57,964 nucleotides of DNA, from NCBI GenBank assembly GCA_025201805.1, contig MU619336.1:64961-122924 (forward strand). The letters are read 5' to 3'. A program made the position numbers and the translations under genes. Shown here one piece after another: positions 1 to 57,964 of this stretch (positions are counted from its first letter, which is position 1; each line of letters begins with the position of its first letter). The stretch is from Parasitella parasitica (lineage: Eukaryota; Mucoromycota; Mucoromycetes; Mucorales; Mucoraceae). The notes below the pieces were generated by a model. That model saw only the letters and a list, made by a program, of their open reading frames with translations. It made no database searches and was not told the DNA's origin.

Positions 1-334
1 TTACAATATAAGCTACGTAAAACAGACCAAGGCCAATGTTGTTTTGCTGGGCTGTTAATCCTGCTGTATCCATCAACGTATGCCCTTCATCCTTATTCAT
101 AGTCATCGCAAATCCAACATTCGAACGATCCTCGACAGATAAAAAATACAAACAAAACACCCACGGCACAATACGCCAATCTAGTTTTTTGAGTAGCTTT
201 TTATCTCGGTCCAAGTCTTGGTCCTCGTCCTCATCACTTGAATCAAGGATTACGACGTTTTCAGGTGTAGTTCCTGCACTACGCTGTCGAATCTCAAGCT
301 TTGCTGGCTCGCTGTTGGTTGGAATCATGGTCAT
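1..334 (-). CDS. MFS transporter, N-terminal part (cut by window edge)
   Basis: A minus-strand frame opens at an ATG at 334 (a second in-frame ATG is at 328) and runs off the left edge after 111 codons. The first ~50 residues are hydrophilic with an acidic stretch (SSDEDEDQDLDRD). They are followed by KKLDWRIVPWVFCLYFLS and then DRSNVGFA. That pairing of a DWRIVPW-type helix start and a D-R-x-N-x-G-x-A motif is typical of transmembrane segment 1 of the fungal anion:cation symporter MFS family (allantoate, nicotinate, vitamin H permeases). The protein is therefore probably a plasma-membrane permease for a small organic anion. The substrate cannot be read from this fragment. The frame reaches position 1 with no stop. 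The last bases could be a splice donor (GTAA), so the exon may end right at the edge. Confidence 0.85.
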   Translation of the reverse strand, partial: MTMIPTNSEPAKLEIRQRSAGTTPENVVILDSSDEDEDQDLDRDKKLLKKLDWRIVPWVFCLYFLSVEDRSNVGFAMTMNKDEGHTLMDTAGLTAQQNNIGLGLFYVAYIV

Positions 335-690
335 TGAGCAAAGAGCAGTTGGCTTTTTTTTTTTTTTTTGTTGTTTCACCACTATTTTTATACAGTGCTG
401 CTAGTCACCGAGGAAATGACTTTACGCAAATTAAATGTACTGTACCATGATTGTCATCATGATGATTATATGGCATTTGCTACTTTCACCTATGTTAGCT
501 CCTGAATTAGCGAAGTTTGTCTGTTTAATAGCATATATTTAGCCAATTAATCGAAGTCTTAAAATTATCATGTAGATCATATTAATAATCACAAAGTGAG
601 TCAAGTATGGCTAATGACTTCCACCCTTCAGTTATATACACAATGAAACCCTATACCAATCAAAGAATTTATATTTACTGGATGATCTCT
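335..690. other. Intergenic, MFS promoter side
   Basis: AT-rich sequence between the MFS start and the left arm of the inverted repeat. A T-run at 354-369 lies just upstream of the MFS ATG. I see no gene here. Confidence 0.6.
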
Positions 691-1107
691 ATAGTGTTTT
701 TAAATTTTCAAGTAGTTCTGCATAGATGATGGAGCTTCTCTTTTTAGTGTGTGTCTTGTAGTGGGAATGATCAATAAACTATCATACTTCACCGATTAAG
801 ATGCGCTTACACAAAGAAATTTTGATAAAGCAATAGAATTTCTCAAGAGCTATAAAATCAAATCGGTATACCGTAGTATGCTGACCTTTGAACAATTAAT
901 CGATGTAATCTGAGGCCTTTGAAAGGCTGCTATTTTATGATATTAGCACTTTAAATAATGTTTGGCAACATTTCACATTGAAAGATTTTACTGCCATGGA
1001 TACTTTATCTTGCGAAAAAGCAATCTATTTTACTTTGTGCATATTAGAAATATGTATAAAACCAATTGTTACCTTGTATAACAGTTTATATTTCATCCTG
1101 TGTAAGC

Positions 1108-1320
1108 TCATTGGAAGCATAAATATGCTCTAACTGCGATTATATCAATAGTAAGTTCCTTTACTGATGCCCCCATCCTTACTGGTTCTTCCGTTGGCTC
1201 CCCCATTCTAACATTAGGAGCAGACTGTCTGATTTTAGGATAAAATAATTTGATAAAACGAACTTTGATAATAACAAAAGTAAGTTTTGCTTGAATGATG
1301 AAGAACATGGTGAAGAACAA
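1108..1320 (-). other. 70-codon ORF retained in both arms, doubtful gene
   Basis: An open frame of 70 codons lies here, and the same-length frame is kept in the other arm at 30241-30453. It begins MFFTMFFIIQAKLTF and has no family I recognise. Of about a dozen nucleotide differences between the two copies, nearly all change the amino acid and only about two are silent. That argues against purifying selection on a protein, so the frame is probably shared by descent of the duplication. Confidence 0.2.
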
Positions 1321-1569
1321 TTGAACTGGCTACAAGCGATCTCAAGACAAGTTCTACGTGCAAGCTACTATGTCAGATTACAATACCTTAGAATTTACAA
1401 AGCACAACTCGCATATGTTTTGTGATTTGCGCTTTTATTTAACGGGTTGATTGTCCCTTTTCGTAAAAAAAAAAAAGTACAATAAGCCTTGGGCTATTGT
1501 CTTGGAAGAGACCTTTATTTAAATTGTACACAATAACCACATTCTACTGCAGGTTCATAGAACATTGTT

Positions 1570-1674
1570 ATAAATACAATAAAGCATACTATCAGCTCAT
1601 TCATATCATGAGATCATTCATAAAGCACCACAATAAATACAATAAAACGTACTAGAGCTCTTTCATATCAGAAG
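1570..1674 (+). repeat. Degenerate direct repeat upstream of the duplicated gene
   Basis: Two ~42-bp units at 1570-1611 and 1633-1674 share ATAAATACAATAAA, then a variable centre, then CTCATTCATATCA or CTCTTTCATATCA. A third partial unit (TACAATAAACC) follows near 1690. The same pair is present in the right arm, so the repeat predates the duplication. It sits 115-220 bp upstream of the start codon and could be a regulatory array. Confidence 0.55.
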
Positions 1675-1718
1675 CCTTATTTATTAATATACAATAAACC
1701 AGAGTTACATTTGAAAAG

Positions 1719-1726
1719 TATAAATA
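1719..1726 (+). promoter_or_regulatory. TATA box of the left duplicated gene
   Basis: A TATAAATA element lies 65 bp upstream of the ATG at 1791. The right copy has the same element at 29835-29842, 66 bp upstream of its ATG. Confidence 0.55.
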
Positions 1727-1790
1727 CGAGTGCTATTAATTCAGTTTTTCCCCCATCTTAAACACTCAATTACTCCCAATATCAACAACA

Positions 1791-3458
1791 ATGGTTCAAG
1801 AAAAAATATTCACTGGACTTGCTGCTTTGGACGAACACATCGAATTGCAAACTAAATCGAAACCTTTACGACTTTACAAGCCTGATCTTTCTGACGATCT
1901 CGATCCGAGCGAATGGGTTTCCATCCACGAATACGAGTTAATTAAATTCATTTCAAAGGACTCACACCACAGCAATGTGATTACTCCACAAATGTTAAGT
2001 ACATTAAAAGAATTGCGACTTAGCAACCCTGATCTTCCGCCTTTTTGCAACTGTTACGAAATTGAAGATTTGCCCGATTTTCCTGTTGAATTTTCGGATG
2101 AAGAAGTTGAAGAATTAAGAGCTCGGGACAAACGAGATAAAGCATACCACATTACTATGTTGTACGAGAATAAGCCAGAAGAATTGGATCTATGTGAACT
2201 TAAACTTTCGGACAATGGCGACTATATTAAATTTATCAAGCCACACGTGGGCATTGAATGCCTTGGACTATACCAGCCCGTCAACTTGACTGCTTCTTCG
2301 CTTGAGTATTTCTTACAGAAACTACTAGGGTTGACATCCATCAAACTTGAAATAAGCTCTTCTAATGATGCTGAATTGCAAACAGAAAAGCCTACTAATT
2401 GGAACAGCCTAATCACCGATTTTTGCAAGCGTCTCAAGGATTTTGAGGAATGCAAAATTGTGATCAATTGCTCCGATTTTGAAGATTATTTGAGTCAAGT
2501 TAAAAATTGGGTCAAGGTTTTAAACGAAGTTGCTGGTTTGAACAAGAAAGGAGTTCCAAGCTCAACACTTCTATTTACAGAAGGCAGTAAAGAGAATGAA
2601 TATTTTATTATAATGGAGCAAAATGGTTCGTGTGTCATGTTTGTCATACCTAACTGCGTTGAAGACAAAAGCATCCAACAAGTCATTGAATCTACAAAAC
2701 CATTTTCACCCAAGGGCATCCTTATATCCTATCCAGAGAACTCTAGCTTTCCAGACAACTCTAGCTTTTTTGAAAAGTTTATAGACACGGTCAAGGGCTT
2801 TCGTCAAAAATCAGCTACAACCTCTTTGTCCGAGTTCGCCAAAAGCTGTATCAAACCATTAAAGCTTGATGATATCAGGATTTTCGACGAGAAGTTCTAT
2901 AAAAAATTGAATTCCAAATCTGATAAGCCAAAAGCTAAAACTGGACACCAAACTACTTTGAATGATGTTGTCTCTATGATCAACTATGGCGCTAAAATTT
3001 TACACTTGTCTAACCTTGATTTCTCTTGCCCCTCATTCAATGATCGAGAAATCAGCGAAAAAGAAAGTCCTGTAGATATCGATCAAATTTGTTTTGTAAA
3101 CTGTGTGATTGATCCGTTGACATTTGGTGAAATGTTGTCAGCAATAGCAAAAACTGATAATTTGGTATTTGTTAATTGTACTTTCATGGCGCAATCTTGT
3201 AACAAACTCGAATTTGACTTCGAGAGAACAAATGTAAATAATTTACTATTGTTTCAGCCACGAGTAGTTTACAATGACAGCACTCCAGTTGCCCCAACTA
3301 ATTGCCATAAATATGAATATAACGTAACTAAGGATGGCCTTCTTTGCCGAGAAACCTCTAGCGAATTCCTCATTTCGATCCGATTCCATGATTGGAAAAA
3401 GTTTTCTTTTTATATGGATGAGGAAGTCATGCATTATGAGGAGGACGAAGAGCACTAA
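1791..3458 (+). CDS. Unknown 555-residue protein, left copy of inverted pair
   Basis: Intronless frame of 555 codons. I do not recognise the family. The protein is soluble-looking, with no signal peptide or membrane span, and is acidic at the end (HYEEDEEH). Recurrent short motifs of the type LHLSNLDFS, LVFVNCTF, ICFVNCVI and LKELRLSN suggest degenerate leucine-rich or F-box-like solenoid repeats, but I cannot confirm this. The start is supported by a TATA box 65 bp upstream and an ACAACAATGG context. A polyadenylation signal follows the stop. The second copy at 28120-29769 keeps an intact frame of 549 codons. Identity is patchy: residues ~60-140 are nearly identical, while residues 1-60 and a few short windows differ heavily. 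This copy also carries a short internal duplication near residue 320 (PENSS/PDNSS). Confidence 0.75.
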   Translation: MVQEKIFTGLAALDEHIELQTKSKPLRLYKPDLSDDLDPSEWVSIHEYELIKFISKDSHHSNVITPQMLSTLKELRLSNPDLPPFCNCYEIEDLPDFPVEFSDEEVEELRARDKRDKAYHITMLYENKPEELDLCELKLSDNGDYIKFIKPHVGIECLGLYQPVNLTASSLEYFLQKLLGLTSIKLEISSSNDAELQTEKPTNWNSLITDFCKRLKDFEECKIVINCSDFEDYLSQVKNWVKVLNEVAGLNKKGVPSSTLLFTEGSKENEYFIIMEQNGSCVMFVIPNCVEDKSIQQVIESTKPFSPKGILISYPENSSFPDNSSFFEKFIDTVKGFRQKSATTSLSEFAKSCIKPLKLDDIRIFDEKFYKKLNSKSDKPKAKTGHQTTLNDVVSMINYGAKILHLSNLDFSCPSFNDREISEKESPVDIDQICFVNCVIDPLTFGEMLSAIAKTDNLVFVNCTFMAQSCNKLEFDFERTNVNNLLLFQPRVVYNDSTPVAPTNCHKYEYNVTKDGLLCRETSSEFLISIRFHDWKKFSFYMDEEVMHYEEDEEH

Positions 3459-3580
3459 CTTTATGTAACCTAACCTCCTCAAAGCAATAGAGATTTAAAA
3501 TAGTCTCTTTTTATATGTCTATGGTATAACTTTTATATGCATCTTTCCTTTGAAGTAAGATATGCCTTTCCAAGTTTATG

Positions 3581-3586
3581 AATAAA
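3581..3586 (+). terminator. Polyadenylation signal of the left duplicated gene
   Basis: AATAAA lies 123 bp after the stop codon and is followed by a T-rich stretch. It is conserved in the inverted copy near 28000. Confidence 0.5.
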
Positions 3587-3909
3587 CAGCTTTATTTTTA
3601 TGCAAAATTATTACCTTATTCTTTGATATTTTCAAACCTTGCAAGAAATGCAACCTAGCCGATTGTCGTGTGTAGCAGTAGATAAAAATTCTCTATTTGA
3701 TATATTGCTTTTAAATCAGCTAAATAGAACAACTAGTTCGATTGCCATTGGAAATTAGTCCTTACTACTTCTTCTTTCTTTAGATGGCATTGCAATTGGA
3801 TCAATACGATGCAAGACCTCAAAATAAATAAACCAACTGGATCATGTCATTGACGACGCAAATAGCAACACCCCTTCCGAAAGCCCTCTGGACAGTTACC
3901 AAATGCTAA

Positions 3910-5111
3910 TCTCTATATATACTGTACACTATTTTCAAAACTTATTCGCACAAGCTGAGAAAAAAATTGCCCACTTTTTGTTTTACTTTCTGCACACATC
4001 GTTTAAAGACTATTTTGAACTTAAAGATATGATATAGATAGCTTATTTTACAGCACGTTCTCTTCGTATTTTTTAAAAGTGTGCAAAAAAAAAAAATAGC
4101 GTGCAGAAATAAACCGAATAATTTCTGAAAATAGTGTATACATGTGTGGGTACCTCTATTGGTATCATCATTGGTATGAGCTTGACCGAACCATAGGTTT
4201 TTATTAAAGTTATTTACTTGAGAGATCTAGTTGTATCTAGTAGCTCTTACGGTTTTAAAATTAATTAATAAAATGAATAAATGTAATTATAAATTAGCTA
4301 TCATACCCTTTGCTTCAGATTTGCATGTCTAGGTGCTAGATTAATACACTCAAGTGAATTAAAAAGTCAACTATTGCGGGAAATTCAATGCAAGAAACCA
4401 TAAAAATACTTACTTTTAAAACCTATTCTGCTAAAATCTAGTAGCCAGACTTACTGTTTGGCCATTTTTTTATTATCTTCCAGGATTTGCGAATAGTCTT
4501 ACTATTTTTTTTCATCAATGTGTATAAAATTTTCTGGTTTTTAAATAGTATAGACGAATATAGTTAGAAAGATTTAGAAAAATAGTTACTTGATTAAAAA
4601 AACTCTTCATGCTCGCACTACACATTTTTAGCGCCTTTCGTCGTACAAGATAAAAAACACTGATACTTTCTTAAACGAGTTATTTTCGAACGTTACATTA
4701 TCTCTGTGAACATTTTGTGGAATAGAGTCAAATTTCTGGTTCAACATATTAACATATTATTAAACAGAACGAAGTGTTCAGCTTAAAAAATCGCCTTTTT
4801 TGGATTTCGAATCTCCTAATTTGGTTGATTCAAGCTATTTCTCCCGACTTTCAACATGATTTACTCTGTTGAAAAAGCTTTTATTTCAAATCAAAATACA
4901 CGACCATTTATTTCACGCTTTGTTGCATACGCACATATTTTTTTATAGTTTTCTAAAGCTTCTGTATATTTTTAATTAGTTTTTAAAATGAGATATACTT
5001 GATTTAACGCCGACTTTTCAAAAATCCGAAACTTGAATGGGAACTAAAAAACCAAACAAAGTAATTATAAACTCTATTCCTCGTTGGATTTTAATTCTAA
5101 ACGAGCTTTTA
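3910..5111. other. AT-rich spacer without recognisable genes
   Basis: Very AT-rich, with A and T runs and no credible coding frame on either strand. It contains the first copy of a ~65-bp dispersed repeat (4002-4070). Nothing else is recognised. Confidence 0.6.
4002..4070 (+). repeat. Dispersed ~65-bp repeat, copy 1
   Basis: The core TTGAACTTAAAGATATGAT at 4015 is followed by TAGATAGCTT and later by CGTTCTCTTCGTATTTT. The same order of blocks occurs at 9252-9317 with small indels. Probably two remnants of one decayed element. Confidence 0.6.
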
Positions 5112-5172
5112 TACACCCCCCCCCCGAACTACGGCGATATTTTTCGATCTTCGTTCTCATTGGGGGGGGTGC
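5112..5172. repeat. C-tract/G-tract inverted repeat beside the Helitron relic
   Basis: TACAC followed by C10 (5116-5125) faces G8 followed by TGCA (5162-5172), 36 bp apart, so a strong stem could form. Just outside it, on the minus strand, lies a GC-rich block (GCCCGCTGCAGGCGCG). The structure lies downstream, in helicase orientation, of the Helitron pseudogene. It may be the remains of that element's 3' end. I do not see the exact CTRR terminus. Confidence 0.4.
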
Positions 5173-5398
5173 ACAGTTCGCGCCTGCAGCGGGCTGTCCC
5201 ACTTAACACAATGTTAAATCAAACGAAATAAGAAACAATAAGTGGAAATAACATTTATGAATTGTATAAAGATATGATATATTATGATTATTTGGTATTT
5301 TTTTTGTTTAAATCCCCGAAGTTGGTTAATTCTGAAGAATCTCAGTGTAGACGACGTTTGATGTATATTCTCCTTCTTGGCTTGGGGTTGATGATGAT

Positions 5399-6173
5399 TC
5401 AGATGTCATCTGGCCTTTTAACTCGAGATATAGCAACGTATAATTGGCCATGCGAGAAAATTGACACAGGAAGATACAGCCCTACAAAGTCCAGAGTTTG
5501 ACCTTGCGATTTATTTATCGTCATGGCAAAAGCTGGTCTAACAGGGAACTGACAACGCTTAAATTCTACGCCGACTTGCTCAACTATCGAGTTTAACGTA
5601 ACTCTGGGTATGAGCACAACTTCAGCCTGGATAGTGTTCCTTGTGAATGCTCGACAAATAAGCCTTGTACCATTACAAACACCGTGAGCAGGATCGATGT
5701 TTCTGTGGGCTGAATAGGGAAGGAGCCATTGCCGATAGCAAGCAAAATTTTGTAATGACATGGCTTGTTGAACACTCGTGTTTGTTGTTAAGCTGAGTAC
5801 TTGTACTTGCGGCCAAAGGTTTGAGGTCATCAGAATGCATGCTTGAATGATTTCTTCTTTACTGCCATGAGGAACAACAGGTAAAACTTGACGAAAATCG
5901 TCACCAAAATACAATATTTTTTCCTCCAAAGGGAACATCTGCCTGTCTTTCGTCTATTTGCTTCATGGTATCTTTAAATGCCCTGTCTACTGTTTCAAGA
6001 ACATCACGGCTGATCATCGATGCTTCATCCCAAAGAATAAGTCTTGCGCCAGGAGATCTGGGCCTCAAAGAACACACAGATGAATCATTGCATCTAAGAG
6101 GAATACTAAATCTTGAGTGAGCAGTACGGTCACCTTTTAAGCGCTGGAGACTATTTTTTGCGATTTGTATCAT
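5399..6173 (-). pseudogene. Helitron PIF1-type helicase fragment, frameshifted
   Basis: Two overlapping minus-strand frames join across a frameshift near 5905-5940. The upstream part carries RTAHSRFSIPL and the Walker B motif LILWDEASM, then PFGGK. The downstream part carries GDDFRQVLPVVPHGS, LWPQVQVLSLT and NGTRL, then the helicase C-terminal signature FAMTINKSQGQTLDFVGLYL and GQLYVAISRV. This is the order found in the helicase of Helitron rolling-circle transposons. The Walker A region, the Rep/HUH domain and the stretch between motifs III and NGTRL are missing, so the copy is truncated, internally deleted and frameshifted. It cannot encode a working helicase. It ends at a TGA at 5399-5401. 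Confidence 0.85.
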
Positions 6174-6862
6174 TTTAATATGAGAGATGAGTAGATTTGA
6201 AACAACCTTGGTATTACTACCAATTAAGGTTAAATAGCTGCTGTACCTAGAACATTTTTATAGCGGGGGACTTTTCTTTTCTTCTTTGTTAATTCAAATG
6301 CACATTAAAACTATGTCAAAAGAACTTAAATAGCGAGGATATTCAATTATTATTATTAACAAACATACCTTTCCACAAGTTTTATCACGATTTTTTTATG
6401 TCAAATCCACAGTATTTCCAAGTAATTTTGATGATAAATGTAAAGCATTTTACAAGATCGCTAGACGATTCAAATTGGATCGTAATTTCTCCGACATGGA
6501 CTCTATTAGTCAATTTAGCAACCTCATTGAACTAGAAGCGCAAATACAGCACATCGCAAAAGCTAAAAAAAAATCATGTCGATTCGTGAAAGCGATATCC
6601 TTAAAATTAAAAAAGTCATTGGTTACTAATAAAGACTTGTTTGATTGGAAAGTTAATCATAATGCATTCAGTTTCATTAGGAAAAAAGTTATCATGAATA
6701 TCAAATGTACTATTCCTCCAAGTACAATATGGGATTAGTGAGTATACAGTTCACTGTCTTTAATGATGAAGTTTTCAAGATTGTATAAAGGAGGTGAGGT
6801 GATCAATTGAAACAGATGCTTACACTGGAATGTTTATATGAATTTTAACGATGATTCTTGAC
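6174..6862. other. Spacer with an unassigned ORF
   Basis: AT-rich stretch upstream of the Helitron fragment. An 87-codon plus-strand frame at 6475-6738 (lysine-rich, starting MDRNFSDMDSISQFSN) has no family I recognise and no promoter context. It may be a transposon relic or chance. Confidence 0.35.
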
Positions 6863-7037
6863 CTACTCGACAACCCTGGTGACAACACTAGTATAAACAC
6901 TGTCTTCATGAACGGCGAAACGCTGAATAAGTTCAGATTGCATTTCACCCGGCAACTCGAAATTATCATCAGGGTCTTCAGTGCCTTCATGATGAATGAG
7001 ACTGATAGTAACATCAGTGGTGCGAACAAAAATTTGA
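6863..7037 (-). pseudogene. Coding relic, protein-like minus frame
   Basis: A minus-strand frame of ~58 codons ends at a TAG at 6863-6865 and reads like real protein: TTDVTISLIHHEGTEDPDD, then a GEMQSELIQRF block. It opens at a TAA rather than at a start codon, so it is a fragment or an exon of an element I cannot identify. The plus-strand ORF over the same bases has a less protein-like composition. Confidence 0.3.
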
Positions 7038-7293
7038 GGAAATTAGTTGCTTACAAAAGGAGTCTGATGACCACCTTCTTCAATTTACCTAATTTTTTGA
7101 CACTTTTGAAGATCAAATTCCCCAGGAAAACGAAACTAGTTTGACAGGATATTTGAAATTAATTTGCCCAGCTTTCGAAAATAAATCTCCCGGTTTTTTA
7201 CCAGCTCTGGTCAAAACAATTATTTTCCAGATTCATCCACAATCCTTCAATTACCTTCTGTGAAAAGATTTGTTACTTGATAAATAAAGAAAA

Positions 7294-7480
7294 CTATTCA
7301 TCGTCATCATAATCTTTACCATCATTTTCATCGTCTTCTTCTTCATCGTCTTCTTTTTCAAAAATGGAATTTGCCATTCAAGCATTGTAGTTGTGCTTTT
7401 TCTTTTGATCGACTTTAGTTGAGACGTTTACGATGTCATTTTCGATACTGGAACTATTATTATAGTAATCTTACGTAGAT
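7294..7480 (-). pseudogene. Coding relic with acidic C terminus and in-frame stop
   Basis: One minus-strand frame runs through SIENDIVNVSTKVDQKKKHN, meets a TGA, then continues with MANSIFEKEDDEEEDDENDG and a short acidic end to a TAG at 7294-7296. A Lys-rich stretch followed by an Asp/Glu tail is unlikely to be noise. It looks like the decayed 3' end of a gene or transposon ORF. Together with 6863-7037 it suggests a broken minus-strand gene, but I cannot name it. Confidence 0.35.
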
Positions 7481-8085
7481 CGCCCAACATTTCCCAAAAA
7501 AGAAAAAGTAATATTATATGATGCAAAATATTGGAGGTCTTGGCCATCATTAGAATTACAAAAAAAGGGACTCTTGAACTGACATTAGGCCTTATTACGA
7601 GTTACAGTGATAATAGGGCTTCTCTGTCACTAGCAATTAGCAATTTATGAATTATTCATAAATCACACAAGGGGCCATTACAGCAAAATATTGTGTTCAT
7701 TAATTACCTTCTTCTGCTTCCAGCTCGATGAGCCATACCTGTTTTATCATATTACTATGACGAAAGGTACACTTGTGGTATCAAAAATACTTACTTTATG
7801 GAGCTGTGTCATGTACTAAAAATATTCTTGACATGATATCATCTTCAGATAGATATTTTTACAGCTTAAAAGCAAGAACTATAGCCTTGTGTGCCATTTT
7901 TTGATTGTTTTTATAAACAAAAGTGCCCTGAAAACACCAGAAATAGTATCCATTGGGGAAAAACTACATTATATATGATTTTGGCGCAATTTGAGCACGA
8001 TTTTTTTTTCCAAGCAAAAAGAACGAATTTTTCAAATTTTTTCCTTGTATCCACGCATCCAAAATCATTGATTATGCATTATCCT

Positions 8086-8122
8086 CGATTTTGACCTCAA
8101 AAATGCAGCTTTTTACTATAAC
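8086..8122 (+). repeat. Short dispersed repeat, copy 1
   Basis: A block of the form CTCGATTTTGACCTCAAAAA then GCAGCTTTTTACTAT. A degenerate copy in the same orientation lies at 34137-34173 (CTCGAATTTGACCTCAAAAT then CGCAACTTTTTATTAT). No coding capacity is seen. Confidence 0.45.
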
Positions 8123-9251
8123 ATATATTGGAGGAAAATGATCGTTGTAGACCATTCCATGATCTGAAAGACTGGCAATGAGCTTTGATTAAGCAAAATG
8201 TTGATTTTTTCCTCTTAATCTGTTTTTGAGGTTTTTCGGCAGAACTCCTTCCATAAGCATACAGGAATTATGAAATGATACCATCTTGTAGAGCACCCAG
8301 AAATACAGCTATTATCATAGACTGATAGCCGGGGTATGCATAGTATCAGAGGATGATATCTTGCCTCAAAGAAGTAATTTTGGTTTCTAATTGTCCAAAT
8401 GGAGTTTTTGAAAGAAGTTTTCCTTCCTAATTTTGGATGCGTTTAATCTCCGCTATCAAAGAAAAAATCGTGTTTTCTTTTGAAGAAAGCATTAGCTTTG
8501 AGAAGCAATAGCTTATCCAATTCAATAGAAAAACAATTTTAACCTATCTTTTTCAAATGCTGCGCTTCTTGGCTTTCTAATGGTAGTACTCGCACGTCTG
8601 TAACTGGCTTGACAATCTCACGCTCCGATTTTGAAAAATACTTTTCCGAAAAAGTCCAAAAAGTCGTTGCGTTTAACTGATGACAACTTAAAAAGTACAA
8701 AAAATTGCTCCAAACTATGCGAATATGTAATCAAAAGATGTCTTATAGTCTAATGCACTACTTTGAATTACTTGTTTTTGTGTTTGAGATCTTTAAACAC
8801 TGTTTTCTTACAGTTCTCGTCTTTTTTCTGACAATAACACACTAAAGTTTCCGGCGCCTAAAATCTACGCTGGGTTTGCAGACACACACTTTTGAACCAT
8901 TCCAATATTACAGAAAAGACGGCACAGGTTTAAATAGCTGTTCTACTGCGCAACTGGATATAGAGAGCCCAGATTGGTGCTTGTTTGGCAAGACCTCCTG
9001 ATCTAAAAGACACCAGATCTACTGAAGGTATAAGAAAGTGCCGGAGAAAAGGAAACAATTTGCCACCAGGATAACACACCCATTCATAAAAAATTATATG
9101 CATAGAAATTTATGAAATCCCAAGGACATGAATGTGTTAATCCTCAACGTTGCTCTCCATTCCTGAATCTAAGTAAAGGTTTTTGATCCAAAGTCAACAG
9201 ACACACTTACACCCTGAATTACAGATGTTATCAATAGACAACTACAAATTT

Positions 9252-9317
9252 TTTTAAAGAATACCTTGAACTTAAAGATATGATGTAGATAGCTTCACAA
9301 CAGGTTCTCTTTGTATT
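9252..9317 (+). repeat. Dispersed ~65-bp repeat, copy 2
   Basis: Partner of 4002-4070 in the same orientation. It shares TTTAAAGA, TTGAACTTAAAGATATGAT, TAGATAGCTT and GGTTCTCTTTGTATTTT, with a short deletion in the middle. Confidence 0.6.
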
Positions 9318-10011
9318 TTCACTATGAATGAAACAAAGCAATCACTCCTCTTCTCTCAGAAACTTAGCTTTTATCAAAAATTAAGGTTTGTTACCAGAAA
9401 CCCTGATATATACTATCACAATCACCATGACCTTTATCATTTACTCTCAATTTTTTTTTCACACACTGTAAAATGACATATTATATGCAAAAGCAATGAT
9501 TATATTAGCCATCAGAGATCATTTTTATCAATTGAAAATTACCTTTTTAAACTGAGTAGCTATTTTTTTGAGGTTCTACCCACCATTTATCTTGATTAAT
9601 GATTTTTTTTTTCGAGCTCAAGACGATATTGTTTTTCAGCAAACTATAAAATGCAAATAATTGATACAACAGTAGAGCCTAGTGTATACTAATAAATACC
9701 CAGCAAAGTATCGGTTCTTATGAAATGTGCCGCCTTTCTTCTGCTTTTTTCTTTGTTGCTACATAATAAAAAAAGATCAGAACGTAGGTTGATTTTTGCA
9801 TTTAGAAATATGGGTATACCTCATTTACTTCTATCTAATTGATATAATAAAGCAGATTGCTCGGTAAAAAAATTTTTTTTTGTCCTATAGTTTCTTTAGA
9901 CACGCTTACTTCTTTTCTGAGCTTTTTTAAACCTGCTTTTCAATTGTATTCTTGTATAAGGTTTTTTCTACTGCTAAGGACGCAGGAGACTCAATAAGGG
10001 CAGAATGTCTT

Positions 10012-10041
10012 CTTTTTGTCATGTCTGTATGACAAAAAAAG
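10012..10041. repeat. Hairpin-forming inverted repeat
   Basis: CTTTTTGTCAT (10012-10022) and ATGACAAAAAAAG (10029-10041) form a 10-bp perfect stem around a 6-nt loop. No function can be assigned. Confidence 0.5.
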
Positions 10042-10643
10042 AGAAGCGATGCTCTGCGGTGCTGTTTGGAATTCCTTGCAGTAAACAGATCAATTCCCGA
10101 GACTAATTCAACTGTTTTGCTGTTGTTTAAGTGTAAATTACGTCGAATAACTAAAATGGTATGGCATCTCAGGCGATAGAATAGCAATTGAGTACATTGG
10201 ACAGAATTTAAACGTAAGAAAGTCCGAATTACTTCAAATATACAGCACAATCCTATATACGTATATATCCAAACGAGACGTTCTCAGTTTTCAACGTCAG
10301 ATTCAGGAATATGGTATCTATTGGCTCAAACTTTGATCACGTGCAGATGATCAATCAGCACCATCACAAAATTAATTTACACTTGCAACAGAATGGAGGC
10401 CTTGGTGGTTGGCCCGAAGTGTGGAACGTCCGTTGCCAAACGGATGGTTAACAGTTCGGATCCTGGTGTGGTCAGTTTGGTTTTGATATTTGATGTAGTA
10501 CTGATATCCTGATTTTGTGTGTTTGTTCTCCTACTCCACTTCTTTCCTATGACGTTTTGCATGCTGGTTCATGTCTTCTTCCACAATTAAACAGACCTCT
10601 ACCTTGGTCATACACCCTAAAGCCTCGGGTACCAAATCACTTG
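10042..10643. other. Spacer upstream of the LINE relic, possible Pol III-like segment
   Basis: No gene is recognised. Around 10390-10470 the sequence is less AT-rich. It contains a small hairpin (TCCGTTGCCAAACGGA) and a B-box-like GTTCGGATCC, which could be a tRNA-derived or LINE 5' region, but no cloverleaf can be drawn. A minus ORF at 9927-10250 is unassigned. Confidence 0.3.
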
Positions 10644-12328
10644 CCCCCCCCCCCCCCACCGCTCATGGTCTCATGTAGCCGCGGGGAAAATCCTGTCTTG
10701 TCACAATTCTCAGCAAACAGTTGCCAACGGATCCAAACCTACATCGTCGAAGCCTAAAAGTGGCCTAGCACCCCGCTCTTCGACCCAGGATTCCAAGTAT
10801 GCCACTCGAAAAAGCGATATATTTTTTGATGTCATTACTCCCTACATCGTCCCCAAGGAATCCAACAGTACCTTGATCGAAATTATTGATGTTGCAAATA
10901 CATCTGCTTTGAAAAAATTTCTCGGTTGAGGAAAAGTTTCCTTTTTATGGCGCTTTATTGAAAGTGCGCAAATACTTGCAACATACCTTCATCGAAACCT
11001 GCTGGGAGCGCAGGGTGGACTATCCATTATTGATGTTACTGTACAACAACACATCTTACAACAACGCTATGTTCGTGCCCTGCTTTTAGATAATCAGGTT
11101 AATCAACCGATTCCTTCTTTCCTACTAGAGACATTATCCACGTTTATTCAAGTGACCTACGGGACTCCTTACCCTCAGCTGCCAATTTTGTTTCGAAACT
11201 ATCGTTTGGGTTCTCGTCTATCCGGCCTACACTGCTTGCTTCCTCTCTTTCGGTCCGTCGATGCCTTCTTCGTTGAAGAATCTTGGGATACATGTCAAAT
11301 ATCAATGGACACGCTGCTACATCTACCGCTGACTTCACTTTGCCACCAGGACACTACAGACCCCAGTATTACTCATCATAATCTGATCCGTAGAAAACAG
11401 GTACAAGCGTTTTTCGAATCAATTTGCCTTCGGGAGTCTGTCCTTTTTACGCCAAAAGTCAACTGCCCTCACCCTGTACTCCTTAGGAAGCTTAAGCAGG
11501 CCGTAAGCTCAGCTGCTCTAACCTTTACACCAATGCTCCACATATGTTTATCTCCTCCGTCTGGACCTGCTCTCCCGGCTTCATCTGCGGGTGGCGTCGA
11601 TTTTACTCCTTACCTTTCTCACAAGCTTAACTACCAAAGTATAGCGGTCTTGTCCATGACTAATGCTCAGCTTCGTGCGATGTATATGCGAGATCACCCC
11701 CCAATTGCCCGACCACACGTTGACTTGAATCGATTCACAATGGCCTCTTTTCTTCACACCAAAATGCCTAGTGCAGCTCGTAAATTATAGTTTCGTCTGA
11801 TCCACAACAAAGTCTCTTCCAAAGCCAACATAGTCAATATTCTTCGTTTGACTGATGAAATGTGTGTCTACTGCGGTATGCGGGAGACTACTTGTCATAT
11901 GCTCTTTACTTGCCCTACTCATTATGAAATCTGGTGGAATTACTTTTCCTTGGTATTCGTACCCTCTGCACCCCTCAATATGGCCAAAGTATACGAAGAC
12001 GTAATGTCGTTAAATTGGTCCACATATCGTCTCTTAGACTTTAACTTGCGCATGTCTACCTTTGAAGCCTTTACATGCGTGATCACAGCCATCTGGCGGG
12101 CCAAATGGCTTAACTTCTTTGAAACAGTTGATTTTGACAACCAATCCGTTGTGGACCGTGCCATGATCAACCTGAGACAATTGTCGTCTTTAAATTATTG
12201 TAGATAGTTTTTGAACATCCTCGAGACGGGTCACTTATCCCTACACCCGCTCTCTTTTTTTATTATAGTCATATTACCTTTCTAATATTTCTCTTTTTAT
12301 GAATTTCTTATCTTTTAGCTTCATACTT

Positions 12329-12371
<43 letters not shown>
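10644..12371 (+). mobile_element. Degenerate LINE (non-LTR retrotransposon) with poly(A) tail
   Basis: A long reading-frame relic with LINE reverse-transcriptase C-terminal motifs is followed by a non-coding tail and A41 at 12331-12371, the hallmark of target-primed insertion. The visible coding part begins just after a C14 tract (10644-10657). The reverse-transcriptase catalytic core is absent, so the copy is truncated or internally deleted. I did not find a convincing target-site duplication, and the true 5' end may lie further left. Confidence 0.75.
10659..12207 (+). pseudogene. LINE ORF remnant with two in-frame stops
   Basis: One plus-strand frame stays open from ~10659 to 12207 apart from a TGA at 10927-10929 and a TAG at 11788-11790. 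Its left part (KYATRKSDIFFDVITPYIVP) looks like the front of a LINE ORF. After the TGA it reads SFLWRF, then LGAQGGLSIIDVTVQQ, typical of the region after the reverse-transcriptase thumb. The right part has FRLIHNKVSSKANIVN, then CVYCGMRETTCHMLFTCP, the C-x2-C-x7-H-x4-C zinc-knuckle of LINE ORF2 C termini. The TAG replaces a tryptophan that is usual in LFRLIHNK-type contexts. The abrupt join at 10927 suggests a deletion that removed the endonuclease and most of the reverse transcriptase. Confidence 0.75.
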
Positions 12372-12376
<5 letters not shown>

Positions 12377-14219
12377 GGGCATTATGCTTATACACGAAAG
12401 AAATGTTTATCTTCAGACGCAAATCTATTGAATGTTGACTAACAATGAAAGTCTACTTCATTATTTTTGGACATGGGCCACTTCAATTTCTTTGTTATCT
12501 TCTACCAAGAAAATTGGTTCCATGCCAAGATCGAACGCCCTTACTACTTTTGTTATCAAATAATACTTCGCTTTTTTTCAAAGGTAAGAGATAATAAACC
12601 TATTTAGCAGGCAAACTTTTAATTTTTCAGAAAGGATTTCATAGTAAATATTTTCCCAGTATTTCGTTTTTACTAAGCGTGCGACATATTAAATTGTTGT
12701 AACTGCTACTGCTATAAATGTATTTGAAAAACTTTCCTTGTCCATCCCTAACACGGATAGTTTTTCAAGCTGGCAGACTAGGGCCTGTTCTTCGCAATTG
12801 TTGAAGGCATTTATAAACAAGCGGTAGAAGCGGTTAATTTAATCCAAAATATGAACAGATAGCATAATTCCGGATGGGCTTTATGTGAACGAGGCTAGCT
12901 CCTTTGTCCACTCCGCTCGCCTCAGTGGGTCTGTTCTAGTTAAATCTTGGAAAGAATTGGCAAACAAATCATTTATTATGAAAATATATTAAATCCAGTC
13001 AAGGCTTCCACTTGAGATTGCATAAATTTGAGGGTTCCAGGATAGATATTTGCATACAGTTGCTTCAAATTTAATTATAATCGAGATAAAATTAGATAAG
13101 ATGCACTGTTTATTCCAATGAATTATGGCATATATCACGCACTTTATTCTTGTTCTCGACGTAATTCGGGAGTTGCAGCCCTAGCTCTACACCTAAACGA
13201 TACTGTTACGTATTATTTTCGTTTCTTTTTTTAAATTAATAAATGAAAAACGAAAGTGCAGGCTATCTGATACTTAATCACGAGTAAAATTTTCAATTAC
13301 CTTCAAAAGTTGCAGTGCAAATCTTTTTTTTTGGAAGGTAGGGAGGGGGGGGAGGGATACGGCCAAAGGAGTCATGGATGGGTTGCTACAGCCGTTTTTG
13401 TCTTAGTCTTCGTCAACTGACGCATTTCCGTACGGAACCCTTATAATACGAGTTACCCAAACAGTTTCTTCGACCAAAAGTTATGTCAAGAGCAAGAACC
13501 TAAAAGGCCAATTAGGTTTTTTCTTTAAAATGACGGCAAAAGACTGGAACTTTTGTAACTACCTACATGGCCTATCTTTCAAAGCTTTAGCAGCACATTA
13601 TCATGACCAAAGAAAAAACCTCAATGACTGAATTTCCTTCCTCTTGGTAATCTTTTAAGGTTTAACACGCATCATATCTCTTTAATTATAAAGGGTGTTC
13701 TTCCCTGAAATGTACAGATATGGAGAATGATCTATCCAGAGGCAATCAATTCGGTTGATCGTCCTCATGAAAAGTACATTTGAAACTGAGCAAATGTTTG
13801 TATGCATACATATTTCTATAGATTAAATTAAAATATTGACTTAAAATGTCCAAGATATCGCCGTTACGTCTAATAGCGGGCAGGGCTGCTGATTTATTAT
13901 GACTATTTCCACGACAACAACTGATCAATGCACATTATACGACAAAATTTCAGTACGACGATTGTTTTTATTTTGAAAAAAGTATAGGGATGTAGGAATA
14001 TACAGAAAAAAAAAGAGGCGGGAATTAAGAAAAAAAAACTATGTAATAATGAGTGTAAGGGAATAAGATATAATATACAAGACAGGAAGTACAAGCTTAT
14101 TCAAAATAAAAGAAAAAAGAACAAGGTTAGTAGTTTGTGTGCATCGAAATGCACCTCTCTTTTTGGGTTGGATTGTTATTTTTCTGTGTGATGTACAAAT
14201 AAAGGAATATTGAATCGCC
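12372..14219. other. Spacer without genes
   Basis: No credible coding frame on either strand. A purine-rich G8 run sits at 13337-13360. The last ~200 bp are the 3' untranslated side of the next gene on the minus strand. Confidence 0.55.
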
Positions 14220-14630
14220 TTAGCGAGCAGCTTGTATGGTGAACTTGGGAGAAGCATTGCCAGAATTGCCCATCAAAACGATAATATACGAAGTCTTGGT
14301 TTCGAGATCAGCGGGTAGAGTAATGGTTTGAGAGCCAGCATTCAAAGCGAAGCCCTTGGCAAGATCACCGAATTTGAGGTGTTCGTTGTAAGGATCATTC
14401 TTCTCAAGGTAACCCAACTTAATTGTACCCTTGTACTCACTGGGAATAGGAACTTGGTTACCATTACCATCGTTATAGGTAGTCTCCCACTTTACAACAT
14501 AAGTTTGACCGGCCCTCCATTTAGTGCCTGAATTAGGAGTGGTAATCTTGGGATTGATAACAAGAGCACTTGCCAATGATAAGAGAAAAGCAAAGACGAA
14601 TAGAACGGTGGCTGCAGTTTTGTTGAGCAT
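14220..14630 (-). CDS. Secreted Kre9/Knh1-domain small cell-surface protein
   Basis: Single-exon gene of 136 codons. I chose the ATG at 14630 (MLNKTAATVLFVFAFLLSLA) because it opens directly into a classic signal peptide. The longer frame to 14660 adds ten residues that would bury it. The mature part starts near VINPKITTPNSGTKWRAGQT and matches the N-terminal fold of the Kre9/Knh1 family (Ser/Thr-rich GPI-anchored membrane family): the T-x-W-x-A-G-x-T-Y-x-V-x-W signature, then ...LGYLEKNDPYNEHLKF... and the terminal sandwich strands TSYIIVLMGNSGNASPKFTI. It ends right after this domain, with no GPI-attachment tail, so it is probably secreted or loosely wall-bound. The family is linked to cell-wall glucan assembly; for short single-domain members the role is inferred. 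A TATA box lies 70 bp upstream. Confidence 0.88.
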   Translation of the reverse strand: MLNKTAATVLFVFAFLLSLASALVINPKITTPNSGTKWRAGQTYVVKWETTYNDGNGNQVPIPSEYKGTIKLGYLEKNDPYNEHLKFGDLAKGFALNAGSQTITLPADLETKTSYIIVLMGNSGNASPKFTIQAAR

Positions 14631-14699
14631 TGTAGTTAAAGTTGTGATTATTAAAGTCAATGAAGATAAAAATGAAAAGATGCGGTAAATTTTTGTTGG

Positions 14700-14707
14700 T
14701 ATTTATA
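14700..14707 (-). promoter_or_regulatory. TATA box of the Kre9-like gene
   Basis: TATAAATA on the minus strand, ending about 70 bp upstream of the ATG at 14630. Confidence 0.5.
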
Positions 14708-17700
14708 CGTGAACGAAAAAGGTACGTGCATGAATAAACATGGCAAAATCCTTTAACCCATAAAATGATGATGATGATTTGAAACACTGCATATTTTATC
14801 AGTCAGTCGTAAAACCTTAAATTTATTTTAACCATTTGGTTCACTGCTGCTAAATTTAAAAAACAACGCCTTACTCAATATGCATTTTCTTTTAATTCTT
14901 CGTTGTTGATAGTGGATCAGTTCAGTACTCTGGTCAAGCTTTTTAGGTCAGTAATGTTAATAAATAAAAAATACAAAAAAAAAAGAAAAACAATAAAGAA
15001 CATTTTCTGGGGCTACGATGAATTAAAGGGTTGCATAAATTTTAAGTGATAAAGTCGCTGGGTAAGCTGAACAATTCTTGCGTTTTTCTTGTAATCTAGA
15101 TTTAGAATCCCATCCCTTGTATCTGCTGGAGTTTTGGTAAACGTCCTTCAGCCCAGAAATAAACATTGAGAAAAATATATTGATCAAGAAACTACATCAA
15201 CAACAAGCCCAAACGAGGCTGATATAACAGCCGACACGTACTGTGCTAGTTTTTGAAACCTTTATCCCGTCCTTAACTGACTAAGGGGAGAAATTCACAG
15301 GGTGTATCTTTTATATCACCAATAAAATGGCTCAAAAACGCTTTTGCTCACTGACTAACCACTCATTAATAAAGTCTCCTAAATGAAATAGCACGCATAT
15401 TATTTTGCTATTGCTATTATAGCTCTCATTTCCCCCACCCCTTTATGTTTAAAATACAATAGTTATTAAAATATATCGCCACTATTTGCCATCATTTCCT
15501 TCTGCATTATTAAACATAAATGGAATATTCAAATGATCAAATGGCTAAACCTTGTGGCATGCATCTGGGATTCATGCAAAACGAGACTGTACCCAAAAAT
15601 TGAACTTTTTGACATCTGGTAACCATGAAACAACATGGCCTATTTATTAAAGGAGCTTTCCATCATACGAAATCGCATATTGAAGGCATGATTGTTCGAT
15701 TATAACGAGACGCGTCAAATTAAATGTATTCGACCAGCATACATGATGTAGAATGACCTACTCATGTTGCACACACATACACATACACACGCGCACAATT
15801 CTCCAACGAGTTTATATCCCTACCTTCTTTCATTACATCATAACATTTAATATATTATGTCCACGCCATAAAAGTTTCTACTGTTAGTTCCAATACATAA
15901 TAGAAAGATGTCGGTCAAGATCTTCAATTTTGAGCGAGTGCTACTGCTGAAAATGCTCTAAAAAAAGGATTTATTTATCTGTGTGGGCTGAAATTAAGTC
16001 CATATTCAATAATGTTGTCAAAACGAACAAAGTATTACAAGAGTTTTCAATTGCTATTCTGTTTCATGATGCTTAGTACTTAGTGCTTAGCGCTTAGGCT
16101 GTAAAGAGCCACAATCTAGAATATTATGAATCGTTACGGTACTGAGTTTAGTCGAATAAATCGACAAATAGGTGATTAGTGCCAATAAAACTAATTGGAC
16201 TATAAATCATGCCATTATACGATAAAGATTTCATAGCCGATTTTGCTTGGCAACAATAAGTAGTTTTTTGCTTTAACAACACTTGCTTAGAATTGATCAT
16301 GGGAGCAAAAGTTACCGTATGACAAGATGTATGCCAAATACAGCCATTGAGATTGGATCTAGTCTTTTCAAAAACGATTATTCTTGTATCAAAGCAAACA
16401 ATATAGAGATGTATCCATGCTATATCAAGTTTAATATTTTTGCTTATACATAAGCAAGCTTTATTGTGTAGCCTGAATGGATCACTATCGGCTATGCACA
16501 TGTATTTGTATCCAGGCCAAGATCAGATGACTACGAGAGTTTTATCGCTCAACTCTAGATCAATATATCGTTACACAGAATTTGATATTTTTTTCTCTAT
16601 AATACAGTGCATTAGCAAATATTCATTTTGACAAGCTAGCGATATACCAGTAGATACGATCTCACTTTTACGTTAGTATGTATATTCGAGTCAAGAAACC
16701 AATTCAAAATATAATGTAATTACCCGCATCTTGTGTATTTCGACTAAAAAATCAGTTTTGAATGCACAAATAATTATGCGGGATTAGTATAGTATTAGGC
16801 CTATTCTTTTTAACAAGAAATTTCCAAAAAAAAATATATCAAAAAGTTGTTCTGATGCACAAATATGTATCATGATCCAATGTCGCATTGTCACCCTAAT
16901 ATGCATGTACAAATGTATTAAAACAAAACTTTTAATAGTATTTGGCTGTTTATTTTGAATATTGGGTGAGAGATGTAATTATTATGGAGATTATAACAAG
17001 ACATATTAGATGGATAGTCGTAACCAGTGGATCCTGTGGTTAATAAACCATTGCGGTATAACATCAAATTCTTTCTATGATGCATTGATGTCTTGTCTGC
17101 ATTTAATTTATACGTTTACTTAATATCTAACATATAGTTGTTGCACTTGCACAATACATCAGGCACTACTTGCACGATTGACTTTTCAAGGGTTTTATTA
17201 TCGAGGTAAATCGGCGTCATTATATACAAATATTATCATTTGCTTAACTTTTTGAATCCAAAGACCTATTGAAAAGTTATAAACTTTGTATAATGCAGGC
17301 TATAGCAGCCTTGTTGCAGCAACAATAAAATAGAAACCGCTGCGATCAAGTAAACCTTCATGCCTTGCCATTTATGGTGGAAGTTATCAATAATCTAATA
17401 AATCAAGTGTTGTTTTTGGCCCGAGAAAATGTGATGAACCTACAAAAACTTTTTTAGGTAACCATCGATATATAGGTCGTCTAGTGAAAATAAAGTTTGT
17501 ATCAATAGCCCTGATCATGGCTGTATCAGACAATAACACATAGTCTGTGTTGTTTTTTATGGCAAATGATGTGCTTCAATTTACACTATATATACTTATT
17601 ATAAGCCATCCGAACAGATAAAACGTGTACATGAAAAAATTTGACAGCTCTAATTTATCATATACATATATCCTCTCTTGAGCGTTTCATCTAGCAGAAT

Positions 17701-18436
17701 TTATGCTACTTTTGAATTATGTCCGTATCTCAAAGTGATGAATGAAGTGCAGTACCACACATATTTACTACAAGTTCAAGTTCATAAAGCTCAAAAAAGT
17801 ATGCTAAAAGTGAGGAAAAGAACCTGCACATCTCTCTATGTTATGATTATAAATGCCAAAAGTGAACTCAAAATGCGAGATTGCATCCTTGAGTGCACTT
17901 AATGGTGAAAAGGTTCCATATATCAGATAATAATTTCAATGCTTTTAGCTGATCAGATTAATAAATGCAATTTACGCTTTGGCTTTGTCGTTTTGTACTT
18001 GCTGGAAAATCTTTTAATTGAGACCAATTTTCATATAGCTTGCAGCTTACATATTACAAAATGGGATACATGAAACAGATGAATGCAAAAATTGACAGCG
18101 ATTGACACTTTATTTTGAATTACCTCAAGTATCAATGTCATTATTGTAATGCAAATGATTGTCACCTTATTTGTTACACCGAGGAGCTTTTTATTGAATA
18201 AGAAAGGAGTTACTGGCAAGAGTAGATATTACGGTATGTAAATGAAAAGCGAATGTTGCGCATACATTTTTTGCAGATATGTTAAACGATTGATTATGAC
18301 GATACTCTTCGAAATCGGCCTCTTTTCACACGTTCGGCTGAATGTAGAGCTGTGAAGGCGATCTTTTTTTTTCGTTGGGACGTACATTCTTCGCGATGTG
18401 GCCTTAATTGGAAAGACGAGCTAGTGGAAGTGTTAG
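14708..18436. other. Long spacer, no confident gene
   Basis: 3.7 kb of AT-rich DNA. I tried to read spliced genes on both strands and found none. A 117-codon minus frame at 16148-16501 (starting MCIADSDPFRLHNKACLCIS) is the longest open stretch but resembles nothing I know. A CA-rich microsatellite lies near 15772-15796 and a heptamer array at 16072-16099. Confidence 0.45.
16072..16099 (+). repeat. Four tandem heptamers CTTAGNN
   Basis: CTTAGTA, CTTAGTG, CTTAGCG and CTTAGGC follow each other without gaps. It is too degenerate for a telomere remnant. A short tandem array of unknown meaning. Confidence 0.5.
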
Positions 18437-19749
18437 TCAGAGTGGGAGGCCTAAAGAACCAAACACACAGTCAATGTTTGTTTTGTTAAGATCTACTTTA
18501 TTCGTTTGAATACAATACCTCGTAGTTGTTAAACTGTGAGCTAATTTAGCATATGTGAATAAACCTCCTAGTCCTTTCGAATATGAAGAAAACGGAACGA
18601 TGAAAATCATGTAGCACAAAATTATCTATCCATAGTCCAGAATATATTAAGCGATGCCCCCGAATCATTATACACAATTACATCTCTTACCATGTAAATA
18701 ATATCGCTACTAGACTTCTCTGAACCGGCAGTTTGTTGCTTTCCATTCAATTTGTTTTTCAATTCCAAATTCTCATTTTCTAATTGCGAAACCTTTTCCA
18801 ACAAACTTTGATTTGCACTACTAAGATCTGTGCATTGCTCTTCTAGTGCAGACAAGTGCTCGCGCTTTCTTTTGCGGGAGAGTAAAGCTGCAGCTCTATT
18901 CTTTATCAATCTTTCCTGACGCTTTATAATGGTAGCAGCTTTTTGTAGATCTGTATTGGAATTGACAACAGGATATATGGCAGGGGCTCTGGTAGTCGAC
19001 CCACTCGTATGTTGGTTGAGAGTTAGGGTCGATTTTATGTCTATCGACAATTCCTTTTTCGTCATAAAAGATTCTCGGCTATGAGTGCTGTTGCTGGCAG
19101 CAGGCAAAATAGAAGGCAAGTGCTTTGCAGGTGCAGGGGCAATGACAGTTGGGATAGTGGAGTTATGGCGAAGAGGAAAAGAAGTTAAACTTTCGCAACT
19201 GCTTGAAGATGCCACGCTATAGCTAGAATCTCGCTTCTTACGCCCACGCTTCTTTTTAGGCTGTTCGCTGTCAGAAGATGATGAATAAGAGCTTAAGGAT
19301 CTTGGGGATGCTGGTGGATGCTGTACATTGTGGTTGTTTTGTTGCAAATTAAAATACGGCGGTGAACACACCATGTTGATTGTCGTGTCACTCATGTAGG
19401 CAGCAATTGATTGATGTTGCATCTGGTCATGGCTAGGCATCACGAATTGTAGGTTAGTAGTATTCAAAACATCAGTATGAAAGCATGGTGTGGTTGCAGG
19501 CTGATGCTGACGAAACAAATCATCATTAGGAGTTGAAGGAGCAGAATACCAAGTTGCATCGTTATGATCATAGCCCGAAGATGCTATTGCCGTGGCATAG
19601 TTTAATTCTTGAATTGAACTGAATTTGGGTGCGGTTGGAGAAGGAGAAGCTGTAGAAGGTGCCATATAATCAGGATTTAGGTACGACATTAGTAAGTCTT
19701 CTTGATCTTCTTGGAAAGCAGGGTCAGTCTTAATGCAGCGCTGTATCAT
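18437..19749 (-). CDS. bZIP transcription factor with predicted transmembrane anchor (ATF6/CREB3-like layout)
   Basis: Two exons, 19749-18691 and 18625-18437, encode 415 residues. I chose the ATG at 19749 because the longer frame only adds a hydrophobic leader unlike a bZIP start. Residues 1-160 are Ser/Pro/Gln/Asn-rich (activation-domain-like). Residues 165-173 (KKKRGRKKR) look like a nuclear localisation signal. The basic region is near 276-303 (IKNRAAALLSRKRKREHL) and is followed by a leucine zipper to ~335. The 65-nt intron 18626-18690 has GTAAGA and ATAG ends. Splicing joins SSSDIIYM to IILCYMIFIVPFSS, giving a ~17-residue hydrophobic helix 15-20 residues after the zipper. A ~48-residue tail follows with an NKT sequon and two cysteines. 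This is the type II arrangement of ATF6, CREB3 and plant bZIP17/28, which are held in the ER and released by proteolysis. Read through without splicing, the protein ends after 375 residues and is soluble. The bZIP call is firm; ER anchoring is inferred. Confidence 0.85.
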
Positions 19750-20440
19750 GGTTATACTTCTTGTATGTATATATGTAATGTATTTTGCAAAGAAAAAGGA
19801 AAAAGAGAGGAGCATCAAGATCATGTAGATTTATTTCAATTTTAAGTTTAAAAACACTTAATGTGAACAAATATGGAAGCAAACTTCTCAGTACTCATTG
19901 CCCTGACAAGTGAAACGATGTGTGTCAAACTTTGCTGGCGGTGCTACACCAATGATGCAGATGGCAGCATATCCTATCATACCTCGATCGTACTAGCACA
20001 TACCTTAATTATATCTATAAACAAATAATGCGATATAAAGGTATATTGCTGTGCTCAATTGTAAACAAATAAATAGAATTCATTCAAGGCCCTTTATGAG
20101 AATGAACGATTACATGCTTTATACGCAAAATCTATCAGCGAGAACAAAAAATCAGGATCGACTAGCTCAAGAGCAAAGAATTCACATGCAATTGTTTTGG
20201 CCAGATTGTAGCATAGAGAATAAGGTACTGTGATTGTAAACGAGTCAATTTGAACAATTATATTCAAATTAATTTATTTATGCATATATAAACAAATGCT
20301 GTTTTTGCTAGATTTAAATACACATACAATGGTTTCATACTATTTTCAATGAAAGGAATACTGTATATAAAATCTATAATCGTTGCCTATCCATTTGATT
20401 GAGCTTTTGCTCTCAAGCTGTTCAAAATAGATCACAGTAA
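19750..20440. other. Spacer between bZIP and Rogdi-like genes
   Basis: Holds the bZIP promoter side and the 3' side of the next minus-strand gene. AT-rich, no further gene seen. A 60-codon plus frame at 20051-20233 is not convincing. Confidence 0.5.
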
Positions 20441-21735
20441 TTACACTTCAATTTGAAGCAACATTTGCTTATAAGTTTGACACCACTCCAACACTAATTT
20501 TAGCGTGTCTTTTAATTCCATTAATGTGGGCGATTGTGTTTGTGATTTCAGTCCTTCCAGTATCATAACAGGCTTATCTTTATAAGTTCTACTCCAATGC
20601 ATTTAATGTAAATTTTTGCATGGTTCTTTTCCAATCAAGAAACTTACACAAATAAATGCTGATTGTCGGATCCTGCCTTTGTGCCGTGCTTTAAAAAATT
20701 GTAATCAAGAGCATATATATTGCATGCAATATAAACATCTTGGATGCAGAACTCAATTACAAGATCTTGCTTCAAAGGCGGACTGAAAAACTAAAACGTG
20801 TACATTTTAATATATCAAGTCTGTCGCCTCATTACAGTTATTTTCGATACCTTTGGATGGCACACTTTATAAGGGAATAAAAATGCTTCATTTGGGTAGT
20901 CAAATGCATGGAGTGCACGGTCCACATACTGATACATGTCCTCCAAAAGCTAATATCATCATATAAGTGAAAAAAACGATGAAAAATCTTTTTCATTAAA
21001 GATACCTCAATAGTAGCTTGTTTGTATGAAGGCATAATAAATGTTTCTACTCGATTCATAGCCAGTGATATATAGTTAATTGCTTGTTGTGCCTTTTCAT
21101 CAATTAATTTATGCTCAATTTAGAGTGCAAAGTTGCTTTTACCTGCTCCAAGAAATAAGGTACTTCGTTCGTAATTGTAGCTTTGATGGGAGTGTCTTGA
21201 TGATAATTAACCAGTTTGATTTGAAGTTCCTAAATTCAAAGAATACAACATGAACATCATAATTCTTTTGCTGTAAATTACATGTATACCGCTTTTGTAA
21301 TATGTGATCCGCTCAGAGTGATAAATCCTTTGATAGTTTCATTCCTAAATCATTTTTGATTAGCACCTGATGTATACTGTTTATAATTGTTTCATGAGAT
21401 TCTCACTGTGTTAGAGGTAAATAGTCCGTTTTGGCTATGTAATCAACGTTTTCGATTAGCAGTACGTTATTGAAGAGAAATGTGTATGATTACTTTGGCT
21501 TGTTAAAATGGTTTGACTTTTCTGAATGTGAATAGAGGCTTTTATTAAAGGCGGCTAAAATAGTTATAATCATTTATTACCTCGAGTTGTATTTTTATTT
21601 TCTCCAATACAGGCGGGATGATATCGTGAAGAAGCCATTCTTTTTGTTTAACCTAGAAAATATATTGTCAGAACTGTGTGTAAGACCTGGCTCTTTATAA
21701 ATTACTGCTGTTTCATTTTCTTCGGTTTTGTGCAT
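20441..21735 (-). CDS. ROGDI: Rogdi/Rav2-type leucine-zipper protein (RAVE/V-ATPase assembly)
   Basis: Ten exons assembled by hand: 21735-21706, 21652-21581, 21554-21494, 21434-21407, 21344-21290, 21229-21143, 21092-21006, 20949-20851, 20790-20648 and 20588-20441. The nine introns are 26-62 nt, all GT-AG, and every phase fits, giving 269 residues. Family landmarks appear in order: KEWLLHDIIPPVLEKI at the N terminus, ETIKGFITLSGSHIT, ELQIKL, VPYFLEQ, FFSPPLKQDLVIEFCIQD, NIYALDY and KPVMILEGLKSQTQSP near the C terminus. Length and order match animal ROGDI (about 287 residues) and the fungal Rav2 family (PF10259). Rav2 works with Rav1 and Skp1 in the RAVE complex, which promotes reassembly of the V-ATPase on vacuolar and endosomal membranes; that role is inferred from the family. 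No long ORF marks this gene because the exons are so short. Confidence 0.88.
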
Positions 21736-22153
21736 AGTACGAATAAAAAAAAAAGATCTCGAGGGAATCACGAAAGAAGCCAAGATTACATTGTGTTTGC
21801 GCATGATAATGTAACAAACACACAACGTCACGGTGAAAAGCAACAGAGTGTTAAAATGTTTTTCTAGGCTTACAAATGCGTTATATTTACAAATAAAAAG
21901 CACCGTATATTATGAAGGATTTTGAGAACATAAAAACAATTTTTGTTTTGGTCTATACAGATCTATAGACAACATTACACGCGCTTGCATTAACTACTAT
22001 GATCTTCAACATGAAAGTATTAAAGTACCGCTTTGTACTGATCAATACCGTATTTTTGGATGAACAATGGTCCACACAAATAGTAGAAAGATAACATTAC
22101 AGTAAGCCTTTATTGTTGCTTTTTACAAACATAAAAACCTAAAACAAACTTGC
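21736..22153. other. Spacer between Rogdi-like and LRR genes
   Basis: Promoter side of the Rogdi-like gene and 3' side of the LRR gene. No other gene seen. Confidence 0.55.
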
Positions 22154-23710
22154 TTAATCCCATCCACCAACATCTAAGCCAGTGCCTGTACTGCTGTTTT
22201 CCTTCTTGTTTTCACTCTCAAGGGCAGCAACAATATCCGTTGGCTTCTTGTTAGCTGCCTTTACCTTCTTTGATTTGTCTATAACCCCAACTACACCTGT
22301 TTGTGCCTTTGTTTGTGGCTTTGCAATGGGAGCAGCTACTTTCGCAGGAATAGGTTCCGTCACAACAGTGTTAGTAACGGAATTTTTCTTGGCCAATGTC
22401 TTTTTTGTAGCAGGAGCAGCCTTGACCACTTTGACCTTCTTCTCAGTAGCAGGTTTGTCTTCTGCCTTGACAAAAAACATATCCCTCTCATCATCAACCT
22501 TCCTCTTCTTTTTCAATGCTGGCTCATCATCAGCTTTGGTAACTGATCGTTTCGATTTGATTTTAGCGATTTCCGTGCCTTTCATCTTAAGTTTCTTTTT
22601 ATCATCAACGGCGGCAGCAGTTTCAGCCATGTTAATATCACCGTCTTCGTCCATAATGCCATTAGCTTGCCTCTCCTTCTTCTCCTTTTGAAGTTTCATG
22701 CGCTTCATACGCTGTTTCTTCTCGACAATATTAACATTCTCTCTTTGTTTTTTCTTACGCTCCAAAAATTTAGGATCAAATCTTTCTCCATCTAAGATAC
22801 GGAGTGAAGGTACGAGATCGAGGATCTAATTGGCATGAATATAAGTACAGATATAACTTTAAATCTCGATATACTCACCTTTTCAAGGTAATCTTTCTTT
22901 TTTGCAAGAGGATTTCCTTTTAAATTTAAGCTATGAAGCTTCAACAACGAACCAAGAGGAGCAATGTCCTTCCAATTTGCGATCGCATTGTTGCCAAAAT
23001 CCATAATTTCGATAGCGTTACAATTTCGTAAAGTTTCGGGTATCTCTGTAATCTTGTTATCGTTCAAACGAATCTCTTTTAATAAAGGGTTGTGTGATAG
23101 ATCAGGAACTTGAGTGAGTAGATTGTGTGCAGCCGATAGTTTGGTTAGTTCAGCAAGACTAGATAACCGCGGGGCAGTATCAATCTTGTTATGAGAAATG
23201 ACTGAATGTAGACTTAATAACACCATTTTAACAAATAGGAATACCACTTACCCAGAGTATTTAGTTTTAATAAAGGTTCTATATTTTCTATTTCTAGCAG
23301 CTGGTTGTTATTCAAAATAAGTGCTTTTAATTGCTTGAGACGGGTGATGTGAGGGCTCATATGAACTAATTCATTGTGGCTGACATTCAAGACTATTGTG
23401 ATGTTAACCTAATCTGTCAGTGGATCAAGTAAATCTTACCATTGAGTTTTTGAAAATGCTGAAATCCTGTGAAATCTTTAAACCTGTTATTTGAAAGGTT
23501 TAAAAGGATCATTTCGTCGACTTGCTTTAAGCCTGCGATTGATTTTTCACCTTCCAGATCATTATGAGATAGAATGAGCTTACGAAGCTGCTTGCAGGCT
23601 GAAATATCTTGTATTAGATCAATTTCCTTTCTTGATACATTGACTTCTTTCAAGGATTCAAGGGGTTTACCCTTATAAATTTCGGAAATGACCTCAATTG
23701 TCAGCTTCAT
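22154..23710 (-). CDS. Leucine-rich repeat protein with LRRcap and basic nuclear-type tail
   Basis: Four exons: 23710-23440, 23392-23252, 23201-22879 and 22825-22154. The introns are 47, 50 and 53 nt with phases that fit, giving 468 residues. Residues ~20-235 form SDS22-type leucine-rich repeats, with successive units such as LRKLILSHNDL, LNVSHNELVHMS, LKALILNNNQLLEI, LKEIRLNDNKITEIPE and LHSLNLKGNPLAKKKDY. They are followed by the LRR-capping motif PSLRILDGERFDPKF. The last ~210 residues are Lys/Glu/Ala-rich, disordered and strongly basic, with clusters such as KKKRK, pointing to a nuclear or nucleolar place. The repeat type resembles PP1-regulatory SDS22 and U2A' proteins, but the tail differs from both. 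I cannot name an orthologue. The start is the first ATG of the repeat-bearing frame and faces the CTK3-like gene across a 378-bp shared promoter. Confidence 0.85.
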
Positions 23711-24088
23711 TCAAGTTCAAGGCAAATGAAGGAATTTTTTTTTTTTTTTTTTTTCATTCTTTTAAATTATCCTGGATACTCAAAAATGGTCACGAATGCA
23801 GTCCTTTTAATATGATTATAATAGATCTAAAGGATATATTTCCAATAAAATTTTACGATAGAAGTGCCATAGTCTAATCGAGTGTGTATATCTGTTTTAT
23901 TTGGATCTATACTACTAAGCATTGCTTGTAAATGGTAATATTCATGAAAACTTGATAGAAAATTTTAAACGGCTCTTAAAGCGGTGTTTGTAAAATAGTT
24001 TTCATCGCTTTCTCAGCAGAGCCTTTTGACTCGCGAGCTTCTTTCACTTTTTAATGTATTTTTTTTCCATTTTATCATAAAAATTATC
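23711..24088. promoter_or_regulatory. Bidirectional promoter, LRR gene / CTK3-like gene
   Basis: A 378-bp gap between two divergent start codons, with a long T-run at 23736-23755. Nothing in it codes. Confidence 0.5.
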
Positions 24089-25327
24089 ATGTCAGAAGAA
24101 TCGGATCCCTTTGAATGCCGTCTGTCATTTCTAGATCTTTTGAAAAAAGTCAATGCCTCACAACAGTCTATACATAAAGTAGCCATTTATGCCATGCGAC
24201 ATAGAAACTTATGTGAAGATCTCTATAACTGTCTTATTGAACAGCTTGAACAGGTAAGGTTGTCTTTTTTTCTTTTATCGATTCGATTTAGTACTATTAG
24301 TGTAAATTATTTGATTCTACTATGGGGGAAGGGATATTTTGTTAAAAGATGCATGGATTTATGAGTGAGGAAACACATATTGTGCATTGGTGAATGCAAA
24401 TCTATGGCAAGGGATGGAGTTGAGTAACTGTTAATTTGTACAGACAATCTTCAATTTTGTTTCTTTGCTCATGAATCTGTTGCATTGGGTTTGGATGGTG
24501 TATATTTTCTGTAAATTATAAAATTGAATAGAAAACCATAAACAAATATTAAATCGTCTCGTTCTTTTTGCATCTGTTTTCCCTAATTTTGTTGAATGAT
24601 GATCATCTCTTATGTAGGCGTCACTAAACGCTAGGTTGAATATAATATATGTGCTGGATGCCATATTCTCGGCGAGTCAAAAGTCAAGATACTCGGGTTA
24701 TATCGACTTGACACGGCCAGATCTGCCTCGAATAATCCATGCCGTTGTCGCTAATGGTCCAAAGGGAGTACTGAACATACCAAATACACAAAAGGTAAGA
24801 TTTTTTACATTGCTTTGATTAATAATTGATTAAATACTTTTTTGTAGATTATAAATAATTGGAAGCGCAAAAATTACTTTGAAGCAAGTGAATTAGAGGA
24901 AGCAGAAAAGCCATTAATAGAGTGTGCATCAAGGTAACTGATATAATAGGAAAAAAGCTAGAGAAGACTTACAAATTTTATTATCTGATAGCTCAAGCCA
25001 AACACAATCAATTACCATTGACTCATTTTCAAAACAAGATATACTTCGTAGAATGGAAGAAGATAGAGAAAGGGTAAAAACCATAGGAATTTAATTAAAA
25101 AACAAACAGATACTAATCCCAGGCAACAGCATAAGCGATTAAGAGAGGAGATATGGATACGACCGGCTGATGAGAGTCAATATGCAGAATTTGAAGAGTT
25201 TTGGAATACAACAGAAACACTAGACCCAGAAACCGATTATGAAATGATGATGGTTCAAAACATGTTGCGTCTCCCTAATTATCCTTGGAACTCAATGCTT
25301 GATCAACGATCAGCCATGCCCCAATAA
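24089..25327 (+). CDS. CTK3: CTD kinase subunit gamma (Ctk3-like)
   Basis: Five exons: 24089-24253, 24618-24794, 24848-24933, 24992-25073 and 25130-25327, giving 235 residues. The N-terminal half carries the Ctk3 domain (a CID-like fold). It reads DPFECRLSFLDLLKKVNASQ, then HKVAIYAMRHRNLCEDLYNC, EQLEQASLNARLNIIYVLDA and, after a loop, DLTRPDLPRIIHAVV. The C-terminal part is charged and helical (ILRRMEEDRERHKRLREEIW), as in family members. In yeasts Ctk3 joins the kinase Ctk1 and cyclin Ctk2 to phosphorylate Ser2 of the RNA polymerase II C-terminal repeats. Length is close to the fission-yeast protein. The first intron (364 nt) is five to seven times longer than its neighbours; the acceptor of intron 4 is the second of two AGs, since the first would give a stop. 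Confidence 0.88.
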
Positions 25328-26115
25328 ATAAACCGATTTTTATTAATGACAACTCTTTCCACATATAATTTTACCATTTAATGTACACAAGGATCAATAA
25401 TTGTTTGATGGGCTTCACTCACTAATAAGGAATTGTTGTAGGGACAGTTATGGTAGTGAAAGGTGTGGTAGTACATGGCAAAGAAAATGCCTCTTTTATA
25501 TGCATATATATCTCAAATTTGCGTGAGAATACTGTTCAAGTTTTTTAAAAAGCTCAAAATGACATTTTATGTGTTACTTTGTTCGATACACAGAGCAAAA
25601 TATCAGATCATCAAACAGAGGAATCAAGGAGGGACGAGTAGATTGAAGTTTCTTGCACCGAAAACTTATTTATAGAGTGATTGATTGGGTGTCGAAATAA
25701 ATTTCCAGTTTACGATGTCCAACAAATTTAGAGAAAAAATGTTCCAAAATGGTGAAATTAATACATAATGCTACTATCATTTAGCCGTGATCGTGAACAA
25801 ACGTTTTACAAGTACTTGTATGAATTTATAAAGCATGGCAATTTGCAATCGCATTTTTGGACCATTAATCTAATAAACTATGCTTGGAAAAAGTGTTGTG
25901 TACCTGTTTGACAGAAAATGCAAGTTACACCATGTTGAAAAATGAGTTAATTTGTAGAAGGATCTTTCTTCGGGTACTTGCTCGGAGCTATTATCTATAT
26001 ACCAACAAATTCAAGGTTCTGACGAATATAAAAAGAGGATAATTCAATGTCTTTGTTCTTCTGCTACTCCTTTCCCAGCAACATTGTAATCTCTGGTTTA
26101 TAAAAGCACAACACA
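25328..26115. other. Spacer and arrestin promoter
   Basis: No further gene. TATAAAAAG at 26027-26035 lies ~80 bp upstream of the arrestin ATG, and a second TATAAAAG lies only ~15 bp from it. Confidence 0.5.
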
Positions 26116-27536
26116 ATGTTTAATGTTCATCCAATGCAGTTGACACATGCACCTGAATTTCGAATTCATTTGGACGACGATCAAGTAATACTTCATGGCT
26201 CAGCAGAAGAGTCGGCAGGTGTGATATTAAGAGGTAGTATCATACTGAACTGTCATGAGCAAACCAAAGTAAAATCAATCACCCTGAAATTTACTGGCAC
26301 TACAAGTGTCAATTGGACTGAGGGTGAGTGTATGGCATTGGCGCCTGAACAATGTCAAATAACGTCTTATTTCAAATATAGGGTTGGGCTCTCATCAAAA
26401 ACATTACAGGGCAGAGCGTAAAATACTCGAAAAAGAATGGACATATTTAAAATTAAAGAAAAAGGCACATCATCTTTGCCAAGGACAGTATAAATGGGAG
26501 TTTGAGCTGCCTTTGCCGGGAAATTTACCGGAATCTGTAAATCATGAAATGGGGCAAGTTCGATACCGCTTGAAAGCTTATTGCGATAGACCAGCATTTT
26601 CAATGAATTATGTCGACAAACGTATTATCAAAGTAACCAGACTCATGTTACCATCCTGTCTTGATTTGAGCCAATCTGTCGTAATCTCCAATGTCTGGGC
26701 TAACAAGGTAGCGTACGACATCAGTATCCCTTGCAAAGTTTTCTGCTCCAACAAGTCGATCCCAATTTCATTTGACTTGCTACCAATTGCGCCAAATCTG
26801 AAGATTAAATCTGTTGCTTGTTCGCTGAAAGAATATGTCACTTGTTCTACTTTGGATCATTATAAAACCGAGGGAAAAGTTATCAACCACCTCCGTGATG
26901 ATCGCTTGTCGATGGATGCTGCTACTGGACATTGGAGAAAGACCGAGCTGCTTCATGTGCCCTCTGAATCCAATCATATCACCTACGACATGTGCGGTGA
27001 GCTAATTCAGGTAAAGCATAAAATTAAGTTTGCCGTCGCTTTGCAAAACTCGGACGGTCATATTTCCGGTAAATATATCATGTACTTCAAACTTTAACCG
27101 AATGAATCTAACATGTATCTTATAAGAATTGAGAGCTGCAATTCCTGTCGTTATAGCCCCGATGCTTCCCGAAGACGATGACAATGTCCTGCCTGCTTAT
27201 GAAGATGCCTGGCGATCCATACCTTATAATGTGGAAACATTGGCCCATATGATTGATATGGGTGAAGTGTCTCCATCGGCTGCTGCTGCTGCTCCTCCCC
27301 CTGCTCCTCCTGCTTTGCTAGCAACATCCGATTCACATTCAACTTTATCTTCATTGTCATCCAATTCTGTCAATAGCAATAGTTTCAGTGAGAGAGATTA
27401 CATGAGTCCCGAACCCTTGCCATGGATGGGTATTGATATATCTAGGGTACCATCATACACAACTGCTTTACGCACGGGCACTCCATGTACACTAACACCC
27501 TCACTTCCCAATTATGAATCGATTACTCTTGCTTAA
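26116..27536 (+). CDS. Alpha-arrestin (ART-type ubiquitin-ligase adaptor)
   Basis: Three exons, 26116-26323, 26382-27068 and 27127-27536, with introns of 58 nt each, giving 434 residues. The arrestin N domain starts near FRIHLDDDQVILHGS and GVILRGSIILNCHEQTKVKS and continues through LEKEWTYL and YKWEFELPLPGNLPESVNH. The arrestin C domain runs through YDISIPCKVFCSNKSIPISF to QVKHKIKFAVALQNSDGHIS and the closing strand ELRAAIPVVIAP. The tail is Ala/Pro/Ser-rich and carries LPAYEDAW, VPSYTTALRTG and LPNYESI. LPxY-type and fungal PSYxTA motifs are used by family members to bind the HECT ligase Rsp5, so this protein probably directs ubiquitylation and endocytosis of plasma-membrane transporters. 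Its target cannot be read from sequence. Confidence 0.9.
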
Positions 27537-28119
27537 AAACAACTGTCGTATGCATATACCTCGTTTTTTGTAAATATTTTGCTCCTTTTTTATATAAATA
27601 ATAATTTCTTGTCTTCAGAAGCTGTATCTCACAGGATCTCCAGCCTAGGACATGAATAAACATATTTTTTTAGCATTTGGTAACTGTCCAGGGGTCTTTC
27701 GGAAGGAGTGTTGCTATTTGCGTCGTCTATGACATGATCCAGTTGGTTTATTTATTTTGAGGTCTTGCATCGTGTTGATCCAATTGCACAGCCATCTAAA
27801 GAAAGAAGAAGTAGTAAGGACTAATTTCCAATGGCAATCGAACTAGTTGTTCTATTTAGCTGATTTAAAAGCAATATATCAAATAGAGAATTTTTATCTA
27901 CTGCTACACACGACAATCGGCTAGGTTGCATTTCTTGCAAGGTTTGAAAATATCAAAGAATAAGGTAATAATTTTGCATAAAAAAAAGCTGTTTATTCAT
28001 AAACATGGAAAGGCATATCTTACTTCAAAGGAAAGATGCATATAAAAGTTATACCATAGACATATAAAAAGAGACTATTTTAAATCTCTATTGCTTTGAG
28101 GAGGTTGGGTTATATAAAG

Positions 28120-29769
28120 TTAGTGCTCTTCGTCCTCCTCATATTGCATGGCTTCCCCATCCATATTAAAAGAAAACTTTTTCGAATCATGGAATCGGAT
28201 CGAAATGAGGAATTCGCTAGAGGTTTCTCGACAAAGAATGCCATCCTTAGTTACGTTATATTCATATTTATGACAATTAGTTGGGGCAACTCGAGTGCTG
28301 TCATTGTAAACTACTCGTGACTGAAACAATAGTAAATTATTTACATTTGTTCTCTCGAAGTCAAATTCGAGTTTGTTACAAGATTGCGCCATAAAAGTAC
28401 AATTAACAAATACCAAAGTATCAATTGTTGCTGTTGCTGCCAACATTTCACCAAATGTCAACGAATCAATCACACAGTTTACAAACCAAATTTCACGGAT
28501 ATCAACAGGGATTTCTTTTTCGCTGATTTCTCGATCATTGAATGAGGGGCAAGAGAAATCAAGGTTAGACAAGTGTAAACTTTTAGCGCCATTGTTGATC
28601 ATAGAGACAACATCATTTAAAGTAGTTTGGTGTCTAGTTTTAGCTTTTGGCTTATCAGATTTGGAATTCAATTTTTCATAGAACTCATCGTCGAAAATCC
28701 TGATATTATCAAGCGAGAATGGTTTGATAGAGTATTCGATGAACTTGGACAAAGTGGTTGTAGCTGGTTTTTGCAGAAAGCCCTTGATCGTGTCTATAAA
28801 ATTTCCCAAAAAGCTATACTCCTCTGGATAGGATATAAGGATGGCACCGGGTGAAAATGGTTTTGTAGATTCAATGACTTGTTGGATGCTTATGTCTTTA
28901 TCGCAGTTAGGTACGACAAACATGAAATACGAATTGTTCTGCTCCAATATAATAAAATATTCATTCTCTTTACTGCCTTCTGTAAATAGAAGTGTTGAGC
29001 CTGGAACTCCTTTCTCGTTCAAACCAGCAACTTCGTCTAAAACCTTGACCCAATTTTTAACTTGACTCAAATAATCTTCAAAATCGGAGCAATTGATCAC
29101 AATTTTGCATTCCTCAAAATTCTCGAGACTCATGCAAAAATCGGCGATTAGGCTGTCCCAATTAGTAGGCTTTTCTGTTTGCAATTCAGCATCATTAGAA
29201 GAGCTTATTTCAAGTTTGATGGATTTCAACATTGGTAGTTTCTCTAAGAGATACTCAAGCGAAGGAGCAGTCAAGTTGACGGGCTGGTATAGTTCAAGGT
29301 GTTGAGTGCGCTCGTGTGGCTTGATAAGTTTAATATAGTCGCCATTGTCCGAAAGTTCAAGTTCACATAGATCCAATTCTTCTGGCTTATTCTCGTGCAA
29401 CATAGTAATGTGGTATGCTTTATCTCGTTTGTCCCGAGCTCTTAATTTTTCAACTTCTTCATCCGAAAATTCAACAGGAAAATCGGGCAAATCTTCAATT
29501 TCGTAACAGTTGCAAAAGGGCGGAAGATCAGGGTTGCTAAGTCGCAATTCTTTTAATGTACTTAACATTTGTGGAGTAATCACATTGCTGTGGTGTGAGT
29601 CCTTTGAAATGGAATTAATTAGCTCGTATTCGTGGCTGGAAACCCATTCGCTCGGACCGAGATCGTCAGAAAGATCAGGCTTGTAAAGTCGTAAATGTGC
29701 CGGAGTAGTGCACAAGTTGAGGTGTTCGTCCAAAGCAGCAAGTCCTATGAATGTTTTTTCTTGAGCCAT
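28120..29769 (-). CDS. Unknown 549-residue protein, right copy of inverted pair
   Basis: Intronless frame of 549 codons starting at the ATG at 29769, the same start context as the left copy (ACAACAATGG). It is the paralogue of the gene at 1791-3458. The core from ~residue 60 to 140 is almost identical. The first 60 residues differ at ~14 positions, and one window reads HERTQHLELY here but HVGIECLGLY in the left copy. It lacks the short internal repeat of the left copy (SYPEEYSFLGNF instead). No known family is recognised, and no signal peptide or membrane helix is present. Both frames being intact after clear divergence suggests both are, or recently were, functional. Confidence 0.75.
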   Translation of the reverse strand: MAQEKTFIGLAALDEHLNLCTTPAHLRLYKPDLSDDLGPSEWVSSHEYELINSISKDSHHSNVITPQMLSTLKELRLSNPDLPPFCNCYEIEDLPDFPVEFSDEEVEKLRARDKRDKAYHITMLHENKPEELDLCELELSDNGDYIKLIKPHERTQHLELYQPVNLTAPSLEYLLEKLPMLKSIKLEISSSNDAELQTEKPTNWDSLIADFCMSLENFEECKIVINCSDFEDYLSQVKNWVKVLDEVAGLNEKGVPGSTLLFTEGSKENEYFIILEQNNSYFMFVVPNCDKDISIQQVIESTKPFSPGAILISYPEEYSFLGNFIDTIKGFLQKPATTTLSKFIEYSIKPFSLDNIRIFDDEFYEKLNSKSDKPKAKTRHQTTLNDVVSMINNGAKSLHLSNLDFSCPSFNDREISEKEIPVDIREIWFVNCVIDSLTFGEMLAATATIDTLVFVNCTFMAQSCNKLEFDFERTNVNNLLLFQSRVVYNDSTRVAPTNCHKYEYNVTKDGILCRETSSEFLISIRFHDSKKFSFNMDGEAMQYEEDEEH

Positions 29770-29834
29770 TGTTGTTGATATCGAGAGTAATTGAGTGTGT
29801 AAGATGAGGAAAAAATTGAATTTATTAACACCTG

Positions 29835-29842
29835 TATTTATA
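29835..29842 (-). promoter_or_regulatory. TATA box of the right duplicated gene
   Basis: TATAAATA on the minus strand, 66 bp upstream of the ATG at 29769. Conserved with 1719-1726. Confidence 0.55.
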
Positions 29843-30240
29843 ATTTTTAAATGTAACTCTGGTTTATTGTATATTAATAAATACGGCTTCTGATATGAAT
29901 GAGCTCTAGTACGTTTTATTGTATTTATTGTGGTGCTTTATGAATGATCTCATGATATGAATGAGCTGATAGTATGCTTTATTGTATTTATAATAATGTT
30001 CTATGAACCTGCAGTAGAATGTGGTTATTGTGTACAATTTAAATAAAGGTCTCTTCCAAGACAATAGCCACAGGCTTATTGTACTTTTTTTTTTTTACGA
30101 AAAGGCACAATCAACCCGTTAAATAAAAGCGTAAATCACAAAACATTTACGAGTTGTGCTTTGTAAATTCTAAGGTATTGTAATCTGACATAGTAGCTTG
30201 CATGTAGAACTTGTCTTGAGATCGCTTGTAGCCAGTTCAA

Positions 30241-30453
30241 TTGTTCTTCACCATGTTCTTCATCATTCAAGCAAAACTTACTTTTGTTATTACTAAAGTT
30301 CGTTTTATCAAAGTATTTTATCCTAAAATTAGACAGTCTGTTCCTAATATTAGAATGGAGGAGCCAACGGAAGAACCAGTAATGATGGGGACATCAGTAA
30401 AGGAACTTACTATTGATATAAGCGCAGTTAGAGCAGATTTATGTTTCCAATGA
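30241..30453 (+). other. 70-codon ORF, right-arm copy, doubtful gene
   Basis: Counterpart of 1108-1320, with the same length and start. Differences between the copies are almost all amino-acid changing, which fits neutral drift. Confidence 0.2.
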
Positions 30454-30924
30454 GCTTACACAGGATGAAATATAAACTGTTATACAAGGTAACAATTAGT
30501 TTTATACATATTTTTAATATGCACAAAGTAAAATAGATTGCTTTTTGGCAAGATAAAGTATCTATGGCAGTAAACACTTTTCGATATGAAATGTTACCAA
30601 ACATTATTTAAAGTGCTAATATCATAAAATAGCAGCCTTTCAAAGGCCTCAAATTACATCGATTAATTGTTCAAAGGTCAGCATACTACGGTATACCGAT
30701 TTGATTTTATAGCTCTTGAGACATTCTGTTGCTTTATCAAAATTTCTTTATGTAAGCGCATCGTAATCGGTGAAGCATGATAGTTTATTGATCATTCCCA
30801 CTACAAGACACACACTAAAAAGAGAAGCTCCGTCATCTATGCAAAATCACTTGAAAATTTAAAAACACTATGTATATATATAAGTTTATCTAGAGGCAGG
30901 GATATGAAATGAAAAAAAAATTAA

Positions 30925-32826
30925 CTAGTACGCTTGGTCACTGTCAGGAACACAGTTGAAGCGCTTGCTAAACTTTAGCTTGTGCGGTAGCGTCATTGCT
31001 GTGAGACCACCGCTACGAATACGGTCAATATCAGGCAAGCCTAACTTATCGTCTGCTTTTATTGTACATCTTGAGAGAACCTGCACCAAAGCATTGAATA
31101 TTTGTGCTTCCGCCTAGAAACAGTAGAGAGATTAACAAGTATACACACACATATATATATATATATATGCGAAATCAAGTACCAAATATATTCCTGGACA
31201 AATTCTTCTTCCCCATCCAAAACTGAAAAGGTCGCGCTCTGTAAGCTTACCATTCGCAGAAGCATGCATCGTTTTGAGGTTGCTCAAAAATCGATCAGGA
31301 ATGTACGATTCAGGATTGGAGAAATTTTCGGGCTTTCGGTGCATGCTATCCATACTTGATATCAGCATGGCTCCTTTTGGGATAACAAAGTCTTCGATCA
31401 AAACTATGAGACATTTTCACGAATTAGACCTATCACTCGTAAAAGAATTCTGCGTATATGAATATATTATGTTACCATCTTCCTGAACACTATGTGGTAA
31501 TCCGAAAGGACTAGTTTGTCGGTAACGCATGCTCTCTTTTATGATAGCAATACAATAAGGAACCTCTAGGCGTTCGTGGAATTGCGGGATACGACCATGG
31601 GCTTTTGTGAATCTGTCAATCTCTTGGAATGCTCGTTTTTGTACTTCTGGATGATGAGACAAAATTGCAAAATTCCATGATAAACTAGTTGCTGTAGTCT
31701 CTGTGCCCGCTGCAATAATGTCACCTGAATACGACAATCGCGTTATTTGACTATACATGCATCGTATATTGACATGTTACTTACACATGAGGACTATCTT
31801 TTCTTCTTCGCTGAAATTATACTTTTGCTCGCTAAGCGATTTAACGACATTAGGGCCCTCTCTTTGCATGGCTTCTTTTAGCAGCCTTTTGAATACTGGA
31901 TCCCGTTTCGTTTTGATAAAGCGCTTCATTTTCACTTGCGAGCCAGCAAAATAGTCTACGATCGAAAGGATAGGTAGAAAGCTGGCCAGGTCGTTCTCCA
32001 GTCCTCCAAGAGACATGGTGCGCTCTATCAACTCACTCAACTCGATAAACTGTGGATCTTCTATTGTGTCGAATCTCGCGCCAAAACAAACCTTGTATAT
32101 GACATTTAAAGACTGCATCATGAGATGCTGCATGGGGTCCACGCTCCCATGTACCTCTGTTGTGTCGATAAGGCGATTTGCCAGCTCGAACGACTCTCTG
32201 TTTATAGAATCCATGTATGTGTCTATTTGTTTTGGTGCGAGTATAGACATCACTATAAAATAATTGAAGCGAGTCAATTGCTGTATAGACAGACTTGTCC
32301 TGTATATTTATGGTACCTGCCGACCGGTTTTTGTTCCACGATGGTCCTGGTTGAGCGAACCCAATTCCTCTGAAGAAAAATACCACAAGCTTAGCAATGA
32401 GCACAGTTTATCATTCAATTAAAGCACTTACTTTCCTCTGAAGCTATAGTGCTCTGACGCATATGTAGAGTAGGGTCTAAATGATGTCTCAGCGCCATGC
32501 AATACAAATATTTTGTGAGCCAGCTCTGGATCATCCACCATAATCCAAACTTGTTTCCCCATGTGGACCTTGATAATAGGGCCGAATTCTTTGTGCCACT
32601 CAACGAGTTGCTTTCCAGGTGCAGTGCCTAGCGCGAGCATGTGGCCAATATACGGATAGCGTGAACCTGGAGTAGGGATCTCTTTTATTGCTTGAATTCG
32701 TTTGCTTTTGTTGACAGAAGATGCAGAATGGCATGTGGAGTACGCTAGGGCTGCAGCAGTGGCTATGCCAATGGCGGGAATCATGTAGTTTTTTCCCAAC
32801 AGCGTTGATAAATTAGTGTCTGGCAT
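30925..32826 (-). CDS. Cytochrome P450 monooxygenase
   Basis: Six exons: 32826-32432, 32369-32317, 32252-31785, 31724-31476, 31403-31183 and 31113-30925. The introns are 60-72 nt and the phases fit, giving 524 residues. An N-terminal membrane anchor lies near residues 14-32 (YMIPAIGIATAAALAYS), followed by a proline-bearing hinge (PTPGSRYPYIGHM). Core motifs appear in order: the I-helix oxygen-binding AGTETT at 311-316, the K-helix E369-x-x-R372 (KESMR), the PDRF of the PERF region, and the heme-binding loop FSFGWGRRICPG at 448-459 with Cys457 as heme ligand. All catalytic landmarks are intact. It should be an ER-bound, reductase-dependent monooxygenase. The layout resembles the large P450 clans of Mucorales, but I cannot give the CYP family or substrate. 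Intron 5 contains a (TA)n(TG)n run and its donor is GTACTT. Confidence 0.93.
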
Positions 32827-33241
32827 TCTGGAAAGAGTATAAACGAGAAGAGCAAAGAAAAAAAAATGGATGGAAGAGAAAGAAAGAGACTGAAATAAAT
32901 CTATTCAGGTACATACATATTAAGTTTGACCGAGTATATCTTGAGATATACTCATGATTTGGACGAATAAGGGCGTTGCATTGATCGATTTACCAAAGCT
33001 CCCTTGAATTGCTTGGTTGAGTGTATTTATTGGGCGGTTAATCCCTTGTGCAGCAAATGCTTATGCAGGTGCAATGTAGACAAACAATATTGCGTTTTCT
33101 TTTGGTAATATGTAAAATTAAAGCCAAATACGCCTGTCATATACAGAACGCTTTTGATTACTCAAAACGCCTTTACTGTAATATATGACGAAACTGCGTG
33201 GGGTAGACCACACCTTATACCATGCAATAAACTGATAATGA

Positions 33242-33279
33242 CACTAGTTTATTTAGAAGCCACTAGTTTATTTAGAAGC
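33242..33279 (+). repeat. Perfect 19-bp tandem duplication
   Basis: CACTAGTTTATTTAGAAGC occurs twice back to back, followed by a partial third start. It looks like a recent slippage event or a duplicated target site with nothing left between. Confidence 0.7.
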
Positions 33280-33629
33280 CATTGTTTGCGGTAGGACAGA
33301 GCTGTACTATGACTCGAATAACGCATAAATGTGGTCAAATCATAAAAGAAATTGACTGCGTAAACAGAAAGGCCACCTGCCTACACCTCTCAAATGAGAG
33401 GTGAACATTTGACAAATTGTGCTAGTTGAACGCGTACAGTTATATGCGCGTAAAATTCTCTTTCCTATGATGACTTCAAGTAAAGCATTGCGATACACTC
33501 GTACATGACAGCTTTTCAAATGTACATTAATCAGTTACTGAGCCAAATACCCCAATTTCGAGTTCTTTTTGCAAAAAAAAAAGTGCTTTTCAATAATAAA
33601 TGCCTGGCAAAAGTTTACCTTTTATGCAT

Positions 33630-33860
33630 GCAGTGCCTCAGGTGCCAATTGACGCTTTTAGTAATTAGCTCTGGTTCTATTCCCGCGCATTCTAACAGCC
33701 TATTTTGTGCTTTTGACTAAACCGAAGGTTTTTATTGCACACGCCATTTGGGGTTGCCAAAAACACAAATTAAGATACTAGAAAGTGCCAAATGGGTTGT
33801 TAGAATACGCGGAATTGGGACTCGAGCCGATTTCTCAATTGGCACCCGGAGGCACTGTGC
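33630..33860. repeat. SINE-like inverted pair with Pol III box motifs
   Basis: The segment 33630-33700 and the reverse complement of 33794-33860 share GCAGTGCCTC or ACAGTGCCTC, then GGTGCCAATTGA, a B-box-like GGTTCTATTCC (33673-33683) or GGCTCGAGTCC (33828-33818), then GCG(C/T)ATTCTAACA. On the minus strand TTGCACAGTGCC (33862-33851) resembles an A box. The A-to-B spacing of ~35 bp fits a tRNA promoter. The pair could be two inverted copies of a tRNA-derived SINE, or a short element with long inverted ends around a 93-bp centre. Confidence 0.45.
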
Positions 33861-34136
33861 AACAGCAAATATTATTGTGAAGGCATCACAAAATGCATTG
33901 TAAAGTGAATATTACACCTTGCAATCAGCTATTTACTCGTTTTTCACATCAAAAATAGTATAATTTATACTTTTTTTAACCGGTTCAAATGTCCAGAACC
34001 GCACCAAAAGATTCCCCAAAGATCGTAGTTACTATCTGCTGCATTTCCACAAAAAAAATAAGTGGTGAAAAAATCATCGATTTTCAACGATTTTTCATGA
34101 GGGTCTACAAGAAAAAATAGAGAAAAAACAAGAAAT

Positions 34137-34173
34137 CTCGAATTTGACCTCAAAATCGCAACTTTTTATTATG
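34137..34173 (+). repeat. Short dispersed repeat, copy 2
   Basis: Degenerate match to 8086-8122 in the same orientation, 26 kb away. Confidence 0.45.
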
Positions 34174-34830
34174 GTATCTATTCACTGAAAACATTCCGTG
34201 TTGCTGCAAAAATGATGCGCAATTGCTATTTCAAGTATTGTGTATGCAGAATATAAACTTTTAGCCGAAAAACGTATTTCTCTTCAGGCCCAAATTAGTC
34301 GAAACTTTTGGTTAAACATTTACTCGAATTTTATACCAGAAGATGCAGAATTAAATAATTTACAACTCTGCTTAGAACAGTAATACGTATTAACTTGATA
34401 ATTTGACCAAAAAATGCTAACAGAACTCCAATTCCTTTTTTCGTCAATCAAATCTAACAAAAAAAAAATGAACATCAAAGTCGGCAACTGAATTTTTCAT
34501 CATCTAAACAGGTACAGATTTTCCAGTATAAAGAAGACTACACAGAACTAAGACCAGTATGAAGGGAGATATAGTAAAATCAATATTGCAAGACCCTTTA
34601 CAAAGTCTTTAAATTACCTATAGGTACTAAAGATATGTGAGTTAAGCCGTGATTTATAACATCGATGGCTGCTTTGACTCAATTCAGAAAATTTATGTAT
34701 TACCCTAAAGTTTCCAAAACAAACTGTTACTCAATTAAATATATACTGGTTTTAACAGTGCAATTATTATGATGCACAGCATCGAATTAGTTTTCTTTTT
34801 TTTTTATGTGTATATTAGATGTACTTTTTT

Positions 34831-34840
34831 NNNNNNNNNN
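34831..34840. other. Assembly gap of 10 N
   Basis: Ten undetermined bases, 21 bp beyond the stop codon of the 5-phosphatase gene. The gap size is probably nominal. Confidence 0.95.
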
Positions 34841-34861
34841 GTGCACAATAACCACAGTTAA

Positions 34862-37025
34862 TTAACCAAAAAGGCGCTGCCACCATATTTTCTTGTGTGT
34901 TTTCGACTTTTTATGGCTAACAGTTTGCGTACTCTGTATAGTTGGGTTCTTTTTCAATGGCAAGCGAATCATTTTTTGGTGCGCAGGAGCCCATTCATCA
35001 AACCAGATGCCGAAAACTGCAATCACCGGCATATGATCACTTACACCAAGCAAAGAATCATGCAAAACTGCGTCATACGAGTAGCAAACTGTATCCCTGG
35101 CAAACTGTCTTCTGTTTCTGAGGCCAAGAGATGTGAATAGAGACTTTGCATTGCTGTTGGAGTTTCTCTTTTTCTTCTTGCTTGCAGTGCTTCTAGGTAA
35201 AGAAGGCGGTGAAATGTGGTGTGTAGATGCACGATCACACCACAGAATGCGATCAGTCCAGCTGGGCACGCGTTGTTTCTCTGAGCTATCGTAGCACAAA
35301 ATAGTGTTTGGTACATCTACCAGCGCTATTTTAGAATCGCACATGGAAGTCGGATTCTTGTGGCTACTGTTGTCGTCGTCCTCATCCTCCTTATTATGAT
35401 TATTATGATTATTATGATTATTATGATTAGTATGTTCTTGGGGTATAGGGTAATGGCTGCTGCAAGTAGGAGAAACTATCTTCTTTTTGCTGCTCAATTT
35501 ACGCTTTATACTATTGACAGATTTGCTTTTGGTGAATTGTATTGTTGCTTTGATCGAGTCTTTTGTGGCTATTATTTTGGCACTGGTGGGTGTCGGTAAC
35601 GAAGACGTGGAGGATGTAGCGAGGGAGACAGAAGTGGTATTATTAAGGGTTTGAGAAGGTCGTGTTGATGACCTTGATAGTGGGTATGAGAGATTAGAAT
35701 CTTCTAATGTAGTTAATGCAGCAGCAGCAGCAGCACCAGATATAATTGTGTCTAGTTTATATGTAGGAGGAAACTGTATCGGGTGTTCCTGAAAAAAGGC
35801 TAAAGGCGAACCTTCTGTTCTTCTTTCCACAGATAACTGGTCATATTCTAACAATGTCTATACATGCGACAGTTGAGTTATCTTGTTTGCACACAAGATG
35901 TATAATACATACATTGTAATCTCCTTGTTTTAAGGCATCAAAGACAAAGGGTCTCTCGGCGTTGATACGGTAATTTGTATCACCAAACAGAAAAACGTGG
36001 TCGAATTGATCTATAACAGAGGGATCTACCAAAATATTGTGATATTAAAATATATATATAAATATATTAGTTTCATTGTTACATGAAAAGGCCACTACTT
36101 ACAGGGCTTCTTTTTCTTTTTCCCTATTTTGAAGCTGGGCATTTTTAGTTCGTACAGTATTCTTTGTATGTTTGCATTTCTTTCTGATAATTTTGTCTGA
36201 TGGGCTATAGATATGTACATGTAGATGTGTGATTAGAGTGCATTAGAGGGACACGTATTACATGTGTATACCTCGAAGATGACAGTTGATGAATAGCAGG
36301 GACCTCGACCCAAATAAAATGGACACGGCCACGGCACCTTTGTTCCTGAAGCCATTGATAATCAGTATCTTTGTTAGCCACGCACACACGCATACACACA
36401 TACACACACACACTCACCCGACCATGTTTGCCCAGCCAGTCTTTATCGATTCAGACTGAACATCTTTTACCAGGTAGGCTACAGGTAACCAAACAAATAC
36501 AGCGACATGCAATGCAGCTAACGTTTCAGTCTTTACCAATTTATAGTGGGAGCCGAGATAATCCGATAACCTCTTTTCCCAAACCTCTTTTGAAGGGTAG
36601 AAAAGGGATTCGGATATGTCTCGTTCGCATTCTTGCGTGCCTATCACTAGTAAATGGTAAGGATGTGTAGCGGAGCCGTCCAGGCTAAAGTTCTTTGGCG
36701 TCATATTTTGCAGAATCTCGTTTTTTGTTAAAAACGTGGATAAATCAATGGGCAGTAGTCTGCCATACATGTTCCAGGTACCAATGAATACTTTAAGTCT
36801 ATCCGCATAGCACCCTCCATTGGCATATGATAGCTGCGCCAAATTATTAGTTTCAGGTGGAGAAGGGTGCTGTTGAGTTGGTATCGGTGTTCCACCTCCA
36901 TCTCCACTATTAATGTCGCCATCAAATCTGGGGCTGTTCCTTTGATGTTTTGGCTTGATGGATATTAAATGAGAGACCGCTTTCGGTAGCGCCCATAAAT
37001 GATTGCTATTATCGATGTCGGTCAT
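34862..37025 (-). CDS. Inositol polyphosphate 5-phosphatase
   Basis: Five exons: 37025-36418, 36345-36272, 36204-36103, 36025-35913 and 35857-34862, giving 630 residues. The catalytic domain starts near residue 78. Its motifs appear in order: GTWNMYG (82-88), GTQEC (129-133), GNKGAVAVS (203-211), NCHL, FGDTNYRIN (275-282), FPPTYK near 328-333, PSWTDRIL (497-504) and SDHMPV (572-577). The catalytic Asn, Glu, Asp, Asn and His positions are all present, so the enzyme should hydrolyse the 5-phosphate of phosphoinositides or inositol phosphates at membranes. An unusual ~160-residue Ser/Thr/Lys- and Asn/His-rich insertion splits the last two motif groups. I chose the ATG at 37025. An in-frame ATG at 37154 would add a Ser-Leu run encoded by a CT microsatellite. 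The gene is head-to-head with the SCAP homologue. Confidence 0.92.
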
Positions 37026-37072
37026 TTTATGGTAAGAAGACGAAAAAAAAAAAGCAAGAGAGAGAGAGAGAG

Positions 37073-37108
<36 letters not shown>

Positions 37109-37350
37109 AAAAAGGAACCAGCAGGAGCCTTTTAACGAATCTAGAAGGAGGCATGGCTCATTATCAATAAAGATTTCAGGGTGACACTGGGCCCACTTGA
37201 ATCAAAGGAACCATTGGTTGAGGCAGTTTAACCCGAGTAAATTCAGTGTGATTTATTAATGTGCAAAAATTTCTTTTGACCCCCCCACCTTTTTTATTCT
37301 TCTCCTTTTTTCTTTTCCTAACACACACTCACACACTACTTGTATATTAA
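37026..37350. promoter_or_regulatory. Bidirectional promoter, 5-phosphatase / SCAP homologue
   Basis: 325 bp between two divergent start codons. An AG microsatellite (about 37054-37105) lies in the probable 5' leader of the 5-phosphatase gene, and a CACACTCACACAC run precedes the SCAP ATG. Confidence 0.5.
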
Positions 37351-40300
37351 ATGCCTATTAGGGCTGCTAGTAAGGTAGTTAAGATACTATCAAATCAATA
37401 CTATGAATATGGAAAATTAGTAGCATCTCGAACCTATTTATTACTACTATTTTCTTTATCGTTCATATCATTCTTTTCATTTCCTCTTGTATCCAAATAC
37501 TTCAGTAACATAGTAGCGCCCACTCTACATAGCAATATACCTTCAACGCACATATCAACCACACTAGATGCTCAATGCTGGCACGCTTCAGCTCACATCC
37601 AATTCAACAATTTTACACTATCGAGAAACTCGCCCTCCGCTTATTTATTGACTGAGCAGATTAGGATTTCTCGGCCGAATAAATCCGTCAATTACGAGCT
37701 AATCCAACTAGCAAAACAAATCTATGAAAGCATCGCAACGACTATGGTTACTGTGAGCAGTAGCTCGGCTCCTGTGTCTCTGGCATCCATCTGCTACAAA
37801 CACCAAGGGCACTGTTTAATCCATGCTCCACCATTTACTGCATTTCAAAACGAACTTGATTGGACATTGAATACCAAATTAGGGAACAATGATAATTCTT
37901 ACGAGACACATCCCTACAGCGTATACTCGAATGCGACATTTGATCTTCAAGGCAACTTTGTCAAGGCAGATGCAGTTCTACTCACGTTTGTGCTGAATCA
38001 GACTATTCAAAATGGAGATACGCTGACTATCTGGAACAAAATACTGAACGAGGTGAAATCAAAATTTGACGTACTGGAAATTCAGCAGCATTCTGACAGA
38101 GATGGCACCCTGTGGTCGTCTTTATCAAACACGATGCCGCATATGATTCAATATAAAGTAAGAAGTTGCCCTGTTTTTTTTTTTTTTCATTTGACAATAA
38201 CTGAAATTTTGCATTATAGTTTAATTTGTTTCCATATGACATTTCGTACAACGTGCAGTTCTCCATCATTGCATACATTGTCGTATTTTTCTTGGTATCA
38301 ATGGCCTTTGGAAAGTCCAATCTGGTCAAATCTGGGTATACATTTGGCTTGGCAGCTATATTTTTATCAATTGCTTGTTTCACAACTACCTGGGGCATAT
38401 TCGACAAACTCGGCATCTCGTTTCACTCTGCACCTTGGTATCTCTTGCTGCTTGTCGTCAATATCGGCTGCTTGGAGAATATCTTTTTGTTGACAAATGC
38501 AGTGTTGTATGCTGGATGTGACATGATTGTGACAGAAAAGATTAGCAGAGGTAACTATTACAGCACGTTGCCATGGTTTTTCGTCCCCTCATTTTTATAA
38601 ACAATAGGCTTGCAAAGTGTCGGCGTTCCTATGACAGCTACCTTGATTGCTGAATTACTTATTCTTAGTGTGGGCACTCACATGGATACTGACCTTGTAA
38701 CAGAATTCTGCACATTTGCAAAGGTTGCTCTGATTGTCGACTACATTTTGGAAATGACGTTCGTCATTGCTGTGTTGTCTATTGATATCAAGCGTGTCGA
38801 GGTAAACTGCAGTACAGCTCAGCTTAAATGCCTGCTTGCTAACAATTTCTACTAGCTGGCTGATTTAGACGACCGTCAGATGTCAAAACGATTACATGAA
38901 TTGTCTAGTTTTGAGCATGACAAGGAAGGGGTTCAATCGGATTTCTGCCCGATTCAGGACACACCAAATAAAGAAGACTCGAAATCTTGCGCCGAGTGCA
39001 AAGAGTTCAAAACGCATCGAGTATTTTGTGCTTTTATGGTATGTTAGTTGCAGGTTTGCTTGGAGATATACTTACACGTTCATCTGTTTAGCTTTGCTTG
39101 ATTGTACTCACGTTATCGCTGTTTGTATCCAAAGATCACCACCGCCATAAAAATGTTCCCTATGCGCTGATTCTGACCGAGAAGCACCAGCCAGATTTAT
39201 ATCAGTTGTCAGATCAATTTTGGTCCACTGTAAATCCACAAAAGGACATTACTTGGCTCCAAATCCAACCGCCTCATTTATTCATTTTCGACAAGGACGT
39301 AATTCGAGTCCAGGAACATCTCAATTTTCTGCAGCAACTGTATCAAGTCAAGTCAAAAGCGATCCACTACAGAACCGAATACCGTCCGTCTCGCTTCCGC
39401 AGGCTTGTATTGTCTCTAGTGCAGAGCTTTCTCGTGCTGATACTCGGCATCAATATCCCCATCTTGATCCTTTGCTTGGTTATGATCGGTATCATTACCT
39501 GGATGACACCCAAATGGCGCAAACAATGGCTCGTTCCTCTTTTGATCCATTGCTTCAACGAGTTCTTTTTATATCTGATACGCTGTTATCCCACGCAGTA
39601 CTTGAAGCGCATGTATTTTATCTGGATCAAGGGCCGATCATTCGAAAGCGACGTCAAGGAATACGATGCAGATGGCATACACCACCGGGGCGCTATTTCT
39701 GTGCAGCATATTTTCAACCAGCAACAGTACCGTGCCAATGTAAAAACTGTTCAGCTTCGTACGCTGACAAATCAACACGTTGCCGATATCCAAAACTTGG
39801 ACGCGAATGCCAAACAAAGCTTGGTATCTTGTGGCCAGGACGGCCGGATTATCCTGTGGAATGTAGACAGGAAAAAGGCTACCTGGGTTGCTCGATTTGA
39901 TAAATTATATCCCTCCCGAGGGGGTGTTCTGCAGGCTCTGCTGAACCCTATTTTCTTTCCGTCTAACAAAAAGAAGACACTGGGAAAAAAAACGTCCCGC
40001 CAACAACAGCAGCAAGAACCCCAACAACCACCACCGCAACCACGCTCTGTATCGTTATCGAAAAACTACCTCTCCAAGGCTCGTCTTGTAAAGATTGATC
40101 AAGGCAACAAATGGGCTGCTGCTGGCTATGATGATGGCTTGATCCGTGTGTGGAACGTGAGTAACGGTGCTCTTGTGCGTGAAATGGATGTGCACCCCCA
40201 AATGCCGCTCGTTGAAGTCCAGGAAGAACAATCAGGCTGCAGTACGATGCGCAACAGATTTAATGGAATCCATAGCGGCTCAAGCTCCCCAACCCTAACT

Positions 40301-42682
40301 CATACTAGCTTTGCATTCTCCTCTGCGTCATCTGCTTGCTCCAATAGTACAATCCACAGTGTTGTCAGCGTCAGAAAACCCGCCATTGATCGTATTCTGT
40401 CCATCGCCTTTATTGGCGTGATCACTGAATTCTGTCATCCGTTAGTTGCTGAAGCGGCAGCCCGTTGTCGATCCTCTTCAGACGTCGAAGCGTCTCAAAA
40501 CTACCTTGTGTCTGCTCATAAAAGTGGCGTTCTTCATGAATGGAACATCCTATCAGGGGAATGCATTCAATCGATCAAGACGGGTCACACAAAGGATATT
40601 ACTCAACTGCATGTAGTGGACTCCAAAGCTCTTCACCGTAAAATTGGTGTTACTTGGGTCTTTACAGCTTCGAAGGATGGCACCGTCAAATGCTGGGATC
40701 GTCGATTTATTGCATCGTCTTCCACCGTGAAACAAACAACGTCTGAGGACCACGCGGACGACTTTAGTCAGCACGTGACCAAATGGACTCTTGTATATAC
40801 GATCAAGCTGAATAGCCCTGTCACTTCGATTGCTACTGAGCTGCCAGTGGGTGGCATGGGTATTCTGGTTACCGGCTGCAGCGACGGCACAGTCAAAGTA
40901 TGGAATTTCGAAACTGGCAAGTCCGTGTGCGCATTGTCGTTGGGAAAAATTACCAGCAAATCATCTCAGAACATGGCCTCTGTTGGCTCTGCTGACTCTG
41001 ATTTTGGCCTGAGTAACGCAGGTGGTCCACTTCGCAAATTCTCAAAGTTTTCTCATGTAGTTGGTCAAAGCATGAGCGATGGCTCTGATGACGATTCTTC
41101 TGATTCGTCGCTTTCCTCGTTTTCTCGTCATACCGCCTCTGATCATCGTGGTGCGATCTACCAAGTTGTGGTGACACGATATTGCGAGGTGGAGAACGGG
41201 CCAGGCCTTTGTCGCGGCTGTGATACTTGTTTTGGTAATGGCTTCTTAATTGCTTCAAGTGCGATGGACAACAAGGTACACGCTTGGCGCTTGGAACGTT
41301 CGGACAATGGCCACGAAGGCTCCTGTACGCTGTGCACAAAAGACTATCACCGCAAGCAATACAAACATCGCAAATCGTCCCTTGGCAACAGTGACGATGG
41401 CACCAGCGATCCATTACTGCATAAATCTGCCACTGCAAGTAGTAGAAGACGACGAGCATCGCAGCAAGGCAGCCACAACCCTACAGTCAAAAAGAGACAT
41501 GTTGCCTCTCGAGCAGCTGGTGTGTCTGCAGCCAATGGCAACAGCATCAGGGATGATATGCTGGAGTTGCTGGACATTGAGCAATTGGCTGGAGATGCTT
41601 TTATCCCATTGAGGCCCACCTTTCTCGGTAAGATTGATCAACCTGCCGGGCGTGGTGTTGTCTTTTGTGATAAAATCTTGGCTGGTGTACGTCGTCGTTC
41701 CAATTCAACCCACAGCAGCAGTAGCAAAAGTCCAGTGAAGAACGGTAATAATGAATGGGAAGCCTGGTTCGCTTCTTTACAATATTACGATCCTGCCGAT
41801 TCGAAAGAAGATGGGAATCCCAACAGTATCAAGATTCCTATTGAGACGTTCAACCTGGATGACGATCAGCAAAATATCTCGTTAGCCCCACTCGCGGACA
41901 AGGAGGAAGACTCGCCCAAAGCAGCTCAGGTCTTGAGAGATACGCTGCTAAGTCTGTTTAGTTTGTCCACATCACCATCTTCTGCTGCTGCCCCCACTAC
42001 GCATGTCAGAGATCAATTGAGATACAAGGGCATTCACGCGCATATATCTGAAAATAATGAGGATGCCAAAAAAATTGACAATGACAATGATGACCCTCAT
42101 GAAGAGAGCTTGGAAGCAAGCGAGAACTTGCCTTTTTCTGCGGTGCGTCATGTCATTCCTCTGGATGGGGCTGGCTTGGCTTGTGATTTTGGCAATTTCA
42201 TCAAACTGGTGTATCTTGACAAACCTACTTTGACCGAAAAAGAGCATGCAAAGCAAACAAGAGATGCGATGGAAGATCATAAACGTCGCCAAACGATTGC
42301 TGAACAGGTGGTGGCAGAAGAAGACGAACCAGAAGAGTCTTCTCAGTGTCAATGTGGTTCTGATGAGGGCTCTGGTACACTATGCTCGCCTGGAAACAAA
42401 GGTAAAGATGGCTGCTGCGGGGGCGTGAATAAAGATAAAAATGGTGGCAAATGTTGCGGTGGTGCTGGAAATGTCAAAAAGAGGCAGCAAGAAAAGAGGC
42501 AGCAAAAGTTGTTGCTCAAGAAGGAAACACTGTTTTTTGACAACAACAACACATGCGGTGGCATTCCTAGTATTGCTGAATGTTCTCTAAAAAACAACTG
42601 CTCTCGTGCTGCTGATTGTACATCATCAAATCAAGCATTGGCTTCAAGCGCTTCAGTTTCCTCCTTCAGTAACTGGCTGTAA
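37351..42682 (+). CDS. SCAP: SCAP homologue (sterol-sensing domain plus WD40 repeats)
   Basis: Five exons: 37351-38157, 38220-38550, 38608-38801, 38856-39038 and 39092-42682, with introns of 53-62 nt, giving 1701 residues. A first membrane helix lies near residues 28-48 and is followed by a large lumenal loop. Exons 2-3 encode the sterol-sensing domain: several helices starting FSIIAYIVVFFLVSMAFGKS, then GIFDKLGIS, then GCLENIFLLTNAVL. Further helices follow (LCLIVLTLSLF, LVLSLVQSFLVLILGINIPI). The cytosolic C-terminal half carries at least six WD40 units, for example LVSCGQDGRIILWNVD, AAGYDDGLIRVWNV, TASKDGTVKCWD and TGCSDGTVKVWNF. This membrane-plus-WD40 fusion is specific to SCAP (fungal Scp1), which escorts the sterol-regulated transcription factor SREBP from ER to Golgi. 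The protein is longer than human SCAP (~1280) because of low-complexity inserts and a Cys-rich tail. Confidence 0.92.
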
Positions 42683-42695
42683 AATTGTATATTAG

Positions 42696-42726
<31 letters not shown>

Positions 42727-44027
42727 TAGTGCACACAGACAAAGGCACACATACACACATACACACACATAAAAGAAACTATTGCATACCCTTTCTCTGT
42801 AATTTCTATTAGGTAGCTTTGTATTTCTGCTGAAATGCAAATACTTATATAGTATTTTTATTTTTTGCTGATTTCCGTTGTTTATTGTAGTAAAATAAAC
42901 CTATTTTTTTTTTATTTCGCTAGTATATTTATACTGACATGTAAGCAAAGAAAGGAAAGAAAAGCGCAATAGCGCACATTGGTGAGAAAACAGATGATAA
43001 ATTAGACATTTCTTGAAAAAAATATGATGTGATTTTTTTCAATTTCAATAACAATATGCTAGTTGTGCAACAAACTGTTTTTTTTAAATGGGCTACCTTT
43101 AGAGCTTGAAAGAAAAAGCAATGTTTTACATTGAGTGGTATTTCACCCAAAAATGAGGCTTTCGGTTCGTACCAAGATATGCTCAAGTTGCTTATTGGGA
43201 CTATGGCTTACTGTTGTATCCAAAATAGGCGCATGGCTGACTAAACTGGCTGTATGGGCTGTCTCAAATTTCCATTGCTAATGGCCTCAAGAAAACAACA
43301 AAGTTATCGAACATGCATGCTATACATGTGTAGAGCTAAAGTTATACTGCGTAATGCTTTGGAAGAGACATTTTGCATCATAGATATCCTAAAATATTCA
43401 TTGGTATAGCACCCACTACTAGAAGATGGCGACGTGTGTTTATAACATAAAGCATGATCGGGCACAGAAACAAATCGTTGTTGCGTTTGTGCAATCGACC
43501 GTACACAACTTATTATAACGTATTTGACGAGACATCTAGTACCGCGCCTGATGTTACCAGACACTGATAAAGATTCATGCTTATTAGCCATGTCATGATT
43601 CCTTTTGCATTACGAGTGCTTCGTCCAGCTGCCTTGTGCTGAATTGTGCGACACTCTTCCAAAAACATAAAACTGTTTTTTTTTTCACAGTTTACAAGAT
43701 ATTTAGGGGGCCGTACTATTGACTACTTTATCATGAAGGATAAGTTATAGTGTTGTCAATTAATTAGCGTAATAAAGAAGTAAATATATGCAAAATATCA
43801 TGCCATTAGTGATTGTTGGTATTAATGATAATGTATGCGACATATTTTTTTTTGAAAAGCATGGCACTAAATTGTGCGATACTCTTTTCTAAAAACATAC
43901 GACACTGTTTTATTTAAAAGCGCGACACTTTAATTTTTTTATTGCGACATCATTTCGGCCTAAAAAAAGATTGACATGTCGCTTTTTTCTTTTTTCCATT
44001 CTGTATAGTTAGATACGCCTAGAAGCC
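42683..44027. other. Spacer between SCAP and aminopeptidase genes
   Basis: Starts with CT and CA microsatellites (about 42702-42770). No credible gene is seen; minus-strand frames at 42929-43186 and 43304-43591 lack recognisable motifs. A direct repeat is described separately. Confidence 0.5.
43642..43911 (+). repeat. Direct repeat pair (AATTGTGCGAYACTCTT)
   Basis: Units at 43642-43679 and 43869-43911 share AATTGTGCGA(C/T)ACTCTT, AAAAACATA and ACTGTTTT. The second copy is followed by further GCGACACT-like words. They are 227 bp apart in the promoter region of the aminopeptidase gene. Confidence 0.6.
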
Positions 44028-45754
44028 ATGATCCATTTAAAAAATAGCGCAATCCTTAGCAAGCAAGTCCAGAAACGCTTGGCTCTTGCAACAAAGCGAC
44101 CATTCAGCAATGCACAGAACTATGATGCGCTCGTCTTGAACGCTTATACGAACAAAGGCAAAGTCAGTTTAGCTGCCAACAAGGACATCTCGCAAAAGAC
44201 AAAGCAGCTTATTGAGGAGCAGCTTCAAGTTTCAAATTTCAAAAAAGCAGGAGATGTTCGCACCCTGTACAACGTGGGTGGCGTAAAGCAAGTGGCCGTT
44301 GTTTCTGTTGGTAAGGAATCTGCAGTGCAAAAGGATGAGCAGGAAGCTGCCCGTAGAGCTGTAAGTCGGATTTGAACAATACGCACCACAACAATGGCTG
44401 ATTCCTGCGTTTAATAGACTGCACTTGGGTTGCAAGCATTGAAGCCTCAAGGTGCTAAAAACATTGGCATTGACATATCTGTCAGTGCACATGGAGCTGG
44501 CGAGGGCTCTGTACTGAGCCAATTCTCGTTTGATAAACTGAAATCAAAGAAAGCAGCCGAAAAGGAGGAACAGGATATCCAAGTTGGCCCCTTCTCGGAA
44601 AGCAACAACAACCAAGAATTAACATGGCAAAGCGGCCAAATCTACGGAGCCTCTCAAAACGTGGCACGCATGTTGATGACTTCTCCAGCCAACCTGATGA
44701 CTCCAAAACTGTTCTCCGAAGAGGTTGCTTATCTCTTAGCTGGACTGGAAAACGTGGAAGTGATTGTGCGAGATGAAGAATGGGCGGCAAGACAAAGCAT
44801 GAATGCGTTCTTGTCTGTGGCTAAAGGAAGTGCAGAGCCGCTGAGATTCTTAGAGATTCACTACAAGGGCGGAAAGAAAGGCGACGCAGTGCATGGTTTA
44901 GTGGGAAAAGGTGTTACGTTTGATGCTGGTGGTATTTCGTTGAAGCCGTCCAACAATATGGCCCTGATGAAGGGGGACATGGGCGGTGCTGCTACTGTAG
45001 CTGGCGCTTTATATGGTATCTGCAAGCTGCAGTTGCCTGTTAACGTTGTTGCCGTGACACCACTCTGTGAAAATATGCCTTCAGGTACAGCAACCAAGCC
45101 AGGCGATGTTATCAAGGCCATGAATGGCAAATCTATCGAGGTTCTGGACACGGACGCTGAAGGGAGATTGATTCTAGTAGGTGAACAGAGATGATGAAAA
45201 GTCGTGGAATACTGACTTGGATGTATTAGGCCGATGCGTTGTACTATGTTAGTTCCAAATATAGCCCGGAGAGTTTGATTGATCTTGCTACATTGACAGG
45301 CGCGATGGACGTGGCTCTTGGTGATGTATTTGCCGGCGTATTCACCAATTCGAATAAATTGTGGCACAATTTGGAAAAGGCGGGCAAAGTGACAGCAGAT
45401 CCTTTCTGGAGAATGCCACTAAATGACGGATATCTGAAAGAAATGCAAGATTCAGCAGTAGCTGATTTAAATAATCTCGGTAAGGGCAGATCAGGTGGTG
45501 CCTGCTCAGCTGCTTCGTTTTTAAAGGAGTTTGTGTCTGGGCTTGAGGATAACCAGAACAAGATTGACTGGGCACACATTGATATTGCCGGTGTGATGGA
45601 TAGCCAGGGCACGGACGGATATCATATCAAGGGCATGAGCGGTAAGAGGATGAGCACTAGCACAAATTGAGCAATCTCGGTACTAACAGCATGACTTTCT
45701 TTAGGTCGTCCCACAAGATCTTTAATTGAATATGTGCGTGGTCTTTCTAAATAA
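44028..45754 (+). CDS. M17 leucine aminopeptidase
   Basis: Four exons: 44028-44360, 44418-45176, 45230-45641 and 45705-45754, with introns of 57, 53 and 63 nt, giving 517 residues. The first ~30 residues (MIHLKNSAILSKQVQKRLAL, then ATKRPFSN) are basic, amphipathic and free of acid residues, so mitochondrial import is plausible. The catalytic domain shows the M17 order: GKGVTFDAGGISLKP, then MKGDMGGAATVAGAL, then the signature DTDAEGRL at 355-362 and ADALYY, then IDLATLTGAMDVALGD. The closing GMSGRPTRSLIEYV is completed by the very short last exon. Metal-binding Lys, Asp and Glu residues are in place. The family forms hexamers that remove N-terminal residues from peptides using two metal ions. 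Confidence 0.93.
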
Positions 45755-46122
45755 ATAAATAACCTATAGACGCATGACAAAATAGGTACAGTATGGCTTT
45801 AGTCACGTGTGGGTGTTTATAATTGAAGGGGCTCATGTCATGGTTTTAGTGGGGAACCACCACCTTTTTGTGAAAATACACACAGGAACACACTTTGGAG
45901 TTTATATTTCTTTCTCTTTTCTTTTTCTCCAAAAAAAAAAAAAAAAAAAAAAAACCAGGAGGGTTAGGGTCTACTTTTATTCTTCTTTTTGTTATTATTA
46001 TACATCTGCATCTCTCTTTCTTTTTCTCTTTCTCTTTTTTCTCTCTCTCTTTTATCACAACAATCCTCCATCAAATTTTTTTTGTTTAAACTTGAACGAA
46101 AAAAAAAAAAAAAACATACAAA
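45755..46122. other. Spacer, cyclin promoter and leader
   Basis: 368 bp with an A-run at 45932-45953, CT-rich stretches and another A-run just before the cyclin ATG. No gene. Confidence 0.5.
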
Positions 46123-47352
46123 ATGTTACCCATAACATTTGACTTGGCAAAATATCCAACAGTCGATACTATTCGGCTACTGGCATCTTTATTGGAAAGA
46201 ATGACGCTCGCTAACGATCTACTGAATAAACAACCTCAACAGCAGCGCCGTGCTTCTTTACAGCAACAACAGCAGCAGCAACCACAGCAACAGCAAGCAC
46301 CGGCCTACACCCGGTTTCATGCCAGATTAGTGCCTTCCATCGATATCTATTCCTACTTGTCTAGAATATTAAAGTACTGCCCCTGTTCAAATGAATGTTT
46401 TTTGAGCTTACTGGTATACTTTGATCGCATGTCCAAAAATTCGCTGGCGTTGACTGGGACACCATTTACTATTGATTCTTTCAATATTCATCGACTTATC
46501 ATTGCTGGTGTTATGGTATCCAGCAAGTTTTTCAGTGACGTGTTTTATACCAATACTCGATATGCAAAGGTAAAGCGAAAAGGGGAGGGGGGGGGGAAGA
46601 GGGAGGAAAGGGGAGGAGAATATTGACTGATCGATATATTGATTTAGGTTGGCGGGTTACCGGTCAGTGAACTAAACAATCTTGAACTGGAGTTTCTTAA
46701 ATTGAATGGCTTTAACCTGACCGTTCCTATCAGTGAGTTGCAAAAGTATGGCGACCAGTTGTTGAAGGTTGGCTATATGACTCAAGTCAAATCAGCCGGT
46801 TTTCGCCATACTCGCTCTAGTTCATTAGATCAAACAAGAGATATTGAACGAGTCTGTGATTTAACCCAAAGAATGTCGTTTGATGAACAGCAATACCACC
46901 AGCCTTATCATCCACATCACTCTCAGCAACAACACCAATATCAGCAGCAGCGTTTCTATAACAACAGCAACAATAGCAGCAAACGACAACCAAATCAAGT
47001 TCGTCGTATGACCAGTGCCAACAGCTTGAAAGACAATAACAGTCGATTTAACTATGAGCAGCCACGACATTCTCGATCGAGTGTGAATTTGCATCAAGTT
47101 TGGAAACCAAGTAGTCCACTTCCTCAGGAAGAAGGCAAGAACCGACGATTGTCATTAACTTCTATTCATGCTCCACCCTTCATACCTAGCAGTGAGCTGC
47201 AACAACCTCAGCCGCACCAGCAGCATTTGCAACAACATCAACAGTTGCAACATCAGGGCCAAATTTACTATTACCCACCCATGGGAATACCTACACCGCC
47301 GCCTTCTGCTTCCCCGGTTCACCATCAATCGACATCGTCCTACTACTTGTAA
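46123..47352 (+). CDS. Pho80/Pcl-type cyclin (Pho85-family partner)
   Basis: Two exons, 46123-46569 and 46648-47352, give 383 residues. The cyclin box starts near residue 60 (FHARLVPSIDIYSYLSRILK) and continues through YCPCSNECFLSLLVYFDRMS, FTIDSFNIHRLIIAGVMVSS and KFFSDVFYTNTRYAKVGGLP to SELNNLELEFLKLNGF. That VGGLP...E(L/F)N.LE..FL motif is characteristic of Pho80/Pcl cyclins. An N-terminal Gln tract (near residues 40-58) and a long Gln/His/Ser/Pro-rich tail surround the box. Family members activate the kinase Pho85 in phosphate signalling, glycogen control or polarity; the specific branch is not readable. The 78-nt intron contains an extreme G-rich run. Confidence 0.9.
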
Positions 47353-48079
47353 TAGTAAATTGACCCAGAAAGACAGATGCACATTATATATCTCATTATT
47401 CTATTGCACACTACAACCATATATATATCATACACACATACAAACTTACACAGCAAAAAACAAACAGCCTTTTTGTATATATCTATCATAATTATCACAA
47501 GTATTTTATTTAATAGCATCTTTCTTTTCTTGATCTGTCTTTTTCTGTCTTCCTTATCCTACTAACCATACTACTACCATTATTATTATTAACATATTAT
47601 TATTTAACTATATATCTTTTTTTCCTTCTTCCTCTATGAAAATAAACAAAACATAAAAAAAAAATACATCTTGTGCTACCTCGTTACTAGTGAGGATGGT
47701 AGCTTTTTTTTGTGAGGTTTGTACTAGTTGATTTATGTGCCTTGATTTTTTCCTATATTTTTTTTTCTGGGTGTTCTACTAGTTGACAAAATTGATTCTT
47801 ATAGTATGTTTGTACTAGAGAAGCAAAGGGACCGGGAGAGAGGGGCAGGGACACATTAAAAAAATTTACTTGATTGTTGCAACGAAAAAAAAAAACTAAT
47901 ATAAAAGATTTAATACATGTAACCTTGGCCAAATCTTTTGGCTCTTGATACACGAGCAAGTCTATATATTTTTAATGCTACACAGAAAAAACCAGTAATA
48001 TTAGAGTGTTCATATCTTTAACCTGAAGAAAAAACCTCTTCTTATCATTTTTCTCTTTCTATCATTATAATTGAAAAAG
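47353..48079. other. Spacer between cyclin and septin genes
   Basis: AT-rich 3' and 5' flanks with AATAAAC near 47640. No gene is seen on either strand. Confidence 0.55.
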
Positions 48080-49255
48080 ATGGGGCCAAGATCAAGAAAA
48101 AATCATGTTTCGCATTTCAATGTGATGGTTGTTGGCTTCTCAGGGGTTGGCAAGACATCTTTTGTCAGAACATTGCTAGAAACCTTGTCCCTGGACCAAG
48201 CTAATGCGGCCGCCAATACTAACAAAAAGAGACGTGATTCATTTATGAGCGAGAATTCGTCAGTTGTGGTTCAGGAACAACTGCAAGGCCCTATTGAGAG
48301 AACGACGCAGCCGTATACCATTTCAAGAGAAATCGAAATAGAAAAAAAGGAACGCATTATATTGACCATCATAGACACGCCTGGTTTCGGCGCTGAATAT
48401 CTAGTCGATAAGCAGCTGTACGATATTACAAAATACATTGAGCATCAATTTGATTTGACTCTACAAGAAGTATGCGTTATACATTAACATATAGCGGATT
48501 GAATCATAATAACCTCCTTTTTTTCATACAAATGTAAAATGTAGGAATCAAAAGTGAAACGTAACCCAAAGGCCGTGGACACGCAGGTCCATTGTTGTTT
48601 ATACTTTATCGACCCCAGGAAACCAGCACTCGATGAATTCGATATTCGTATTTTGAAGCGACTCTCAAATCGTGCCAATGTGATTCCCATCATTGGAAAA
48701 GCAGACAATCTCACCTTGGCACAAAGAAACCGCTTGAAGCCTTCCATCATCAAAGACATTTATACTACCCATAAAATCCCCATATACGGTATGCCAGACG
48801 AGGAACAAGACGAGGAGGAAGAGATGGACGATGAAGGGAAGAGCGATAATGACAAGAAAGGGGAAAAACCTACAACACTCGATCAATTTCTACTGCAATT
48901 TGATTATGAAAACGAGGATGCCGACACTCAGTCAATCTTGAGTTACTTGCATACTGTTCCTTTCACAGTGATTGCCTACGAAGACGATCCAGAAACCGGC
49001 AGCCCTATCGATATTAGTCCAGATATCAAGCTGGGCCGTGATTTCGGGTGGGGCTTCATTGATTGCTTGGGTGAAAAGTACAGTGATTTCGTCAAGCTCA
49101 AGTACATGCTTTTGTCTTCTCATCGTCGTTATCTACAGCTGGATACTGTGGAGAGATACTATGAGCAATACCGCACTGAAAGGCTGATGCATAAGAGAGT
49201 TACAAAGATTGCAATGGCTGCTCCACCTGCTACAGCTTTTTCTTCTTCTACATAG
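48080..49255 (+). CDS. Septin GTPase
   Basis: Two exons, 48080-48469 and 48545-49255, give 366 residues. I chose the ATG at 48080. The GTP-binding core shows the P-loop GFSGVGKTS near residues 17-25, the switch II motif DTPGFG (G3) near 103, and IGKAD (G4). CLYFIDP stands at the usual septin position. The C-terminal part GWGFIDCLGEKYSDFVKLK and then LSSHRRYLQLDTVERYYEQY matches the septin unique element. The coiled-coil tail usual in Cdc3/Cdc11/Cdc12 types is missing and the protein ends soon after EQYRTERL. An acidic loop (DEEQDEEEEMDDEGKSDN) is inserted after the G4 region. Septins form membrane-associated filaments at septa and hyphal tips. The subgroup is uncertain. Confidence 0.9.
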
Positions 49256-49756
49256 TATACCTTTGGATCTTACATTTTTGAAATAAATTATTGCTTGCTG
49301 GTAATGTCTTGATGCATCATGTACGAACTGAGACTGTAGCTATTTTCTGTTGTCTTGCTGTCGCACAAAATATAAACAAGCATCCCGACTTGAAAAACAC
49401 TAGGGGGGGAGGATGTGAAATTTGGTGATAAACAATGCGCCATCTTTGGTATTGATTTTGAAGTCATGAGATTCCTAGTACTTTGATCACATTGATGTGT
49501 CTTTAATTATAAAATGTTTTTCATCATGGCCTATAAAAGAGACCCCCCTCGATTTCACACTGTCAATCAGTGACAAAGAGATCTAAGCTTTTAGCGCCTT
49601 TTAGAATAGTGTCTCGAACATGCTGTCTTACCTTAGAGGGGAAGCTGCGAATATGCATCATTAGTCGTTGTTGACTGGGATTTAAACAAGCAAAAAATTT
49701 TGGAACGTGCCAAAAGATCTTGAGAAAGCAGGTTGTTTCAACATTTATACAACAAA
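49256..49756. other. Spacer upstream of MOG1
   Basis: 501 bp without a recognisable gene; holds the septin 3' flank and the MOG1 promoter. A G-run lies at 49404-49410. Confidence 0.5.
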
Positions 49757-50491
49757 ATGCAGACTACAGAGCTATTTGGTGGTGCTATCGTGGCTCCAGT
49801 CTTTGACTCATTTTCGGATGCAAGGTTTGTATATATGGTTGTGTGACAAGTGGTCCTACTCACGCAGTCATCTAGTCAATTCCGTCAAGTACCAGACAAT
49901 CAGGAAGTTTTCGTTGACTCGAACACGCAGCAAAGTTTGATTTATGAGCTCTTGGAGCAGGTTGAAGCACAAAACGAACAGGTAGCCCAGTAAGCACGCA
50001 CAAAATGAGGAATTTATTAGAGAATTAGAGTAGTAACCGTTGTGTAGACATCATTTTCAACAACTAGCTGATGATAACGATGCTAAAGAATGCAAGATAA
50101 TCTCAATGGAGGTTCTATGCCCCCAAAACGTATCGCCTCATCTACCGTAAGCATGAATCAGCCATAACGCTCGTACTTTATCTGACATCTTGCCTCATTT
50201 CACAGCCAAGATACGACCGAGATATATGCTGTGCAAGGCGAACAAAAGGTTGCAAAGTTTAACGAAGCCGACGCATTCAATACAGTAGAGATTGTTCTGG
50301 TCGTTGTGCGATTGACCAACGTTAAAGCTGATTTTGTCATTTCCATAAATGCACCAGCCAAATTGGCACAAGCCAGCAGTGAGCAAAAATCAGTCAATTA
50401 TGCAAGTGCTGTTACTATTGACACTGTCAAACAAGAAATGCTGGCTATTTTGAAAGGTTTACAAGTTAGGGATTGGAGCCTTTTCCAATAA
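49757..50491 (+). CDS. MOG1: Ran-binding nuclear import factor Mog1
   Basis: Four exons: 49757-49824, 49876-49989, 50048-50146 and 50206-50491, with introns of 51, 58 and 59 nt, giving 188 residues. The N terminus MQTTELFGGAIVAPVFDSFS followed by DASQFRQVPDNQEVFVD is the family signature (L-x-G-G-A-I and R-Q-V-P-D-N-Q-E-V-F). SLIYELLEQVEAQ, HHFQQLADDN and VEIVLVVVRLTNVKADFVIS follow in the usual order. Length fits (about 190-220 in yeast and animals). Mog1 binds Ran/Gsp1 and helps nucleotide release and nuclear import. Intron 1 has a slightly unusual donor (GTTTGT) and its acceptor is the TCTAG at 49875; an earlier CAG would break the conserved frame. The gene converges on the tetraspanin gene with only 75 bp between stop codons, including a G9-10 tract. 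Confidence 0.9.
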
Positions 50492-50566
50492 AGGCGATTT
50501 TTTTTTATAAATATATCGTAAATAGTAGTAAAGGCGTTGCCATATAGATGGAGGGGGGGGGGAGGT

Positions 50567-51812
50567 TTAAGTGTGTCTTCTATGCAAGTCTGTTTCATCA
50601 CGAAGCAGAGCTGAACAGACTGAGCTCACACTGGAAGTGGCTGCGATGATTTCCTTGTAATCGACATGATAAAGTTTCGGTGGTAAACCTTTCCCAAACT
50701 TTTCGTTTACATGATTCGAACACAATAAGGCTGAAAATAACACCAAAATATGCACTGGAATCATGCTGAAAGCCACAGTCCATGTAATCCTCAATGCTTC
50801 AACTGTCAAGCTTTGGTATTTGTATTTGCACCCAGGATACAGTGTTCGAGGGTAGCATTTGTTGGAGCGTTCATGGTAATCAGAGAAGGTTTTATAGCCG
50901 CAACAGCGTAAATTTGCCTGGAGATTTGCTCTCCCTGACGAGTCCAGTGTATAATGCCATTGGTAGGACAATTTTCCCTGTTTTTCTCCATGTCAATAAT
51001 ACAATAGCACTCGGCCCTTCATATTGCAAACATACCTCAATGTTCCATTTGCTTTTTCTGTAAGCCGTATATCCGATAGCAGCAATCAAGCCCAAACACG
51101 GCCACATGAAAAGATTGTATACCGCCAAAAGAGGTCGATTGTTAAGTATTATAGCTGCAAATCCTATCAAAGAAGTCAAGAGGCAAATAACACCTGCTGC
51201 TGTAACCACTATGCGTATACATTAGTATTGACAAAGCGTGCAATGTGCCCAAGCATACAACTCACAGTTGACAAGTGTTTGTTGCCCAATCAGAAAAACC
51301 AAGGCATTCTGGTAGACTATAAACCACGTTACACATGTATGAGTTCTCGACTTCAGCTTTTGACAGATAAACCTTCCCCCCCCCACCAAGAACTTACGTC
51401 TAAAATATGTACATAGTCCCAAAATAAGTGTAATAAGACCGTAGGCAAAAAGCTATGTATTTCACAGCTTAGTAACCACAAGTAGGCCATTCAATAAAAT
51501 AAACTGCGCACTTACTAGTGAATTCATGAGGATAAGCCATATTTTGTGTCCTGTCCAACGACGCCATTGTTTGACAGGGATACTAGGAGAACCCTCAGGC
51601 ACATGTCTCTTCATGATGTGTAGATCCGAACTCGTACTGGATGTCAGTGATATATTGTTATGTCTCATCCATGGCAAATGAGGTCTGATAAGAGCATTGT
51701 CGTTCCATGTTACTACACTACTGTTTGAAGAAGGATGTGATCCTGTTGAGTTGAAGGATTTCGACGATGCCGTTGAAGATACAGACGGATTTAGCGCAAT
51801 GGATCTGTTCAT
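50567..51812 (-). CDS. Tetraspanin-like four-helix membrane protein
   Basis: Five exons: 51812-51516, 51452-51398, 51316-51266, 51208-51036 and 50977-50567, with introns of 57-81 nt, giving 328 residues. A Ser/Asn-rich cytosolic N terminus of ~85 residues precedes four hydrophobic helices: LLFAYGLITLILGLCTYF, VTAAGVICLLTSLIGFAAII, LFMWPCLGLIAAIGYTAY and, after the large loop, VAFSMIPVHILVLFSALLC. The loop between helices 3 and 4 contains CCGY (217-220) and two later cysteines (KCYPRTLYPGCKY). That CCG-plus-two-Cys loop is the tetraspanin hallmark. Fungal tetraspanins such as Pls1 act in membrane microdomains and hyphal or appressorial polarity; orthology to Pls1 is not established. Intron 2 contains a G9 run. 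Confidence 0.85.
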
Positions 51813-52509
51813 CTATAGTATTTTAAGACGTAAAGAAAGGAGAAACGTGCCCGGGTTAATTGACATTTATTATAGACACTAAAACTTGTCAGTTTCAAAC
51901 AGTCTAATGTGTGTACTAAGCTTTTAGTTTAAATATTTCTAGCATTCATATCCTTAATGCAAATGCAAAAGCCTTTCTAAGCTGTAGAAAAAGGTGCACA
52001 AATTTGGTGCACCTTTAGGCATTGGTTACTTGGCGGATGCTAGCTCCAAAATGAAAGATGATACTACAGTATATCACTTTATCGTATCGATTCATTGCAA
52101 TACACGGTCAATTTCAACATTGAAGCATCTCTTCGATCTACAAATTGAAATGGCGAAAAACCTCAACTCTGGTGTTGATTCGGCATCTTTCAAACAGGTG
52201 TCTTGCGAATTTAAAGAGCAAACCCCTATATTCAATTTATACAATCCAGCACATGTTCATCATATCTGCAAAGCGAAAGACTCTTTGTTTAAATACTCAA
52301 ATCCAGTAGGATATGCCAGCTAATGCGCATAAGAGCCTTGAATACCAGATGAATGACTATTTGTTGTTACGGATTTCTGTATGACCATCTGTGCTGCCTT
52401 CATGTGGCTTTGTATTCCTTGATACGGTATTATAGTCTTGAATACAATACAAGGCTTATTAATTCTTCTTTCTCTCCCTTCCTCTTCCTTTGTCCCCGCA
52501 TATCGCAGC
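51813..52509. other. Spacer with a perfect hairpin and an unassigned ORF
   Basis: Lies between divergent genes. A plus-strand frame with first ATG at 52051 ends at 52323 (90 codons, beginning MKDDTTVYHFIVSIHCNTRS). It has a protein-like composition, but I recognise no family and see no splice partner. A hairpin is listed separately. Confidence 0.4.
51990..52016. repeat. Perfect 10-bp hairpin
   Basis: AAAGGTGCAC (51990-51999) and GTGCACCTTT (52007-52016) pair exactly around a 7-nt loop. It contains two GTGCAC palindromes. Possibly a regulatory site of the divergent promoter. Confidence 0.6.
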
Positions 52510-54490
52510 ATGTTCTTTTCGTATATATCAAGGCTTGTAAGATAACAAAAGTATAGGTTAAAAGGGAGTGTTTGCAAGATCTCAAACTGATACATCCTTT
52601 TGCGTAGTTTAAACAGCTGTCCAAGTCTCGATGGATCCAGGTGTACTTTGCATTAGTGATAGTACAAACGCTGTTGTCAATACCTGTTCTCATAAAGACG
52701 CTAGTGAATACAGAGGACGTAATGCAGAATACAAACCACACCCAAGACGACTTGTCACTGCCAGACGATCGAAATGCGATTTTTGGAAACTATCTTACTG
52801 CCAAAGGCTACAAGATCATCTATGAAAATGTCTTATTTATAGCTTTTGAGATATGGCGGTTATGGACTTTGACTGACGGTGTATGTGAATTTGCCTATAT
52901 ACATTGCTCCTACTTTATTGATTGATTGCTTGTTTAGATTGTGCATTTGAATTCTCTGACCATTCTTGCTTCTGCCTGGTTTTCAGTATTTTCCAGTGTC
53001 TTCAATGTGTTGGTATGTATGCGCACACGGAACAACATGCACTGCCTATGTATTTACTGAATTAACGCCCTTCAAAGCTCGTCATTGAATCTAACAAATG
53101 GATTACTAGTAAATTTGAAGTGCTGAAGGTGGAAAACAAGAACCTCCAAATTGCTCTAAGTACTACGCTGTTCCTTTTATCTGTGCCTGTCATAATATCT
53201 GCATATAAAACCGCCAAAATCATCGGCTGGCAAGTATACAAAAAGATTGGCAGCAGTATTGAGCTTCAGAGTAAGTCAAGAGCAGTAGTGATTTATAATA
53301 CTTTCAAATTAACGACCAGTAGATATGTACCAAAATGTCCAGTGGTTTGCGCTATGGCTCAAGATTGACATTTATTTCGAGATTGTCCTGTTGATCTTCA
53401 CAACCGTTGTTTCCAAAAGACTTGGTTTTCAGATCATCTGCATCATAATGACTATTTTAGTATCCGTTTCATTGATATTTGCGAGGTTTGCAATTACAAG
53501 GGAGAGTAACTGGATGATGTTTGCATTTCTGTTCCTGCAGGTGATGTTACTGGTCTGCAACATCTATAGTCTTGTTGGTTTGTTCGAGTATTCGGCTGTG
53601 GATCTCTGGTTTACCGGCATCGTTTATGGTAACTATTCAAGCATCGGCTGTCGTCCAATCTTTTTAATGTCTTTTCTTTCACCATAGAATTTGCATCCAG
53701 TATCTGCATAATAGTAATAATGCACAGAAAAAAGATTGTTATCAGCATATTTGTAACTAATCTATAAATAGATTACCGTGTATATGGCCATCAGATGTCA
53801 AATCAATTTTGGTAAAGGCCTTAAGCCGTTTGGTAAGCTTTTTCATATATCACACAGCTTTACATAGATGTGTATTTTATTTATATACATGTATTTATAG
53901 TTTTCTGGATTCCGTTCCAAGGGACTGCAAAGTTCATTGAGGAGCCACCACATTACGCTATAGAGGCTGGCTTACTAGGCGTAAAGGGCAGTAACGATCG
54001 CATGCCCATTGATGACGAAGATGATGATTTCTACAATGAGTCTACATTAACGGAAACTAGAAAAGCACTTGTGCTTGACGACAAATCAACTCAAATTCTT
54101 CGCAAGTCGATGGAACAAGTTGACAATCTCAAGATGGAGAAATATTATGCGAGCAACATGATACCAGACGCGATCAAACTTAAATCAGACGCATCAACCC
54201 AGCCTGCAAGGATGGCGATGAAACCCGTGCCAAAGAATGCCACAGTTACAACCGTTACTACAACTATTAATAGGAGCAAACCGTGGCGAAGCGAAATTTC
54301 TCCGGTACCTGACAACAATTCAGAAACACTCTCTACAATAGTTCTAGATCCAGGAACATCTGAGCCTACCATCATGAGGCGAGTGGTGCATCCTATCTTA
54401 AGCCCAACAACGCCAAATTCATCCACGACAACAACAATTACCAAGGCGACCTCAACCACAACTATAACCGCAACTTCGATTTACCCTTAA
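52510..54490 (+). CDS. UPF0658-type Golgi membrane protein, copy A
   Basis: Eight exons: 52510-52536, 52608-52880, 52938-53012, 53078-53270, 53323-53628, 53688-53713, 53772-53832 and 53901-54490, giving 516 residues. The tiny first exon supplies the ATG (MFFSYISRL). The core has seven or more hydrophobic helices, including VYFALVIVQTLLSIPVLI, LQIALSTTLFLLSVPVIIS and FEIVLLIFTTVVS. The cytosolic motif GWQVYKKIGSS between helices, followed by MYQNVQWFALWLKIDIYFE, is typical of the fungal UPF0658 Golgi membrane family. The C-terminal ~190 residues are hydrophilic, Thr/Ser-rich and start with a conserved short motif (RMPIDDEDDD). Biochemical function is unknown. The adjacent gene is a paralogue with matching intron positions. 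Confidence 0.82.
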
Positions 54491-54799
54491 TTTGCTCGAC
54501 CCTGAAAAACCTTGCATTGCATGTGTATCTGCAGTTTGCGCCACAATCTCTTTTTTTTTTTTTATGTTTTTATTTGGAGCCCATGCTTTCTTTCTGCACG
54601 CAATAATAATAAAAAGGGGGGAGGGAGGCTGAATGAATTACCTTACTTGAACAGAATCGTATTGATTGTTCATTCCACATATAAAATCATCTGATATGTT
54701 GTAGTGCATATAAAAGAATAAGAAATCACTCAGCCTTTTTGATGATTTACTTGACTTCTACTCTTTTGCTTCTTCTATTCTTTTTAATCTTGTTGAACA
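54491..54799. other. Spacer between tandem paralogues
   Basis: 309 bp holding the 3' flank of copy A and the promoter of copy B, with T-runs and a G6 run near 54616. No gene. Confidence 0.5.
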
Positions 54800-56391
54800 A
54801 TGATATTTTCTGTGTTGGTACGATCATATATTCAATAGATAATCACGTTCGTAGCAAATTATTCATACTTTTAGCAATAGAAACGACGAGTCAAAAAGTC
54901 GAAATGGGGTATCCTTTTTCTGGCTTTAGCTGGTTTTCAAGTGGTTGTTGCATTGGGCTTCCTTATCCCAGCCTTCATACATGTGAGGGAAATTCATGAT
55001 GGCAATGGCCTCAATAACGACCTGGCAGACTATTCTGGAAAGTCATTCAAAGTGTCTGGAGAATGTCTCATGTTCATAATCTTTGAACTTTGGCGGCTAT
55101 GGCTGGCTATAGACGGCGTATGTCATAAACACAAATTTACTAATTTGCTCCCCCCCACTAAATCTAAACTTTAGGTAGTTCGACTAAATTCAAGGACAAT
55201 ATATGCCTCTGCGTCGTTCACTATATTATCTTTTTTGTTTAGCATCATGGTATATACATCAACGCACATAAGTATATATATGCAGCTGCTAACGTTTTTT
55301 ATTTTGAACTAGTTAGTTGCAGAATCTGTCAATTGGATCAAAGTAATTAATAATAGCCGATCAGCAATAGAGCATCCAGAATACAACAACTTGCGTTTAA
55401 TCAACCAACACCTACAGATCGCACTTTCTGTATCCATATTCTTGCTCATTTTCCCTACGTTTTGGGTTGCAAATCGAATCACAAAAGATTTTGGCTGGGA
55501 CGTGTACAAAAAGATTGGTAGTAGTATCAAAATACAAGGCAAGTCTTGCACACATGTCTTGCAAATAGTGCAAAAAGCCTAAACTATTTATTACGTGTGT
55601 AGAAATGTACATTGACTTGCAATGGCTATCATTAATGTTGAAAATTGACATATTTTTCGAATTTCTATCGTACCTCTTGCTTTTCGTATATCAAAAATTC
55701 AACACACCTTTTGAAATTGCTTCCAGGCTCTACATGTCACCAGACGATGGTCTCATCGTATTTATCGTGCTATTACTACCTTCTTTTATTCTTTGCAGAT
55801 TATCGATAGCAAGAGAAAGTCATTTTCTCATGAGCATTTTTATCTTTGTTCAAGTTGCCTTTTTAGCAAACACGATCGTTACTGCTGTGGTCACATTTGC
55901 CGTAGCTAGGGCATGGTATGCTTATATGATGTACAGTAAGTAATATAAGATTATTACAGGTATTGATCGCTGAATTCTAACTCTTATTTTTCTCTCTAGT
56001 TGCTGGAGTCTTGGTTGCAGCGATTGTAAGAAGAAAAACCAAAACAATTTGTTCTACGAATTATTGTATATCAACTTTTTATATAAATATAGGCAACCAT
56101 GGGTCTTGCTATCAAATGTCAATTGAATTTTAACAAGGGTCTCAAAGATCATGGTAAGCGGCTATAATGCACTATAGTAATTATGCCATTAGTTAATTAC
56201 TATAAATAGTTCAATGGCACCCTTGGAAGAGAAATCTTTCAATCAAAAGGAAATCAGTAAATTACAATACTGTGCATGCAACAGAAGAGTATTTTGGCGC
56301 AAATGGCAGAAGAGATAGTATACCGATAGATGACGATGATTCCTCAATGCATATAGATATGCTTCCTGAACCACCAAGAACGAAGCCATGA
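54800..56391 (+). CDS. UPF0658-type Golgi membrane protein, copy B
   Basis: Eight exons: 54800-54817, 54881-55117, 55175-55249, 55313-55538, 55603-55935, 56000-56025, 56093-56153 and 56210-56391, giving 385 residues. Exons 3, 6 and 7 have exactly the same lengths as in copy A (75, 26 and 61 nt), so the genes arose by tandem duplication. Shared motifs are E(I/L)WRLW, LQIALS, GWDVYKKIGSSI, MYIDLQWLSLMLKIDIFFE, ARESHFLMSIFIFVQVA and KCQLNFNKGLK. Intron 4 (55539-55602) starts with GC, not GT, in the strong context AAG|GCAAGT, a credible GC-AG intron. The C-terminal tail is much shorter than in copy A but keeps the acidic motif (SIPIDDDDSS). Confidence 0.82.
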
Positions 56392-57237
56392 TAATTTGGA
56401 TGCTATAATATGTGTATAACAAAAATTTGAATCGTTACATATAAACTGTAATCTTGACACATAATTCATAGCGTATTTGCCGTGAAAGAGCAATATACTT
56501 TGCTACAGACATATCGTGGGTTAATTTTTGTGTTTAATAATGTGGTATCAATAACATTACATTAATATATTAGAAATTAAACTTTTTGATTGAATCAAGC
56601 GAAGTCTTTATTTTGTTTTAATTCCTTCAAAATTTTGAGAACGTAACTGTATAGAAAGAAGAACTTGAACTTTTTTCAAAGCTTTAATATCTTTTTCTTC
56701 CTTTGTGTTTTTTTTTACTTGATGTACGCATTTTTATAGAACCTTTGGTGGCTACTTAGTACTCTATAACATTGGTAATAGTGCATAATTAGTTACCGGA
56801 CTATCGATAAATAGTACAACCAGAAATAAAATAGCACCTCAGTATATGCCAATAACAAACCTAAGCAAATGTTATTCTTCATCTCCCTAGATAATTTTAA
56901 GCTTTTAAGTCCTGTATAAGATTTGAGAATATATTGCACATAATCGATAACTGTCCGTAACAAGAACCTGCTATTTGACAGACGCCATTTCTCTCGATGC
57001 AATATTTTTATTCTGATTATCCGAATGAGGAATTATTCAAATAAAAAAGTTATGAATTAATCAGGTCGAGATCTCGTTTATTACATGAAAAAAATAATGG
57101 TTTATTATATACTAGTGAATCTAAGTAAACTAAAGGGGGGATCAGATATAAATGTGAGACATGGCATTATTGCATCCATATAAAGGCTACATATGTCATA
57201 TCTAACTTAGTCATAATGCACGGATCATGATATTAAT
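56392..57237. other. Spacer without genes
   Basis: AT-rich; a minus frame at 56793-57002 has no recognisable content. Nothing else seen. Confidence 0.5.
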
Positions 57238-57594
57238 TGTTGGTAATTCTTTTACAAATAAGGAATAAGCTACAAGTTGTAATTGGACCTCTTGCAAGGT
57301 TCCAGGCTTATTCAAAGAATACATCTAGATCAGATCGCGGGATGTCGGGAAGACATCCTACCCGATTTTCTCTTTAATGTAAAATAGAAAGATAGGTCTG
57401 TCCTGGAAATGCTGTGATTTAATAAGGTTTGACACTTCTTGTCAAACATCAGATGTTATGTGGATAAACATTGCTTGAGATATATTTTAGTATAAATAGA
57501 GATTATATCTTATGTCAATAAAAGTCTTTAGTTTTGTATCTAGTTTTATTCAGAAAAGTCTTTATTACTTTATACAAACAGCATTCACATAACA
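57238..57594 (+). mobile_element. Possible long terminal repeat (357 bp)
   Basis: Begins TGTTGG and ends CACATAACA, so the ends are TGTT...AACA. Inside are a TATAAATAGAG at ~57492 and an AATAAAAG at ~57518, in LTR order. There are also two hairpins: GGATGTC/GACATCC near 57341-57359 and TTTGACA/TGTCAAA near 57428. The flanking 5-bp words (TTAAT and TTACG) do not form a target-site duplication. It would therefore be a decayed solo LTR or the first LTR of an element continuing right. No second copy is in the window, so this rests on motif order alone. Confidence 0.35.
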
Positions 57595-57964
57595 TTACGC
57601 TGCGCCCTTTGACACTAGCACAACAGGCATGATTTAGAGAATAGAACAATAGATTTTACCTATTATCCATGAACATGTCCTGTTAAAATATAAATAAGGA
57701 TCATAATCCATTGGGATATGTTCCTGAATTGAGTTCAGAATTAATTTTACTAGAGTTTAACTTCAGGTTGGAAAATTGACACATCGTTGCATATAATCAA
57801 TGATAGGCTGCGATAAAGAGCAAATCAAAGCCTGTCTTATGCCCCATAAAAACAGGCATAATCATCGCTATCTGAGCATAACTTGATTTCCATTGGGCAA
57901 TGTCTCTATCAAAAGTTATGTGCAAAAACAATTTTATTTTTCAATATTTATCATAAATATTGAT
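57595..57964. other. Right end, nothing recognised
   Basis: AT-rich sequence after the possible LTR. No retroelement ORF is visible before the window ends. Confidence 0.5.

What the first reader, a model, noticed from the sequence alone, without database searches (positions are those of the whole stretch)
18437..19749. Fungal bZIP factor that appears to be membrane-tethered, ATF6/CREB3 style
Seen: a 65-nt GT-AG intron (18626-18690) joins the zipper exon to a second exon that supplies a ~17-residue hydrophobic helix (DIIYMIILCYMIFIVPF), then ~48 residues with an NKT sequon and two cysteines. Known: ATF6, CREB3/OASIS and plant bZIP17/28 have bZIP, then one helix, then a lumenal tail, and are activated by regulated proteolysis. 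Fungi are usually described as using spliced Hac1 instead. Inference: this lineage may keep an ER-anchored stress factor. The lumenal tail is far shorter than that of ATF6, so the sensing mode would differ.
Basis: partly seen in the sequence, partly recalled or inferred. Interest (0 to 1): 0.82.

Follow-up and report, generated by a model that had tools for sequence, protein, structure and literature searches.

The report
Short-tailed, membrane-anchored fungal stress-type regulator
A gene of the fungus Parasitella encodes a DNA-binding protein that appears to be moored to a cell membrane near its end; it looks like a shortened copy of an animal-like stress sensor that early-branching fungi seem to have kept, although fungi are usually said to lack it.

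Summary
A second intron (18451-18518) was missed; the NKT sequon and both tail cysteines are intronic. The protein has 440 residues (three exons, 18294-19749, minus strand) and equals the annotated Parasitella parasitica protein. bZIP, helix and tail recur in five named Mucor species.

It is a Mucorales paralogue of a long-tailed family seen in Mucoromycota, Mortierellomycota and Basidiobolus, with tails of 136-387 residues. The long form in the same genome has both introns at the same places. The long tail weakly resembles the ATF6 lumenal domain: hhalign 29.6 against at most 23.2 in 200 column shuffles, though 1 of 200 block shuffles scored higher and the reverse search failed. The window gene lacks those blocks. 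The genome also has an Ire1-type RNase domain and a Hac1-like gene. A 2016 survey that included Mucor detected no ATF6-type domain in fungi (PMC4736632, passages).

Best reading: a sensor-less, membrane-tethered ATF6-like bZIP. Location, release and function are inferred; no S2P was found.

The parts
18691..19749 (-). Exon 1: residues 1-353, Ser/Pro-rich N-terminal region, basic KKKRGRKKR stretch, bZIP (residues 275-334), first residues of the hydrophobic helix
   Evidence: identical to P0001
18626..18690 (-). Intron 1, 65 nt, GT-AG, phase 0, at the start of the membrane helix; unspliced reading gives a 375-residue protein without the helix
   Evidence: same junction in 50 of 54 relatives' models classed as ending before the helix exon and in the own-genome long paralogue
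18519..18625 (-). Exon 2: most of the membrane helix (residues 350-366, IIYMIILCYMIFIVPFS, of which 350-353 lie in exon 1) and the first part of the tail
   Evidence: helix aligned in P0003-P0008
18451..18518 (-).
18294..18450 (-). Exon 3 with TAA stop: basic C-terminal end of the tail (...KRGRFRRVSS)
   Evidence: C-terminus aligned in P0003-P0008

Best explanation
The gene encodes a type II membrane-tethered bZIP transcription factor (cytosolic bZIP, one helix, 75-residue tail), a Mucorales-specific paralogue of a long-tailed, ATF6-like tethered bZIP kept by early-diverging fungi. Shown: gene structure, hydrophobic helix, conservation, paralogy, intron positions shared with the long form of the same genome, absence of the conserved long-tail blocks. 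Inferred: it sits in the ER or nuclear envelope membrane and its N-terminal part works in the nucleus only after release. Without the sensor blocks it would not read unfolded proteins in the lumen itself. It would be released by a cue read at or in the membrane helix, or through pairing with its long-tailed sister, by an intramembrane route other than S2P (signal peptide peptidase-type genes are present).
For: Gene model identical to the annotated protein. Among the six close relatives the helix is 96% identical on average, the same as the bZIP and above the N-terminus (86%) and exon 3 (80%). The long paralogue in the same genome (L033 = P0080, 575 aa) has intron 1 in phase 0 at its helix and intron 2 in phase 2, as in the window gene. 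14 of 17 short-tailed rows in a 66-row tree lie outside a 50-row clade (98/88) that holds 47 of the 49 long forms. 36 ATF6 tails rank 3-45 among 2208 sequences scored by the fungal long-tail profile; ranks 1-2 are the own long-form exon, and 7 decoys are interspersed. hhalign scores 29.6, with 0 of 200 column shuffles higher. The 20 residues before the helix carry net charge +1 to +2 and the 20 after it -1 to +2 over seven proteins, weakly in favour of a cytosolic N-terminus. Two signal peptide peptidase-type loci are present.
Against: No expression, location or cleavage data; no dedicated membrane-topology program was run. Between Parasitella and the six relatives the helix keeps only 9-10 of 18 residues, less than the N-terminal region (159-166 of about 263). 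The ATF6 link rests on the long form and is weak: the reciprocal profile search did not beat shuffles, hhalign probability is 16-17%, the best local alignment covers 44 columns and two blocks, 1 of 200 block-of-8 shuffles scored higher, and the ATF6 rows are near-copies, so they count as about one observation. The short tail shows no detectable similarity to the long tail (10.6, below shuffles at up to 16.6). The last 35 residues are strongly basic (+5 to +8), unusual for a lumenal tail. In Parasitella itself the charges either side of the helix are equal (+2 and +2).
Confidence: 0.6

Rival explanations
1. A splice switch: intron 1 sits at the start of the helix, so retaining it yields a soluble, nuclear 375-residue bZIP and removing it yields the anchored form. 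Regulation would then be by intron retention rather than by proteolysis.
For: The position holds across the family: 50 of 54 relatives' models classed as ending before the helix exon read ATG|GT there. Retention in the window adds 22 residues and then a stop.
Against: A conserved intron position needs no regulatory role; stop codons soon after a junction are expected by chance. No RNA data. The intron has ordinary GT-AG ends, and no Ire1-type CNGNNGN hairpin was found in the spliced mRNA.
Confidence: 0.2
2. A decaying or dominant-negative duplicate: the anchor is kept but the sensor is gone, and the protein mainly dimerises with the long form and holds it at the membrane.
For: The conserved long-tail blocks are absent from the short tail; long and short forms are listed under the same species names, and both lie in this genome.
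Against: N-terminal region, helix and tail are well conserved among six relatives (0.80-0.96 mean identity, linker 0.83), so it is not decaying freely; heterodimerisation was not tested.
Confidence: 0.15
3. The hydrophobic stretch is not a membrane anchor but a buried or degradation signal of a soluble bZIP.
For: The stretch is short (17-18 strongly hydrophobic residues), and only hydropathy was computed.
Against: Hydropathy mean 2.46 over 17 residues. In the long family the corresponding segment is nearly invariant, and PDB chain 6iak aligns with the window protein from the bZIP through the helix (272-373, E 2.8e-5; that 6iak is chicken CREB3, a membrane-tethered factor, is recalled).
Confidence: 0.05

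Closest known systems
ATF6 (metazoan, ER stress)
   Same: bZIP followed by a single helix and a C-terminal tail. The long-tailed sister aligns collinearly with the ATF6 lumenal domain at three blocks: a tryptophan helix, LSLxSP and QIDVQV.
   Different: The window protein's tail is 75 residues and lacks those blocks. No S2P-type protease was found in the genome. The link was not significant in the reverse search.
CREB3/OASIS family
   Same: bZIP, then helix, then tail (family layout recalled); the best PDB match of the window protein is the 441-residue chain 6iak, aligned across bZIP and helix (E 2.8e-5; identity as chicken CREB3 is recalled).
   Different: Similarity reaches only from the bZIP to just past the helix; tails were not compared; ordinary CREB is close behind (E 1.6e-4).
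Early-fungal long-tailed tethered bZIP (P0080/L033 and relatives)
   Same: Both intron positions and phases with P0080; bZIP and helix at the same junction.
   Different: Tail of 136-387 residues with conserved blocks; helix nearly invariant, whereas the window's helix has diverged.
Hac1/XBP1
   Same: UPR-type bZIP; the genome has its own Hac1-like gene, L022.
   Different: The window mRNA has no Ire1-type hairpin by the scan used; its introns are spliceosomal in form.

Membership tests
ATF6 | bZIP followed by one membrane helix with a C-terminal tail | tested here: met
   by hydropathy and conservation only
ATF6 | ATF6-type lumenal domain in the tail of the window protein | tested here: not met
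   75-residue tail; no similarity to the fungal long-tail profile above shuffles. It was not aligned with ATF6 itself
ATF6 | ATF6-type lumenal domain in the long-tailed sister family | tested here: inconclusive
   Forward profile and hhalign positive, reverse profile not; low-confidence structure models show a roughly similar order of elements, with extra ones in ATF6
ATF6 | Release by S1P and S2P | tested here: inconclusive
   No Peptidase_M50 match at E up to 10 in the own genome (the control genomes are prokaryotes and introns can hide a gene). 25 subtilase-family matches, none assigned; a recalled S1P fragment gave no match, with no positive control
ATF6 | ER-to-Golgi transport and induction of ER chaperone genes under stress | not testable with these tools
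   Needs experiments
CREB3/OASIS | Conserved region N-terminal of the basic domain (named for OASIS in PMC4736632, passages) | not tested
   No CREB3 family set was at hand beyond the PDB chain 6iak
Hac1/XBP1 | Ire1-type hairpins with CNG-type loops in the mRNA | tested here: not met
   No CNGNNGN loop with an unbroken stem of 4 or more pairs in the 1517 nt from the start codon to 18100, introns removed
Early-fungal long-tailed tethered bZIP family | Intron of phase 0 at the helix, intron of phase 2 after it | tested here: met
   Window and L033 compared exon by exon; intron 2 was checked in these two genes only

The most novel reading that the evidence does not exclude
Early-diverging fungi (Mucoromycota, Mortierellomycota, Basidiobolus) keep a true ATF6 orthologue with its lumenal sensor beside Ire1/Hac1. 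The fungal ancestor then had at least two arms of the unfolded protein response, one was lost on the way to yeasts and moulds, and Mucorales duplicated the gene and stripped the sensor from one copy, the window gene.
Probability: 0.4. Interest if true: 0.8.

Novelty: new variant of a known kind. Interest (0 to 1): 0.6.

Why it matters
Fungi are described as using Ire1-Hac1, with ATF6 and PERK as further animal arms (PMC10512342, passages). A 2016 bZIP survey that included Mucor circinelloides reported that the ATF6-specific domain was not detected in fungal orthologues (PMC4736632, passages). A tethered ATF6-like family in early fungi would move the origin of that arm before the split of animals and fungi, and the long/short pair offers a natural experiment on what the lumenal sensor is for.

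Tried and rejected

Papers: no paper on a fungal ATF6 or on a tethered bZIP of this kind was seen in searches (0 papers; 3 of 3 listed; 15 of 85 listed; 15 of 17; 15 of 800; 11 of 11; 4 of 4). Only open-licence papers are held. I saw passages, not whole texts, of PMC10512342, PMC4891664, PMC13294678, PMC4736632 and PMC6025073.

Full report
What is there. The gene lies on the minus strand at 18294-19749. Exon 1 (18691-19749) ends after an ATG codon; intron 1 (18626-18690, 65 nt, phase 0) follows; exon 2 is 18519-18625; intron 2 (18451-18518, 68 nt, phase 2) follows; exon 3 is 18294-18450 with a TAA stop. The translation equals the annotated protein BD408DRAFT_446424 of Parasitella parasitica, 440 residues, letter for letter.

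More than chance. The bZIP passes Pfam's cut-off (42.7 bits against 27.6). The best 17-residue hydropathy mean is 2.46. Six full-length relatives (P0003-P0008; five named Mucor species and one unnamed source) share helix and tail in the alignment. Mean pairwise identity among these six is 0.96 for bZIP and helix, 0.86 for the N-terminal region, 0.83 for the linker, 0.85 for the rest of exon 2 and 0.80 for exon 3. Against the Parasitella protein itself the helix is less conserved, 9-10 of 18 residues, below the N-terminal region at 159-166 of about 263. Of 54 relatives' models that my filter classed as ending before the helix exon, 50 read Met-Val, that is ATG|GT, at the same junction; of the other four, P0006 was misfiled because it has the helix, P0078 also ends in FMV, and P0036 and P0094 do not fit.

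The family. The first search gave 155 proteins at E up to 0.001, of which 120 were listed. The second, with 16 long forms, gave 233 at E up to 1e-5, of which 120 were listed. Both scored only a capped set of about 8000 candidates. The listed named sources include Mucorales, Umbelopsis, Endogone, Jimgerdemannia, many Mortierellomycota, Calcarisporiella and Basidiobolus. Whether Dikarya have members cannot be told from these cut lists. Of 160 proteins examined, 113 passed as having a hydrophobic segment after the bZIP; 29 of these have at most 95 residues after it, and those above that mark have 136-387. The long forms have a nearly invariant helix (consensus MVFMIILFSFALFSLP or close to it) and conserved tail blocks (LQxWI, YLYS, LSLISP, YLQIDVQVL).

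Same genome, two forms. A search of the own genome with the protein found the gene itself and one clear paralogue, C86:118988-119893 (E 4.1e-18), besides weak bZIP matches. That locus (L033) translates exactly into P0080, 575 residues, when two introns are removed: phase 0 at the start of the helix and phase 2 at the end of exon 2, as in the window gene. In a 66-row tree on 130 columns, 14 of 17 short-tailed rows fall outside a 50-row clade (98/88) that holds 47 of 49 long forms; the two others are from Backusella, and three short rows lie inside. Few columns and long branches make the finer order unsure.

The ATF6 question. I recalled that the long-tail blocks resemble the ATF6 lumenal domain and tested it. 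A profile of 54 fungal tails, without bZIP and helix, ranked 36 ATF6 tails at 3-45 among 2208 scored sequences; ranks 1-2 are the own long-form exon (held twice), and 7 decoys are interspersed. Split profiles were weaker: with 20 non-Mucorales tails the 36 rank 3-161 of 2143, with 34 Mucorales tails they rank 3-47 of 2167 except two at 249 and 749. hhalign aligned a tryptophan helix, the LSLxSP strand and the QIDVQV strand collinearly. The best local score is 29.6 over 44 columns, that is the last two blocks, against at most 23.2 in 200 column shuffles and 15.4 reversed; 1 of 200 block-of-8 shuffles was higher. Against this: the ATF6 profile did not pick fungal tails above shuffles, hhalign's own probability is 16-17%, and the vertebrate rows are near-copies. 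Structure models give a helix followed by three strands in the fungal tail (pLDDT about 55-67 there) and a helix, a second helix and five strands in ATF6 (pLDDT below 50), so they are compatible but prove nothing. I hold the homology likely but not proven.

What the window gene lacks. Its 75-residue tail has no such block and no detectable similarity to the long tail. It ends in a basic stretch. So it is not filed as an ATF6 by domain content, although it may be one by descent through the long form.

Other stress machinery in the genome. An Ire1-type RNase domain is present in two pieces (C3:385867-386307). L022 encodes a Hac1-like bZIP (the name is my reading of the sequence). Removing 144 nt between CAG|TATG and CCCTG|CAGC, the latter in a CTGCAGC hairpin loop, joins it in frame to a tail ending LDDLFDWDGQQQVVNTIGGNDTF; ordinary GT-AG splicing of almost the same stretch gives a short out-of-frame end. 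The scan found only that one hairpin, none at the 5' site. No S2P-type domain was found. There are 25 subtilase-family matches, none assigned to S1P; a recalled S1P fragment gave no match. Two signal peptide peptidase-type loci are present. Absence claims are weak, because the search is exon by exon and the named control genomes are prokaryotic.

Mechanism. Most likely the protein is inserted as a type II membrane protein and its N-terminal factor is freed by regulated cleavage; lacking the sensor blocks, it would respond at the membrane or via the long form. Only the anatomy is shown. Rivals are a splice switch at intron 1, a dominant-negative duplicate and a non-membrane role of the helix.

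Literature. PMC4736632 (passages) groups ATF6 with HAC1 as one opisthokont family, sampled Mucor circinelloides and Rhizophagus, and states that the ATF6-specific domain, with others, was not detected in fungal orthologues. PMC10512342 (passages) contrasts fungal Ire1-Hac1 with animal ATF6 and PERK. PMC13294678 (passages), a 2026 search for membrane-bound regulators, reports a candidate family in fungi, but one with the MYRF-type DNA-binding domain; the word Mucor does not occur in it. Database names that mention ATF6 are already attached to two relatives, P0003 and P0022. No paper on the family was seen in searches.

Noticed in passing
window 37351-42682 (+): A SCAP-like gene: N-terminal hydrophobic ORF, sterol-sensing domain (C100:103285-103767, that is about window 38325-38807) and a WD40 region. 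An SREBP-type arm would be encoded about 18 kb from the tethered bZIP. The name SCAP is my inference.
   Followed up: partly
window 691-3909 and 27670-30871: Two inverted arms of about 3.2 kb, 93-97% complementary, each holding a similar ORF of 572 or 605 residues without Pfam match at E 0.01; the bZIP gene lies between them.
   Followed up: no
L022, about 1453-2230 (own genome C150:41905): Hac1-like bZIP with a possible Ire1-type intron of 144 nt; an ordinary GT-AG splice is also possible at almost the same place and gives a short out-of-frame end.
   Followed up: partly
P0001/P0002 and P0080/P0044: Two sets of database proteins named Parasitella parasitica differ strongly (about 69% identity, and 87%); the two assemblies may not be one species.
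   Followed up: no
long-form helix, alignments A2 and A3: The long-form helix is nearly invariant from Mucorales to Mortierellomycota and Basidiobolus, more than anchoring seems to need; it may be read by a protease or partner.
   Followed up: no
own genome: 38 bZIP matches at E up to 0.001 in 30.7 Mb, a large set for a fungus (the judgement of size is mine).
   Followed up: no
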